This document shows positions 1 to 53,884 of a DNA stretch of 53,884 bases, in pieces. This DNA comes from Planctomycetota bacterium (GTDB lineage Bacteria; Planctomycetota; Phycisphaerae; Phycisphaerales; Phycisphaeraceae), in assembly GCA_024279865.1 (NCBI GenBank), contig JAJRRC010000017.1, forward strand, positions 1 through 53,884, given 5' to 3'. How positions within the stretch are numbered: position 1 is the first letter of the stretch; each line of letters starts with the position of its first letter. Made by a program: the position numbers and the translations under genes. A model generated the notes under the pieces. It was given only the letters and a program-made list of their open reading frames with translations. It did no database searches and was not told where the DNA came from.

Positions 1-101
1 ATGACCGCTTTAACTCGGTCGGCATAACGTTTGTCGGACAGAGAACGATGGGTCCGTTCAAGTTTGGCTATTTCTTTCGGTGGCAATCTGTAATCTCTCA
101 T
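1..101 (-). CDS. IS630-family transposase, N-terminal fragment (runs off window)
   Basis: The minus strand opens with ATG at 99-101 and reads MRDYRLPPKEIAKLERTHRS and onward for 33 codons without a stop to the window edge. The pattern of a basic N-terminus, an HR dipeptide and DKRYADRVKAV is typical of the helix-turn-helix N-terminus of IS630-type transposases, which bind the terminal repeats before the DDE domain. The catalytic part is not in the window at this end. The C-terminus of what is probably the same protein type is seen at 53775-53884. No clear ribosome binding site precedes the ATG. Confidence 0.75.
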   Translation of the reverse strand, partial: MRDYRLPPKEIAKLERTHRSLSDKRYADRVKAV

Positions 102-169
102 AGATATCATTATCGGACATAGATCAGCCCAAAGTTTAAAAACGGGAAAAATCAACTGGAAGCAGTATA
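1..169 (-). mobile_element. IS630-family insertion sequence, partial (transposase 5' end and terminal repeat)
   Basis: The stretch holds the first 33 codons of a transposase reading off the left edge, an untranslated leader, and at 137-169 a terminal repeat of 33 bp. The same 33 bp occur perfectly in inverted orientation at 53745-53777, next to a transposase C-terminus. The element therefore has its left end here and a second copy of its right end at the other edge of the window. The outer end runs into TATA, consistent with the TA target preference known for IS630 elements. The part left of base 1 is outside the window. Confidence 0.85.
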
Positions 170-313
170 TATGAATCATCAGTCATATTATGTGACCAAC
201 ATAGATAGTCTTACGTATCCCAATGTTCAAAATGATGTTGATTTAAATACCAGTCCGTCAGGCATCATGCGTTAAACACAAGCAAAGAATGTAACACAAC
301 AGGAGAAGCAGTC
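170..313. other. Gap between IS end and first gene
   Basis: This short region begins at the outer edge of the IS. On the plus strand an open stretch from ATG 171 to TAA 275 would encode 34 residues starting MNHQSYYVTNIDSL. It could be the remnant of a gene cut by the IS, or it could be chance. No ribosome binding site precedes it. The ribosome binding site for the next gene (GGAG at 302-305) lies at the right end. Nothing else is recognisable. Confidence 0.3.
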
Positions 314-847
314 ATGGCAAATAAAACCAAGCGTAAAGTCCGATCCAAATTTTGGGTCGCTATGTCGCATATTGTTGGTGTGGGAATTTTTTCACCAATT
401 TTGTTACTAATTTTGTTACTAATTTTTGTATGGCCTATTGGCATGCTATTGCGTGGTGTGGTTGTATTTTTTGGCTTGAAGGAAAAGCTACAGGAAGATT
501 TGCTGTTTCAGATGGTCTTGCCGCAAGGCCTTGGGGTCATGGCTTTGGCTGCCGCGACATACTATTCAATGTCACGCATTCACAAGTATTGCATCATGTA
601 CGATCCGCTTAGCTACATTAGGCCTTGCATCATTGCAGGTCGTATTGTAATGCTTGTGATCTTGCCAGTGCCATTGCTTTATCTTTCCCGCATCAACCCC
701 CAACAGCATATTGAAGCCCTCCTCATTGGCAGCTACATCTGTCAAGTTATCAACTATCTGGTTTACACCACCGCCACCCGCTACGCTCTCAAAAACATAA
801 CGCCAGACGTGTGTCCCAAGCAGCAATCTGTCGTGGCGTCAGAATGA
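314..847 (+). CDS. Small four-helix membrane protein, unknown function
   Basis: The 177-residue product has a basic N-terminus (about residues 1-12) followed by four hydrophobic segments, around 20-50, 66-84, 105-125 and 133-150, so it should be an inner-membrane protein. I do not recognise a family. GGAG at 302-305 lies about 8 bases before the ATG, which supports this start. A small tandem duplication in the DNA near 399-424 encodes the ILLLILLLIF part of the first helix. The gene lies between an IS end and a recombinase gene that it faces convergently, with a 34-base gap, so it may be cargo of a mobile region. Confidence 0.65.
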   Translation: MANKTKRKVRSKFWVAMSHIVGVGIFSPILLLILLLIFVWPIGMLLRGVVVFFGLKEKLQEDLLFQMVLPQGLGVMALAAATYYSMSRIHKYCIMYDPLSYIRPCIIAGRIVMLVILPVPLLYLSRINPQQHIEALLIGSYICQVINYLVYTTATRYALKNITPDVCPKQQSVVASE

Positions 848-881
848 TACTGTGACATGCTTGGTTGGCTGTTGGCCCCGC

Positions 882-2540
882 TCATGTCCAGCGATACACA
901 GTGGTTGTGCTGACGCCGGTGATGCGAGCGATTTCTGTGGGCTTGGTTCCTTCTTTGGCCAGCCGTTTGATATGGTCGATTTTGCTTCTGCTGAGGTTGG
1001 GGCCGCCCTTGATGCGAGGTTTGGTGAAGGCGTCTGGGGTCGCTTCGAACATGGGGGCAAGACGGGTATGGACTTTCAGATTGGCGTTGAATACGCTGTC
1101 GAATAAGCGTCGGCCATAGACGTCGGCATGTTCATCTGATGAGAGTTTGCTTCTGCCTTGAAATACGCCTGCGGTCTCTTGGCTACCGCTAGTTTCAAGG
1201 ACTAGTTGGTAGGCGGTTTTTCTTAGGTGCTTGAATGACAATCGGCGAAAATCTGAGTGGTCCTGTTGAATGCGGTCCAGCAGTTTGTTCCAAGCGTTGG
1301 CGAGATGTTGACGGTCGGGACGATTGCCATTTTGGGTTAGCAGTACCCATGGATTGTTTGCAGGTTCCATTGATTTGGTTTCTGACACTAGCCAGTTTAT
1401 CGCTGCGATGGTTTGAGGCCATAAGGCGGCTTTGAATAGTTTTGCTGATTTGCGGCGCACACGCCGAATGTGGGGCGGGTCTTCATTAAGCAGCAAGTCT
1501 TCTTTGCGAAAGCTGATGGCTTCTGATTGTGCGTAGCCCAAATTCAAGCCCATCAGAAGCAGACAGCGTTCATGGTCTGTTGCATAGCGATAGAGTGTGA
1601 CTAATTCTTCATCCGTCCAAGTTTGAGGGCCTTCGGCAGACTTTAGGATTTCATGCTCGGTGAGCAGGCTTCTTTCATTGAAACGCAGAGCATCTTCCCA
1701 GTCTTCTGGAGCACGCCAGTGCCATGTGTCAGAGCGGTGAAGCCAGCGGATGAAGCGGCGAGTTGTCTTCAGGCGATTGTTGACGGTATTGACCGCAAGT
1801 GGCTTACCTTTGGTGCCATGATTGTTGGACACAGGGCGGCTTCGCCAATAATCACCAATACCTTGGATGGCGTCGTAGCCTAGTTGATCGAGTGCGGTGT
1901 CAGGTGCGGCAGCTTTGAGATAGCGAACATCCTTGGGCTCGTTGGCCCCGCCCCGGCCATTTTGGGCAGCAAATTGAGCATAGGCTTCCAGAGCTTGGTA
2001 CAAGGATTGATCAATGCCAGTGTCAGGAATGGGGGTGTGTGCAATGGCAGCGTTTGTTCTGGCCTGCCGAGCACGATGCTCTGCGTATCGCTGATGGCTC
2101 GACTGACCGCGTTCTAGCGACTCAGAATCTACAGGGGTGAAGGCGATGATTTCGGCATAGGTTTGTTGCAGGTGGTATATCCAAATCGCATAGGCATCAT
2201 CATCTGTTGGCCCGCTGGTGTTGTCTGACAGAGAACTCGGGGCCTCCATGGCTGTCTTGCCTTTGCGGATGGCTTGAGCGATCTGCAAGGTCAGGTTGTC
2301 CCATAGCGGTTGGGCTTCAGGCCCATCCCAGTGCAGTGTGTTCTTTTTGGCAGCTTGCTGTGAGATGATTTGCCATAGCCGTTCGAGTTTGGCATTGGCC
2401 AGTATTGCTGCCTGCTCGTCGTGTCCGAGGAGGAAGCGTGGTTGAGTACGTTTGCCTTTGGCATTCAGCTTCCACCCTAAATTGCGTATGTACCCCTTGG
2501 TGGGGTTGAGTGCCATTTCTCTTTTTTTTATTTTTGCCAT
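882..2540 (-). CDS. Tyrosine-recombinase-like integrase with C-terminal resolvase-type HTH
   Basis: The product is 552 residues from the ATG at 2538-2540, which has GGAA about 11 bases upstream. The frame stays open to 2720, but that extension runs through the tmRNA terminator and the upstream repeats, so I reject it. Residues about 250-480 resemble a phage-integrase catalytic domain: an HLR motif at 438-440 and a likely nucleophile Tyr near 475 (DVYGRRLF). The first catalytic Arg is not evident where it is expected; the segment reads GLNLGYAQSEAI. Residues about 515-552 look like a Hin-type helix-turn-helix (KEGTKPTEIARITGVSTTTV). The gene ends 35 bases from the convergent membrane-protein gene and starts about 150 bases from the tmRNA terminator. 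It probably catalyses integration or excision of an element, but activity is uncertain. Confidence 0.8.
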   Translation of the reverse strand: MAKIKKREMALNPTKGYIRNLGWKLNAKGKRTQPRFLLGHDEQAAILANAKLERLWQIISQQAAKKNTLHWDGPEAQPLWDNLTLQIAQAIRKGKTAMEAPSSLSDNTSGPTDDDAYAIWIYHLQQTYAEIIAFTPVDSESLERGQSSHQRYAEHRARQARTNAAIAHTPIPDTGIDQSLYQALEAYAQFAAQNGRGGANEPKDVRYLKAAAPDTALDQLGYDAIQGIGDYWRSRPVSNNHGTKGKPLAVNTVNNRLKTTRRFIRWLHRSDTWHWRAPEDWEDALRFNERSLLTEHEILKSAEGPQTWTDEELVTLYRYATDHERCLLLMGLNLGYAQSEAISFRKEDLLLNEDPPHIRRVRRKSAKLFKAALWPQTIAAINWLVSETKSMEPANNPWVLLTQNGNRPDRQHLANAWNKLLDRIQQDHSDFRRLSFKHLRKTAYQLVLETSGSQETAGVFQGRSKLSSDEHADVYGRRLFDSVFNANLKVHTRLAPMFEATPDAFTKPRIKGGPNLSRSKIDHIKRLAKEGTKPTEIARITGVSTTTVYRWT

Positions 2541-2565
2541 GCAACTATTCCATGTATGGAGTCTT

Positions 2566-2646
2566 GGTTCCGAGCGTATATTATACGTCGTTCTCGGAAC
2601 CCATAGCAAGTGTTTTCGGTACCAAAAAGTGCATTTTCTCGGAACC
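2566..2646. repeat. Cluster of CTCGGAACC repeats upstream of the integrase start
   Basis: CTCGGAACC occurs at 2593-2601 and 2638-2646, a variant (TTTCGGTACC-like) at 2615-2623, and an inverted copy GGTTCCGAG at 2566-2574. The three direct copies are spaced 22 and 23 bases apart, about two helical turns. Between the inverted pair lies the palindrome CGTATATTATACG (2575-2587). The array sits 26-106 bases upstream of the integrase start. It could be an operator for autoregulation or arm-type binding sites of the recombinase. Confidence 0.6.
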
Positions 2647-2683
2647 ATAGGGGTTTTTGGTTTTAATGTACCCCTGAAATAGA

Positions 2684-2731
2684 CATAAAAAAAGCCGTTA
2701 AGTATTGTTTTAAAAAGCACTTAACGGCTTA
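2684..2731 (-). terminator. Rho-independent terminator of tmRNA
   Basis: An 11-bp perfect stem (AGCCGTTAAGT at 2693-2703 with ACTTAACGGCT at 2719-2729) is followed on the minus strand by a run of seven T. It lies about 20 bases beyond the 3' end of the tmRNA. Confidence 0.85.
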
Positions 2732-2750
2732 TCCGAAAGTTCGAAACAAA

Positions 2751-3137
2751 TGGAGCCGGGGGGATTCGAACCCCCGTCCCGTGACAGTTGATAGATCGCC
2801 TCTACACGTTTAGTTGCTGATTTAATCTCAAAGACGTCACCATCAACAACAACGTTGACGTCTTCCAGCCTGAGAAAGGTTTAATCCGCGGACGCTAAGG
2901 CGTCGTCTTTGGACGAGTCTGCTGGTTTTACGCAAGAAAGGTCACCGCAGACAATTGACCTTCTCACGAGACAACCTATTTAGGCTGCCATGCGCATTGG
3001 CTGATTAAAGCCGATGCGGCCGATGACAGAAGTAGTATCTTCAGCATCTATGTTTTTGTACGTAGTTTTACGAGGCCAACGTACACCTCGACGTGCCACA
3101 ACCTACCGGAGCTATCCGGTCGATACCAGTCGGCCCC
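2751..3137 (-). ncRNA. ssrA: Transfer-messenger RNA (tmRNA)
   Basis: The 3' end shows a T-arm with TTCGAAT loop flanked by G/C stems, then CGGCTCC and A. The final CCA is not encoded. Base 3137 begins GGGGCCG, which pairs with that 3' strand over 7 bp including the G-U wobble at position 3 needed for alanine charging. A reading frame at 3045-2980 starts after the sequence CATAGAT with GCT (Ala), reads AEDTTSVIGR, and ends ...MRMAA followed by TAA. It would be a 21-codon tag, longer than the usual 8 to 15 residues, with MAA rather than LAA at the end. The RNA is about 387 nt. It rescues stalled ribosomes and tags the incomplete peptides for proteolysis. An integrase gene lies directly downstream. 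Confidence 0.92.
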
Positions 3138-3155
3138 AAATTGTCAAAGATCAAC

Positions 3156-3181
3156 GCCCCCGGAAGTTCCAGAAGCGCCCC
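3156..3181. repeat. Palindromic C/G-rich element, short copy upstream of tmRNA
   Basis: The core CCCCCGGAAGTTCC is followed by AGAAGCGCCCC. It matches the left part of the dispersed element seen best at 35164-35235 and 36270-36350. It lies about 20 bases upstream of the tmRNA 5' end, inside its likely promoter region. Confidence 0.55.
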
Positions 3182-3288
3182 TGTGTACCTCTATGTTACC
3201 ATATACGTCGGTCAGGGTCATGGAGAAAATAAGCTCCTGTCCTAAAATGATGCTGCGTCAAGAGATTTTTGCGTGAAAGGTTCGTCTT

Positions 3289-4476
3289 ATGGTCAGGCTT
3301 GGCTGCTCAGCACTGGATCAAAACCAACCTGTCCCCAATGAGATTCAACGGGTCATCGGCCATCGCCAACGCATTGCACTGGCGGTGCTGCTCACGGGGC
3401 GATTTGAGCCTGAGGATCCCGCAGTCAAGTCATTTCTTCTGTTCACCGAACAGCACCAAATGAACCTCGACCAATGCTGGGTCATCACCCCACCACCGGA
3501 AGTGTCCCAAGTAGCGCCCCCGGCAGCATCCCCGGACGCGCAAGCAAGTTTGCTTGCGGCTAGTGCTTCGCAGCCTAGTGCGACCAATGATTCTGGCCAC
3601 GAATCTGCTTTTAAACCCATGGCAACATGGTTGATGATCCCCTCAGCGGGGCGGGTGGCGATGGCCTTTATGTCTGCGGTCACGGGCCGGCGAGCGGTCA
3701 AAACAACCGCCCAATTAATCCAAGCAGCCTGCAATGCGCAAGACCCCAAACAACTACGACTCATTCAAGTCCTTCTGGACCCCAGCCAACGACTTGAACA
3801 GCAAGCCACGACCGACGCAGGATTCTCTCACCTAGCAACCCTGCTGTACATGCATCGCTTCATTCGCCCCCCCGCCCCCGCCCCCGGAAGTTCCCTTGGG
3901 AATACTTCTGATAGCGGAGGAATCTCCAGCGGCAATTCCGAAAATTCTTCCGGAGATTCTAAGGATACTTCCGGGGGCGGGGGTTCCGGGGGGGGGTTGG
4001 GTAAAGATTTTGAGGTTTATCATTGGTCGCCGGCGAATCGCGAGCGGTTTGAGGCTGCGATTCGTTTGAGCTATGAAGGCACGCTGGATTGCCCTGCATT
4101 GCGGGGCGTTCGCCACATGGACGACATTATCACGGGACACATGGCAGCGGGCGAATTTGATCCCAAACGCTGGTACGCCCTTTACAAGGGCGATGAACCC
4201 CAGGGCGTTTTGCTTTTGAACAAAGTCTTTGGCCGTCGGGCCTTGGAAGTTGTTTATTTGGGTCTCACGCCTATGGCGCGTGGGCATGGGCTTGGCAGTC
4301 GTCTGGTCCAGACAGCCGTTGATTTGGCTGGCGAGGAACAGATGGACCAGCTTATCTTGGCGGTTGATGAGAAGAACCGACCTGCGAGGCGTCTGTATCA
4401 GCGGTTTGATTTTGTCATCAGCCAACGCAAAGCCGCGATGATTTATCTCTTGCCCGAACACGATCCAAAGCCTTGA
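3289..4476 (+). CDS. GNAT-fold acetyltransferase with long N-terminal half
   Basis: The product has 395 residues; GAAAGG about 9 bases before the ATG supports the start. The C-terminal third (about residues 245-390) is a GNAT domain: it contains a V-Y-L-G-L-T strand followed by the acetyl-CoA loop ARGHGLGSRLV, then a late helix and strand (NRPARRLYQRFDF). GNAT proteins transfer an acyl group from acyl-CoA to an amine; the substrate here cannot be read. The N-terminal half resembles a degenerate second GNAT-like unit but this is only an inference. The two halves are joined by a Ser/Gly/Asn-rich linker (about residues 194-243) encoded entirely by a copy of the dispersed palindromic element, and a shorter copy encodes a Pro/Ala stretch near residue 70. 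Confidence 0.8.
   Translation: MVRLGCSALDQNQPVPNEIQRVIGHRQRIALAVLLTGRFEPEDPAVKSFLLFTEQHQMNLDQCWVITPPPEVSQVAPPAASPDAQASLLAASASQPSATNDSGHESAFKPMATWLMIPSAGRVAMAFMSAVTGRRAVKTTAQLIQAACNAQDPKQLRLIQVLLDPSQRLEQQATTDAGFSHLATLLYMHRFIRPPAPAPGSSLGNTSDSGGISSGNSENSSGDSKDTSGGGGSGGGLGKDFEVYHWSPANRERFEAAIRLSYEGTLDCPALRGVRHMDDIITGHMAAGEFDPKRWYALYKGDEPQGVLLLNKVFGRRALEVVYLGLTPMARGHGLGSRLVQTAVDLAGEEQMDQLILAVDEKNRPARRLYQRFDFVISQRKAAMIYLLPEHDPKP
3493..3540. repeat. Palindromic element, degraded copy inside the GNAT gene
   Basis: CCGGAAGTGTCCCAAG followed by CGCCCCCGG and TCCCCGG matches the element core with mismatches. It is read in frame as a Pro/Ala/Ser-rich stretch of the GNAT protein. Confidence 0.45.
3868..4003. 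repeat. Palindromic element, expanded in-frame copy inside the GNAT gene
   Basis: The copy starts with CCCGCCCCCGGAAGTTCCCTTGGG and ends with an inverted half (ACTTCCGGGGGCGGGGGTTCC then G9). Between them are several TTCCG/CGGAA half-units. The translated linker begins PGSSLGN and ends TSGGGGSGGG, that is, both orientations of the core are read in one frame. Confidence 0.75.
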
Positions 4477-4994
4477 AAACCGCATCGTCACGGACCACCA
4501 CAAACACTTCAGCGAACTCAAAAACGCATTGTCCATTTGTTTGAAAAAAAACGTCATAAAATTTCAAGTTTCCCTTCATCTATGTAGAGGCTGTTTATTT
4601 CAAGAGTTAAAGTTTTTCTCTTTTTTATCCACAATTTCTACAGTCTTTCTGAATAGAGGGTGGAAAAGTTTTCTCTTGTGAATGCAAACCCTTATGCCAC
4701 CGAACCCTGAAAGAATTCGGTGACTTGCGTTTGAGAAAACGCGCTTGAACGGTTTGGCTCTGAGCTTTATGCTGCAACCTTGTGGCAACGGAATGCTGCT
4801 TCAACCGACCTGCCAATACTGATTGCGACCTTGCTCATGTCGTCGGGTCAGAATGCGGTTCATGGGGATATGGGGTTGAACAGGGACGGATCCTTTCATG
4901 TTTGAGTTTGAGCCGTAAGGCGAAGGCTCAATGGGCACCGTTTGGCAACCAGCTTCATACCAACGAAGCTTTATTAAATAAGAATGGAGAGATC
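4477..4994. other. AT-rich region upstream of dnaA with a DnaA box; candidate origin
   Basis: This gap of 518 bases holds an AT-rich stretch around 4548-4640 and a perfect consensus DnaA box TTATCCACA at 4625-4633. A weaker inverted match (GGGTGGAAAA) lies near 4668. Position directly upstream of dnaA is typical for either oriC or for dnaA autoregulation. A single perfect box is too few to call an origin firmly. Minus-strand open frames here lack family features, so I see no gene. Confidence 0.4.
4625..4633 (+). promoter_or_regulatory. DnaA box
   Basis: The sequence TTATCCACA matches the DnaA-box consensus exactly. It lies 362 bases upstream of the dnaA start inside an AT-rich segment. Confidence 0.6.
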
Positions 4995-6533
4995 GTGATC
5001 ACGACCTCTTCGGCGCCTGCCGTTTGCGCACAAATCGTTCAGCACCTAGTCGACCAAGTCGGCCAGTGGAAAGTGGACCAGTGGTTCCCACAGGCTGCTC
5101 AGCTTCAGTATGATGAAGCGAGTCAAACCTTGAGCTTGGCAGTCCCCAGTGATTTTTTTGCCCGTCGTATTGGCCGTCAGTTTTTCGAAGATGTTCGAGT
5201 GGCTGCCCAACAGAAATTAGGCCCGGAACTGGAACTTAAAATCCAAGTTCGCCCCGAATTATTCGAAACAACGCCTACGGCTGGCTCGGCCCATCCTGCC
5301 GTCAAAGCCCCTGAAAACACCCAAAATACAGCGGGTTCTTCTTTTGTAGCCGCATCATCCGTCGCCCCTCGATTGCAACGGCGACCAAAGCCTTCACTGC
5401 GTCATCACCTTGATGATTTTATCGTCGGCCCGAGCAATGAGCTGGCCTTCGCGGCTGCCAATGCCATGGTCCAAGACCCCCATGGCTCAGCGAGCCCGCT
5501 ATTCATCTACGGCGGCTGCGGCCTGGGCAAAACACATTTGCTCCAGGGAATTACGCGACAAATGCGTGAACAGGCTCCTGAAGCCCAAGCGCTTTACCTC
5601 ACGGGTGAAACATTTACCAATGAATTTCTTGCTGCGATGCGAGCTAACAAGCTCGATCAGTTCCGTCGAAAAATGAGACGCCTGGACCTGCTTTGCATTG
5701 ACGATGTGCACTTCATTGCAGGCAAACAGGCCACCCAACAAGAATTTCTTCATAGCTTTGATGCACTAGACCTAGGAGGCGGCCGCATTGTCATGGCCTC
5801 GGACAGTCATCCCAAAGAAATCGAGCAGTTTAAGGAAGTCCTCATCAGCCGATGCGTGCGTGGCATGGTCGCAGAAGTTCGTGAACCTGAACTCGAAACA
5901 CGAACGACGATCATCACAGCCCTGGCCAAACGCCGCAAAATACTACTCAATCCCGCAGCCACCCAACTCGTGGCAGCCCGCTGCATCGGATCGGTTCGTG
6001 AAATCGAAGGGACCCTGACCAAACTACATGCGATGGCGACCCTCACCCGTCATCGATCTCGCAACAGCTCGACGCACACCGGACATACCCAAGAAGGAAT
6101 GACCGAAAACTTCAGGCCTAGCCAAGGGCCAACTTCCGGGGGGGGCGTGATTGGGCCGGCTTTGGTGCAGCAGTTGTTTGCGAGCCATGAGCGTACGCGA
6201 TCCTCTCGACCGGTACATGTGGAAACCATTACAGATGTGGTCTGTGAGCAGCTTGCCGTCGAACGCAACCAGATTCACGGCCCCGGCCGTCACCGCAATG
6301 TGGTCTTGGCTCGAGCAATTATCGCCCATCTCGCGCGTCAGCTCACTTCGATGAGTTTTCCAGAGATCGGCCGAGCCCTTAAGCGGTCGAGCCACTCAAG
6401 CGTGATCGCTTCGACCAAACGCCTCAAGGCTCAACTGAACAAGGGACATACGATTATGCATCCCGTGTCTGGACAGCCAACTCCTTTGGCAGAAGTCACC
6501 GAACGCTGCCGGCTGGCTGTTTGCCGTATTTAA
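4995..6533 (+). CDS. dnaA: Chromosomal replication initiator DnaA
   Basis: DnaA binds and opens the origin and loads the helicase. I place the start at GTG 4995, with GGAG five bases upstream, giving 512 residues; the frame is open further upstream but that part is not DnaA-like. Domain I spans about 1-85, the AAA+ domain about 135-350 with Walker A GGCGLGKTH (173-181) and Walker B CIDDVHF (234-240), and the DNA-binding domain IV about 405-512. Two oddities stand out. Residues 371-384 (NFRPSQGPTSGGG region) are an in-frame copy of the dispersed palindromic element, placed between the AAA+ and DNA-binding domains. In domain IV the usual GGRDHTTV contact loop reads KRSSHSSV, so the conserved Arg-Asp pair is replaced by Ser-Ser while His is kept. 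Confidence 0.95.
   Translation: MITTSSAPAVCAQIVQHLVDQVGQWKVDQWFPQAAQLQYDEASQTLSLAVPSDFFARRIGRQFFEDVRVAAQQKLGPELELKIQVRPELFETTPTAGSAHPAVKAPENTQNTAGSSFVAASSVAPRLQRRPKPSLRHHLDDFIVGPSNELAFAAANAMVQDPHGSASPLFIYGGCGLGKTHLLQGITRQMREQAPEAQALYLTGETFTNEFLAAMRANKLDQFRRKMRRLDLLCIDDVHFIAGKQATQQEFLHSFDALDLGGGRIVMASDSHPKEIEQFKEVLISRCVRGMVAEVREPELETRTTIITALAKRRKILLNPAATQLVAARCIGSVREIEGTLTKLHAMATLTRHRSRNSSTHTGHTQEGMTENFRPSQGPTSGGGVIGPALVQQLFASHERTRSSRPVHVETITDVVCEQLAVERNQIHGPGRHRNVVLARAIIAHLARQLTSMSFPEIGRALKRSSHSSVIASTKRLKAQLNKGHTIMHPVSGQPTPLAEVTERCRLAVCRI
6105..6148. repeat. Palindromic element inside dnaA
   Basis: AACTTCAGGCCTAGCCAAGGG followed by ACTTCCGGGGGGGG is the element in G-rich orientation. An almost identical stretch occurs in the ketoacyl-synthase-like gene on the other strand (14709-14803), where it gives NFRPAQGKASGG against NFRPSQGPTSGG here. 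Confidence 0.85.
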
Positions 6534-6584
6534 TAAATCTGTATTATTCGTTTATGTACAATATGTTAAAAAACAAAAACGAGT

Positions 6585-6618
6585 AACCCCCGCGTCTCAA
6601 GAGCAGACCTCGGGGGTT
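6585..6618. terminator. Hairpin after dnaA, likely terminator
   Basis: AACCCCCG (6585-6592) pairs with CGGGGGTT (6611-6618), with an inner GTCT/AGAC stem. No T run follows on the plus strand, whereas an A-rich run precedes it, so intrinsic termination would work better for minus-strand transcripts. Confidence 0.5.
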
Positions 6619-6868
6619 CGCACCGGGGGTTCGTGGCTCGGCGTTGTGATTACAACCAAGCTACTTGCTGATGAACAGCCGCTCCTTTGGCGTGATTCTA
6701 GATATGTCGCATCTATATCGGTGCGAAGCCTTTACAAATCACCTTTCAACCCCTCTTGATTTCACCTCAATATACCAAAAATAATCGACGGCTATTTTTC
6801 CGCTCAAAATCCAAAAACGCACCAAACACTTCAAAAAACGCCAATTCAGTCTTTTTATACAACCCTCT

Positions 6869-6887
6869 TTATTAGCTCTTCTAATAA
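6869..6887. promoter_or_regulatory. Upstream dyad, candidate LysR-type regulator site
   Basis: TTATTAG and CTAATAA form a perfect 7-bp dyad around a 5-base spacer. Its centre lies 31 bases, about three helical turns, from the centre of the second dyad at 6901-6917. Confidence 0.55.
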
Positions 6888-6896
6888 TCGAGACGG

Positions 6897-6924
6897 TTGA
6901 CATAAGGGTTTCTTATGTTATAGT
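6897..6924 (+). promoter_or_regulatory. Promoter of lysR-gltB-gltD with embedded LTTR box
   Basis: TTGACA (6897-6902) and TATAGT (6919-6924) are separated by 16 bases. The spacer holds the dyad CATAAG/CTTATG (6901-6917), which fits the T-N11-A pattern of LysR-type regulators. Only nine bases separate the -10 box from the lysR ATG, so the transcript may be nearly leaderless. Binding of the regulator here would overlap RNA polymerase and suggests autoregulation. Confidence 0.65.
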
Positions 6925-6933
6925 AGTTGGACT

Positions 6934-7946
6934 ATGGATACGATCCGTCTATTTTGTGATGTCGCCCGCTACCACAGTTTCTCCAAAGCTGCCAAGGCGC
7001 AGGGTTTAACCCAATCGGCTGTAAGCCAACGGGTCGGATCGCTGGAAGATCGTCTGGGCGTTCGGCTTTTGGACCGTTCGGTTCGTCCGCCGGTACTGAC
7101 GGCCGAGGGTGAGGTTTACCTCAAAGAAGTACGATCTCTGCTTGAGCGATATGATCGGCTGGAACACAAACTGTCACAGATGCAGACCGGACCCCAGGGC
7201 CGGGTGGTGATTGATGCGATTTACTCGGCAGGCATTGACTTGCTCAAACGCGTGAAAGATACGTTTGAGGCAGAACATCCTCGGGTCCATATTGAAATTC
7301 ACTACAAGCGTCCGGACGAAGTTCATGAAGCAGTCAAACATGGGCGCTGTGATTTGGGCATTTTGTCTTATCCCAAGCGATGGCGTGATGTGGGCGTGTT
7401 CCCACTTCGCAATGAAGCCATGGCCGTGGTCTGCCATCCACAACATCCCTTGGCAGCATCCCCCAAGGTACATGCTTCGCAGTTGGCGGACTGGGCTTTG
7501 GTTGCTTTTGAGAGCAGCTTGCCGGTGGGTCGCAGGATCAAGCGTTACCTGCGTCAGCATGGCGTGGACCCACAGTTTGTGGGCGAGTTTGACAACATTG
7601 ACACCATTCGAAATGCGCTCCAAGAAGTACCTGAGAGTTACGCGATTTTGCCTCGGCGAACCGCCAAACGACAAATTGAAAGCGGCACGCTCGTGGCCAT
7701 TGAATTAGAACCGACCCTGGTCCGTCCCATGGGCGTGATTTATGCCCGTCACGGCGGCGGCGTGGGTCGAGAATTCACCCCGGCGGTACAGGTCTTTCTT
7801 GACTACCTGCTAGAGCGGGCAAGCCCCTCCTCACAAGAAACATCCGAAGCATCTTCGCAACCCAATAAAACACCCAACCATTCCCCCAAACCAACCATTT
7901 CCGTTAGCACGGTGGGAACTTCCGGAGTCGAAGAAGGAGTCACGAT

Positions 7947-7950
<4 letters not shown>
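6934..7950 (+). CDS. LysR-family transcriptional regulator of the glt operon
   Basis: The 338-residue protein begins MDTIRLFCDVARYHSFSKAA, a typical LysR winged-helix N-terminus with the SQRVGSLEDRLGVRLLDR recognition region at about 30-48. A periplasmic-binding-like effector domain follows (about 88-295). A Ser/Thr/Pro-rich tail of about 40 residues ends in a degraded copy of the palindromic element (GTSGVEEG). The stop overlaps the gltB start in ATGA, so the two are co-transcribed and probably translationally coupled. By position and by analogy with GltC it should control glutamate synthase. No ribosome binding site is seen, which agrees with a leaderless message. Confidence 0.9.
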
Positions 7951-12548
<4,598 letters not shown>

Positions 12549-12576
12549 ACATGCTTAAAGAACAGGAGAACTGGAC

Positions 12577-14115
12577 ATGGGTAAGCCCACCGGTTTTATC
12601 GAATACACACGCGACAAGAATCCTTATGCGGACCCTTCGCAACGGGTTCAGCATTTTGAGGAATTTACGTTGCCTTTGAAGGTTCTGGATCGTCAGACCC
12701 AAGGCGCTCGCTGTATGAATTGTGGCATCCCGTTTTGCCAATCCGAGCCGGGCTGCCCCGTGGACAACCTGATCCCTGAATGGAACAACCTTGTTTATGA
12801 AGGTCGTTTCCAAGATGCGATTGATCGGTTGCACCTGACGAACAACTTTCCTGAATTCACCGGACGGGTTTGCCCGGCCCCTTGTGAAGGTGCGTGTGTG
12901 CTGGGCATTCATGAACCGCCGGTGACCATCAAAGACAACGAGCGATTTATTATCGATCAAGCCTTTGAAGAAGGCTGGGTCACCCCCAACACCCCGTCAA
13001 GTCGGACCGGGAAAACCGTGGCCATCATCGGCTCCGGACCTGCTGGATTGGCCGCTGCCGACCAGCTCAATCAAGTGGGCCATCAGGTAACCGTCTTTGA
13101 ACGCCACGACCGCGTCGGCGGGTTGCTCATGTATGGCATCCCCAACATGAAGCTCCAAAAGAAAGTCGTCGAACGTCGCGTGCAATTGCTCCGTGACGCA
13201 GGCGTGGTCTTTGTGACCAATGCGTTTGTCGCTCCACCAGCCGATGCCATCCTCCCCCCGGAAGTGAAGACTGTTAACCCCAAAACACTGATCGAAGAAT
13301 ATCATGCGGTCTTGCTGGCGATTGGTGCAACCAAGCCTCGCGATTTGCCGATTCCGGGTCGCTCGCTCAAGGGCGTTCACTTTGCCATGGAGTTTCTCCA
13401 TAGCAACACGAAAGCACTGGCGGACTCGGGATTTGCTCAACAATTCACGCCACCGATCAATGCCCATGGCAAAAATGTCATCGTCATTGGTGGCGGCGAC
13501 ACAGGCAATGATTGCTTGGGAACCTCCCTCCGTCATGGCTGTCAGAGCTTGGTCAATTTTGAATTGCTCGATCAGCCACCTGCTGACCGTGCTGCGAACA
13601 ACCCTTGGCCTACGTGGCCTCGCATCTTCCGAACTGACTATGGCCACGAAGAAGCCAATGCCCGGTTCGGCAACGATCCACGCCAATACGCAATCCTCTC
13701 CAAAGAATTTATTGATGACGGCCAAGGCAACCTCGCAGGCATTCGTACCGTACGCATCGACTGGTCCAAGCCCGGTAAAAAAACGCCTTTTAGTGAAGTC
13801 CCCGGAACCGAAGAAGTTTTCAAAGCAGACTTGGTTTTCCTGGCGATGGGCTTCTTAGGTCCCCAACAACAGATCATCGATCAACTGGCGTTGCACACCG
13901 ACCCACGCAGCAATGTCCAAGCAGACTATGGTCAATTCAGCACCAACGTGAACGGCGTTTTTGCGGCAGGTGATTGCCGTCGTGGACAATCATTGATCGT
14001 CTGGGCCATTGCTGAAGGACGTGGCGCAGCCCATGCCATCGATGCTTACCTCATGGGCGAGTCCACCTTGCCTGTCCCGGGGATGCCCGCGGTGCAGATG
14101 GCGGGCGCTTCCTGA
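12577..14115 (+). CDS. gltD: Glutamate synthase, small (beta) subunit
   Basis: GltD passes electrons from NADPH through FAD to the large subunit. The 512-residue product has the N-terminal cysteine set ([10 protein letters not shown] ... GCPVDN) that binds 4Fe-4S clusters, a first dinucleotide fold ([14 protein letters not shown], about residue 150) and a second one ([11 protein letters not shown], about residue 308), and a final FAD-binding motif with [24 protein letters not shown] lies about 10 bases upstream of the ATG. It is the last gene of the lysR-gltB-gltD operon and faces the convergent ketoacyl-synthase-like gene. Confidence 0.97.
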
Positions 14116-14280
14116 GAAGCGTATAGAAGAATCGCTACAAAAAAAGTCCGCGTAAAAAATATCAAAGCAAGTCGTTTGCTTTCATAAATGACCTTGCAAC
14201 GATCACAATGCCGAGCCCTGAAGTCTTCTGAAGGGCCGGATTCTGCGTTTGCGTTTTTTTTGTGGCGATGCTTCAAACAC

Positions 14281-15465
14281 TCAAATCTTCTGAATCACCG
14301 CGCCGGCCACCGATCCGCCAAAGCCCGCTGCAAATACAGCATGTCCACCATGGCCTTCAAATGGATTCTGTTCCAAGCAATCTTCCACAGGATCACGCAG
14401 CCAAGGCATCGGAGGGCAACGACGGGTATGAGCGCACAAACACGCAATGACCAGCGAAACCAAGCCCGCTGACCCCAGCGTGTGACCCAATGCACCCTTG
14501 CACGCATACACCGCAGCTGCCTTGGCAAACCGACGATGAATCCCCATCTCCACAGCATCCTGCTCCACCGTCCCCGGTGCATGGGGGTGTAACATCGCAA
14601 TCGTTCGCTGACCCATCAATCGCTCTGCAATATAAGCGAGCGCAGGCATCTGCGGTGCTGCACGAACCAAGTCATACCCCTCACACGCAACGGCCGTATC
14701 AACCAAAACCAACGCCCCCCCGGAACCCCCGGAAGCTTTCCCTTGGGCTGGCCTGAAGTTTCCGGAATCTTCTCCTGTTTTCCCAATTCCCCCGCCCCCG
14801 GTTTGCTTCACAAGTTCATCACCATCCACCGATTCAAGCAAAATTGCAGCCCCAGCCTGTGCCAACGTAAAACCGTCCCGCGATTGATCCAACGGCCGAG
14901 CCATCGTTGGAGATAAAACACCCAGCCGTTGATAGCCACCAATGAATAATGGCAACAACGCGCCCTCGGATGTAATCACGAGCATCCGCTTGGCCTGACC
15001 GGATAAAAGCTGCATACGAGCCTGGTGCAAGGCATACAAACTCGACGCGCAAGCAGCCACCGTGCATGTCGTCGATCCCAACCCCAACCGACGCAAAAGT
15101 GTATTGGCCATGTAGCCATGCGGCCCCATCGCCACCGCCAAAGAATCATCATGCAGGTTGTTAATCGCCCCTTTGCTCGCACCGATGATGCAAGGCAAAC
15201 CCTCAGGGGAAATTTCAGCCATCGTGCAAGCCTCACGCACCGCCCATTCAGCCAGTTCGACGGCAGGGTCGGCGCTGCCTTGGGCCAGACCAATATGTCC
15301 CAAGACTCGTGCGCGTTCCATCGGATGGATATCCCCAGGCAATTCCAAGCCTCGATCCGCCAACGTCTGCCCCGCGAGCAATGAGCGAAATGTGCCCCAC
15401 GCGCTGTGGCCGATGGGACTCACCAGCCCGAAACCGCGAATAATGATGTGCTGTTGTTTGAACAT
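14281..15465 (-). CDS. Beta-ketoacyl-ACP synthase-like protein
   Basis: The 394-residue product (ATG at 15463-15465; the frame is open 19 codons further but without a better start) has the thiolase fold of KAS I/II enzymes. The likely nucleophile is Cys139 in VAACASSLYAL. The first His is in HPHAPGTVEQD (293 or 295, in place of HGTGT) and the second is His328 in CKGALGHTLGSAG, with Lys323. A full Cys-His-His set is therefore present, so condensing activity is possible. No acyl carrier protein or other fatty acid gene is nearby, so the pathway is unknown. Residues about 222-250 are a Gly/Ser-rich insert encoded by the palindromic element, between the two halves of the fold. Confidence 0.85.
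   Translation of the reverse strand: MFKQQHIIIRGFGLVSPIGHSAWGTFRSLLAGQTLADRGLELPGDIHPMERARVLGHIGLAQGSADPAVELAEWAVREACTMAEISPEGLPCIIGASKGAINNLHDDSLAVAMGPHGYMANTLLRRLGLGSTTCTVAACASSLYALHQARMQLLSGQAKRMLVITSEGALLPLFIGGYQRLGVLSPTMARPLDQSRDGFTLAQAGAAILLESVDGDELVKQTGGGGIGKTGEDSGNFRPAQGKASGGSGGALVLVDTAVACEGYDLVRAAPQMPALAYIAERLMGQRTIAMLHPHAPGTVEQDAVEMGIHRRFAKAAAVYACKGALGHTLGSAGLVSLVIACLCAHTRRCPPMPWLRDPVEDCLEQNPFEGHGGHAVFAAGFGGSVAGAVIQKI
14709..14803. repeat. Palindromic element inside the ketoacyl-synthase-like gene
   Basis: On the plus strand it reads CCCCCCCGGAACCCCCGG, then AGCTTTCCCTTGGGCTGGCC, then TGAAGTTTCCGG and a closing TTCCCCCGCCCCCGG. The middle part matches the copy in dnaA almost base for base but in the opposite genomic orientation. 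Confidence 0.85.
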
Positions 15466-15737
15466 AATCCCAATTCTAAAAACATGCGTGCTGAGGGTCA
15501 TTGGCGGAAACGGAACGAACAACGTTTTACAAAAGTCTCAACACTCAATAAAAAGACCTCATGCGAAATCATATCATTGAGGGTGATTATAATCAGCTAG
15601 GCGCAAATTGCGTGCGTCTGGGTTATAATGTTTCTCCCCACACCATCCCCGCACCCGAGGGATTATTGACCGCACCCCCGGAACCCCCGGCCCCCCGGAA
15701 CCCCCGGCTTGCTGGGCTTTCATTAAGGCAGTTTTGT
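15466..15737. other. Divergent intergenic region with a palindromic element copy
   Basis: The gap separates the divergent ketoacyl-synthase-like and HlyD-like genes. TATAAT-like hexamers lie at 15588-15593 and 15624-15629 on the plus strand, without convincing -35 boxes. The element copy at 15640-15712 follows, and AAGG for the HlyD-like gene ends the region. Confidence 0.4.
15640..15712. repeat. Palindromic element, intergenic copy upstream of the HlyD-like gene
   Basis: It consists of CCCCGCACCCGAGGG followed by three CCCCCGG(AA) units. It lies between a possible -10 box and the ribosome binding site, so it would be in the 5' leader of the adaptor operon. Confidence 0.6.
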
Positions 15738-16559
15738 ATGGTTTTGAATGTAAAATACACCATGGGCGTTTTATTTCTCAGCAGCGTTTTTGTGTTGCCT
15801 TGCTTGGGACAGATTGATGCGGTGAGTCGCGCTCGTCATGACCTGAAGCTGGGGTTTACCGTGCCGGGCCGGGTGTTGAATCGTTTCGTCCATCCGGGCG
15901 ACCGCGTCAAAACGGGCGAACGCTTGATCGAACTCGAAGACAAAGAAGGTCTTGCCCAGATTGAAATTTGGCAATTTCGGTCTCAAAGCACCGTGGCCAT
16001 TGAACAAGCTCAGGCCAGTTTGGAACTGGCCCGAACCGAAGAAAAACGCACCCGTGAACTCGTCGCCAAGCACGCGGCCGTTCCCTTTGAACTCAAGCGA
16101 GCGGAGCTGACCACCAAGGTTCAGGAATTGGCCTTGATCAAAGCACAGATGGAGCAAGTTGAAGCCAAGCTTCAATTGGAAATCACCCGCGCCCGCCATG
16201 ACAGTTATACCCTCTTGGCACCGATGGGCGGCCGCATTGAATTGATCCTCGTGGACAAAGGTGAAGTCGTCGAAAATCTCAAACCCGTGGTGCAACTCGT
16301 CGTGACCGATCCTTTGAGAGTCGATGCCCGCGTCCCGCTGGAACAAACCAAAACCTTAAAAGTCGGCAATCAAGCATGGGTCCAATCCGGACAAACCAAA
16401 CAAATTGTCGTTGGCAAAATCATCCACATGGCAGAAGTTGCCGACTCCGCCAGTGATACCCTGCTCGTTCGGGTGGAATATCCCAACCCGCAATTACACA
16501 CCGCAGGCGAACAGGTCATCGTTTACCTGACAGAACCCAAAGGCGTCACCAGCGAATGA
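15738..16559 (+). CDS. HlyD/RND-type periplasmic adaptor protein
   Basis: I take the ATG at 15738 (AAGG nine bases upstream), giving 273 residues with a signal peptide (about 1-25, ending FVLPCLGQ). The open frame upstream reads through the palindromic element and is not protein-like. After the signal comes a lipoyl-type half (FTVPGRVLNRFVHPGDRV), a coiled-coil hairpin (about 75-150) and the second lipoyl half with LLAPMGGRIELI. Such adaptors link an inner-membrane pump to an outer-membrane exit. It overlaps the next gene in ATGA and forms one operon with it; no pump permease or ATPase is visible next to it. Confidence 0.85.
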   Translation: MVLNVKYTMGVLFLSSVFVLPCLGQIDAVSRARHDLKLGFTVPGRVLNRFVHPGDRVKTGERLIELEDKEGLAQIEIWQFRSQSTVAIEQAQASLELARTEEKRTRELVAKHAAVPFELKRAELTTKVQELALIKAQMEQVEAKLQLEITRARHDSYTLLAPMGGRIELILVDKGEVVENLKPVVQLVVTDPLRVDARVPLEQTKTLKVGNQAWVQSGQTKQIVVGKIIHMAEVADSASDTLLVRVEYPNPQLHTAGEQVIVYLTEPKGVTSE

Positions 16560-18574
16560 CACAAACACCTGCCACATCACAACCGGTCAACAGCTGGGGC
16601 CAACTGATCCATCAGGTCAACTTGTCGCCTGACTTGCTCACCTTTCACCGAGCGATTTTGGACTTGCAATGCAAAGTCGTCGGCGGCGAATATGGCGCAC
16701 TGTGGACCATGGGACCCGACAACAAACCCATTATCAAAGCAGCTTGGCCAGCCCCGCTGGAAAACAGTGAAGCAGCCTCGACCGTGCGCGAGCTTTTGGA
16801 AAAAAGTGTCCAGGGAGGCTTTGAACGCAAAGTCAGCCATGTCCTCAAAGTTGCCCCTGAAGGGTCAAACGATACGCCAGGCATCGGCGCTCATGTGTTC
16901 GTGACCGTGCTACGATCTGGCGAAGAAATCGCAGCCGTCACCACCGTCGTCGCAGACTGTCAAGACCCCAACCTGTTACAAAGCACATTGCCGATGCGGG
17001 AACTTGCTGGCGGACTGTACGAAAACTTTATGCTTCGTCAGCAGATCATCCAGACCGCCACCGAAGCGGATCAGGTCCGTAGTGCCATGGCCTTGTTGGC
17101 GACCTCCCAAGAAGCCGAGGGCTTTAAAGGCGCTGCTTTGAATCTGGTCAATGAACTGGCGAGACAACTCAAGTGCGCCCGCGTGACACTGGGCTGGATC
17201 AAAGGGCGTGGCATCACCCTTCGGGCCATGAGCGATACCGAGGAACTCAAACGTCACAGTGAACATGCCCGCTTGTTGGAACTGGCCATGGGGGAATGTC
17301 TGGATCAAGAGCAACCGATCATTTACCCCTTTCCTGTGGGAGCTGAACCCCTGCTCACCGAAGCTGTCACCTACGCCCATCGAAAACTCGCCGGGCCTGA
17401 CAGTGGCATCTACATTGTTTCGATTCCATTGCGTTTGCGTGATGAATGGCTAGGCGTGTTAACCCTGGAACGTGAAACGCCGATTGATGGCCTATTGGTC
17501 ACGCAACTGCAATTGCTCGCCGATGTGATTGCCCCTCAACTGGCAGACCGCTATGAAACCGACCGCTGGCTCACGGGCCATGCGTGGAACAGCGTCAAGT
17601 GGGCTGCTTCTTATTTGGTCGGTCCCAAGCATGTGGTTTGGAAGATGGTTGCGGTGTTGGTTTTTCTTTGCCTCATGTTCGTGGCGTTGGGAAAAATGCC
17701 TTTTAAGATTTCTTCGGAATTCACCTTTGAAGCCCAGTCCAAGCGGATTGTCCCGGCCCCGTATGAAGGAGATTTAGCCAAAGTTCATGTACGACCTGGC
17801 GCAGCCGTCGAAGCGGGCCAAGTTTTAGCACAACTCAATGCCACGGAACTCAAATTACAATTGGCCGAATCCGCCAGCCAACTGCGCGTTTCTTTACTTC
17901 AACGCCAGCAAGCCCGAGCGGAAAATGAAATCGCCACCGCTCAGCAGGCTGCCGCCACCATCAAACAGATTCACGCCCGCATTGCCTTGCTTGAATACCA
18001 AATTGAAAAGTCCGTCATTCGTTCGCCCATTGATGGCGTGGTCCTTGTCGGCGATTGGTACGACAAAGTCGGCGGCGTTGTGGAAAAGGGCAAGCCCATG
18101 TTCGAGGTCGCTCCACTTGAAGACCTCATTCCTGTTTTGCGTGTGAGCGAAGAAGACATTGATGAGCTTCAAAAATACATTAGAACCAATGGTGCGTTTC
18201 CAACAGGCAAGCTCACCACGCGAAGTCAGCCTGATCAGGATTTTGAATTTTTCGTCCGTCGCATTGTTCCACTGGCAACTTCGGTCAACAATGCCAATGT
18301 GTTTGAAGTCCGTAGCCGTCTGGCGGTGGGCGATTGGTCTGCGAACAAGGAATACCAGGCCAATCAAACGGTCGTCCATGATGGGATTCTTTATCGAGCC
18401 GCCCGCGACAGTCAAGCAGTCTCTCCCCAAACCGATGACCAAATTTGGGTTCGAGCCAATTGGCTTCGCCCGGGCATGGAAGGCCTCGCACGTGTAGACA
18501 TGGGCAAACGCCCCATCTGGTGGGTCGCCACCCATCGCATCACCGACACCCTTCACTTATGGACATGGTGGTAA
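16556..18574 (+). CDS. GAF domain and HlyD-type adaptor fusion protein
   Basis: The 672-residue product has GAF-like sensory sequence in the N-terminal half (about 25-160 and 175-330), one membrane segment (about 360-380, KMVAVLVFLCLMFVALGKM), and then a HlyD-type adaptor: lipoyl half (about 395-430), a coiled-coil (about 430-490) and the returning half (IRSPIDGVVLVGDW). The GAF part should be cytoplasmic and the adaptor part periplasmic. Residues about 591-636 look like a small carbohydrate-binding CBM5/12-type module (W-x5-Y-x5-VV-x3-G-x-LYRAARDS...W). It follows the first adaptor with a 4-base overlap. It may couple export to a bound cytoplasmic signal; substrate unknown. Confidence 0.8.
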   Translation: MTQTPATSQPVNSWGQLIHQVNLSPDLLTFHRAILDLQCKVVGGEYGALWTMGPDNKPIIKAAWPAPLENSEAASTVRELLEKSVQGGFERKVSHVLKVAPEGSNDTPGIGAHVFVTVLRSGEEIAAVTTVVADCQDPNLLQSTLPMRELAGGLYENFMLRQQIIQTATEADQVRSAMALLATSQEAEGFKGAALNLVNELARQLKCARVTLGWIKGRGITLRAMSDTEELKRHSEHARLLELAMGECLDQEQPIIYPFPVGAEPLLTEAVTYAHRKLAGPDSGIYIVSIPLRLRDEWLGVLTLERETPIDGLLVTQLQLLADVIAPQLADRYETDRWLTGHAWNSVKWAASYLVGPKHVVWKMVAVLVFLCLMFVALGKMPFKISSEFTFEAQSKRIVPAPYEGDLAKVHVRPGAAVEAGQVLAQLNATELKLQLAESASQLRVSLLQRQQARAENEIATAQQAAATIKQIHARIALLEYQIEKSVIRSPIDGVVLVGDWYDKVGGVVEKGKPMFEVAPLEDLIPVLRVSEEDIDELQKYIRTNGAFPTGKLTTRSQPDQDFEFFVRRIVPLATSVNNANVFEVRSRLAVGDWSANKEYQANQTVVHDGILYRAARDSQAVSPQTDDQIWVRANWLRPGMEGLARVDMGKRPIWWVATHRITDTLHLWTWW

Positions 18575-18586
18575 AAAAGCAGAATG

Positions 18587-18620
18587 TTTTTTTAAGCTAT
18601 CAGCTATCAGTAAGAGTAAG
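18587..18620 (+). repeat. Left flank repeat of the S23-type gene unit
   Basis: A T run followed by AAGCTATCAGCTATCAGTAAGA is repeated in inverted form at 19028-19074, bracketing the frameshifted four-helix-bundle gene. Solo copies occur at 29931-29952 and 32891-32930. Confidence 0.75.
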
Positions 18621-18640
18621 AATTCAGAAGGAATCACCAG

Positions 18641-18995
18641 ATGAAGTTTGAAGAAATGGATATTTGGAAAAGATCTGCCTGGCTTTCAGCGGAGTTGTAT
18701 AAACATTTTTCCCAGACCAAGGACTATGGCTTTCGTGACCAAATTACGCGTTCAGGCTTATCGATTCCCAGCAATATTACAGAAGGCTCTGAAAGAGGTT
18801 CCGACAAAGATTTTGCTCGATTTCTCCAATACGCAAAAGGTTCCTGTGGAGAACTAAGAACGCAGGGTTATATCGGAATGGACCTCAACTATTATCCCAC
18901 AAGAAACTGGAAAACATTGGATACAGGAAACACAAGAATTATCCGCCATGCTCGCTAGCTTTATTAACACAATCCGAAACCAAACAGAATCGTAA
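18641..18995 (+). pseudogene. Four-helix-bundle (S23 / 23S rRNA intervening-sequence type) protein, frameshifted
   Basis: The reading frame begins MKFEEMDIWKRSAWLSAELY and carries the family signature with SIPSNITEGSERGS, as expected for the roughly 120-residue four-helix-bundle proteins often coded in 23S rRNA intervening sequences. After about residue 85 it leaves the family pattern and stops at 18958. Shifting by one base in the TATCCCACAAG stretch restores a family-like last helix (QELSAMLASFI) that ends with TAA at 18993-18995. A one-base insertion in the CCC run is the simplest explanation. The gene is bracketed by inverted repeats and splits the adaptor operon. Function of the family is not settled. 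Confidence 0.8.
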
Positions 18996-19027
18996 AAAAC
19001 AAACCATCAGCCCTCCGAATTCGATTC

Positions 19028-19074
19028 TCTTTTCTTACTGAAAGCTGATAGCTAAGAGCTAATAGCTAAAAAAA
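19028..19074 (-). repeat. Right flank repeat of the S23-type gene unit
   Basis: On the minus strand it reads T8, AGCTATTAGCTCTTAGCTATC, AGCTTTCAGTAAGAAAAG, matching the left flank in inverted orientation. It ends directly at the ATG of the M50 gene, so it has displaced whatever ribosome binding site that gene had. Confidence 0.75.
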
Positions 19075-21240
19075 ATGGAACGACCTACTTTTAGTCCAAA
19101 TTGGAGCCGCGTCAGTCGATTGACCCCGACGTTGCGGCCGCACGTTCAGATGACCCGGCAACTGTTCCGTGGTGAGCCGTGGTACGTCGTGCATGACCCG
19201 ATCAGTAACAACTTCTTTCGACTCAACCCCGTGGCTCACCATTTCATAGGCCTCCTCGACGGCAAGCGAACCGTCGATGAGGCCTGGACGCTGACCATGG
19301 ACCGCTATGCCGATGCAGCGCCAACCCAAAATGAATCTGTCCATCTGCTAGGCCAACTCAATCAGTCCAACTTGCTACGCGTGGACTTGCCCGTCGATGC
19401 CCAGCCATTGCTCGAACGCGCCCGACGACGAAAAATGGGCCGTTGGACCGGGCAGGCCATGAGTATTTTGTTTATCAAAATCCCCCTGTTCAATCCGAAT
19501 CAAATGCTCGATTGGCTGACCCCTCTGGCGAAACCACTTCTAAACAAAGTGGGGTTGATCCTTTGGGCCATCTGGCTGATCTACTGCGGCCTCCAGTTTG
19601 GACCGCACCTAGGAGCCTTTATCCACAATGCTGAAAGTGTGCTATCGCCTACAAACTGGGGTTGGATGATTCTGCTGTTCATCGTCACCAAAGCGATCCA
19701 CGAACTGGGCCATGGCCTCGTCTGTAAACACCTCGGCGGCGCGGTCCCCGAAGTCGGCATCATGATGTTGATTATGATGCCCGCGCCCTACGTCGATGCC
19801 ACCAGCTCCTGGAGCTTCTCCAGTCGCTGGCAACGATTTCTTGTCAGTGCTGCGGGCATGATGTTTGAACTGGCCATTGCCGGGGGCGCTGCGCTGGTCT
19901 GGCTGTATGAAACCCAACACAATCCCGGATCACTGACCCAGCAATTGGCCTACAACATCGTCTTTTTGGCCTCGATCACAACCATTCTGTTTAACGCCAA
20001 TCCGCTGCTGCGATTCGATGGCTATTACATGCTGGCGGACTTCCTGGAAGTCCCCAACATGTATGACCGGGCAACCAAACACATCCAATGGATCATCCAA
20101 CGCTACGCCTATGGCCTTGAAAATGCCATGCCCGTGAGTACCTCTCAAAGTGAACAATGGATCTTGCTTGGCTACGGCATTACCAGCCAAGTCTACCGCC
20201 TCTTTGTCCTCACCGGCATCATCCTGTTCATCTCAGGTCAACTGCTCACCCTCGGCCTGCTGCTGGCAGCGTGGTCCTTTATTGCCTGGGCATTGGTCCC
20301 GCTGGGCAAACTGATTCGCTGGCTGTTCACCAGCCCATTCCTCATAGAACACCGCATCCGTGCTGTGGGTGTCACGGTTGTTACATTGGCAATTTTCCTG
20401 GGGGTCGTCGGCTTGCTTCCTGTTGACGAACACAAACGCACCGAAGGCGTGGTTCAAAGCGCCGTCCGCATGGATATTGCTGTGCAAACCGATGGCTTTG
20501 TTTCGGAGGTGCTTGTGAGCCCAGGTGAAAAAATCACCCAAGGTCAAATCATGATCCGCGCTGAAAACCCTTCACTGCGATCACGCCAAGCAGAACTCAA
20601 AGCAGAACTCGTTCGCCTAACCATCGAACAACGTAAATCACTGGTCGAAGATCCCGTCGCCACACGCATCACCAAAGCACAAGCACAAGCCATCCATGAA
20701 GAACTCAATGATCTGGAACATCGCATTGACAGCTTGATCCTGCGATCGCCACAAACAGGCATCCTCATCGGCCAAGCACTCAACGAACTTCAAGGCCAAT
20801 ATCTCACGCGAGGCCAAGTCATCGCACGTGTGGTGGACCTCAAACAATTGCGAATCACAGCCTTGGTGAGTCAATCCCAAAGCGCTGCTGCTTTTTTCAA
20901 AAACATCCGCCAGGTGGAATGCCGCCTCGCAGGTAATTTGCCTGTGACGTTTGAGAGTGAATTGCTCAAGGCTTTTGATTCAGGACGCAATTATTTGCCT
21001 CATCCGGCCCTTGGACAACATGGTGGCGGACAGATTGCCATGGATGCACAAGATTCACAGGGTCGTCGCACGTTGCGGCCGCAATTTGAAATGTGGCTCA
21101 AACTGCCTGAACAAACGGCCACCAGTCGAGCTTTGCTCGGGCAACGGGTCTACATTCGCTTTACACTGCCCAAACGCCCCCTGCTTTGGCAATGGATCAC
21201 CAAAGCCAAACAAGTCATTCAAGATCGATTACAGTTGTAA
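19075..21240 (+). CDS. Membrane M50-type metalloprotease-like protein with PqqD-like and adaptor domains
   Basis: The 721-residue product has three parts. Residues about 18-105 resemble the PqqD-like winged fold (GEPWYVVHDPISNNFFRL ... LLDGKRTVDEAW). A multi-helix M50/site-2-protease-like membrane domain follows (about 150-430), with HELGH at 209-213 and a later NPLLRFDGYYML segment supplying the third ligand. A HlyD-type lipoyl and coiled-coil region fills about 450-710. The start lies directly at the end of an inserted repeat and has no ribosome binding site; family-like sequence begins within a few residues, so the ATG is kept. It belongs with the two adaptors upstream. Whether it cleaves a protein or works as an export platform cannot be told. 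Confidence 0.82.
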   Translation: MERPTFSPNWSRVSRLTPTLRPHVQMTRQLFRGEPWYVVHDPISNNFFRLNPVAHHFIGLLDGKRTVDEAWTLTMDRYADAAPTQNESVHLLGQLNQSNLLRVDLPVDAQPLLERARRRKMGRWTGQAMSILFIKIPLFNPNQMLDWLTPLAKPLLNKVGLILWAIWLIYCGLQFGPHLGAFIHNAESVLSPTNWGWMILLFIVTKAIHELGHGLVCKHLGGAVPEVGIMMLIMMPAPYVDATSSWSFSSRWQRFLVSAAGMMFELAIAGGAALVWLYETQHNPGSLTQQLAYNIVFLASITTILFNANPLLRFDGYYMLADFLEVPNMYDRATKHIQWIIQRYAYGLENAMPVSTSQSEQWILLGYGITSQVYRLFVLTGIILFISGQLLTLGLLLAAWSFIAWALVPLGKLIRWLFTSPFLIEHRIRAVGVTVVTLAIFLGVVGLLPVDEHKRTEGVVQSAVRMDIAVQTDGFVSEVLVSPGEKITQGQIMIRAENPSLRSRQAELKAELVRLTIEQRKSLVEDPVATRITKAQAQAIHEELNDLEHRIDSLILRSPQTGILIGQALNELQGQYLTRGQVIARVVDLKQLRITALVSQSQSAAAFFKNIRQVECRLAGNLPVTFESELLKAFDSGRNYLPHPALGQHGGGQIAMDAQDSQGRRTLRPQFEMWLKLPEQTATSRALLGQRVYIRFTLPKRPLLWQWITKAKQVIQDRLQL

Positions 21241-21242
21241 TA

Positions 21243-21271
21243 CCCCCCCGAAAGCTATCCCTTGGGGGGTT
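21243..21271. repeat. Palindromic element, intergenic copy after the M50 gene
   Basis: CCCCCCCGAAAGCTATCCC followed by TTGGGGGG is the element core with closing G run. It starts two bases after the M50 stop codon and can form a hairpin. Confidence 0.65.
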
Positions 21272-21320
21272 CTCTGTCTCTCTGGGAGTCATCAATAGAA
21301 GCCGCCGGGAAGTTGCTTTA

Positions 21321-21380
21321 AAAGAATTCGATTCTTGGGTCCCCCGGATAGACCTTCGAATTCGGCTTTGTCAAAGCCGC
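21321..21380 (+). repeat. Second dispersed repeat family, copy 1
   Basis: It reads AAAGAATTCGATTCTTGGG, then GACCTTCGAATTCGGCTTTG. Related copies are at 36119-36160 and 52519-52566. All share a GAATYCGAYTCTT left part and a TTCGGCTTTG right part. Confidence 0.55.
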
Positions 21381-21503
21381 AAGCTTACAGCTTGCGCGTC
21401 TGCGATACCCATCGGCTATGAGAATTCCCGCGATAAAAGTCGTTTGAACGCGATACTAAAAAAAGCAAGCCGCCACGTTCACAAACTATCAATCATCGCA
21501 TGA

Positions 21504-21851
21504 TCAATGAGGGTCATCGTGATCGTCGTGGCCGTCGTCTTCAGCCGCTTCATCGCCCTTGAGTTTCAAGGTGGGCGCACCGATGATGACGGCGGCCCCG
21601 AATAAAAAGGCCGAGCCAGTCAAAACGCCACACAACCAAGGCGCACCAGAGACCGCACCCTCCGCAAGGGCTTGGGCGGCAGGGGCGGCGGGGGCACTGC
21701 TGTGGGCATCGCCATGCGATTCGCCATGGCCTTCTGCGGGGTGATGCGCGGGGGCTGTGGACTCATGGTGATCGGTTTGTTCAGCAGACAAAGACCCAAC
21801 GTACCAGCCCATGCACAGAGCCAATGCCGTAAATAGAACGCGTTTTTTCAA
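21504..21851 (-). CDS. Small His/Asp-rich exported membrane protein
   Basis: The 115-residue product starts at TTG (21849-21851) with AGGAG eight bases upstream, which decides the start. A signal peptide (about 1-22) leads into a His/Ala-rich stretch (AEGHGESHGDAHSS), then one membrane helix (about 75-95) and an acidic His-rich tail ending DDGHDDHDDPH. The histidines and acids could bind a metal such as Zn, Ni or Cu, but this is inference from composition. It lies downstream of secA on the same strand with about 30 bases between them and is probably co-transcribed. Confidence 0.7.
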   Translation of the reverse strand: MKKRVLFTALALCMGWYVGSLSAEQTDHHESTAPAHHPAEGHGESHGDAHSSAPAAPAAQALAEGAVSGAPWLCGVLTGSAFLFGAAVIIGAPTLKLKGDEAAEDDGHDDHDDPH

Positions 21852-21881
21852 GTGTAAACTCCTGACTGTGTTTTGCGTATT

Positions 21882-24800
21882 TTAGCGTCGTCGTCGACGA
21901 CGTGGGCGACTTTTCTGATATTTTTGACCAGAAGACGCCGTTTTTTCTGTTGATTCATGACTGGCCTGAGCTGCTCGGGCTCGACGTTGCTTGCGGGTCA
22001 GCAGGGCATCATCATCGTGACCGCCGATATGTTCAGCAGCCTGAAGGTTCGCTCGCTGTTCACTGGTCCCACTGGTTGCTGCCAGATGAGCCATGTCCGC
22101 GGCATCTTCGTGCTTGGCATCACCTTGGCCATAAACACTGCGGTGTTCAACTTCGGCCGTGAGGCGGGCACGGAAGATCAAGTCTGTCACACGGTTACGA
22201 ACAACTTGTTGCATTTGTGCAAACTGGTTAGCGCCTTCACGTTTGTATTCAAGGCGTGGGTCTTTTTCTGCATAGCCACGCAACCCCACCGCGTCCTTGA
22301 GTTGATCCATGGCATACAGATGATCCTTCCAGGCCATGTCCAGAATCTGAAGCAAGACAAACCGTTCTAACTCGGTGAGTTCGGTTCGCAAAACAGCTTT
22401 GCCTTGCTCAATCAAAACATCACGCGGATCTTGATCGCCAGCCAAATGCTTGGGATCAAGTGTCTGGCCAAAACGTTTTTCAAACCAAGTGGCCGGGTCA
22501 ACCCCCTCAGCCATACCTTGATCCACAGCCTGTTCAAGGGCGTTGCCATGAATCCATTTTTCACCTTCGGCAATCAGTGTTTTATGAATATCCTGAATGG
22601 GCGTTTGGAAAATTTCTTCAGGCTTCAATTCCAAATCAAACCGATTCTTCGCCCAACGGCAAAGATGTTCTGCGGCCCATGGACCATCCTGCTGCGCAGC
22701 AGTATGGGTCATTTCCAAAATGAAGTCTACTGGATAATCCACTTCCCGCTGCTCGTACGCTTTTTGCGCCTCTGCAAAAATTTGTTCGGACATCTTATTC
22801 GGATTATCGACGTCAATTTCCTGAGGATCAAGCGTGATGCTGAACTTCGTTTGCGCCCAATCAGCAAGCTGCTTGGGAGCGTACAACGGGTCGAGGAATT
22901 TTGAGACGCCCGCCAAGTTTCGCTTGCCCACCTGCTTGATAGCAATCTCGGTCAAACGAAGTTTTACTTCCTCAATATTCATCTGGCGAAGTTGGTTTTG
23001 CTTAAGGTCCACCTGGAAACGACTCATCGCCCAGCTACTCAAACCCCGCAAGTCCCACTGATCCGGAGACAAATCATTGCTCATGTATTCGCCAAGGGTC
23101 ACGTCAATAATCTGTGCTGCCTCAGCAGAAGCTTCCTTGCGAAGCACTGCTTGTAAATCGACTAGGTCATCGGTGTGCAATTTGGACGGGTCCACACTGA
23201 TGTCCAGCGTCTGACGACACCACTCGGCAATCTGTGTGCGAACGTAATCCTTGTGTAAATATTCGTTCACTGCATCGTCAATGGCATCGTAGATATAGTC
23301 GAAAATCATCTGGTCGATGGCATACCCTTCGAGAACTTCCTGGCGGATGCCATAGAAAGCATTTCGCTGATGTTCCATGACTTCGTCATATTCCAGAAGG
23401 TTCTTACGAATTTCGTAGTTGCGTTCTTCGACCTTGCGTTGGGCGCGTTCGACACTTTTGGTGAGCCAACGATGCTCAATGGCATCGCCCTCTTTCATTC
23501 CCAGTTTGGACAGTGCCGCCAAGGTGGTCTTGCCTGCAAACAGGGACATGAGGTTATCTTCAAGGCTGATGAAAAAGCGGGAAGAACCTTGATTGCCCTG
23601 ACGGCCGGCACGTCCACGAAGCTGATTATCGATGCGCCGAGATTCATGCCGCTCGGTCCCGATGATATGCAAGCCACCCATGGCCTCGGTATCGGGATAA
23701 ACTTCCAACCGATGCAACTGGAACTGAGGCAGACAATCCAACACCGCCATCAACTCATCATCACTCATGCCCGGCAAATTGTCCGTGTCATGCCAAGTCG
23801 GCGAAGTGAAATATTTGTAAAGCAACACTTTCTGCCACCAAGTAATTTTATGCCACTGCACACGCCAGCCATATTCGCCGACCCAGTATTCGAGCATCTT
23901 GCGGCGGACCTGTTTATCAGACAGGTTCTTCATTTCATCATTGCTTAATCCCACATCACGCTGGGCAAGCCTACGATAGACCAACGCAACAATCTGATCG
24001 TCGGTCATGCTCACATCTGCATCGGGCGTTAACAAATCTCGCTGTTGCCAATGTCGAATCAAATTTTCACGTGGAATCGGTCGCAAACGAATATCCGTAC
24101 CACGACCAGCCATGTTGGTAGCGATCATGACAGCCCCCAAAGCACCGGCACTTTCAACGATCAATGCTTCGCGTTCATGCTGCTTGGCGTTGAGAACTTC
24201 ATGCTTAATGCCATCTCGACGGGTGAGCATTTGCGACAGACGTTCAGAAGATTCCACACTGGTGGTTCCGACCAAGACCGGACGGCCGATGTCTTGCTGA
24301 AGCTTGATATCATCGAGAATAGCGGTCCATTTGTCTTTGCCTGACAGATAAATAATGTCTTCTTGGTCGTGACGAATCACGGGCTTGTTGGTGGGAATAC
24401 AAACAACGTCCATGCGGTAAACTTCGTTGAATTCGGTGGCCTCGGTAATGGCAGTACCCGTCATCCCGGCGAGTCGTTTGTAGAGCTTGAAGAAGTTCTG
24501 AATGGTGACGGTTGCAAGCGTCTGGGTTTCTTCTTTGATTTTGACACGTTCTTTGGTTTCGACCGCTTGGTGCAAGCCATCGGACCACTGACGGCCGATC
24601 ATCAGACGGCCGGTGAATTCATCGACGATGACGACATCGCCATCTTGCACGACGTAATCTTTATCACGCTGATAAATCACATGGGCACGCAGCGCATTTT
24701 CCAATAAATGTGGCACGTCCATGTTGTTGCCAACATAGAAGGAACCGATGCCTGCAACTTTCTGGGCTTCAGCCACACCTTCATGGGTAAGGTGGGAAGC

Positions 24801-25994
24801 TTTTTTCTCCATCTCGACTTCATAGTATTGAATGTGTTGATCTCGAATGGCTTCAAGCTCAGGAATGGTTGCTTCGACTTTCGCCATTTCTTCGCGCATG
24901 CGTTCACTGGCAGCCTTGTCGCGGGAGTTGCGGATTTCGCCTTCGAGTCCTTTGCTGAGCATGATGGCTTTTTGCACTTTGTCCTCAGCAGCGGTCCACG
25001 GTTTTTGCTTTTGCATGAGGTGTCGCGCCACGCCGTCGGCCATGCCGTAACGGGGAGCATCGTCGTGGGCGGGACCTGAGATAATCAGAGGGGTTCTGGC
25101 TTCGTCGATAAGGATGGAATCGACTTCATCGACGATCACAAAGTCACGGGTTTTTTGGACTTGTTCCGCAGCCGAGAGTTTCATGTTATCTCGGAGGTAG
25201 TCAAAGCCGAATTCACTGTTTGTGCCGTAAACAACGTCACAACTGTAGGCTTCGACTTTCTTTTCAGGCGGCTGCATGTGAAACGGATGAATCGCGCCCA
25301 CGGTCAAACCCAGCCAATAGTAAAACGGGAAGACCCAATCGCGGTCACGCTGCACGAGATAGTCGTTGACGGTCACGACATGTCCACGCATGCGTTCGAG
25401 GCAGCTCAGATAGCACGCCAAAGGGGCGACAATGGTTTTACCTTCACCGGTTTTCATCTCGGCGATATTGCCTTCGGCCAGGACCATGCCGCCTAGCAAC
25501 TGTACGCCGAAGGGGCGAGCACGAAACGGCGGACGACTTTCGGGGTGTAGTTCCCGAATCGTGTTGTATATCTCCACGGGGATTTCGACCTGCATCCAAC
25601 CGGGGACAAGTTCGCTGTGGCCGGGGACTTCCAATGGCTCGGTCTGGGCCATTTGTGAAGCAACCCGGTCGTAGACTTCTTTCATCGCAGGTTGCAAAAC
25701 AGAGGTGTCAAATGCCAGATCAGGATTGAAAATCGCACGAATTCCCACCGAGCGATCCATCACCTCACGAGCGACAGCCATGGCTTGGGGGATCAAGCTG
25801 GTGAGCTTTTCACCTTGCTCAATTTGAATGCGGAACGCTTCGGTTTTCGCCAAAAGCTCTGCATCCGTAAGTGGACGCACATCAGGTTCTAAAGATTCAA
25901 TGTCCGCAACGCGGCGGTCATAAGCTTTAATCAAACGATCATTACGCGTACCAAAGACCTTGGTCAGCGATTTGCTAACGAGAGAAACAACCAT
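21882..25994 (-). CDS. secA: Preprotein translocase ATPase SecA, greatly extended
   Basis: SecA drives proteins through SecYEG with ATP. Walker A MKTGEGKT is at 180-187 and Walker B FVIVDEVDSILIDEAR at 285-300; motif NMAGRGTD (627-634) and QLRGRAGRQG (791-800) belong to the second motor half. The protein has 1370 residues against about 850-900 usual. Part of the surplus is in the helical wing region: five units of about 60 residues at roughly 923, 985, 1043, 1111 and 1167 share L-x2-W-A-x2-RF-x-hydrophobic-x-L-x-P. The C-terminus is a run of Arg (RPRRRRRR) with no Cys-rich SEC-C zinc motif. Start is ATG at 25992-25994. Confidence 0.95.
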   Translation of the reverse strand: MVVSLVSKSLTKVFGTRNDRLIKAYDRRVADIESLEPDVRPLTDAELLAKTEAFRIQIEQGEKLTSLIPQAMAVAREVMDRSVGIRAIFNPDLAFDTSVLQPAMKEVYDRVASQMAQTEPLEVPGHSELVPGWMQVEIPVEIYNTIRELHPESRPPFRARPFGVQLLGGMVLAEGNIAEMKTGEGKTIVAPLACYLSCLERMRGHVVTVNDYLVQRDRDWVFPFYYWLGLTVGAIHPFHMQPPEKKVEAYSCDVVYGTNSEFGFDYLRDNMKLSAAEQVQKTRDFVIVDEVDSILIDEARTPLIISGPAHDDAPRYGMADGVARHLMQKQKPWTAAEDKVQKAIMLSKGLEGEIRNSRDKAASERMREEMAKVEATIPELEAIRDQHIQYYEVEMEKKASHLTHEGVAEAQKVAGIGSFYVGNNMDVPHLLENALRAHVIYQRDKDYVVQDGDVVIVDEFTGRLMIGRQWSDGLHQAVETKERVKIKEETQTLATVTIQNFFKLYKRLAGMTGTAITEATEFNEVYRMDVVCIPTNKPVIRHDQEDIIYLSGKDKWTAILDDIKLQQDIGRPVLVGTTSVESSERLSQMLTRRDGIKHEVLNAKQHEREALIVESAGALGAVMIATNMAGRGTDIRLRPIPRENLIRHWQQRDLLTPDADVSMTDDQIVALVYRRLAQRDVGLSNDEMKNLSDKQVRRKMLEYWVGEYGWRVQWHKITWWQKVLLYKYFTSPTWHDTDNLPGMSDDELMAVLDCLPQFQLHRLEVYPDTEAMGGLHIIGTERHESRRIDNQLRGRAGRQGNQGSSRFFISLEDNLMSLFAGKTTLAALSKLGMKEGDAIEHRWLTKSVERAQRKVEERNYEIRKNLLEYDEVMEHQRNAFYGIRQEVLEGYAIDQMIFDYIYDAIDDAVNEYLHKDYVRTQIAEWCRQTLDISVDPSKLHTDDLVDLQAVLRKEASAEAAQIIDVTLGEYMSNDLSPDQWDLRGLSSWAMSRFQVDLKQNQLRQMNIEEVKLRLTEIAIKQVGKRNLAGVSKFLDPLYAPKQLADWAQTKFSITLDPQEIDVDNPNKMSEQIFAEAQKAYEQREVDYPVDFILEMTHTAAQQDGPWAAEHLCRWAKNRFDLELKPEEIFQTPIQDIHKTLIAEGEKWIHGNALEQAVDQGMAEGVDPATWFEKRFGQTLDPKHLAGDQDPRDVLIEQGKAVLRTELTELERFVLLQILDMAWKDHLYAMDQLKDAVGLRGYAEKDPRLEYKREGANQFAQMQQVVRNRVTDLIFRARLTAEVEHRSVYGQGDAKHEDAADMAHLAATSGTSEQRANLQAAEHIGGHDDDALLTRKQRRARAAQASHESTEKTASSGQKYQKSRPRRRRRR

Positions 25995-26058
25995 AACAAC
26001 GGCTTTCTATTAAAATTTTAGAATTGAAGCAAGAAAAATAAGTACGCCCCGGTTTAAA

Positions 26059-26101
26059 GGCCTTGATGAAGGCCTTGATGAAGGCCTTGATGAAGGCCTT
26101 G
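26059..26101. repeat. 12-bp tandem repeat
   Basis: GGCCTTGATGAA is repeated three times perfectly, followed by GGCCTTG. It lies between the secA start and the stop codon of the small secreted protein gene upstream. Confidence 0.85.
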
Positions 26102-26107
26102 GGCCTG

Positions 26108-26443
26108 TTACGCCGCCACAGGAGGTGGCAGGTCATGCTTCCAAGAAAAAGCCATCTGGCTATCAACCGTCACACAAGTGGCATCCCACAGGACACAGAC
26201 CCAGTGGGTGGGCATTGGCCGATTGGCAGGTAGATTCCAAATCGCAGGTGAAACGGTCACGCGTTGATATTCGCCGCCCAACGCTCGCACCACGCCGACG
26301 AGCCACTGACGGGCTGCATGGCGATCTGTGCAAGAAGTCATCTCTCCCACCACGCGAGCTTGCCCCGCAGAAGTGTAGCCCACACTTGCAGCCATGGACA
26401 TGGCCAAGAGCAGGACGGGTGAAATGAGAACCGTTCGTTTCAT
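26108..26443 (-). CDS. Small secreted protein of unknown function
   Basis: The 111-residue product has a clear signal peptide (MKRTVLISPVLLLAMSMAAS, cleavage near residue 26) and a short mature part with three Cys residues and many Trp. I recognise no family. There is no convincing ribosome binding site before the ATG, so the call rests on the signal peptide and on the lack of a competing frame. It lies upstream of secA on the same strand, divergent from the response regulator gene. Confidence 0.55.
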   Translation of the reverse strand: MKRTVLISPVLLLAMSMAASVGYTSAGQARVVGEMTSCTDRHAARQWLVGVVRALGGEYQRVTVSPAIWNLPANRPMPTHWVCVLWDATCVTVDSQMAFSWKHDLPPPVAA

Positions 26444-26657
26444 ATAAGAATGATTATCGGTAGATCAAGGCAAATGGGCAAGTCGAAAGTCTCATTTAAA
26501 TGAAACACGTCTTAATCCAACAACATAAAATCAATAAAACGATCTATCTATTTAAACCAAAACCCAACCGAATATACCCGAGAAAATACACCCAAAAGCC
26601 AATTAAGTTCTGGGCTTAATCATGTCGATAGCGTATAATACGGAGGCCTATTAAATC
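26444..26657. promoter_or_regulatory. Divergent regulatory region with palindromes
   Basis: The region contains the perfect 12-bp palindrome TCATTTAAATGA (26492-26503), the dyad ATTAAG/CTTAAT with a 7-base spacer (26602-26620), TATAAT at 26634-26639 and GGAGG at 26642-26646 ahead of the response regulator gene. The TATAAT is close to the start codon, so the exact promoter is uncertain. Confidence 0.45.
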
Positions 26658-27047
26658 ATGTCTAAGAGTTACACCATTTTGCTTGCTGACGACGATCCGG
26701 AAATTCTGGCTTTGTTCGAGTACATCCTTGCACCCTTAACCCAAGTCCGTTTAGAAACGGTCACTGATGGCTCTGAGGCAATCACACGTTGCAAGGAAGT
26801 ACAGCCGGACTTAATTTTGCTGGACCATGAGATGCCTGGCCTTGATGGGTTTTCGGCATGTCAGGTCATCCGCCGCATGTACCCTAATCCAAATTGTGAA
26901 ATCTGGTTTGTCACCGGCCGTGCCATGGAATCTGATTTACCGATGGCTCAGGAAGCGGGCGCAACCTGCATTATTCCCAAGCCTTTTGATCCCAATAAAA
27001 TGCGAAACCGCATTGCTCAAGCACTGGGCATTGAATTACCCTCATAA
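26658..27047 (+). CDS. Single-domain response regulator (CheY-like receiver)
   Basis: The 129-residue product is only a receiver domain. The acidic pocket DDD is at about 11-13, the phospho-acceptor Asp at about 56 (LILLDHEMPGLDG), the switch Thr in FVTGR and the Lys in PKPFDP near residue 108. It has no output domain, so it should act by protein contact, as CheY or Spo0F do. GGAGG lies 11 bases before the ATG. No histidine kinase is in the window, and its partner is unknown. Confidence 0.92.
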   Translation: MSKSYTILLADDDPEILALFEYILAPLTQVRLETVTDGSEAITRCKEVQPDLILLDHEMPGLDGFSACQVIRRMYPNPNCEIWFVTGRAMESDLPMAQEAGATCIIPKPFDPNKMRNRIAQALGIELPS

Positions 27048-27202
27048 TTTCCACGCGACCGCCTTCTTTTCAAATCCCATGCCACGTTCAGCCTACGAAA
27101 GCTTCACGCAGCCTACCGAAAGACCTTGTCCCCCATGTGGCATTGCTGATCATCGGATAAAAAGAAATCGCATCCCCCTCTACGCAGTGACCAGACGTTA
27201 CA

Positions 27203-27787
27203 ATGGGACGCATCAATCAAGACCCCAACCAATTCGTTTCTCCCCTTGATGGGCGTACACTGCTGCACACGGCCAGTGATGCCATTGCCCATGGCCTGCG
27301 AACCGGGCAACCGATGACCTTGGATTTGGCCCCGTTTACCCCCTCCCTTCAACAGCCGGGGGCATGCTTTGTCACACTGAAAATCCACGGTCAATTGCGT
27401 GGCTGCATCGGGTCACTCCAAGCACACCAACCCTTGATCATGGATGTCGCGAAGAATGCTTTTAGCGCAGCCTTTTGCGACCCGCGATTCCCCCCCGTCT
27501 CCATCGGCGAGCAAGCCCTGCTTCAAGTGCATCTCTCGGTGCTCTCTGCTGCTTTGCCCCTCAAGTTTGAAAGTGAAGCAGACCTCTTAAACCAAATTCG
27601 CCCTGGCGTTGATGGCCTGATCCTCTGCGAAGGGTCCCATCGCGGAACCTTCCTGCCCAGCGTATGGGAACAGTTGCCTGACAAACAACAATTCTGGGAA
27701 CGACTCAAACAAAAGGCAGGCCTCGGACCGACCCATTGGTCCGAGACGCTCACGGTCAGCCGTTACACAACCCAGAGTATTCACTAA
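27203..27787 (+). CDS. AMMECR1-domain protein (AmmeMemoRadiSam system protein A type)
   Basis: The 194-residue product matches the AMMECR1 family over its length, with LRGCIGSLQA around 66-75 and the FCDPRFPPVS segment soon after. In many bacteria this domain occurs with Memo and radical-SAM partners, but neither is in the window. The biochemical role of the family is not settled. The ribosome binding site is weak, so the start is moderately sure. ruvC begins 20 bases downstream and is likely in the same transcript. Confidence 0.88.
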   Translation: MGRINQDPNQFVSPLDGRTLLHTASDAIAHGLRTGQPMTLDLAPFTPSLQQPGACFVTLKIHGQLRGCIGSLQAHQPLIMDVAKNAFSAAFCDPRFPPVSIGEQALLQVHLSVLSAALPLKFESEADLLNQIRPGVDGLILCEGSHRGTFLPSVWEQLPDKQQFWERLKQKAGLGPTHWSETLTVSRYTTQSIH

Positions 27788-27807
27788 TAAACGAGAACAG
27801 GTAATCC

Positions 27808-28299
27808 ATGCGCATTTTGGGAATTGATCCTGGCTTACGCCTCACCGGCTATGGAGCAGTCGACCTGAAAATCGGCTCCATCGAACCCACGCTCGTCGAA
27901 GCGGGCGTGATCAAACTCAACAGCAAGAATTCGCTCGAGGATCGTCTCCTGCAATTGCATAAAGAACTGCTGGCTCTGATTGAACAACTTAAACCCAACG
28001 CGATGGCTGTCGAAAATCTCTATGCTCACTACAAACACCCCCGCACCGCGATTTTGATGGGCCATGCACGTGGCGTGATCCTGTTGTGTGCCAAGCAACA
28101 TGATTTATCCATCGCACACTTGCCCGCCACCGAGGTCAAAAAATCGATCACGGGGTACGGCCACGCCTCCAAAGAACAAATCCAACATGCCATTCAAAGC
28201 CAATTACACCTCGCCCAACTCCCCGAACCACCGGACGTGGCGGACGCTTTGGCGATTGCATTGACCCATGGCAGACGCATCGCTATCGATCAACTGTAA
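27808..28299 (+). CDS. ruvC: Holliday junction resolvase RuvC
   Basis: RuvC cuts Holliday junctions after RuvAB branch migration. The 163-residue product has the expected length and acidic residues: Asp7 in LGIDPGL, Glu69 in AVENLYAHY, and the Asp pair in PPDVADALAIAL (143, 146). The GYGHASKEQIQ loop is also present. ruvA and ruvB are not adjacent. ACAGG precedes the ATG. It follows the AMMECR1 gene closely. Confidence 0.96.
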   Translation: MRILGIDPGLRLTGYGAVDLKIGSIEPTLVEAGVIKLNSKNSLEDRLLQLHKELLALIEQLKPNAMAVENLYAHYKHPRTAILMGHARGVILLCAKQHDLSIAHLPATEVKKSITGYGHASKEQIQHAIQSQLHLAQLPEPPDVADALAIALTHGRRIAIDQL

Positions 28300-28487
28300 A
28301 AATTCGCTACAATATGTGTTGCGTTTTTTGTTTTCGCATTGCATCGAACCGCACACTTGGGCGGCCTGGCAATGACCCATCACAAAAAACCTGCGTTTAA
28401 AATGCGATTGGTAGAAGTACCTTTCTCAGTGGTAAAAGACCGATCCATGGCCTTTTTCCAAAAATAACCACCCAAAGGATTTGAATC

Positions 28488-29669
28488 ATGGCAAAAAAAA
28501 CCATCGGCGACATCACCGTCACAAACAAAAATGTACTCATGCGTGTGGACTTCAACGTCCCACTGGACAACACAGGCAATATCACCGATGACCGACGCAT
28601 CCGCATGGCACTACCCACCATCCAAAGCGTGCTCGACCGTGGCGGTGCGTGTATCTTGATGAGCCACATGGGTCGCCCCAAGGGCACAGGTTATGAAGCA
28701 GCCTTGAGCCTCAAGGCTGTCGGCGAACGACTGGCAAAACTACTGGAGACCCCGGTCACCTTGGCAAATGAAAATGCGGCTGAAAAAGTCGCAGCCTTAC
28801 AGCCCAAAGGTGTCATCCTTCTCGAAAACCTGCGTTTTGACAAGGCAGAGAAAAAAGGCGATCAAGCCTTTGCCGCCAAACTCGCTGCACTGGGAGATAT
28901 CTACTGCAACAACGCATTTGGAACGTGCCATCGTGAACATGCGTCGATGTTCGGCGTGCCTCAGATTATGAAACAAGCAGGCAAACCGGTCGTCGTCGGA
29001 TTCCTTGTTGAAAAAGAAATCCGGTACCTCACCGATACCGTCGGCAATCCCAAACGACCTTTCATTGCCATCCTCGGCGGCGCCAAAGTCAGCGACAAAA
29101 TCAACGTCATCGAAAATCTCTTAACCCTCTGTGACAAAGTCCTCATCGGCGGCGCGATGGCGTATACCTTCTGCCTTGCCCAAGGGGGACAAGTCGGCAA
29201 ATCACTCGTCGAACTGGACAAAGTCGAACTTGCAAAAAAACTCCTCGCCAAAGGCGGCGATAAACTAATCCTGCCCGTCGATTCACATTGCAGCAATACC
29301 TTCAGTGCTGATGGTGAAAAAATAATCGTGGAGTCAAACGATATCCCCCAAGGCTTCCAAGGACTGGACATTGGACCCCAGGCCGCTGAGCAATACGCCA
29401 ACCTCGTCAAGGATGCCAAGACAATTGTCTGGAATGGCCCGATGGGTGTGTTTGAAATGCCTCCGTTTGATGCAGGGACCAAACAGGTCGCCCAGGCCAT
29501 TGCTGACAGCGATGCCGTGAGCATCATCGGCGGCGGTGATAGTGCAGCAGCCATTGAACAACTGGGCTTTGCCGACCAAGTGAGCCATGTCTCCACCGGC
29601 GGCGGTGCGAGCTTAGAAATGCTCGAAGGCAAAACCTTCAGCACTGTGGCGTTGCTAGACGAAAAATAG
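28488..29669 (+). CDS. pgk: Phosphoglycerate kinase
   Basis: This glycolytic enzyme moves phosphate between 1,3-bisphosphoglycerate and ADP. The 393-residue protein has the N-terminal signature RVDFNVPLD, the substrate loop SHMGRPKG, the hinge region with WNGPMGVFE, and the C-terminal nucleotide loop GGGDSAAA and [16 protein letters not shown] precedes the ATG. It stands alone; gap is not in the window. Confidence 0.97.
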
Positions 29670-29930
29670 AATACGAGTCATCAATCCACCCCCCGGTACT
29701 TCTGGGGATGGGAAATCCGGCCCTGCGGCCCCGGGAGGGGCCTTAGGACTCGGCGTTGTGATAATCGCACGCACACAGTGACCTCCAAAGAAAAATGCTG
29801 TTTACATTCAGTCTTCACAACGCCGCACGCTGAGGTTTCCCCCGGGGAGCTGAAGCGTCGGATTCTGCTTCGCGTCAGCAGGTAACGTTGTGATGGGACA
29901 TACCCTTCAAAACGCACCATCGACCCATTT

Positions 29931-29952
29931 TCTTTTCTTACTGATAGCTAAC
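29931..29952 (-). repeat. Solo copy of the S23-flank repeat
   Basis: TCTTTTCTTACTGATAGCTA on the plus strand matches the right flank of the S23-type gene at 19028-19074. Confidence 0.55.
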
Positions 29953-29970
29953 AACAAAGACTCCTCGCTC

Positions 29971-30003
29971 AAAAAAAATCCCCTCGGACTGGCCGAGGGG
30001 ATT
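29971..30003 (-). terminator. Rho-independent terminator of the wza-like gene
   Basis: ATCCCCTCGG pairs with CCGAGGGGAT around a 5-base loop. On the minus strand eight T follow. It lies about 80 bases after the stop of the wza-like gene. Confidence 0.85.
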
Positions 30004-30082
30004 GGGTTGGTTATTTGGTTTTAGAGCGTTGAACGGTCAGGGGATCGCCAAAGCCGCTATACCCAGGTACGAGGTACTCTCG

Positions 30083-31558
30083 TTAGTTGCGTTGGTATCC
30101 GAAGACGTTATCGTCAAAGTTTCGGTCCAGAATAAATCCAAAGCCATAGGTCATGCGAAAACCGTTACGAATCACCGCCAAAGGCGAAGCGACCCAGTTG
30201 GTGCCGATGTTGATGGTATCGTTTGGCTTGAGGTAGAAGTCTGGCTCAACGCCTTGGAAGATATCTCGCAGATTGATGCGAAGGGTTGCTTCTTGGTCAT
30301 CACCCACACGACGGATCAGGTCCACACGTTCGGGGATGGCGATGGGTGAAAGGTTCCCTGCGGCGAAGACCAATTGTTTGAGGGTCAAGTCTTTGTCACC
30401 TGGCAAAGCGTAAGTGCCTGGCCGTTGAATCGCACCGCCAATGTAGACGTTGCCGATGACAGGTGCAGGGACACGGATGATATCGCCTGAGCGAATCACG
30501 ATGTTGTACTTCAACTCACCGGTGAGCAGTTTGTTATATGGCACTTCAATAATACGTGCATCGGCAAGCATGGATTCCACATCGTTGGGATCGTACGTAC
30601 GGATGGAACCATCTTCATCAACGGTCCGCGTGGGTACTGCCGTTGATTCCTCAATCACGTCGATTTTGACCCATTTGCCGCCAACATGAACCCATTGTTC
30701 ACTGTCGCCAGACCCTGTCTGTGGATTGAGCTGTACCGCACTGGCAGGTGAGCCGTTATCCAGACTGGTGTCAATCCCATTGAGAAGTTTGTCAATTAAA
30801 TTCACCGCATCGTCATGGGCTTCAGATCGAGAGCTATCGTCCTCATGAACGTCTGCACTAGGCACATCTTTGCCAAGGAGAACCTCAGGCAAGGAAGCCA
30901 TCATCGTCGGAGCGCGAATGACGTAGATCGTCTTAATACGTCCGGGGATGCCTCGAGCCAAAGCCATGGCTTCCAGCAAACGGAAGTTGGTGTGTGGAAT
31001 GGTGTAAGTACCGATGCCGGTGCCTGCCACCTGAGGTTCGCCGATGACACTGTAGGTCTTCTGACGGCCTTCTTGGATAATCACGCTGACGGTGGCATCT
31101 TTGAGAATGTTCTTTTGAGCCAATCGGGCTGAAACTGCTTTTTCCAGACGGCTGGGCTTGAGACCTGCCACCTTCATCGCACCGATCAAAGGCAAACGCA
31201 CATAGCCCAGTTCATCGACGCGACGCGTCTGAACGGACTCCACGTTGGGAACCACCAATTCAAAAATCGTAAAGGTAATCAAGTCCCCAGGGCCAATGAC
31301 GTACTCTGCAATTTCAGGGATCAGATCGTGAGGCTTCACGTCCGTGGTCCCAGGTGCCTTGGCATCAATCTCATCAATCACATCCAGTTGATTGAGAATC
31401 GGCAACACCACCGGGGTTCGTTCCCAACGGCCAACGACCGACGGGTCCATGAAGCTATCGACTTCACAGCCCAAACCCACAAGCAGCAGCCCGGCAATAC
31501 CTAAGCCGACAACTCCTTGCAAAATACCCATACGCTTGCGTTGTAATTTATGCACCAT
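30083..31558 (-). CDS. Wza-like polysaccharide export protein with SLBB domains
   Basis: The 491-residue product starts at ATG 31556-31558. A hydrophobic signal with Cys (LLLVGLGCEVD) suggests a lipoprotein, though the lipobox is not canonical. The poly-export domain begins at YVIGPGDLITFTIFELVVPN, followed by SLBB-type segments (KTYSVIGEPQVAGTGIG; PGTYALPGDKDLTLKQLV). Such proteins form outer-membrane channels for capsule or exopolysaccharide. No polysaccharide polymerase or tyrosine kinase gene is adjacent, and the gene is transcribed alone, divergent from gpsA. A 13-codon ORF with a strong ribosome binding site lies just upstream. Confidence 0.88.
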   Translation of the reverse strand: MVHKLQRKRMGILQGVVGLGIAGLLLVGLGCEVDSFMDPSVVGRWERTPVVLPILNQLDVIDEIDAKAPGTTDVKPHDLIPEIAEYVIGPGDLITFTIFELVVPNVESVQTRRVDELGYVRLPLIGAMKVAGLKPSRLEKAVSARLAQKNILKDATVSVIIQEGRQKTYSVIGEPQVAGTGIGTYTIPHTNFRLLEAMALARGIPGRIKTIYVIRAPTMMASLPEVLLGKDVPSADVHEDDSSRSEAHDDAVNLIDKLLNGIDTSLDNGSPASAVQLNPQTGSGDSEQWVHVGGKWVKIDVIEESTAVPTRTVDEDGSIRTYDPNDVESMLADARIIEVPYNKLLTGELKYNIVIRSGDIIRVPAPVIGNVYIGGAIQRPGTYALPGDKDLTLKQLVFAAGNLSPIAIPERVDLIRRVGDDQEATLRINLRDIFQGVEPDFYLKPNDTINIGTNWVASPLAVIRNGFRMTYGFGFILDRNFDDNVFGYQRN

Positions 31559-31876
31559 GGCAAATCCGTCTATTCCATGTTCTTCTGTTCGCGAACTTGA
31601 ACTTGATCCATCGTTCGGTCCTCCTGACACCACGACACATCACTCCCCCAAAAAATGTTCAAGCCAACTCAGTCGGGTCGGTTTCCCGGTCACACTCGAC
31701 CTTACCCAACAAATTGCTTATCGGCAGCGTGGGTTCAAATTCATCACCTTTTATTGGGACTTTCCCAACAAAGCCCAATAAAAGCGCAATTTCTGCGCAT
31801 CAATCGCCTGTGGGCCTTGAGTTTGGCCCAAAAAAAGACATCCCCCACCTTGATCTTAGACGACTATCGGACCACA
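31559..31876. other. Divergent region between wza-like gene and gpsA with an 11-bp dyad
   Basis: Besides the leader ORF, the region contains a perfect inverted repeat CTTTTATTGGG (31748-31758) and CCCAATAAAAG (31774-31784) with a 15-base loop. It lies about 93 bases before the gpsA start and may be an operator or a leader hairpin. The plus-strand frame open across this region up to gpsA has no ribosome binding site and no family features. Confidence 0.5.
31570..31611 (-). CDS. Short leader ORF upstream of the wza-like gene
   Basis: AGGAGG (31619-31624, minus strand) lies seven bases before an ATG that opens MDQVQVREQKNME followed by TAG, 13 codons. The stop is 11 bases before the wza-like ATG, which itself has only a weak site. 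The arrangement suggests a translated leader that couples to the main gene. Alternatively the wza-like protein starts in this frame and a frameshift has occurred; I cannot decide from sequence alone. Confidence 0.5.
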   Translation of the reverse strand: MDQVQVREQKNME

Positions 31877-32890
31877 ATGCGTCTTATGAGTATTCAATCT
31901 ATTTGCGTTATCGGTACTGGTTCAATGGGAACGGTTCTTTCTCTGATGCTTCATAGTCAGAAAAAGGAGGTTCGTCTCTGGGGGGCATTTGAGCCAAGTG
32001 TCAATGCACTGATCCAGACCCGCGAGAATAAAAAACATTTGCAGGGCTACCCCATCCCCGCTGAAATTCAACTTTGCTCAGACCCTGCCGAGGCGTTGGC
32101 GGGCGCGAAATTGATTGTTTCCACCGTGCCAACTCAGCACATTCGCAAGACATGGAAACGCCTTGCTCCTTCAGTTGAGCCGGGGACGCCTGTCGTTTCA
32201 TTCGCCAAAGGCATTGAAACAGACACGCTAATGCGACCGACACAGATCATTGCCGACGTCCTTGGCGCACCGGACATGAACCTGTTTGGCGCGATTTCCG
32301 GCCCTACCATTGCTGAAGAATTGGCCCGATGCCTGCCTGCGACAGTCATTGCAGCCAGTGAAAATGAGCAACTGGCAAATTTATTACAACAAACTTTTAA
32401 TTGCCACTGGTTCCGGGTGTATACCCATCACGATTTGCTGGGCGTGGAACTGGCGGGCGCGACGAAAAATGTGATCGCCCTGGCGGCCGGCATCATCGAC
32501 GGCCTGCAAGCGGGGAACAATGCCAAGAGCGCGTTGCTGGCGAGAGGCTTGGCGGAAATCACCCGTCTAGGCGAGGCCATGGGTGCTGGACGGGATACTT
32601 TTTCAGGCATTGCAGGCGTGGGCGATTTGGCGACCACCTGCTTTAGCCCCACCGGCCGAAACCGATCCTGTGGCGAACTGCTCGGCCGAGGCCAAACCCT
32701 CGAACAAGTCACAGCCCAAACCAGTGACGTCATCGAAGGCATCCCCACCACCGGGGCCGTCGTCAAACTCGCCAAGCAATTCAATGTGGAAATGCCCATC
32801 ACCAATGCCGTCCACCGCGTCCTGTTCGAACAACTTGATCCCATTGAAGCCATCAGCCAACTGATGACCCGACAACCCAAAGCAGAATGA
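31877..32890 (+). CDS. gpsA: NAD(P)-dependent glycerol-3-phosphate dehydrogenase
   Basis: GpsA reduces dihydroxyacetone phosphate to glycerol-3-phosphate for membrane lipid synthesis. From ATG 31877 the product has 337 residues, the usual length; ATG 31886 is a close alternative. The Rossmann motif VIGTGSMGTV is at the N-terminus, SGPTIAEELA in the middle, and the catalytic Lys is in ELAGATKNVIALAAGI, followed by GIAGVGDLATTC. No clear ribosome binding site is visible, so the start is uncertain within three codons. Confidence 0.95.
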   Translation: MRLMSIQSICVIGTGSMGTVLSLMLHSQKKEVRLWGAFEPSVNALIQTRENKKHLQGYPIPAEIQLCSDPAEALAGAKLIVSTVPTQHIRKTWKRLAPSVEPGTPVVSFAKGIETDTLMRPTQIIADVLGAPDMNLFGAISGPTIAEELARCLPATVIAASENEQLANLLQQTFNCHWFRVYTHHDLLGVELAGATKNVIALAAGIIDGLQAGNNAKSALLARGLAEITRLGEAMGAGRDTFSGIAGVGDLATTCFSPTGRNRSCGELLGRGQTLEQVTAQTSDVIEGIPTTGAVVKLAKQFNVEMPITNAVHRVLFEQLDPIEAISQLMTRQPKAE

Positions 32891-32930
32891 TTTTTTTTAA
32901 GCTATTAGTTATCAGCCTTCAGTAAGAAGA
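32891..32930 (+). repeat. Solo copy of the S23-flank repeat
   Basis: It reads T8, AAGCTATTAGTTATCAGCC, TTCAGTAAGAAG. It matches the left flank at 18587-18620 and begins at the gpsA stop codon. Confidence 0.65.
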
Positions 32931-32968
32931 CAAATCAAATACCCCTCAACCGTGGGGAAGTTCCAGCC

Positions 32969-33880
32969 ATGATCGTGATCCTTACCAACGCCAACTCTCT
33001 AGGCTGGCATATTCAAGATATTCAACGCGCCGCGGTCCTACGAGGCCAACAGATTGAAGTCTGCCAATGGCAAAACCTCACGACCCTGCTGGGCCCTTGC
33101 TCACCTACAAACACGGCTGGTGAAACTATTTGGGCGAAAGATATCTGTCTCAGTGATGCCAAAGTCATTCTTCCTCGATCCATTGGACCCGGTTCTCTTG
33201 AGCAGGTTGTGCTGCGAATGGATTTGCTGGCTCAACTGCAATATCAGGGCGTGGCCGTCTTCAATCCGCAACGTGCTATTGAAATGGCGGTGGACAAATA
33301 TTTATCCTTGGCGAATATAAATCGAGCGGGCTTACCCATTGCCCCGACGGTGGTCTGCCAGCAGCTTGTCGAGGCCATGGATGCTTTTGAGAAGCTTGGG
33401 GGTGACGTGATTCTTAAGCCTCTATTTGGCTCTGAGGGGATTGGCATGACGCGTCTATCCGATGCTCAATCTGCTCGCCATGCTTTTGAGCAATGCCATG
33501 AAAATGAAGCGGTGATTTATCTCCAAAAATTTATTCAACACCCCGGGCCAGGTGGAGCGGACCTGCGACTGTTTGTACTTGGGGATCGGGTCTTGTGTGC
33601 CATGCGCCGGACAAGTACGGATGATTGGCGTACCAATATTGCTCAAGGGGGAATCGCTGAGCCGTATGAGCCCAGTGATGCTGAGCGGACTTTGGCGATC
33701 AAGGCGGCTGCCGTCTGCCAAACCACGATTGCGGGGGTGGATTTGCTGGTGGGCGCTGATGGCAGAACCTATGTGCTGGAAGTCAACGCGATCCCAGGTT
33801 GGCGTAAGCTCACAGAAGTCACGCAGGTCGACGTGGCGGACGAGATTCTTGCGTTTGTCGAGCCACATTTGGCGTGCTGA
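32969..33880 (+). CDS. RimK-like ATP-grasp ligase
   Basis: The 303-residue product is an ATP-grasp enzyme of the RimK/MptN type, which adds amino acids such as glutamate to a carboxylate. The ATP-binding core includes VILKPLFGSEGIGM (about 150-163), a LRLFVLGDRVLCAMRR strand and the metal-binding end VLEVNAIPGWRKL. Family members modify ribosomal protein S6, tetrahydromethanopterin, lysine carrier proteins or peptides; nothing nearby chooses between these. GGGGAAG, about eight bases before the ATG, serves as the ribosome binding site and resembles the end of a palindromic element. Confidence 0.85.
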   Translation: MIVILTNANSLGWHIQDIQRAAVLRGQQIEVCQWQNLTTLLGPCSPTNTAGETIWAKDICLSDAKVILPRSIGPGSLEQVVLRMDLLAQLQYQGVAVFNPQRAIEMAVDKYLSLANINRAGLPIAPTVVCQQLVEAMDAFEKLGGDVILKPLFGSEGIGMTRLSDAQSARHAFEQCHENEAVIYLQKFIQHPGPGGADLRLFVLGDRVLCAMRRTSTDDWRTNIAQGGIAEPYEPSDAERTLAIKAAAVCQTTIAGVDLLVGADGRTYVLEVNAIPGWRKLTEVTQVDVADEILAFVEPHLAC

Positions 33881-33902
33881 CGCTGAAGAACCCAATAGCT
33901 GT

Positions 33903-33972
33903 CCGGGAAACTTCCGGGGGGTTCCGGGGGGGTTCCGGGGGGCAGTATGCTTAAAAATAACTTCCCCGGTTG
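33903..33972. repeat. Palindromic element, intergenic copy after the RimK-like gene
   Basis: CCGGGAAACTTCCGGGGGG is followed by two TTCCGGGGGG units and, after a short gap, AACTTCCCCGG. It lies between the RimK-like stop codon and the convergent flgM-like gene. Confidence 0.7.
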
Positions 33973-34017
33973 ATGCGAACCTGTGCGGTTGGCATCATGC
34001 TAGCTTCTGGAAACGGA

Positions 34018-34299
34018 TCAACCTTGCCGCAGGCTTTGCATCAGATGGGTCATGGCCGCATCTAATTTCTCTGGCGTTTCGTAAACGCCAGCTTGAATTT
34101 CTGCTTTGACCTGTGCAACCAAAGCTTGGCGGACCCCTTGGGCCTGGTCCTCTCGGCTGAGCAACTGGGCCATTTCGGAAATTTCAACCACATCCGCCTT
34201 GCGCGAAGTGGCATCCTTCACCTGATACGCCGATTCAAATCGCCGCACTGCGTTTGAAAAGGATGAATGATTTGTCGGATGAATTGTGCTGATAGCCAT
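34018..34299 (-). CDS. flgM: FlgM-like anti-sigma-28 factor
   Basis: FlgM holds back the flagellar sigma factor FliA until the hook-basal body is complete and FlgM is exported. The 93-residue product begins MAISTIHPTNHSS and its second half (DVVEISEMAQLLSREDQAQGVR ... VYETPEKLDAAMTHLMQSL, read in parts) has the helical FlgM pattern. AAGGAGG ends two bases before the ATG at 34297-34299; the frame is open 12 codons further up but that would read through this site. No other flagellar gene is in the window. Confidence 0.8.
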   Translation of the reverse strand: MAISTIHPTNHSSFSNAVRRFESAYQVKDATSRKADVVEISEMAQLLSREDQAQGVRQALVAQVKAEIQAGVYETPEKLDAAMTHLMQSLRQG

Positions 34300-34583
34300 T
34301 TCCTCCTTTCTCTTTGTGTGTTCTATTATAGCCAAACAACATCAAAAAGCATAGCGGATACCATATTTTGTATCAAAAATTTATGAAGCACCCTATATGG
34401 TATACCCTTAAGGAATTAGGCCGTCACCCCAACACGCACTTTTAGCCATGGAAGAACGCCAAGCATTCTTTTGATCAAAATCCATCGGGACCGACGGCCC
34501 TCTTGGATTTGCAAGTTTTTTAATATCAGATACTTGGATAACGCTCAATGTCGAACGATGAGCGACTGGCTCGACTGCTTGAA
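34300..34583. other. Intergenic region upstream of flgM with inverted repeats
   Basis: ATACCATAT (34358-34366) and ATATGGTAT (34395-34403) form a 9-bp inverted repeat, and GATAC/GTATC (34357-34373) forms a smaller one. TATAAT-like TATAATAG lies close to flgM on the minus strand. The right part up to the bactofilin-like stop shows nothing recognisable. Confidence 0.4.
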
Positions 34584-35156
34584 TTAGGCTGCGGGCTGCG
34601 ACTTCGGGATTTTCATTCCCCCGCCCCCGGTTCCCCCGGTTCCCCCGGCTCCCCCGGCTCCCCCGGCTCCCCCGGCTCCCCCGGCTCCCCCGCCCCCGGA
34701 AGTCCCTCTGGTTTCCCCCGACATTTTGATTCCTCTGGCCCCCACAGGGCCAATGATGGTTTTGGCGTTCACGGTCGCGCCTTCTTCAATGGTCAGGCTA
34801 TGGGCATGAATTTCGCCGGTGATGTGGCTATCGGATTGCAATTGCACTTGGCCGTGAACCTGTGCGTTGCCGTGATAAGTGCCATCGATGGTGAGTTGTC
34901 CGCAGACCAGCTTGCCGTTGACGGCACTGTGGGCGGTGAGGTGGACGTGTCCCATGGTGTTGAGTGAACCGCAGGAATTTTGCTTCACGACGATATCTTC
35001 GAGCTTCATGGGCTGGGCACATTTGGGACAGCGACCGCTCATGGCCTTGCGGCTCACTTCAATCGGTTCATTGCAATGAGGACAATGCAGATGGCGCGTC
35101 TCGCGTGGGCGAGGCTTGCGTGGCCGCAACGTCAACATGGAAGGTTTGATTGGCAC
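34584..35156 (-). CDS. Zinc-ribbon bactofilin-like protein
   Basis: The 190-residue product starts at GTG (35154-35156). Cys25, Cys28, Cys43 and Cys46 form a CPHC...CPKC zinc ribbon. A short polymer-forming bactofilin beta-helix follows (about 65-135, repeats such as VHLTAHSAVNGKLVCG, LTIDGTYHGNAQVHG). Bactofilins assemble into filaments at the membrane and position envelope machinery. The Gly/Ala-rich tail (about 145-183, GGAGGAGGAG) is entirely encoded by a 9-bp repeat version of the palindromic element. The GGGGAG ribosome binding site before the GTG lies in another element copy at 35164-35235. A full bactofilin gene lies upstream. Confidence 0.8.
   Translation of the reverse strand: MPIKPSMLTLRPRKPRPRETRHLHCPHCNEPIEVSRKAMSGRCPKCAQPMKLEDIVVKQNSCGSLNTMGHVHLTAHSAVNGKLVCGQLTIDGTYHGNAQVHGQVQLQSDSHITGEIHAHSLTIEEGATVNAKTIIGPVGARGIKMSGETRGTSGGGGAGGAGGAGGAGGAGGTGGTGGGGMKIPKSQPAA
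34617..34716. repeat. Palindromic element expanded into a 9-bp minisatellite, coding
   Basis: The unit CCCCCGGCT or CCCCCGGTT is repeated about eight times, ending with CCCCCGCCCCCGGAAGTCCC. The 9-bp period preserves the reading frame and gives GGA/GGT tripeptides in the bactofilin-like tail. Confidence 0.85.
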
Positions 35157-35163
35157 CTGATAC

Positions 35164-35235
35164 TCCCCCCCCGAAAGTTTTCCTTGGGTTCACCCAATCC
35201 CCCCCGGAAGTCCCCCCGGAACCTCCCTGAAAAAA
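35164..35235. repeat. Palindromic element, long intergenic copy
   Basis: It reads CCCCCCCCGAAAGTTTTCC, TTGGGTTCACCCAA, TCCCCCCCGGAAG, TCCCCCCGGAACC. With 36270-36350 it defines the full unit. TTGGGT and ACCCAA can pair as a hairpin with a 2-base loop. Confidence 0.85.
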
Positions 35236-35326
35236 TCCCCTCGGCTCCCCACCCCCTTGACAAATAAATGCCAAGACCGGGGAGTCCGATGGGAAAATTT
35301 GGGTTCCGAAACATGTTCGGAAAATT

Positions 35327-35899
35327 TTATTCAACTTCGACCGCGACCACGGCCTGGCCGTTGGATTTATTGCGTCGACGCTGCAAAATTTCATCCAATG
35401 ACTTGGGAACGGTGTTCACGTCAGGCATGCCAACCGAAGCGTTTTCAGACCCGGTAAAAACCATGTCCGAGTCTGCTTGGGGCATTTCCATGTCCATTTC
35501 CTTGGCCACGTCACCGGCAGCGTCCATGGCCTTGGGGCCCACGACGACATGCCCTTCAAACATGGCTCCATCCACGACGGACAGCCGGGTGGTATACAAG
35601 TGGCCGGTGAGTTCTGCACTGGCCAGCAGTTCCATGCCATGTTCAGCAATGACATCTGCTTTGGCTTTGCCGCCGAGACGTAGGCCACCTGCAACTACGG
35701 TCCCATGAACACGGGAGGTTTCAGTTAGCTCCAGCATGCCACCAACGCGAATCTGTCCTGTGATTTCTCCCATCACAATCGCGTCATGTTCTAGTGTAAT
35801 CTGGCCTTTGATCTTGCAATCAGGGCCTAGAACGGTTTGGGTGTTCTTGTTCTCACTCACGATTTCCACTCCGTATCCAAAAGTTTTTGTACGATTCAT
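35327..35899 (-). CDS. Bactofilin family protein
   Basis: From ATG 35897-35899 the product has 190 residues. The polymer-forming core (about 20-125) has typical short beta-helix turns: LGPDCKIKGQITLEHDAIV, MGEITGQIRVGGMLEL, VHGTVVAGGLRLGGKAKADV, LTGHLYTTRLSVVDGAMFEG. An acidic tail and a basic RRRNKSNG end follow. Bactofilins polymerise without nucleotides into cytoskeletal filaments linked to envelope growth or polar structures. AGGG precedes the ATG closely. The open frame extends 25 codons upstream without family features. Confidence 0.9.
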   Translation of the reverse strand: MNRTKTFGYGVEIVSENKNTQTVLGPDCKIKGQITLEHDAIVMGEITGQIRVGGMLELTETSRVHGTVVAGGLRLGGKAKADVIAEHGMELLASAELTGHLYTTRLSVVDGAMFEGHVVVGPKAMDAAGDVAKEMDMEMPQADSDMVFTGSENASVGMPDVNTVPKSLDEILQRRRNKSNGQAVVAVEVE

Positions 35900-35989
35900 A
35901 CCCTGGCATCGGCGTATATTAGACAACGATGCCACGAGGAAAACATCGGACACGTGGCCCTTGATGATCCACATTCAAGGTCATTTTTT

Positions 35990-36087
35990 TGAATTTTCAG
36001 TTCTCGGACCTGTCAGCCCCACCCACAAGCATGTCCTATAACCTGAAAATTTCTCTAGGCCCAGCGAATTGCGGGGCTTTTTTTTTA
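35990..36087 (+). ncRNA. Candidate small RNA ending in a rho-independent terminator
   Basis: AATTTTCAG (35992-36000) pairs perfectly with CTGAAAATT (36043-36051), enclosing a possible GGAC/GTCC stem. Seven bases later comes the hairpin GCCC-A-GC/GC-G-GGGC and nine T. This plus-strand terminator stands between two minus-strand genes, so no known transcript uses it. The 5' end and promoter are not evident. Confidence 0.4.
36058..36086 (+). terminator. Rho-independent terminator on the plus strand
   Basis: A GCCCAGC/GCGGGGC stem with a GAATT loop and one mismatch is followed by nine T (36078-36086). Both neighbouring protein genes are on the minus strand. Confidence 0.75.
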
Positions 36088-36118
36088 CGAGTGTGATGAA
36101 TTCATCTGTCGCGTTTAA

Positions 36119-36160
36119 AAGAATCCGACTCTTCGGAAGACCTTAGAATTCGGCTTTGAG
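36119..36160 (+). repeat. Second dispersed repeat family, copy 2
   Basis: AAGAATCCGACTCTTCGG is followed by GACCTTAGAATTCGGCTTTG. See also 21321-21380 and 52519-52566. Confidence 0.6.
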
Positions 36161-36269
36161 TTGACGCGAAAAAGTGATCCACATCGGAAAAAAAATGAGG
36201 CGAAAAAATTGAAAGCCAGAACTCAAACGCACAATGAAAAACCACGGCTTCAAAGAAATCGCTTCGAAA

Positions 36270-36350
36270 TTCCGGGGGGATTCCGGGGGGATTCCGGGGG
36301 GGATTCCGGGGGGGATTGGGTGAACCCAAGGGAAAACTTCCGGGGGGATT
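36270..36350. repeat. Palindromic element, long intergenic copy at the pgpH stop codon
   Basis: Four GGGGGGATTCC-type units lead into GATTGGGTGAACCCAAGGG and AAAACTTCCGGGGGG. The unit is the mirror of the one at 35164-35235. Its end forms the TAA stop codon of the pgpH-like gene (36349-36351). The G runs could form a quadruplex. Confidence 0.85.
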
Positions 36351-38679
36351 AGGAGACGGCCGAGGCGGGACTGGTTTTGGCTTGATCTGAAGTCGCATTG
36401 GCTTCAGATGGATAAGCAATGCGTGCGTGATAAATGGCACAGAGGGTTTTGGTAATTGCTTGCTCAATGCGGTGGAGTTCTTTGAGGGTCAACGTACTTT
36501 GATCAAACTGGCCGTCCATGAGACGTTTCATGGCAATAGCGTGCACGAGTTGCTCAAGGCGAACGGGGGTAGGCTCGGTGAGCGTGCGGGAAGCTCCTTC
36601 GAGCGCATCGCAAAGCATCAAGATGGCCTGTTCGCGGGTTTGAGGCTTGGGGCCTGGGTAGCGAAATTCAAAGTCGGCAGGCGCCGGTGCGTTTTCAGCT
36701 TCTTTTTGTTGTTTGGCTGCGTGGTAAAAATATTCCACCAACGTGGTGCCATGATGGGTTTCGATAAATCCTCGCAGGGAGACAGGCAACGCATATTCCC
36801 GTGCCATTTCAATACCATCTTTGACATGTCCCACGATAATCAAGAGGCTCATGGCAGGAGAAAGTTTGTTGTGGCGGTTGGGTCCGCCACCTTGGTTTTC
36901 GACAAAGTACATGGGCTTGTTCATTTTGCCGATGTCGTGGTACATCGCTCCGACGCGGCACAACAGGCCGTTGGCGCCAATGGCTTCAGCAGCGGCTTCG
37001 GACATGTCCGCAATGCGTAGGGAATGCTGAAAAGTTCCTGGTGCGTCTTCAGCCATCCGCCGCAACAATGGAAGCGACGCATCGTTTAATTCTCGCAGCG
37101 TCATGCTTGTGGTAACCCGGAATAGTTTTTCGACCACGGGCAAAACACCTTGGATCAAAAAGCCTGCCGCCATTCCCATGACCAAAAGGATCACAGGTTC
37201 TTGCCAAAGCTGCCCGGTTCCGCCGCCGGCCCAGGTCCAATCGCTCAGGCTGACAAAAAAGCAACTTGCCGCCATCGCCAGCCCTGAGAAGAAACCCACC
37301 GTCACCAAGCGTGAACGGCTCCGCACGTCATCGAGACAGGCGGTAATCACACCCACGCCTGACAAGGCCACAATCGCAAAGCCCACCGGCAAATGCAAGG
37401 TGACCATCACGATCAAGGTATGCACCGCTCCCAAGGCCAAGGCCATTCGCTGGTTGTAACTGATCGCCAGGATCATCGTCGCCAACAACGTGGGCAAAAT
37501 AGCCATGGCATAAAAATATTGAGGGTCACCGGCCGTGAGCCCTGTCAGTGCAATGGCCAGCCCATGACCGCCTACCAGCAAGCTCGATAGCGCCAAGCCC
37601 CGCATGGGATTCACCGCCACTCGCCGAGCAAAGCCAATGAGATAGGCCCACAAAGCAATGCAAATCACCAGCAACACGCACACGCGGCCGACGAATCTGG
37701 CCGTGCTGATACTGACAGAGCCTACAAATTTCTGATCCCTCAATGACTGGCGGTAGGCATTGTCTTCCATTTCCAGAAGCTGAATATCCTGCGTACTCAA
37801 TGCTGCACCTGCGGGCGTCATCACCATGTCAGGCAAGAACGTGGTCTTGACAGGCACCACCCGGTCATGAGCCGATTGCCGCCTTTGCACTGTCAGCTTT
37901 TCATCAATCACATAAGTGGGAGCCAACTTCTCCATCACCACCGCGATGACAGCCTTCCGCACCGTCGCCGGAAACAGCGTCGTCGCGAACTTGGTCACGT
38001 TCTTACGAAAACGCCCATGCTTGTCTGTGCTGTAAATTTCTGAATGCGCCCGGGCTAATTCACCCAAATGAGGATGCACAATCTTGATCATCGGTGAACG
38101 GGTATCCTGGTTGGTCTCAATTAGAAATCGTTCCGGCGACAAAAGAGCCTGCCCGGCAATGCCTTCCAGAAACCGGTCCACTTTCTGGGTCCATTGCTGA
38201 CGATCTTTGTCATCACGGGTGAATTGCTTGAGCTGACTGAGCGTCCAACGGTCAATAAACCAGTCATTTCGAACCGCCAAGGGGACCTGGTCAATGTTGT
38301 CATAATCTTCACCAATGGCCAACAATTGTTCGAGGTCATGGCGTAATTGAACGAAGAATGCTTCGTTGTGCTTGTAAATGGCTGGCTCACGGTCCGAGGC
38401 ATTTTGCTTGCGGATTTGTGTCTGGTATTCATCGACCGCCTGAAACTGGACCCGAGGAACCAGTGCTGTGCGGGTCACTTGACCCACAACATAAGTGGCT
38501 CTGCGGTCTGCTGCATGAATCAACATCCCTCCCAGCAGCGTCATGCCCAGGGTATAAACCACCGCCCAGCGAACGTACCCTTGGCGCAAGAACTCTTTCC
38601 ACCCAGCAGGTGGCTTGGGAAGGTTGCGACGAACATCGCGTCGACGCGACGAGTTGGAAAATTTCCCATTGGTTGCCAT
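36349..38679 (-). CDS. 7TM HD-domain phosphohydrolase (PgpH-like, c-di-AMP phosphodiesterase family)
   Basis: The 776-residue product starts at ATG 38677-38679; an in-frame TTG lies nine bases further up. An N-terminal membrane helix (about 38-56) is followed by an extracytoplasmic domain (about 60-320), a seven-helix region (about 325-515) and a cytoplasmic HD domain (about 525-730). Visible metal ligands are His in FQHS (about 552), the HD pair in YHDIGK (about 581-582), and HH in ETHHGT (about 642). PgpH enzymes hydrolyse c-di-AMP in Gram-positive bacteria; substrate here is inferred. phoH lies next upstream, a known conserved neighbour. Confidence 0.9.
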   Translation of the reverse strand: MATNGKFSNSSRRRDVRRNLPKPPAGWKEFLRQGYVRWAVVYTLGMTLLGGMLIHAADRRATYVVGQVTRTALVPRVQFQAVDEYQTQIRKQNASDREPAIYKHNEAFFVQLRHDLEQLLAIGEDYDNIDQVPLAVRNDWFIDRWTLSQLKQFTRDDKDRQQWTQKVDRFLEGIAGQALLSPERFLIETNQDTRSPMIKIVHPHLGELARAHSEIYSTDKHGRFRKNVTKFATTLFPATVRKAVIAVVMEKLAPTYVIDEKLTVQRRQSAHDRVVPVKTTFLPDMVMTPAGAALSTQDIQLLEMEDNAYRQSLRDQKFVGSVSISTARFVGRVCVLLVICIALWAYLIGFARRVAVNPMRGLALSSLLVGGHGLAIALTGLTAGDPQYFYAMAILPTLLATMILAISYNQRMALALGAVHTLIVMVTLHLPVGFAIVALSGVGVITACLDDVRSRSRLVTVGFFSGLAMAASCFFVSLSDWTWAGGGTGQLWQEPVILLVMGMAAGFLIQGVLPVVEKLFRVTTSMTLRELNDASLPLLRRMAEDAPGTFQHSLRIADMSEAAAEAIGANGLLCRVGAMYHDIGKMNKPMYFVENQGGGPNRHNKLSPAMSLLIIVGHVKDGIEMAREYALPVSLRGFIETHHGTTLVEYFYHAAKQQKEAENAPAPADFEFRYPGPKPQTREQAILMLCDALEGASRTLTEPTPVRLEQLVHAIAMKRLMDGQFDQSTLTLKELHRIEQAITKTLCAIYHARIAYPSEANATSDQAKTSPASAVS

Positions 38680-39005
38680 GGTTCCCAATCGCGAGGTTTC
38701 TCTCGCATTTATCCTTCTTGACGGACACTGAACACATAAGGATTCAGGTCACTTTCAACGCGACATCCAAGATGCCACGCATGCTGATTTTCCATCAACG
38801 GCATACAGACCCCTTTGGCCGTCATCGGTTGTTTGTCCAAGTGAGGCCAGTTCTCCGCAAGCCTATTATTGTACCATCTCTACAAGCCCCATACAGGCGA
38901 ACATTATCAGACCCCACCGGGATTTCTCACAAAGCGTTGCGAATGCGTTGTTCCCCTTCAAGCAAACCCGCTCTGAACGAGGCTCCATCGTGTTTGAAGG
39001 GGCAT
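38680..39005. other. Gap between pgpH-like gene and phoH with a long hairpin
   Basis: An 11-bp stem (38953-38963 with 38992-39002, CCCCTTCAA against TTGAAGGGG plus two pairs) lies directly after the phoH stop codon, without a T run. The remainder shows no gene; a plus-strand open frame across it has no ribosome binding site or family signal. Confidence 0.45.
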
Positions 39006-39983
39006 TTATCTGACCCTGTCCCTAGGTTCAGAGCTATTTTCGTAAGCTTCGACGATTTTTTGAACCAGACTATGCCTCACGATGTCGCGTTTGCCCAACG
39101 AGGCAAATGCGATGCCTCCGGTTCGCTTGAGGCGACGGACCGCATCGATCAGGCCCGAATCAAGAGGATCATCTAGGTCTGTTTGGGACGTATCGCCGGT
39201 GACCACCATTTTGCTGCCATGCCCAAGACGAGTCAGAAACATCATCATCTGTGAACGGGTGGTGTTCTGGGCTTCATCCAAAATAACCATGGCATCATTA
39301 AACGTTCTGCCACGCATAAAGGCCAGCGGGATAATTTCGATCACGTCACTGTCCATGAACCGTTGAATGTGATCGTATTCCATCATGTCATGCAGCGCGT
39401 CAAGCAACGGCCGCAGGTATGGGTTGACCTTGTCCTGCATCGACCCGGGCAAAAAACCCAGCCGTTCACCAGCTTCGACGGCTGGCCTGACTAAAACAAG
39501 TCTTCGAACCGCCCCACGTTTGAGCATGGCCACGGCTGCTGCCACAGCAAGATACGTTTTGCCTGTCCCGGCAGGTCCACAACAAAAAGTTAAATCGTGA
39601 TCGAGTATCGCCTGCAAATATATTTTTTGTCCCTCGGTCGCTGGTCGAACATGTCGATTGTGCACATAAACCGAGAGCCCTCGGTCTAGATTGATGCCTT
39701 CGGTTGAAACCGGAACACCCGTGGTCCGATGGGCGGTGGACGTAATCATGTCCAGTAATTGCTTGCGGTTGGTCGGACGATTCCGCTTGGCAGCATCGGT
39801 TAACTGATCCAAAACCCGTGCAGCCTGCCCCACAGTCTGGCTACCACCACTGAGCTTTAGCACTCCATCACGGAACGTCATCTGAATGCCTAGGGCTTCA
39901 CGAATCAATTTCAGATTGCATTCACCCGAACCCGTCACCGCAACCCGCTGTAATCCATCGGGCAATGTAAGTGTTAACTCCAC
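39006..39983 (-). CDS. phoH: PhoH-family ATPase
   Basis: The 325-residue product starts at GTG (39981-39983) with AGGAGG eleven bases upstream. A KH-like N-terminal region is followed by the PhoH NTPase with Walker A CGPAGTGKTYLAV (about 135-147) and Walker B AMVILDEAQNTT, then the sensor VVTGDTSQTDLD. PhoH-like proteins are RNA-linked ATPases, often found next to pgpH and ybeY; here pgpH is downstream and ybeY is absent. Confidence 0.94.
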   Translation of the reverse strand: MELTLTLPDGLQRVAVTGSGECNLKLIREALGIQMTFRDGVLKLSGGSQTVGQAARVLDQLTDAAKRNRPTNRKQLLDMITSTAHRTTGVPVSTEGINLDRGLSVYVHNRHVRPATEGQKIYLQAILDHDLTFCCGPAGTGKTYLAVAAAVAMLKRGAVRRLVLVRPAVEAGERLGFLPGSMQDKVNPYLRPLLDALHDMMEYDHIQRFMDSDVIEIIPLAFMRGRTFNDAMVILDEAQNTTRSQMMMFLTRLGHGSKMVVTGDTSQTDLDDPLDSGLIDAVRRLKRTGGIAFASLGKRDIVRHSLVQKIVEAYENSSEPRDRVR

Positions 39984-40270
39984 GTCTGTCGCAGCCTCCT
40001 GATTAATTTCATCTTTTGAATTATACCAATCACCGTTGAGTTTTCCCGCCCCCGGTTTTCCTTTGTACGTGGCATTTGTTTAGTGATCAGTTGAAAAACT
40101 TTCATCGCCGACATTCTCATACCCGAGGGGTATCCTTGTGCTGTGCGGATCTTTTTTTACACATACAAATAAGTCGCCAGACCTCTCACGTACTCATTCA
40201 CCACCGGTCTATTGTACCGCAAAACATGACTCGTCGACCTCGTTCAATACCTGTGGCAGCATCTTCGTCC
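39984..40270. other. Gap upstream of phoH
   Basis: It contains a TATAAT-like hexamer for phoH (40020-40025, minus strand), a short palindromic element (40034-40060) and otherwise nothing recognisable. Confidence 0.4.
40034..40060. repeat. Palindromic element, short copy upstream of phoH
   Basis: TTTTCCCGCCCCCGGTTTTCC followed by TTTG matches the core loosely. Confidence 0.4.
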
Positions 40271-42604
40271 CTACACCAAACCGTTGAGCTTACGAATCAT
40301 CCATTCAAGCGTGATCAACACGAGAAACCCCAACAACGCAGGGTACGATTGGCCCAGCGGCGTGCGTCGATCATCGGGCGTATGCCTAGCACGGTTGGGA
40401 ACCGCGGCCGCCAGGGTTGCCAATTGATCAAGGGCAATGACCTGTCCGCCGGTGGCGTTGGCCAACTGAATTAATTTTTCATGATCGGGGGCAGGGTTTT
40501 GCTGTTCGTCATTTTGATGAACCACTTGAAGATAGGCTTCCACCTTCGGGCCAAACAATGAAATGTCCGCTGGCCTCAGGCGCACATGCTTGAGACGACC
40601 TTCGGGGGCTCGGAAAATCCCTCGATAAACTTCCCCTTGCCTAAGCAAATCAAATTGGCTCACCACCCGATCATCTTCAACCCGTTGGGCGACCATGCGA
40701 ATTCTATTTTTTTTGCGTGTGACAAACAACGCATCGCGGACGTGCAAGGTCACCACCGCATCTTGTCCTTGGGGCAAACGACGGTGAGAAACCGTCAATT
40801 GGGCAGCATCACTGCTGGTGGCAATACGCGAACGCGCTGCCAAGCGAATCAATTGTGTCCAGCCTTGCTGATAATAAAAATCGCCCCGGGCAAAACGCCA
40901 CCGCCAAAGATCATCCGTGGCCACGTAAATTGACTGGCCACTGCCGTAACGCATCCGCGTGATCAATGGAATCGGAGGCTGTGAATCTATTTGACCCACC
41001 GCCAGAACTTCAGCAGCAGGCTTCAACGCCCCCCCCTGCTGTAGCCAACGCAGCGGCGGCAAATCCGTCGGCCACGTGGCGTCTGCCGATTCAGATCGCG
41101 TGAGCTGAAAAGATAAAACATTCAGTTGTCTCGCCAATTCCGTCGGCTGCAACGCCACCGTCTGCTGAGGCAAGGATCGAACACTGGCGATATCTGTAAA
41201 CGGCAACAGGCCTGACAATACACTGGCATCGTACGTGCGGGGGGTGTAGTATTCTCCGCCGACCCAGATCAACCCGGTGCCTTGGGTCGCAACCTGATCG
41301 CGGATCAATCCAAGCTGGGTTGAACTGAAATAATTCGCAGGCACATCGCCTAAAATAATCACATCAAAATCACGCCACTGTTCAGCCGTCTGGCCGAGTC
41401 TGGTGAGCCGCGTCTCTCCTTCTTGGGCGAACTGCTCATCAGCACTCACCAAAAACAACGTCGATTCAATGGATTCTTCTCGAATCAAAATATTTTTTAA
41501 ATACCGATACTCCCATCGTGGATAGCCTTCGATGTAAAGCACCCGCAGCGGATCATCAATCACTTCCAATGAAATCAATTCATGATTGTTGTCGGTGACT
41601 TGCTCCCCCCCGGAAGTTTCCAACCTGTTGCCCGAAGTCTCCTCTGAATTTTCGGAGGAACTCTCCTGATCGCTTGCCGAGGAGCTTCTGGGGATTGGGT
41701 CATAAATCACCGAGACGCGCCAGTTTTGCAGGCCAGGCTCAGAAACCCGAGCTTTTAAGATGATCGGTTTTTCAAGTGCCGCATCGGTCGGCTGGCCTTG
41801 GGCCACCACGTCTTCAGTCACCGTGTCTACCAATTGAACACGAATACGGGCGGGGGCGGGCAGCTCTCCAGAACTGGTGGTTTGCGATAGCCACACGCCA
41901 ATGGGAATCAGGTCATCGACAAACACGCGGTCTGGAAAATCCACCTGACTAATTTTCAAATCCAAAAACGGCTTGTCCGATCCGACGGGAACAACAAACA
42001 CGCTGACCGCTTGTTTTTTTAATCGGTGAAGAAGACTTTGAGTCACTGGCTGATGTGAACGTCCATCACTGATGATCGTGATGGCACTAATGGGGTGGCC
42101 GTTGTGGCGATCGAGCACTTGTTCGATGGCCGAGGCGATGGCGGTTTGAGAACCTTGGGCGGGCATGATTTCTGAACGCTTTAAGGGGTAGGCTGTTTGG
42201 TCAAAGCCGTACCAGAATGTTTGTCGGTCTTGGGTCCAGGCCAATTGGTTCATTTTTAAATTGGTATCGGTCAATGCCTCTCTGATTTGCTGATCCCGTG
42301 AGATGGCCGTGTCTTTGATTTGCATGGAGGCACTGCGATCAACCAGCACAATCAAGTGGTCCGGTTCAACGACTTCCCGTTTTTGAACCCACATCGGCCC
42401 AGCCAGTAAAACGGATACCCATAACAAAACTGACATTCGAAGCACGCTTAAAATCAAACGCACCCATACGGGACCGATGAGCCTGCTGTAACTCCAAGCA
42501 CCGAACAAAAACGATCCCACCCATAGCAACGCCCAAGCCCAAACGGGTAAGGCCGTACGCCAACTGAGCATCACCGTCTCATCAGGCCACAGGAAGTTCA
42601 TCAT
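40271..42604 (-). CDS. Membrane protein with von Willebrand A domain
   Basis: The 777-residue product starts at ATG 42602-42604, with AGGAG eight bases upstream and a 4-base overlap with the preceding gene's stop. Two helices (about 17-38 and 46-72) precede a VWA domain with an intact MIDAS-type DRSAS (89-93). A class I amidotransferase-like domain (about 370-600) follows, then a last helix (about 752-770). It resembles the second large VWA protein of BatA/BatB-like cassettes, presumed to work with MoxR as a chaperone in the envelope. An in-frame palindromic element encodes a Ser/Glu-rich linker near residues 302-335. Confidence 0.85.
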   Translation of the reverse strand: MMNFLWPDETVMLSWRTALPVWAWALLWVGSFLFGAWSYSRLIGPVWVRLILSVLRMSVLLWVSVLLAGPMWVQKREVVEPDHLIVLVDRSASMQIKDTAISRDQQIREALTDTNLKMNQLAWTQDRQTFWYGFDQTAYPLKRSEIMPAQGSQTAIASAIEQVLDRHNGHPISAITIISDGRSHQPVTQSLLHRLKKQAVSVFVVPVGSDKPFLDLKISQVDFPDRVFVDDLIPIGVWLSQTTSSGELPAPARIRVQLVDTVTEDVVAQGQPTDAALEKPIILKARVSEPGLQNWRVSVIYDPIPRSSSASDQESSSENSEETSGNRLETSGGEQVTDNNHELISLEVIDDPLRVLYIEGYPRWEYRYLKNILIREESIESTLFLVSADEQFAQEGETRLTRLGQTAEQWRDFDVIILGDVPANYFSSTQLGLIRDQVATQGTGLIWVGGEYYTPRTYDASVLSGLLPFTDIASVRSLPQQTVALQPTELARQLNVLSFQLTRSESADATWPTDLPPLRWLQQGGALKPAAEVLAVGQIDSQPPIPLITRMRYGSGQSIYVATDDLWRWRFARGDFYYQQGWTQLIRLAARSRIATSSDAAQLTVSHRRLPQGQDAVVTLHVRDALFVTRKKNRIRMVAQRVEDDRVVSQFDLLRQGEVYRGIFRAPEGRLKHVRLRPADISLFGPKVEAYLQVVHQNDEQQNPAPDHEKLIQLANATGGQVIALDQLATLAAAVPNRARHTPDDRRTPLGQSYPALLGFLVLITLEWMIRKLNGLV
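41605..41700. repeat. Palindromic element inside the first VWA gene
   Basis: CCCCCCCGGAAGTTTCC is followed by TTGCCCGAAGTCTCC, several TTCCG/CGGAG half-units and GGGGATTGGG. The copy encodes SSENSEETSG and ETSGGEQ in the protein. Confidence 0.7.
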
Positions 42605-45087
42605 GACTGGGTCTCCTGTGAGTCTGCCACGACGATCCGTTTGAGTCCTTGTTTGAGGTGCATGCCCCAGGAACGCTTGCCGCTGGCCTTGGCGTGACTG
42701 AACCACCGGGCGAGCAGCGTTTCGAAAATGAGGAGTCCCAGCACCATTTGAAGCAGCCACTGGGCAAGATCCGCACGGCCATCAACCTCCGCAGCCTGTG
42801 GCAAGGTGGGTTTGGCCGCATCAATCCACTGCAATGGACCGGCACCAAGCCAATTGGAAAAAGCATTTTTATCCAGTGACCGCGTATCACCAGCAGCAGG
42901 ATCAACATTCACAAATAACTGATGACCCTGACTGTGATACACACCGGGCCGATCCAAAACCCTAGCTGTCTGCCCCCCCCCCCCGCCCCCGGATGCGCCC
43001 CCGGATGCGCCCCCAGATGCGCGCCCAGAAACGTCCTCGGAACTTCCGGAGGCAATGAGTTTGACATGAGCGGGCCCCTGTAAAGGTGAACCTGTCTTCC
43101 AAGATTTATTTAACTTGGCCACAAAGCCTGGGGCAAACGAATGTAAATGACGTTGGGTTTTCCCACGCCCCACAAAGCTGGCCATCGATTCATGAAGCAA
43201 CGGCACAAACAACGGCTTGGCGGGTAAATTCGTCCAAGAGGGATCAAACGCACACGCGCTAAACAAAACCATCCCATCGCCCGTTTGCTGAGCGATGAGC
43301 AAAGGCGATCCGTCGGGGTCTGCCAATCGCAACCAGACAGCATCCTCTGGCTGACGCAATTGAAACCGATGCCATTGCTTGACCACAATCGGCTTTAGAA
43401 GATGCTTCCAATCAGCTCCGAGTTTTTCTAAAAGTTGCGGTGGACGACCCATCGCTTGCACAGGCCAGGAAGTTTGGGTCACGGGGAGACCACGCACTTT
43501 CAAATCAATTGAAAAACGTCTCGCCCAAACCGATAACCACGTCGCTTCTTCGAATATATTGGCTGGCGGCATGACCCACAACATCCCGCCTTGCTCGACG
43601 AAGCGGTACAACGCTTCAAGCTGGGGTGTTTGAATCAAGTCAGGCCTCAATACAAAACAGACATCGGCTCCGCTGAGTGCTTGTGCGGTGACTGCTTGAG
43701 GACTGAGACGATCCACCGGCAAACTCAAAGCATCCGGAGACAATGCAAAACGCAACCAATCTGCCTGACGGTAGCCACTTTGCAAAACCCCCAACCCTGC
43801 CGTGTCCACAATCACCCGACGCAACGCTTGCCTCATCTGCACCAACGCCCAACGACGGTTGTCCTTGGCCAATAAATCATGACCTACATCCGTCTGAATC
43901 GTCGCTTCAAAAGCCCGCTCCCCCGCCCCCGGATACGCCCCCGGAAGTGCCCCCGGAAGTGCCCCCGGAACATTTTCGACTTTTTCTTCCCAAGGCAATT
44001 CGACATGCACGGTCCCTTGAGCTTGACCCACCGACCATTCATGCACATAACGAATGGGTTTGCCTTGGGGGTCATGCACCGCCAAATGCGTTTTCTCAAC
44101 CAGTTCTAAATTGCTCAATCGGCGTAAGGTCACATCAAACCGAACCGTGGCGATTCCAGAAGAAAGATCCGACCCTTGAACTTGGCCTTGAAGCGAAGAA
44201 CTGGCCGAACTCCCGGGGATCACGACCGGGGTGATGACTCGACGCTGGGGTTCAAATCCGACCAGTTGATGGTTGGGAGCCGATGGCATAGGTTCGGTAA
44301 AACTGAGCGTGACGTATTCGCTTAGATCGTGAGCCCCCTGCCCCGCGGAGGTGTGTGTTTGAATGGACCCACGGGACAAATCACTGAAGACCATCGCGGT
44401 GCGAGGCCAATATTGATATTGCGGGTCTTGGGCCACGGGCAGCAATTTCTCGAATACTTGTTCCAGATCACTACGGGTGTGTCGGGGCTTGAGCTGGTCG
44501 ATGATTCGCTGAACTTGGGTTTTGTCCAAGGGGCCTGAGGCGATGAGTTGCTTGGCGGGAAACGCACTTGCCCAGAGGGTTAGATGGTCTGAGGGGTTGA
44601 GTTGTTCGAGGACCATGCGTACTTGTTGTTTGAGTTGGTCCAATCGCATGTGGCCGTCACGGGTTTGTGTTTGGGAGGTCAGAGTGTCATCTAGAATCAA
44701 GCAGACGAGGCGTTGGCCTGACATTCCAAATCCGCTGTTGCCGGAAAACAGAGCGTGGAATTTCTGGGTAATCCAATGAGATTGTGGTTGGGCCAAGGCG
44801 AACCCCAGCAATAGCACAATCAGACATCGCACCAACAACAACAGCCATTGTTCAATCTGTAGCCGTTTGCGATGCTTGCGGTAGGCTTCGCGGATAAAAC
44901 GCATAGCAGCCCAGACTTGTTTTTGCCGTCTTAGCCTTGAGAGCAAATGAATGGCAATGGGAATCGTCACCGCCAAAATGCCAGCCACAGCGATGCCACC
45001 CGAAGCAAACAAGGCCCCCGCCCCCCCCGCTGCTTGCCCTGCCATGACAATGCTTAAAATACTTAAAATGCCTGAAAACAATTCCAT
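42601..45087 (-). CDS. BatA-like VWA membrane protein
   Basis: The 828-residue product has an N-terminal BatA-type membrane region (helices about 25-48 and 80-98; HLLSRLRRQKQVWAAMRFI), a VWA domain with degenerate MIDAS (LILDDTLTSQ), a long extracytoplasmic part and a final helix (about 780-797). Three G-rich segments come from palindromic elements: GGAGALFASGG near residue 21, PGALPGALPGAYPGAGE near 373-390, and ASGGASGGASGGGGGG near 683-700. It overlaps the next VWA gene and lies 14 bases after the DUF58 gene, so all are one operon. Confidence 0.85.
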   Translation of the reverse strand: MELFSGILSILSIVMAGQAAGGAGALFASGGIAVAGILAVTIPIAIHLLSRLRRQKQVWAAMRFIREAYRKHRKRLQIEQWLLLLVRCLIVLLLGFALAQPQSHWITQKFHALFSGNSGFGMSGQRLVCLILDDTLTSQTQTRDGHMRLDQLKQQVRMVLEQLNPSDHLTLWASAFPAKQLIASGPLDKTQVQRIIDQLKPRHTRSDLEQVFEKLLPVAQDPQYQYWPRTAMVFSDLSRGSIQTHTSAGQGAHDLSEYVTLSFTEPMPSAPNHQLVGFEPQRRVITPVVIPGSSASSSLQGQVQGSDLSSGIATVRFDVTLRRLSNLELVEKTHLAVHDPQGKPIRYVHEWSVGQAQGTVHVELPWEEKVENVPGALPGALPGAYPGAGERAFEATIQTDVGHDLLAKDNRRWALVQMRQALRRVIVDTAGLGVLQSGYRQADWLRFALSPDALSLPVDRLSPQAVTAQALSGADVCFVLRPDLIQTPQLEALYRFVEQGGMLWVMPPANIFEEATWLSVWARRFSIDLKVRGLPVTQTSWPVQAMGRPPQLLEKLGADWKHLLKPIVVKQWHRFQLRQPEDAVWLRLADPDGSPLLIAQQTGDGMVLFSACAFDPSWTNLPAKPLFVPLLHESMASFVGRGKTQRHLHSFAPGFVAKLNKSWKTGSPLQGPAHVKLIASGSSEDVSGRASGGASGGASGGGGGGQTARVLDRPGVYHSQGHQLFVNVDPAAGDTRSLDKNAFSNWLGAGPLQWIDAAKPTLPQAAEVDGRADLAQWLLQMVLGLLIFETLLARWFSHAKASGKRSWGMHLKQGLKRIVVADSQETQS
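42972..43055. repeat. Palindromic element inside the BatA-like gene, C-terminal copy
   Basis: Twelve C then GCCCCCGGATGCGCCCCCGG and repeats with a 12-bp period, ending GGAACTTCCGGAGG. Read as ASGGASGG on the coding strand. Confidence 0.75.
43918..43972. repeat. Palindromic element inside the BatA-like gene, central copy
   Basis: The unit CCCCCGGAAGTG occurs twice after CCCCCGGATACG, with a final CCCCCGGAACA. It is read in another frame than the C-terminal copy, giving PGALPGALPGAY. Confidence 0.8.
45014..45036. repeat. Palindromic element, degraded copy in the BatA-like N-terminus
   Basis: GGCCCCCGCCCCCCCCGCTGC is the C-rich part only, encoding AAGGAGA. Confidence 0.4.
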
Positions 45088-45101
45088 ACACCTATCTCTA
45101 T

Positions 45102-46043
45102 CTAACGTCGAATAGTCTGCTTCGCCAAAGACGCGCCTCGCTGAGCTAAGAAGTGGCTCAACGTGGGGCCCAGCGGTTCACCCGTGTTTAGTTTCAGATA
45201 ATCAAAATGAAAACGGCGAGTCATCACCCGGACTTTTTCAAGATGCTTGTTCAAAGATTTCAAATACGCTCTTCGCAAAGCAGAAGGGTCCAAGGTCACT
45301 TTGCCTTCACCTTCGAGTCCCACAAAATCGGCCAATTGGCGATAGGGAAAAGTTATTTCTGCGGGGTCAAGCACTTGAAAAACGATCACGTCATGTCTGC
45401 GATGGGCTGCTTGGGCGAGCGCACGTTCGAGTTGATCGGGATCGTCAAAGAGATCACTGATCAAAACGATCAAGCTTCGCTGGGTCAATCTTGCCAAGGT
45501 TTCTTCAAAGACCCTTCCCAAATTGGTCGGAGCGGGTTCTTCGGTGACCGCCCGGTCAATTTCCACGCCACTGAGCATTTCCACCATCGCACGCCAATGA
45601 TCTTGACTGCTCGATTGACGGGTGACAGATTGAAGATGCTCATCAAATAGGATCAGCCCCACACGGTCTTGCTGCTGTAATGCCAAATACGCCATCGCCA
45701 CAGCCAAACTTGCCGCGTAATCAAATTTACACCAGGGCGGTTTACTCTGAGATGTAAACCCCATGGAACTGGACACATCGACGAGCATCACCAGATCCAA
45801 ACTGGTTTCCTGCTGATATTGTTTGAGATAAAGCTTGTCTGTTCGCCCAAAGACTTTCCAGTCCAAGTGACGAATATCATCACCTGCTGCATACTGACGA
45901 TGCTGGGCGAACTCGACGCTGAACCCTTGGTGAGGCGACCGGTGCATCCCAGCCATCACGCCTTCAACGATCAAACGCGCCCGCAGTTGCAGCCCTTTGA
46001 CCGAGGCCAAATGCGAAGGATTAAGATAAGGATGTATCTCCAT
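45102..46043 (-). CDS. DUF58 family protein
   Basis: The 313-residue product matches DUF58: an early GVMAGMHRSPHQGFSVEFAQ segment, the family signature YAAGDDIRHLDWKVFGRT (about 52-69), and a VWA-like fold with LVDVSSSMGF (about 86-95). DUF58 proteins are standard partners of MoxR ATPases and VWA membrane proteins; their function is not settled. The gene lies between moxR and the BatA-like gene in the same direction. Confidence 0.9.
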   Translation of the reverse strand: MEIHPYLNPSHLASVKGLQLRARLIVEGVMAGMHRSPHQGFSVEFAQHRQYAAGDDIRHLDWKVFGRTDKLYLKQYQQETSLDLVMLVDVSSSMGFTSQSKPPWCKFDYAASLAVAMAYLALQQQDRVGLILFDEHLQSVTRQSSSQDHWRAMVEMLSGVEIDRAVTEEPAPTNLGRVFEETLARLTQRSLIVLISDLFDDPDQLERALAQAAHRRHDVIVFQVLDPAEITFPYRQLADFVGLEGEGKVTLDPSALRRAYLKSLNKHLEKVRVMTRRFHFDYLKLNTGEPLGPTLSHFLAQRGASLAKQTIRR

Positions 46044-46107
46044 AAATCGTCTCTATCACAAAAAAATCGCCACCCCAGGCACACCCCAAAAGAAGGCTCC
46101 AAAGAGC

Positions 46108-46203
46108 TTACCGGAATTTCCCAAGGGAAACTTCCAGAAGAGCGACCAAGGGCTTATGTTTACCCAAGGAAAACTTCCGGGGGGGGCGGGGGCTTCCGGG
46201 GGG
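46108..46203. repeat. Palindromic element, double intergenic copy at the moxR stop codon
   Basis: CCCAAGGGAAACTTCCAGAAG and, after about 20 bases, TTACCCAAGGAAAACTTCCG with G8, then GGCTTCCGGGGGG. The copy ends directly at the moxR stop codon (46204-46206). Confidence 0.8.
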
Positions 46204-47289
46204 TTATCGAATGACGGATTTCATGGCGGCACTATTTGAAGCGTCATCAACTCCGATGGTTTTAAGCAAACGATCAATCACTTCATCGGTACTAATTCCG
46301 TCGGCCTCGGCATTAAAGTTGGTAATGAGCCGATGTCGCAAGACCGGATGAATCACAGCCTTGATATCCTCTGGCGTGACGTGCGTGCGACCTTGTAAAA
46401 CCGCACGGGCTTTGCCGGCGAGAATCAGGTTTTGACTGGCACGTGGACCGGCCCCCCAGGACAAATACTGCTGAACAAACGGTGGGCGTTGATCGTCCTG
46501 GCCTCGAACCGGCTGACGCGTCGCGCGAACGAGCCTTAAGGTGTAACGAATCACATGGTCTGCCACGGGGACCTCTCGAACCAGATCCTGAATTTTCAAA
46601 ACGCGCTCAGCGTCCAACACATGCTCAATTTGAACTTCGCGGCGAGTGGTAGTCCTGCGAACAATTTCCAGCTCTTCTTCAGCACTGGGATAGTCCACCT
46701 GAATCATAAACATAAACCGATCAAGCTGAGCTTCGGGCAAGGGGTAAGTCCCTTCCTGCTCGATGGGGTTCTGAGTCGCCAACACAAAAAACGGCTGAGG
46801 CAACGCATGGCGATACCCCGCGGCTGTGACCTGATGCTCTTGCATGGCTTCCAGTAACGCAGCCTGTGTTTTAGGGGGCGTTCGGTTGATTTCATCCGCC
46901 AGAATGACGTTGGCGAAAACAGGGCCTTTTACAAAACGTAAATTGCGTTTACCCGTGCCTCGATCTTCTTCGATCACTTCGGTGCCGGTGATGTCACTTG
47001 GCATCAGGTCAGGCGTAAACTGAATGCGGCTAAACCCCAAACTCAACGTGCGGGCAATCGTGGAAATCAGCAATGTTTTAGCCAACCCAGGCACACCCAC
47101 CAGCAACGCGTGGCCTCGACAAAACAGGGCCATCAACAATTGCTCCACCACGGTATGCTGGCCGACAATCACCTGTCCGAGTTGAGTACTAAGTTCATCG
47201 GCAGCCTGTTGAACTTCCTCAATGAGCTTGGCCATATCAGCATCAGAGGGTACCGGGGAGTGTGAATGCGGCATAAGCAGGCGATCCAT
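46204..47289 (-). CDS. MoxR-family AAA+ ATPase
   Basis: From ATG 47287-47289 the product has 361 residues. Walker A GVPGLAKT lies at about 65-72, Walker B with [20 protein letters not shown] follows, and the sensor [18 protein letters not shown] is intact. MoxR ATPases act as chaperones that mature other proteins and are typically coded next to DUF58 and VWA genes, as here. It is the first gene of the cassette moxR, DUF58, BatA-like, VWA. ATG at 47274 is an alternative start. Confidence 0.93.
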
Positions 47290-47364
47290 TTCCAACAAAA
47301 GTGTTTATATGTTGATCAGTATATCCGCAATAGGCCCTTCCCGATGCGCACAAGACAAGCCGTT

Positions 47365-47859
47365 TTATATTTCGTCAACGGGGCAAACTTTGATTTGTTT
47401 GCCATCCACACAAACCACTTGGATCAACGTGCCAGCCTCGATCACGCCGCTGGCGGCAAGACATTCTTCACGCTGACCGTTGAGAAGACAAAACCCCACG
47501 GGATGTAGATCGGTTTGAGCGGTGCCTTGCTGGCCAAGCAGAGCATTGCGTTCGGTGCGTGCCTCTTCAATTTCTATCGTCTCATCCAACGCACCCAACG
47601 ACAACCACCGCGCCACGGGCGTATGAGGCCAAAATTTAATCGACACCATAAACAACACCGGCGTTGCAGCCACACAGACAATCGCGCCCACCAAGCCCAA
47701 CGTGGTATTGATCGCAAACAAAGTCACAATCCCCGCCAAGGTCGCGCAAGCTGCCATCATGCCAAGCAAACCGCCTGAGGGGATCATCACCTCAGCCATA
47801 AACAACCCAATGGCCCCGACAAAGCACAAAAGCGAAATCACAATCAAAGGTTGATCCAT
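47365..47859 (-). CDS. NfeD-like membrane protein
   Basis: The 164-residue product has three or four hydrophobic helices (about 5-25, 30-50, 52-75) and a C-terminal OB-like beta domain (about 105-160) with GQQGTAQTDLHPVGFCLLNG and AGTLIQVVCVDGKQIKV, the pattern of NfeD-like proteins. These work with stomatin or membrane proteases in membrane quality control; no such partner is adjacent. It lies 75 bases upstream of moxR in the same direction. Confidence 0.85.
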   Translation of the reverse strand: MDQPLIVISLLCFVGAIGLFMAEVMIPSGGLLGMMAACATLAGIVTLFAINTTLGLVGAIVCVAATPVLFMVSIKFWPHTPVARWLSLGALDETIEIEEARTERNALLGQQGTAQTDLHPVGFCLLNGQREECLAASGVIEAGTLIQVVCVDGKQIKVCPVDEI

Positions 47860-47959
47860 TTTTCAAAACTTTCAGCTAGAAGCGCCCCGTCATCAACAAG
47901 AAAAGACGCTTGGAAATTAAAAAACATCCCCGCCAATAACTTCTCTTATCATAGTCTAT

Positions 47960-49009
47960 TCAAGCCAGATACCTACCCCCAAGGCCCTCTATTCCGCCAA
48001 GCACTTCAAACATCCGAGTCGTCCCACCAATGGGACCAATGACAATCATTTCGTCATCCGGTTCTAAGACGGTATCGGCGGGCGGATTAAATGTGCGTGA
48101 GCCATCGGGCTTGACCAAGGCCACGATAATATGGCCTGTCTGTGTGGGCAGCGCCACTTCCCGCAAAGTTTTGCCATGGGCTTTGGGGAGTTGTTCTATT
48201 TGTACTTTGGTGACTTCCAGATCGTCGCCGCTGACGGCGAGTTCGACGAGTTCCGCCACCGCTGGGTGCATGAGCATTTGCATGATTTTGTTAGCGCCAT
48301 GCACGGGCGTACAGATCACACGGCTGGCCCCGGCACGCATGAGTTTGGACTGGGTATCTTTGTTTTCTGCTCGGGCGATGATGGTCAATTGTTCATTGAT
48401 TTCACGGGCGGTCAGGGTCACAAACACATTGTCTGCATCACTTCGCAGACAAGAGGTTAGTCCTTTGGCGTGATCGGGCTGAGCTGAGCGTAAAACATGT
48501 TCAGTCATGGCATCACCATGGAGATAGAGAAAGCCTCGTTCGTCAGCCAAAGCGGTTTTAACAGGATCACTTTCGATAATGACAAAGGCTTTATTTTGTT
48601 CATCAAGCAGTTCGCACAAGGCTTGGCCCATGCGGCCATAGCCACAGACAATGGTGTGGTCTTTGAGTTGATTGATTTGTTTTTGCAATTGTCGTCTCCC
48701 GAACATAGCCCGCAATTCACCGTCCACAATAAACGCCACCAGATTCATGCCGACATAAAAAACGGTCAACACGCCAGCAAGCATCAACATGCCAGCCCAC
48801 AATTGTTCGCCGGCACTGAGTGTTAAATTAAAGGCGCCCACGGTGGTCAAAATATTGGTCGTGATCCACAACGCTTCGCCAATGGTCCGTTGTTCACCAA
48901 TGGTGGTAAACCCCACCACGCCACCTATCATTAAAGCAATTAACAGCAGCGTACTCATCACCATCGTACGACGGGTTCGGGTTATCGGGTTATGAGGCAC
49001 ACGTTGCAT
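47960..49009 (-). CDS. Ion-channel-like protein with TrkA (RCK) domains, degenerate filter
   Basis: From ATG 49007-49009 the product has 349 residues; ATG 49042 is an alternative. Two helices (about 16-34 and 65-88) flank a pore-like loop, followed by a TrkA-N Rossmann domain (VCGYGRMGQALCELL, about 105-119) and TrkA-C (about 265-345). This is the layout of a two-helix potassium channel with its RCK gate. The usual filter TVGYGD is replaced by TVGAFN at about 56-61, so potassium selectivity is doubtful. The N-terminal helix and pore are otherwise recognisable. Confidence 0.85.
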   Translation of the reverse strand: MQRVPHNPITRTRRTMVMSTLLLIALMIGGVVGFTTIGEQRTIGEALWITTNILTTVGAFNLTLSAGEQLWAGMLMLAGVLTVFYVGMNLVAFIVDGELRAMFGRRQLQKQINQLKDHTIVCGYGRMGQALCELLDEQNKAFVIIESDPVKTALADERGFLYLHGDAMTEHVLRSAQPDHAKGLTSCLRSDADNVFVTLTAREINEQLTIIARAENKDTQSKLMRAGASRVICTPVHGANKIMQMLMHPAVAELVELAVSGDDLEVTKVQIEQLPKAHGKTLREVALPTQTGHIIVALVKPDGSRTFNPPADTVLEPDDEMIVIGPIGGTTRMFEVLGGIEGLGGRYLA

Positions 49010-49170
49010 GATACCCGTTCGAGGGCATCGTATAAAAATCATCTGGCGTTCAAGGCTACATTGGCTTGGCCTTAAAAACCCAAGGCCCACTGCGTTGCCT
49101 TGCACGCCGTGGTGGCATCAAGGGCAAACGCAGCGGGCCTTGGGTTGTGCGTTAAAAAGAAACGGTGATA

Positions 49171-50211
49171 TTACTGATCGAACTGCCCATCAAAGGCGAT
49201 GCCTGATGGCTCAAAGTCCACGCTCTGCACAAACTCGCAAGCCTCAACAGCACCGTGTTCGCGGTCCATGCGGCTATCTTCCCATTCCACGCTCAAGGGG
49301 CCTTTGTAACCGGTATCGTTCAAAGCCACGATGATCTCTTCGAAATCAATGTCGCCATGTCCCAGGGAACGGAAGTCCCAAAAACGCCGTGGGTCGGCAA
49401 AGTCGGTGTGGCCGCCGAACACGCCCACGGTCCCGTCGCCGTGCCCCCACCATGCGTCCTTCATGTGGACGTGGTAAATGCGGTCGGCAAAGGTGCGGAT
49501 AAATTTCACATAGTCCACGCCCTGATAGCCCAGATGTGAGGGGTCATAGTTAAAGCCAAATCGTTTGTGGCCGTTGACAGCCGCCAAAGCGCGTTTGGCG
49601 GTCGCCATGTCAAATGCAATTTCGGTGGGATGCACTTCCAACGCGAAGTTGACGTTGAGCTTGTCGAACTGATTGAGGATCGGCATCCAACGCTTGGCGA
49701 AGTCTTTGTAACCCTTGTCCCAGAAAGCTTGGTCGGTTGGTGGAAATGCGTAAATGGCATGCCACACGGATGAGCCGGTGAAGCCGTTGACCACCGCAGG
49801 CTTGCAGCCCCAGGAGCGGTCCGCATTTTTGGGCTTGGCGTCCATCAACTTGCGAGCTGCTTTACCGGTCTGGATCATTTCCTTGGCGGCACGTTTGCGA
49901 ACGCCTTCGGGGTCACCGTCGCCCCAGATGTCTGGCGAAAGGATTAACTTGTGGCGTTCATCAATCAAATCGCACACGGCTTGTCCGACTAGATGCGATG
50001 AAATGGCATAAGCCGTCAGCCCATGGTCCAGCAAAATTTCCCAGCGTTGTTTGCAATAATTTTTTTCTTTGTTGGCGCGAGCCACGTCAAAGTGATCGCC
50101 CCAGCAAGCCAGCTCAAGGCCGTCATAGCCGAATTGAGCTGCCTTGGCGCAAATGGTTTCAAAATCCAGGTCCGCCCATTGGCCGGTAAACAGTGTGACA
50201 GGTCGTGACAT
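49171..50211 (-). CDS. Sugar phosphate isomerase/epimerase-like TIM-barrel protein
   Basis: From ATG 50209-50211, with GGAGA upstream, the product has 346 residues. It belongs to the xylose-isomerase-like/AP-endonuclease-2 barrel group: metal ligands are visible in [11 protein letters not shown] (Glu), NYDPSHLG (Asp, His), [11 protein letters not shown] (His) and [10 protein letters not shown] (Glu). Members isomerise or epimerise sugars or inositols; the substrate cannot be assigned. It stands as a single gene divergent from the kinase. Confidence 0.88.
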
Positions 50212-50410
50212 GATGCAGTCTCCCAAATTTAATAAATATGTTAAATTGAACACATAGTGTTAGGGCAACAAGCACATTATGCAAATAACCAGCTATCTCG
50301 ACCTGAATGAAACACTTGTCATATGGCCTTCATGTCGATAAAGTACCTTCTCCAGTAATGCTGTAACTAGACCCTCCTGCTTCCGTTAGACCCATGGAAC
50401 ATCTATCGCA

Positions 50411-51283
50411 ATGGCTATAGGCGGCAATTCATTTATCCCCGCATCCCTAGGGCTCGAGATCCTCGATACCCTTGGGCATGGCGCGCGTAGCACGATTTAT
50501 CTCGTGCGGGAGAAATCAACCACCAACCGGTACGCCCTTAAGCGGGTCATTCGCAATTCATCTGCCGACCAGCGGTTTATGGATCAGGCGACCCTTGAAC
50601 ATGATGTGGCTCAGCAGTTTAATCATCCGAGCCTGCGTAAAAGTTACAAGGTCTATCGCCAGAAACGTTTTTTCCGAACCCGTGAAGTGCTCGTACTCAT
50701 GGAAGCGGTGGTCGGCCAAACCCTTGAACAACGACGGCCACGGAAGATGCTCGAAGTTTGCCGCATTTTTCAAGACACCGCCATTGCCCTAGGTGTCATG
50801 CATCGCGCGGGCTATGTCCATGCAGACATCAAACCCAACAACATCTTGGTCACCGATCAAGACATGGTTAAAATTATCGACTTTGGACAAAGCTGTCCCA
50901 CCGGAACCCGCAAAGAACGCATTCAGGGGACCCCAGACTATATTGCTCCCGAACAGGTCAAACGTGACCATATCACGCCCAAGACCGACGTGTTTAATCT
51001 GGCAGCCACGATGTATTTTGTCTTGACTGCCCAGCACGTCCCCACGCTGATTCCCAAAGGATCGCCAGGCATTTCTTTGGTCGACAAACTGTCCCATCAA
51101 TGTCCCTCACCCATTGAATTAAACCCCGATGTGCCGCCGGCCTTGTCGAGCCTGATTATGAACTGCCTCGAACCTGAACCCCGCGAACGGCCAGAATCCA
51201 TGACGCGACTATACGAACGGCTCGAAATGGCCATCGGACAAGTCAACAGCGAAGCTCGCAGAAAAGCGCAATCCAGCAGCTAA
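50411..51283 (+). CDS. Hanks-type serine/threonine protein kinase
   Basis: The 290-residue product is a bare kinase domain without a membrane segment or sensor domain. The Gly-rich loop is LGHGARSTIYLV (21-32), the ATP-binding Lys is Lys44 (YALKRV), the catalytic loop is HADIKPNN (137-144), the Mg loop DFG (157-159) and the APE-type motif IAPE (178-181). The usual HRD Arg is Ala, as in some non-RD kinases, so activation-loop control should differ. No ribosome binding site is obvious. The YgfZ-like gene starts 14 bases downstream. Confidence 0.92.
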   Translation: MAIGGNSFIPASLGLEILDTLGHGARSTIYLVREKSTTNRYALKRVIRNSSADQRFMDQATLEHDVAQQFNHPSLRKSYKVYRQKRFFRTREVLVLMEAVVGQTLEQRRPRKMLEVCRIFQDTAIALGVMHRAGYVHADIKPNNILVTDQDMVKIIDFGQSCPTGTRKERIQGTPDYIAPEQVKRDHITPKTDVFNLAATMYFVLTAQHVPTLIPKGSPGISLVDKLSHQCPSPIELNPDVPPALSSLIMNCLEPEPRERPESMTRLYERLEMAIGQVNSEARRKAQSSS

Positions 51284-51297
51284 CTCAGAAAACTTCA

Positions 51298-52500
51298 ATG
51301 CAATTCCGCATTGTCATTTCAGGCCCCAGGCCTCACCCCAATACCATGCCCAACGATATTCAAACACACATCGAACAAACAGACCCTATCTTAATGTCCT
51401 TCGGCCCAGGCGAAGAAGACCTTTGCATTGCCGAATCCTTCGGCAACTATGAAGCCGAGTACGCCATCATCCGAAAAGGGGTCGGCATCCTCCATGCCCC
51501 CTTTCACGGCTGCGTGAAAATGACAGGCGAAGACCGGCTGACCTTCCTCCAACGCATGGTGACCCAGGATGTCGAGTCACTCAAACCCGGGCAAGGACAG
51601 CGAGCGTTTCTCCTCAGTAAAACGGGACGAATTGACGCGGACCTAGTCGTGCTGGCTCAGGAAGATTGCTGCCTGTTGATGCTTGACAGCTTCTGCGCCG
51701 ATGCGGTGGTCGCAGAACTGGATCGGTATCTGTTTTCTGAAGATGTGGCCTTGAGCAATGTGTCCGATCAATATGAGCCGGTTTCCCTGCTCGGACCTGC
51801 TGGGGTAAAACTTTTAATGACCCTTGGCTTTGATGGCCTTGAAGGCATGGAACCGTTGGAATCTCGTGTTCTGGATTTCCAGGGAGAGCCGGGGTTGATC
51901 TATCGTCAAGATCTCACCGGCTCACTGGGGTTGCATTTGTACATTCCCCAAGCTCACAGCCTCGCGATCTACCAACAATTGACCGACGCAGTGGGAGGCA
52001 TGGTCCCGAACATTGATCAATCTGAAGGGGACAACCCCACAGGCCCCAATCGAGACATCCCCGGCCGCGCGGTGGGCTGGTCTGCATTTAACACCGCTCG
52101 AATTGAAGCTGGCACTCCCCTGTTTAACGTGGACTTTGGGCCTGACTGTCTCCCCCACGAAACGGGTATCTTGGACCAAGCCGTCAGTTTTACCAAAGGT
52201 TGTTATCTGGGGCAGGAAATCGTCGGCCGCATGCAGAACCTCGGCCATCCCAAACGTGTTCTCGTGGGCTTGAGCTTTGAAGATGACCGCATGCCAATCG
52301 CAGGCTCCCAAGTTCAAACCGACGACGGCATCACCATCGGCGGAATTACCAGCTCGGCCATCTCTCCTTTGCGAGGCAGCCAAGCCGTTGCCTTTGCCAT
52401 GATGAAATGGGGCAAGCATCGCAAAAAAACCAAAGTCCGCGTCCCTGCCGAGGGCAAAATGGTCCCTGCGGTGGTCGCGCCTACGTTGGTATTTGTGTAA
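51298..52500 (+). CDS. ygfZ: YgfZ/GcvT-like folate-binding protein
   Basis: The 400-residue product has the GcvT fold and the YgfZ signature KGCYLGQEIVGRM (about 300-312) with the essential Cys. YgfZ helps assemble and repair Fe-S clusters using tetrahydrofolate. Fe-S enzymes such as GltBD are coded in this window, but this is not proof of a link. ATG 51346 is another possible start; the first 16 residues are not family-like and neither start has a clear ribosome binding site. Confidence 0.88.
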   Translation: MQFRIVISGPRPHPNTMPNDIQTHIEQTDPILMSFGPGEEDLCIAESFGNYEAEYAIIRKGVGILHAPFHGCVKMTGEDRLTFLQRMVTQDVESLKPGQGQRAFLLSKTGRIDADLVVLAQEDCCLLMLDSFCADAVVAELDRYLFSEDVALSNVSDQYEPVSLLGPAGVKLLMTLGFDGLEGMEPLESRVLDFQGEPGLIYRQDLTGSLGLHLYIPQAHSLAIYQQLTDAVGGMVPNIDQSEGDNPTGPNRDIPGRAVGWSAFNTARIEAGTPLFNVDFGPDCLPHETGILDQAVSFTKGCYLGQEIVGRMQNLGHPKRVLVGLSFEDDRMPIAGSQVQTDDGITIGGITSSAISPLRGSQAVAFAMMKWGKHRKKTKVRVPAEGKMVPAVVAPTLVFV

Positions 52501-52518
52501 ATTTCATCAGATGCGCCC

Positions 52519-52566
52519 AGAAGAATCCGACTCTTCACTTCGTTGAGAGTTCGGCTTTGTGACAGC
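52519..52566 (+). repeat. Second dispersed repeat family, copy 3
   Basis: AAGAATCCGACTCTTCAC followed by GAGAGTTCGGCTTTGTGACA. It lies in the convergent gap between ygfZ and the MBL gene. Confidence 0.6.
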
Positions 52567-52612
52567 GTATATAAAAACATCAACGCGTTAGCCATGCTCT
52601 CAATGAAAACAC

Positions 52613-53744
52613 TTACCCTTGGGCTTTGTGCAGGTAGTAGTCTTTTTCCAACTGGCCTGAGGGGCACAACGCGGCAATGGCGTTTTCGGTTTGCTGGGAC
52701 CATCGCATAATTTTTCGGTATTGCGATGCAGCAAACCGGGTGTAGGTGCTGTGGCCGGTGAGTACTAGATCGGGCTTCCAATCTAAAATCAGTTGGGCGC
52801 TGACGCTAAAGCCTTCTGTGAAACGGCATCCGTTGTAAGCACAAAAACCACCGGTGCCGTTCCATCGGGAGTTGGGTTGAAAACTGTCGCCGCCGAAGAG
52901 TATTTTTTTTCCCGCCACCGTCGTCATAAAAATGCAGTGCCACCATGTTTGACCCGGCGCAGGTGCCACGTCAAAGGAATATTCGCACCAGTTCCACTGA
53001 CCCTGATGCGGCAATTTTGCATCGGGCAGCACTGTTTTTTTCATCCGCCAAGGCACATCTAATTTTTTCAGGTCCGCCAGTGGAATTGCCACACGCGGGT
53101 GTAACCAAAGCTTTGCTTTGTATTTTTTTTTCAGGCTAGGCGCGCCGTCTACATGATCGCTATGGTAATGCGTGACGGTGATATCAGTGGGTTTTACTTG
53201 GAGCTCATTGAGCAATGCTTCAAGTTCTTCAGTATCACCGACCCAAGGATCAATCACCAAAGCCTTGCCTGTGTTGCTTAACAACAGATAGCCGTTGGAG
53301 CCAAATTGGTACAAGCCCTCAAGCAGTTGCCGTGCGCCGCAGCGCGTGAACGTGGGCTCGAAATAACGATCTGGTTCACCGGGGCAGACGGACCCTTTGG
53401 CCTTGGAAAATGCTTGAAGTTTGCGTGTGAGTTGTTTGAGCATCGCACGTGGCTGACGCGCGATCTGCGAGCCATGCGAAGGACACAACAGGTCCATCCC
53501 GATATCCGACAGGCAGGTCAAACCCTTGATCGCAGCATCAATGCCCGAGGTAGTCCAGTGGTCCCATTCCAGATGATAGGGTTCATAAATCGTTGCGTTT
53601 GCGTGCGCTGCATCGCCACAGAAGACCACTTGTTTGCCCCCATGGTCAAGAAGGATCGAAAGAGCGCCCGGACCGTGACCGGGGGTGCTGATGAATCGGA
53701 TTCTCTGAGTTCCCCAAAAGTGATCCGTAAACCCGTCAAGGCAG
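52613..53744 (-). pseudogene. Tandem metallo-beta-lactamase-fold protein, interrupted by an IS630 element
   Basis: A continuous minus-strand frame runs from the IS end (53744) to the stop at 52613. It begins with the second half of one MBL domain (FISTPGHGPGALSILL, VVFCGDAAHAN, LLCPSHGSQI) and continues into a complete second MBL domain with HYHSDHVDG, GGDSFQPNSRW and VLTGHSTYTR. The first half of domain one is missing because the IS630 right end lies directly upstream. A GTG inside the frame (53627-53629) could start a shortened product. The substrate is unknown. Confidence 0.8.
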
Positions 53745-53884
53745 TATACTGCTTCCAGTTGATTTTTCCCGTTTTTACGATGCCTGAATATGAAAGTTTT
53801 CCGTCATCAGGCTCTGCAATTCCCGCAAGTATTTTTTGCGTTTTCGAAAAAAACTTTTACAAGCTTTTTTGAATTCTGCAAACG
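53745..53884 (-). mobile_element. IS630-family insertion sequence, partial (transposase 3' end and terminal repeat)
   Basis: Bases 53745-53777 are the perfect inverted repeat of 137-169. The transposase stop lies inside this repeat, as is common for compact IS. The outer end TATA meets the MBL gene at a TA dinucleotide. The element continues beyond the right edge. Confidence 0.85.
53775..53884 (-). CDS. IS630-family transposase, C-terminal fragment (enters from right edge)
   Basis: The minus strand reads FAEFKKACKSFFRKRKKYLR and ends MTENFHIQAS before TAA at 53775-53777, 36 residues in all. The late FF-x-Leu-rich helix and the final ENFH motif fit the C-terminus of IS630-type transposases. 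It is on the same strand as the N-terminal fragment at 1-101. Confidence 0.7.
   Translation of the reverse strand, partial: FAEFKKACKSFFRKRKKYLRELQSLMTENFHIQAS

Follow-up and report, generated by a model that had tools for sequence, protein, structure and literature searches.

A PqqD-M50-HlyD gene cluster of Planctomycetota is probably the envelope part of a SecA2-dependent secretion system for giant LEPR-x-LL proteins

In a 53,884-nucleotide stretch of DNA from a Planctomycetota bacterium (the window; contig JAJRRC010000017.1, assembly GCA_024279865.1), we found a three-gene cluster that probably supplies the envelope part of a type I-like secretion system for giant LEPR-x-LL surface proteins, one that depends on SecA2 and has no ABC transporter, the evidence being genomic throughout. 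This reading draws on the composition and conservation of the genes, on the co-occurrence of the cluster with SecA2, on the co-occurrence and adjacency of LEPR-x-LL proteins, on the PqqD fold of one domain and on an intact M50 site.

All three genes are on the forward strand, and the HlyD, GAF, M50 and PqqD-like domains that the initial annotation had read from them are each backed by Pfam, with HlyD_D23/HlyD_3 matched in all three. The first (15738-16559) encodes an HlyD/RND-type periplasmic adaptor with an N-terminal signal-like segment (TIGR01730, 106 bits, cut-off 94.9; PF16576; PF13437); its frame is open from 15561, and a signal-peptide-like stretch comes after the ATG at 15738. The second (16556-18574) joins a GAF domain (PF01590, residues 196-329, 28.5 bits, 2.5e-6), a TM segment and an HlyD adaptor (PF13437/PF16576, residues 390-591). 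The third (19075-21240) encodes a 721-aa PqqD-Peptidase_M50-HlyD fusion, assigned from its Pfam domains, for which NF041824 is the nearest named NCBIfam model. Its Peptidase_M50 match scored 31.7 bits (cut-off 27.2), and both the HExxH and N/D-P-x-x-x-D-G motifs of an active M50 site-2 protease are present, as HELGH at residues 209-213, the zinc motif (19699-19713, forward strand; H209, E210 and H213 identical in 65/65 homologues), and as NPLLRFDG at residues 309-316 (19999-20022, forward strand; N309 and D315 identical in 65/65, P310 in 64/65, G316 in 63/65). The export role earlier suggested for the M50 protein fits, and every homologue keeps an intact catalytic site in its M50 part. Residues 451-604 form an HlyD barrel-sandwich adaptor region (20425-20886, forward strand; PF16576, 36.1 bits at 466-604; TIGR01730, 41.4 bits at 451-603). 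Sequence searches with the fusion gave no PDB relative except a weak MacA match, the phage collection yielded no relative, and the full-length AF2 model (mean pLDDT 54, pTM 0.26) was too poor for judging a channel.

The N-terminal residues 18-105 of the fusion (19126-19389, forward strand) form a PqqD/RRE-like domain, a fold typical of precursor recognition. A PqqD-like fold had been proposed for these residues, with structure prediction as the check, and the predicted fold and the Pfam match agree. PF05402 matched residues 37-101 (28.3 bits, cut-off 23.4), and Pfam PqqD was detected in 53/66 homologues (E<0.01). The AF2 model of the domain (mean pLDDT 77.9, pTM 0.69) has a bbb-aaa topology, with strands at 25-31, 34-41 and 46-50 followed by helices at 52-60, 67-78 and 85-97. 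With this model Foldseek placed six RRE chains at ranks 1-6 (probability 0.94-0.99, with E values of only 0.035-0.15), and the top PDB structures were leader-peptide-bound lasso RREs (TbiB1 and lasso B1; Z 7.2-7.6, just below 8, over 81-85 residues).

The interval also holds a fourth gene that the initial annotation, otherwise right about the three, had overlooked. Between the GAF-HlyD and fusion genes lies an insertion (18595-19053) bounded by 21-bp inverted repeat arms (18595-18615 and 19033-19053, 95% complementary), which a repeat search recovered; the same 20-mer occurs in 163 copies in the genome (control, 0). The insertion is not part of the secretion system, and the gene within it (18641-18958, forward strand), encoding a four-helix-bundle 23S rRNA intervening-sequence protein (23S_rRNA_IVP; PF05635, 98.1 bits; NF008912, 136 bits; TIGR02436, 91.7 bits), is its passenger. 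The two flanking genes stand 500 bp apart here; in the 55 loci measured their spacing never exceeds 197 bp.

The module is conserved and is no chance arrangement, because a full-length PqqD-M50-HlyD homologue was present in 91/151 genomes of the order (E<1e-50) and because HExxH and the M50 aspartate were invariant in 65/65 homologues. The GAF-HlyD gene recurred in 61 of 65 homologous loci and the small HlyD gene in 43 of them; ORFs in GC-rich loci were chosen by codon-usage scoring, since choosing the longest ORF favours antisense ORFs there. DUF3467 was the sole recurrent small protein among the neighbours of these loci; SapC is a further neighbour of the locus. A short peptide precursor had earlier seemed the likely substrate, an idea that the survey does not bear out: among the neighbours of the 65 loci no short precursor family, maturase or ABC gene recurred, and the partners are large to giant. 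As to a pump in the operons of relatives, no ABC or RND gene was found, but a SecA-type ATPase gene follows the M50 gene in 39/65 loci and some relatives also have TolC-type OEP genes.

The absence of a known pump, as first described, holds in the window, where no ABC, RND or maturase gene was found among the scanned neighbouring proteins, but not genome-wide, since a SecA2-like ORF of 684 codons (G000:C14:36896-38884; E=1.5e-293 to the SecA2 alignment) lies on contig C14, unlinked to the fusion on contig C33. Across 151 genomes of the order, 89 had both fusion and SecA2, 2 the fusion only, 1 SecA2 only and 59 neither (Fisher p=2e-38), although these counts, like those for LEPR-x-LL proteins below, rest on related genomes and are non-independent. 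The SecA wing/scaffold domain carries the two-helix finger for SecY. Of 20 SecA2 proteins, DEAD was found in 20, the P-loop in 19 and the preprotein-crosslinking domain in 20, whereas the wing/scaffold PF07516 was detected in one, weakly (E 0.009). The SecA beside the cluster (21882-25994, reverse strand, 1370 aa; PF07517, 342.8 bits; PF21090; PF01043; PF07516 SecA_SW, 171.5 bits) is probably the housekeeping SecA; we rejected it as the dedicated motor, as no domain of a full-length SecA is missing from it and the survey of the order finds a separate SecA2.

LEPR-x-LL proteins have 2,000 to 16,000 residues, occur in bacteria of several phyla and lack an ordinary signal peptide; the literature searched offered no account of how they are exported. 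Giant proteins with the N-terminal LEPR-x-LL motif (NF012209) were found in 60/91 fusion-positive and 0/60 fusion-negative genomes of the order (both, 60; fusion only, 31; LEPR only, 0; neither, 60; p=3e-19). The association held within two families (in the same sequence, 34/6/0/5, p=3.8e-4 in f1 and 20/13/0/12, p=3.3e-4 in f2) and in the rest of the phylum (7/38/1/188, p=4e-5). The 31 fusion-positive genomes with no NF012209 match include the window genome, whose giant the model by itself misses: this ORF of 12,459 codons, with the N-terminal part MPRRMKRSASGRREQKTRRRRF...QTLEPRVLLTT, carries an exact LEPRVLL near its start and scored 13.2 bits (cut-off 17). In Planctomycetota the LEPR-x-LL genes are mostly distant from the operon; 63 planctomycete loci gave 8 motif proteins by regular expression versus about 1 expected, the expectation coming from the background of the family model and thus from a different detector. 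A 2,119-aa gene that follows the fusion in three close relatives was rejected as a substrate, having no LEPR motif and a membrane segment at its start.

In Pseudomonadota, where adjacency was taken from plasmid neighbourhoods, LEPR giants, DUF3467, SecA2 and TolC are repeatedly adjacent in unrelated plasmids, and the motif stood at the N-terminus in 14/16 readable large neighbours of the operon. LEPR-x-LL starts such neighbours in Pseudosulfitobacter, Alisedimentitalea, Methylosinus, Thalassospira, Pontibrevibacter, Mesorhizobium, Pseudohalocynthiibacter and Accumulibacter, and a variant, LExRx[LMV][FY]D[AG], is found in Kosakonia, Azospirillum, Burkholderia, Variovorax, an E. coli plasmid and Cupriavidus; the neighbours in Magnetospirillum and Phyllobacterium lack the motif, and the large ones of Ensifer, Sinorhizobium and Rhizobium johnstonii, whose N-termini lie beyond the stretch read, are outside the count. 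The enterobacterial/Azospirillum variant is without SecA2 and without a detectable Pfam PqqD. The LEPR leaders have the motif, but their best 15-residue hydropathy is 0.5-1.8; without a hydrophobic core, they do not count as ordinary Sec signal peptides.

From these data we infer recognition of the motif, cleavage, the membrane route and the direction of transport as parts of one model. In the cytosol, the PqqD domain of the 721-aa fusion would bind the LEPR-x-LL motif of the substrate, as RREs bind RiPP leaders, and SecA2 (contig C14) would provide ATP-driven pushing. The chain may cross the inner membrane at or beside the M50 membrane domain; from there the fusion, through its HlyD part, would join with the GAF-HlyD and small HlyD proteins in forming a conduit through the periplasm to a TolC-type channel. 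Cutting the leader or clearing the gate might fall to the M50 site, and the GAF part might tune activity.

The same machine could also export the same substrates with SecYEG as the passage through the inner membrane and either SecA2 or the housekeeping SecA as the motor; the fusion would then act after translocation, receiving the chain, removing its leader and passing it on to HlyD/TolC. We regard this route as plausible while leaning against it: SecA2 keeps its DEAD, P-loop and preprotein-crosslinking domains, a full-length SecA adjoins the window cluster and the SecA2-less variants require another inner-membrane motor, but SecA2 has no recognisable wing/scaffold and the leaders have no hydrophobic core. 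That the system is decaying in the window genome, a reading suggested by the unlinked SecA2 and giant and by the mobile element that splits the operon, seems very improbable. The four-helix-bundle insertion is indeed within the operon and SecA2 on another contig; however, the insertion falls between genes, the ORFs are all intact with catalytic residues retained, SecA2 and the giant LEPRVLL ORF are intact as well, and SecA2 is also unlinked in relatives with an intact system, as on the closed contig of genome G031 (438 kb versus 6118 kb).

Two further readings give the cluster another function. Signalling commonly involves GAF and M50 domains and the adaptors resemble RND adaptors, so that the cluster could serve in the efflux of small molecules or drugs or in the sensing of envelope stress, GAF being the sensor and M50 a site-2 protease acting on a regulator; the LEPR association would then be indirect, a consequence of both being features of large, surface-rich genomes. 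We consider this unlikely, given that there is no inner-membrane pump, that LEPR proteins were found in none of the fusion-negative genomes of the order and that the plasmid adjacency of LEPR giants, DUF3467, SecA2 and TolC recurs. Maturation and export of the RiPP type, in which the PqqD-M50 fusion would bind and cut a short precursor, as for daptides and the epipeptides of YydH/LiaK, and the adaptors would export the product, is distinctly unlikely: the PqqD fold and the nearest named families (NF041824 and NF058609 YydH/LiaK) speak for it, but both families score below their curated cut-offs, and what recurs at the 65 loci is SecA2 and giants rather than a short precursor family or a maturase.

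Linking LEPR-x-LL giants with the SecA2/M50/HlyD locus gives both a testable function and adds a receptor domain of known leader-binding fold to the locus; the operons that culturable bacteria carry on plasmids (Methylosinus, Thalassospira, Azospirillum and Kosakonia) are test systems. Methylosinus sp. C49 and Thalassospira marina have both the operon and a giant, and in Methylobacterium extorquens AM1 the operon is META1p2402-2399. Further, we put forward, tentatively and as a doubtful extension of the secretion reading, that this is a separate secretion class, common to Planctomycetota and Pseudomonadota, in which an RRE-protease-adaptor would read the LEPR-x-LL tag and a motor derived from SecA but lacking the SecY-engaging domain would use an M50/HlyD/TolC conduit and no SecYEG, with a SecA2-less branch on plasmids of Enterobacteriaceae.

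A previous study described a conserved locus of a secondary SecA_DEAD gene, Peptidase_M50 with HlyD, GAF-HlyD and HlyD/biotin-lipoyl genes and no ABC transporter, rated its biological role "completely unknown" and already suggested M50 as a possible pore (Kamneva, Poudel & Ward 2015, PMC4452313). The window has the M50-HlyD, GAF-HlyD and HlyD/biotin-lipoyl genes, and its genome the secondary SecA_DEAD gene, but no such gene stands beside the M50 gene, the only SecA of the window being full length and on the other strand; this is compatible with membership, as that study recorded and allows unlinked SecA copies (PMC4452313). The PqqD domain and the substrate are absent from its account, and new here are the PqqD/RRE domain, LEPR-x-LL giants as substrate class, the DUF3467 and SapC neighbours and the SecA2-less Enterobacteriaceae variant. 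Neighbouring giants in public plasmids are annotated as LEPR-XLL domain proteins (NF012209), a name for a sequence motif. The daptide metalloprotease NF041824 likewise has a PqqD-like N-terminus followed by an M50 membrane protease, aligned over residues 18-402, but at 172.6 bits (cut-off 300), and here HlyD is fused and no precursor or daptide enzymes are present; the YydH/LiaK epipeptide metalloprotease NF058609 scored 39 bits (cut-off 225). The RREs of PqqD, lasso B1 and heterocyclases share the fold of residues 18-105, which here is joined to a membrane protease and an adaptor and has the N-terminus of giant proteins as its proposed ligand. With type I secretion (HlyB-HlyD-TolC, LapBCE) the system shares HlyD adaptors, a TolC-type channel in relatives and giant repeat-rich surface substrates; it differs in having no ABC transporter, SecA2 as candidate motor and an N-terminal LEPR-x-LL motif as candidate signal.

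The cluster comprises three named genes, all on the + strand: one for an HlyD adaptor (15738-16559, the frame being open from 15561 onwards), one for a GAF-HlyD protein at 16556-18574 and one, at 19075-21240, for a 721-aa fusion of PqqD, Peptidase_M50 and HlyD parts. Coordinates and domain names of these three genes agree with the initial annotation, each domain being matched by Pfam with PqqD as the weakest, but a four-helix-bundle gene of the 23S_rRNA_IVP family (PF05635, 18641-18958, + strand), flanked on both sides by a 21-bp inverted repeat, had been overlooked. Because the spacing between the GAF-HlyD and fusion genes is 500 bp in the window versus at most 197 bp in relatives (55 measured), the stretch 18595-19053 with this gene was inserted between operon genes and does not belong to the operon. 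The fusion is present once in the window genome (3.42 Mb, 95.7% complete), whose closest named relatives are Phycisphaeraceae assemblies.

PF05635 genes in Phycisphaerales sit between inverted repeats of imperfect 7-bp tandem units (window 18595-19053; loci L180-L209), and the unit varies from genome to genome. In 28 of 31 loci the score exceeded that of the shuffled control. Self-match of the flanks was 0.59 at offsets 7 and 14, compared with 0.32-0.44 elsewhere; within the gene it was 0.33-0.37. In the Coxiella IVS, heptameric repeats precede a gene of this kind (PMC4990558). PF05635 occurs once in the window genome, while copies of the repeat AGCTATCAGCTATCAGTAAG with no more than 3 mismatches number 163 in its 3.4 Mb (control pattern, 0), one of them at window 32907-32926; several copies form inverted pairs about 65-150 bp apart with no gene between. 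They make up a MITE-like family in which possibly one copy bears a gene. The window also holds a tmRNA gene (2751-3137) with a longer than usual tag, AEDTTSVIGRIGFNQPMRMAA.

Pfam places PqqD at fusion residues 37-101 (28.3 bits, cut-off 23.4) and matched it in 53 of 66 homologues. AlphaFold2, run on residues 1-120 with five sequences (mean pLDDT 77.9, pTM 0.69), predicted strands 25-31, 34-41 and 46-50 and, after them, helices 52-60, 67-78 and 85-97, an order that corresponds in the model to the PqqD/RRE topology. Foldseek ranks 1-6 were six chains of leader-peptide-bound lasso RREs (prob 0.94-0.99, E only 0.035-0.15), and VIA-align gave Z 7.6 (6jx3), 7.3 and 7.2 (TbiB1) and 5.8 (PqqD itself) over 80-85 residues. 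As these Z values lie just under 8, the fold call leans on three concordant lines, namely the Pfam match, the predicted topology and which structures match best; together they uphold the PqqD-like fold proposed for residues 18-105. In the M50 domain, H209, E210, H213, N309 and D315 do not vary among 65 homologues, of which 64 retain P310 and 63 retain G316, so the protease site is under selection. The named family nearest to the PqqD-M50 part is the daptide intramembrane metalloprotease NF041824; the score of 172.6 bits stays below its cut-off of 300, so the fusion is related to that family but does not belong to it.

Genes were called and clustered in 65 loci (the window, four from genome contigs and 60 from whole genomes). 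GAF-HlyD was present in 61 loci and the small HlyD protein in 43; twelve had a DUF3467 gene and seven an OEP (TolC-type) gene. A SecA-type ATPase of 620-750 aa (SecA2) was encoded in 39, and in nearly all of these its gene comes immediately after that of the fusion. Of 20 SecA2-type proteins, all showed the SecA_DEAD and preprotein cross-linking domains and 19 the P-loop domain, whereas a search of the same 20 for the wing/scaffold domain gave one weak match; the SecA adjoining the window cluster has all four domains, wing/scaffold included. The absence of a pump noted initially thus holds for the window cluster, but not for the genome, which encodes SecA2 on another contig (C14, 684-codon ORF, E=1.5e-293). 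Among 151 genomes of the order, 89 had both fusion and SecA2, 2 the fusion only, 1 SecA2 only and 59 neither, and in the sole SecA2-only genome the contig with SecA2 also bears a fragment of the fusion at a distance of 0.3 kb. SecA2 is unlinked in close relatives too (438 kb vs 6,118 kb on one contig of G031).

Large proteins near the operon in several loci share an N-terminal LEPRxLL, the motif of NCBIfam NF012209. Among the same 151 genomes this family occurred in 60 of the 91 that carry the fusion and in none of the 60 that lack it (p=3e-19), and outside the order the phylum sample gave 7 genomes with both, 38 with the fusion only, 1 with NF012209 only and 188 with neither (p=4e-5), p-values that exaggerate independence since the genomes are related. 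This concern is reduced by the second sample and by the within-family counts, in the same sequence 34, 6, 0 and 5 in one family and 20, 13, 0 and 12 in another. NF012209 also undercounts, for a 12,459-codon ORF of the window genome (contig C20), a candidate substrate with the N-terminal part MPRRMKRSASGRREQKTRRRRFRNFFQKQSVKTTIFDHQLQTLEPRVLLTTL, scored only 13.2 bits. A second substrate candidate on C110 (L133 4332-8506) is a subtilase-containing frame with ALEQRQLLSG upstream in another frame, probably an assembly frameshift or a decayed gene.

Full-length homologues were also recovered by protein search of plasmids and gave an independent check in Pseudomonadota. In eight planctomycete-type operons the motif starts a large neighbouring protein: Pseudosulfitobacter (ALEPRFLLSAD; 12,919 codons), Alisedimentitalea (QLEPRLLLAAD), Methylosinus (TLEPRVLLNAD), Thalassospira (PIEPRILLSAD), Pontibrevibacter (PMEPRVLLSAD), Mesorhizobium (ALEPRLLLSAD), Pseudohalocynthiibacter (TYEPRLLLSAD) and Accumulibacter (VLEPRILLDAT). 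Of 16 large neighbours with a readable N-terminus, two, in Magnetospirillum and Phyllobacterium, had neither this motif nor the variant form given below. Operon neighbours in Pseudomonadota include DUF3467, SecA2, an RND-type adaptor, TolC and SapC; some records annotate SecA2 as 'prepilin peptidase' or 'DEAD/DEAH box helicase', and the Pseudosulfitobacter example was SecA when read. SapC (PF07277) lies between M50 and SecA2 in Pseudosulfitobacter (L128 17260-18081, 245 bits) and adjoins the giant in Alisedimentitalea (L139 2558-3355). In many operons (L101, L095, L130, L145, L146, L147, L148) small DUF3467 proteins (about 95-150 aa) separate the giant from GAF-HlyD; they could be its chaperones, that is, those of the giant. 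On the 62-kb Pseudohalocynthiibacter plasmid pRR4-35_6 (L147/L159), one giant LEPR gene apparently takes up more than half, spanning the record start, with the secretion operon after it. A SecA2-less variant, in Kosakonia, Azospirillum, Burkholderia, Variovorax, an E. coli wastewater plasmid and Cupriavidus, has TolC, adaptor, HlyD and M50-HlyD after a large protein (16,240 codons in Variovorax) that begins LExRx[LMV][FY]D[AG] and in many cases has DUF4347. The giants on five such plasmids (L131, L149, L151, L154, L155) are DUF4347 or Ig-like proteins; three tail-fibre-like genes follow the Kosakonia operon, and such genes also lie near those of Azospirillum and Burkholderia.

The leader consensus from 21 examples is E-x-L-E-P-R-x-L-[LF]-[SD]-A, E and R being invariant by pattern construction. 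Leaders have 12-67 residues and a net charge of -1 to +12, most being basic. On the Kyte-Doolittle scale the mean over the most hydrophobic 15 residues is only 0.5 to 1.75, so that the leaders differ from ordinary Sec signal peptides and a dedicated receptor is expected. Among the conserved components the PqqD domain alone has a known leader-binding fold, and we infer, as our main proposal, that it is the candidate receptor of the LEPR leader. In the reading favoured here PqqD would recognise the substrate, SecA2 would push the chain, the HlyD parts and TolC would form the conduit, M50 would process or gate, and GAF would adjust.

The inner-membrane step may or may not run through SecYEG: that SecA2 is missing the SecY-engaging domain argues against it, but the SecA2-less variant requires some other motor. 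If SecYEG is dispensable, the system would be a separate class of secretion. That the cluster handles a short precursor peptide, as in RiPP pathways, is unlikely, since the neighbourhood check proposed initially found no recurrent short precursor in the surveyed loci. A role in sensing or efflux would leave the giant neighbours unexplained, which the proposed leader-dependent export takes as its substrates.

The locus was previously known, and the window cluster belongs to it; the paper describing it (Kamneva et al. 2015, PMC4452313) mentions neither PqqD nor LEPR, and no later function assignment was found in the open-access literature, subscription papers lying outside the scope. The initial suggestion that M50 itself could form the pore is already in print there. 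Our full-length fusion model was too poor (mean pLDDT 54) to bear on a channel. The LEPR-x-LL substrate class and the PqqD-receptor proposal appear to be new. Within type I-like secretion, the present design stands apart by its ABC-less make-up, its SecA2 and its N-terminal tag.

Follow-up and report, generated by a model that had tools for sequence, protein, structure and literature searches.

A small planctomycete unit of an S23 gene between inverted heptad arrays is very likely a copy of a mobile DNA element

Introduction

Among the closest described counterparts of the locus reported here are the 23S rRNA IVSs with an S23p ORF (Coxiella, Leptospira), in which the S23 gene lies within terminal inverted repeats, ~430 nt in total. 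In Coxiella two or three GACAGAT heptads precede the ORF, their number varying with the strain, and Warrier et al. cite earlier proposals that IVSs are mobile (PMC4990558). The S23 domain is also present in rRNA insertions of CPR bacteria (PMC11270868), and S23 genes have been noted inside operons, CRISPR loci for example (PMC3936711). The unit that we describe, from a stretch of planctomycete DNA analysed at its full length of 53,884 nt (the window; contig JAJRRC010000017.1), likewise has an S23 gene and inverted ends; but whereas IVSs are located in rRNA, where RNase III cuts them out of the transcript, units of the window type lie in protein operons or intergenic sites, and have inverted arrays and gene-less dispersed copies.

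Other described systems resemble it in part. REPIN/RAYT systems combine a repeat-flanked gene with hundreds of matching gene-less repeats, many in convergent pairs, in the same genome. The window genome likewise holds gene-less convergent pairs of the element's repeat (at 16 of 26 loci), but the window protein is a four-helix bundle and not a Y1 (HUH) transposase, and the ends are tandem 7- to 9-nt arrays and not REP hairpins. With MITEs and insertion sequences the unit shares inverted ends, and related elements show a 5-bp duplication; it differs in having no recognisable transposase, only the S23 gene between its ends, and in the element-specific sequence of those ends. To DGR Avd, with which PF05635 has been linked (PMC10053308), S23 is related in fold and sequence, but reverse transcriptase is absent from the window genome and most genomes searched. 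Finally, dispersed heptamers are known from Xanthomonas (GGGAATC) and Nostoc (GGGGATT; PMC4692102) and from Beggiatoaceae (TAACTGA; PMC4679880). They too are intergenic 7-nt tandem arrays, with 70 and 75 convergent pairs in Xanthomonas, and we group the cyanobacterial STRR with them; Elhai 2008 and Mazel 1990 reportedly treat cyanobacterial repeats. Neither PMC4692102 nor PMC4679880 mentions an S23 gene (0 occurrences), and that the published heptamers are the same thing as S23 arrays is our inference.

Results

An S23 gene with inverted heptad arrays separates two operon genes

The unit occupies 18587-19075 of the window, ~490 bp laid out as heptad array, S23 gene and inverted heptad array. 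It and its surroundings comprise:

16556..18574, + strand: upstream neighbour, GAF + HlyD adaptor gene
18587..18615, + strand: left end, T-run and heptad array (AGCTATC)x2 AGTAAGA; contig C53 holds a 100% match to the unit's first 29 nt
18641..18958, + strand: S23/IVP four-helix-bundle gene, readable part, 105 codons, the last ~22 out of frame; PF05635 98.1 bits, E 4e-28, cut-off 33.8
18894..18995, + strand: C-terminal remainder of the S23 gene, in a different frame
19033..19075, - strand: right end, inverted heptad array, extending to the M50 start
19075..21240, + strand: downstream neighbour, PqqD/M50/HlyD gene
29935..29949, - strand: single degenerate arm (TTCTTACTGATAGCT)
32891..32927, + strand: single arm (T-run, AGCTATTAGTTATCAGCCTTCAGTAAGA)

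The curated profile score meets membership of the PF05635 / S23 family. The arms at 18595-18615 and 19033-19053 are 95% complementary across 21 nt; as an ungapped inverted match they score 18, and none of 1000 shuffles scored above 11. Rfam found no rRNA around the element in the 3.5 kb surrounding it (L001); it lies between two protein genes.

An initial annotation made from sequence alone had described an S23-type gene with flanking inverted repeats, a claim that held by profile match and arm score. Its frameshift held as well, the C-terminal part being readable in the other frame; the shift lies near 18890-18896, where a real frameshift and an assembly error cannot be separated. That the right repeat reaches the M50 ATG was confirmed, the right arm entering the start (AGCTAATAGCTAAAAAAAATG). 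Loss of the M50 ribosome binding site was not shown, because several relatives' intact GAF-M50 junctions, read by eye, also lack an obvious Shine-Dalgarno. The solo repeats placed near 29931 and 32891 are real single arms, though they do not form a pair. Overlooked was that the repeat is a tandem array of a 7-nt unit, AGCTATC.

The same annotation had held that the GAF-adaptor and M50 genes would otherwise be adjacent. Of 41 genomes (the window genome and 40 relatives), 33 have an M50 match, and 27 of the 29 relative loci fetched had a GAF match upstream. The GAF-M50 gap is at most 245 nt in all 27, against 500 nt in the window; as 245 nt is too short for the gene we take these junctions to be S23-free. 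Adjacency thus held, the S23 gene having no counterpart in 27/27 comparable junctions, and conservation of the S23 order in relatives, named beforehand as a refuting outcome, was not seen. These short junctions, together with the empty sites of related elements below, support the description of the unit as a small mobile cassette. For the window copy itself the flanks are too diverged to determine a target duplication.

Some relatives' junctions contain arrays but not the gene. That of G003 has AAGCGAAG octads as an inverted pair, and G003's own S23 element is built on this unit; that of G011 holds AAAGTCA/AAGTTAA, resembling the array of its own S23 (AGTTAAA); that of G008 is possibly also array-bearing and gene-less; and that of G012 holds GGACTCC heptads (period 7), yet no S23 was detected in G012. 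With array insertions in several relatives (L057, L044, possibly L054, and L041, respectively), the junction is a possible hot spot.

Arrays flank most of the S23 loci scored

PF05635 is present in 28 of the 41 genomes, in 86 places altogether. These, with 80 named loci (the best of 592 candidates encoding relatives in one contig scan) and five viral contigs, make 171 S23 loci, which were scored for tandem units of 5-12 nt, both flanks summed and inversion not required. Arrays flank 146 of the 171 (106 strong, 40 weak, 25 without) but only 17 of 196 control stretches (3 strong, 14 weak, 179 none; Fisher 1e-54). Among the first 86 loci, 41 left and 35 right flanks had a tandem score of at least 12; random windows reached it in 3 of 120 cases, shuffles in 0 of 258. 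The unit is of 7 nt at 109 strong or weak loci, 8 nt at 35 and 9 nt at 2. The arms lie close to the gene at most loci, and inversion, listed locus by locus, is usual, not universal. Named hosts include Planctomycetes, Bacteroidetes, Cyanobacteria, Proteobacteria, Clostridia, candidate phyla and Methanophagales archaea.

Units vary among elements, even inside one genome (GTGGAAA and GGGTCTG in G014; CGGGTTC and AGCCATC in G029), and both their sequence and their length track the S23 protein tree. When 144 array-bearing proteins are arranged on a FastTree tree, the period (7, 8 or 9) changes 15 times, compared with a mean of 32.7 and a minimum of 27 in 200 shuffles; strong arrays alone give 11 changes, compared with 24.4 when shuffled. 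Unit identity declines with tree distance among 108 heptad loci (Mantel rho -0.24, 0/999 permutations), an effect that is significant but modest.

Filled and empty sites

Where filled and empty sites can be compared, the sequences show relatives of the window element to be insertions made up of the gene and both its arrays. On plasmid C of Trichormus variabilis ATCC 29413 an S23 gene lies between two conjugation-region genes. Ten plasmid records cover at least 80% of this locus: three filled (ATCC 29413, strain 0441 and Scytonema NIES-4073), six empty, and one, Nostoc C052, a decayed remnant whose right arm is missing. Against each of the four empties read (L245, L246, L247, L250) the insert measures 423 bp, 5 bp (GTAAT) are duplicated, and the arrays arrive together with the insert. 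Aulosira NIES-50 carries, at a different place, a copy 84% identical to the Trichormus element and with the same unit; on plasmid3 of this strain the site is empty. Comparison of Nostoc ATCC 53789 pNsp_a with C057 p057_H gave a duplicated TTCTA, read by eye since the script's local alignment ended early; this and GTAAT, resolved automatically, belong to one protein clade. Five further filled/empty sets (the Calothrix, Aulosira, Nostoc C052, Tolypothrix and Picosynechococcus elements) have empty counterparts but give no duplication, because their flanks are too diverged. On a plasmid of Picosynechococcus PCC 7003 an S23 gene (L273:1492-1848) splits cas10-cmr3 of a type III-B CRISPR operon, the site being empty in PCC 7002 pAQ6. 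No empty site was found for the Riemerella plasmids in four records.

We rejected the idea that S23 genes insert into pre-existing arrays, since none of the four empty sites read for the Trichormus element contains one.

The left array of the Scytonema copy is 14 nt, two heptads, shorter. Unit-wise length changes of this kind suit the published view of heptamer repeats, applied here as chance or polymerase slippage beside an ordinary gene; many genomes have an excess of heptamers, and slippage has been proposed (PMC4679880). The inverted layout, the control rate of 17/196 and the empty sites without arrays speak against this explanation, which we regard as all but excluded.

Gene-less copies are dispersed in the host genome

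AGCTATC in tandem has 281 matches in the 3.42-Mb window genome (at most 2 mismatches) and its reversed control none; in the 40 relatives it has at most 32, and in 37 of them at most 5. At the same 2 mismatches the G003 unit has 504 matches at home and no more than 14 in other genomes, and the G024 unit 878 in G024, 63 in G023 and no more than 10 elsewhere. In these three genomes, then, dispersed gene-less copies match in sequence the unit found at the S23 gene of the same genome. For the G003 octad and for the G030 octad AGGCACGG, reversal yields nearly a rotated form of the unit, so that the G003 evidence is the between-genome comparison and not the control, and the G030 octad, weakly dispersed with 34 matches and an equal control, is uninformative as a fourth test of specificity. 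In G037 the reversed G024 pattern, used as a control, has 255 matches, which looks like another dispersed heptad family met by accident.

Further copies of gene and repeats, which the initial annotation proposed seeking in the genome, were found in part: repeats are plentiful, but in the window genome, which is 95.7% complete, copies of the ends but no second PF05635 gene were detected. Because the sole copy of the gene detected carries a frameshift, the arrays that belong to it may be stranded or relict.

We examined 26 distinct array loci of the window genome, drawn from the first 100 of the 281 places (30 rows minus 3 duplicates and the element itself). At 16 an opposite-strand partner lies within 900 bp, always convergent, as in the gene-bearing unit, and never divergent; the other 10 have no partner at 3 mismatches. 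All 16 pairs are shorter than 600 bp, with short, mostly unrelated interiors, and their ends have (AGCTATC)n-AGTAAGAG in common. No target duplication is evident by eye at these miniature copies.

A regulatory rival would have the unit now immobile: S23 would control its own expression or that of its neighbours by way of the arrays, which would serve as operators or as RNase III substrates and would owe their inversion to that role. The closeness of the arms to the gene at most loci and the cut made by Coxiella RNase III at the first heptad (PMC4990558) favour it; the empty sites, the target duplication and the hundreds of dispersed copies oppose it, and we hold it very unlikely.

Conserved residues of S23 accompany arrays

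A structure model of the L160 protein (built from 40 sequences, pLDDT 96) has helices at 12-30, 33-60, 63-89 and 95-121. It matches Xcc0516 (2gsc; TM 0.85-0.90) and also BT_0352 (2rld), and resembles DGR Avd structures with TM 0.72-0.78 (4dwl 0.78, 8ube 0.76, and others); S23 also has a sequence match to PHROG 3206, the Avd family (E 1.5e-9). S23 forms a homopentamer in Xanthomonas and is not known to have a catalytic motif.

Q42, S49 and E79 are present in all 106 strong-array proteins, N53 in 102, R45 in 98 and E56 in 96; a GxxRxxxSxxxNxxE motif was noted earlier (PMC3936711). From their spacing we infer that the others share a single face of helix 2, E79 being part of helix 3. In a tally of 167 of the 171 loci (four proteins below 80 aa omitted), Q42, S49, N53 and E79 are all intact in 102/106 strong, 36/39 weak and 12/22 array-less cases (arrays vs none, Fisher 2e-6, for loci that are related by descent and so not independent). 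The exceptions mostly form one array-less clade, EKSGLAAxMRR (L035, L036, L113, L117, L119, L130, L139, L142, L144), which has lost Q42 and N53, and often S49, and looks domesticated.

Candidate catalysts

The resemblance to Avd raises a retro-element rival, in which S23 would act as Avd does, with a reverse transcriptase working in trans on a hairpin transcript. The match in sequence and fold, extending to the DGR RNP fold, is in its favour, as is the closing of the element RNA on its arms (MFE -114.4, z -2.3). Against it, RVT_1 (reverse transcriptase) has no match in the window genome or in 25 of the 40 relatives, among them G003, with its 504 octad matches, and G033, with seven S23 genes; we consider this rival unlikely. 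Y1_Tnp was found in 33 of the 41 genomes; G030 and G038 lack Y1 yet have array-bearing S23, and the two Y1 matches of the window genome lie away from the element, the gene between its arms being PF05635. Being absent from S23-bearing genomes, neither RT nor Y1 is needed as a partner in the present genome. S23 itself, an enzyme common to all bacteria or another transposase family remain as candidates, and the catalyst is not shown.

A further rival makes S23 a passenger: it merely rides a MITE-like element, whose heptads are bound by an ordinary transposase in trans. The 5-bp duplication and inverted ends suit a DDE-type reaction, S23 is without a known catalytic motif, and gene-less array pairs exist in the window genome. 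Set against this are the presence of one gene between arrays at 146/171 loci in many phyla although the units differ, the tracking of the S23 tree by unit length and sequence, the loss of invariant residues mainly where arrays are absent, and the size of the 16 dispersed pairs, too short for a usual transposase gene. We judge the passenger explanation improbable.

Discussion

We consider it very likely (probability about 0.85) that the window unit is a copy, now probably crippled, of a family of small S23-bearing mobile DNA elements; movement has not been observed. Several points count against the mobile reading: 25 of the 171 S23 loci have no array; only two duplications were resolved, in one clade, and none is evident at the miniature copies; G012 has period-7 junction arrays without a detected S23; the G030 octad is weakly dispersed; and in Xanthomonas 90% of comparisons placed the GGGAATC repeats between the same genes, with no link to IS elements (PMC4692102).

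Under the mobile-element reading the most likely role of S23 is to recognise the arrays and to drive movement, perhaps even as its catalyst, an inference made without an identified catalyst or an observed event. An S23 oligomer would recognise arrays of its own unit type, join the two ends, either as DNA or as an arm-folded hairpin transcript or single strand, and drive insertion with a 5-bp stagger. Gene-less array pairs would be moved in trans, like MITEs or REPINs, and array length would alter by whole units, as expected of slippage. The cutting active site would be either the invariant polar set of S23 or that of some unidentified host enzyme.

A bolder reading, which we think less likely than not, makes S23 itself a new recombinase, a pentameric four-helix-bundle enzyme making 5-bp staggered cuts at ends of its own heptad, with an active site formed by the helix 2 face Q42-R45-S49-N53-E56 and helix 3 E79. 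If it were true, a single class of mobile element would have given rise to rRNA IVSs, to orphan "four helix bundle" genes and to the heptamer repeats of cyanobacteria and Xanthomonas, and perhaps also to DGR Avd.

We call this kind of element new because it meets no tested defining set: it is not an IS, a REPIN/RAYT or a DGR, and it fits the IVS except for the rRNA location. Under stricter filing an IVS-like label would also be tenable. A paper joining S23 genes with a general heptad-array rule was not found in the open-access literature searched, which is no proof of absence. Since the Coxiella IVS has published heptads, IVSs look like members landed in rRNA, and the rRNA IVSs are recast as one landing site within a wider family. 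The mobile reading further offers a class of function, mobility, for a large family annotated "four helix bundle protein" or "S23 ribosomal protein"; a possible explanation for hundreds of intergenic heptamer repeats in unrelated bacteria; an alternative reading, as insertions, of S23 genes inside operons such as CRISPR loci (PMC3936711; compare the cas10-cmr3 case); and a small transposon without a recognised transposase.

Other S23 loci

An S23 clade with the motif FENLxVYQKAxxFAD (L028, L031, L032, L111) is without clean inverted arrays; at five such loci Rfam found no rRNA but, at four, a tRNA gene a short way upstream. The clade is perhaps a settled, vertically kept copy. Among 50,697 phage records none matched the L013 protein, although five IMG/VR viral contigs (L155-L159) carry S23 genes, three of them (L156, L157, L159) with inverted heptad arrays. 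L132 has a 9-nt unit, and some arrays are very long, that of L219 exceeding 100 bp on both sides, with L198 and L168 in the same group.
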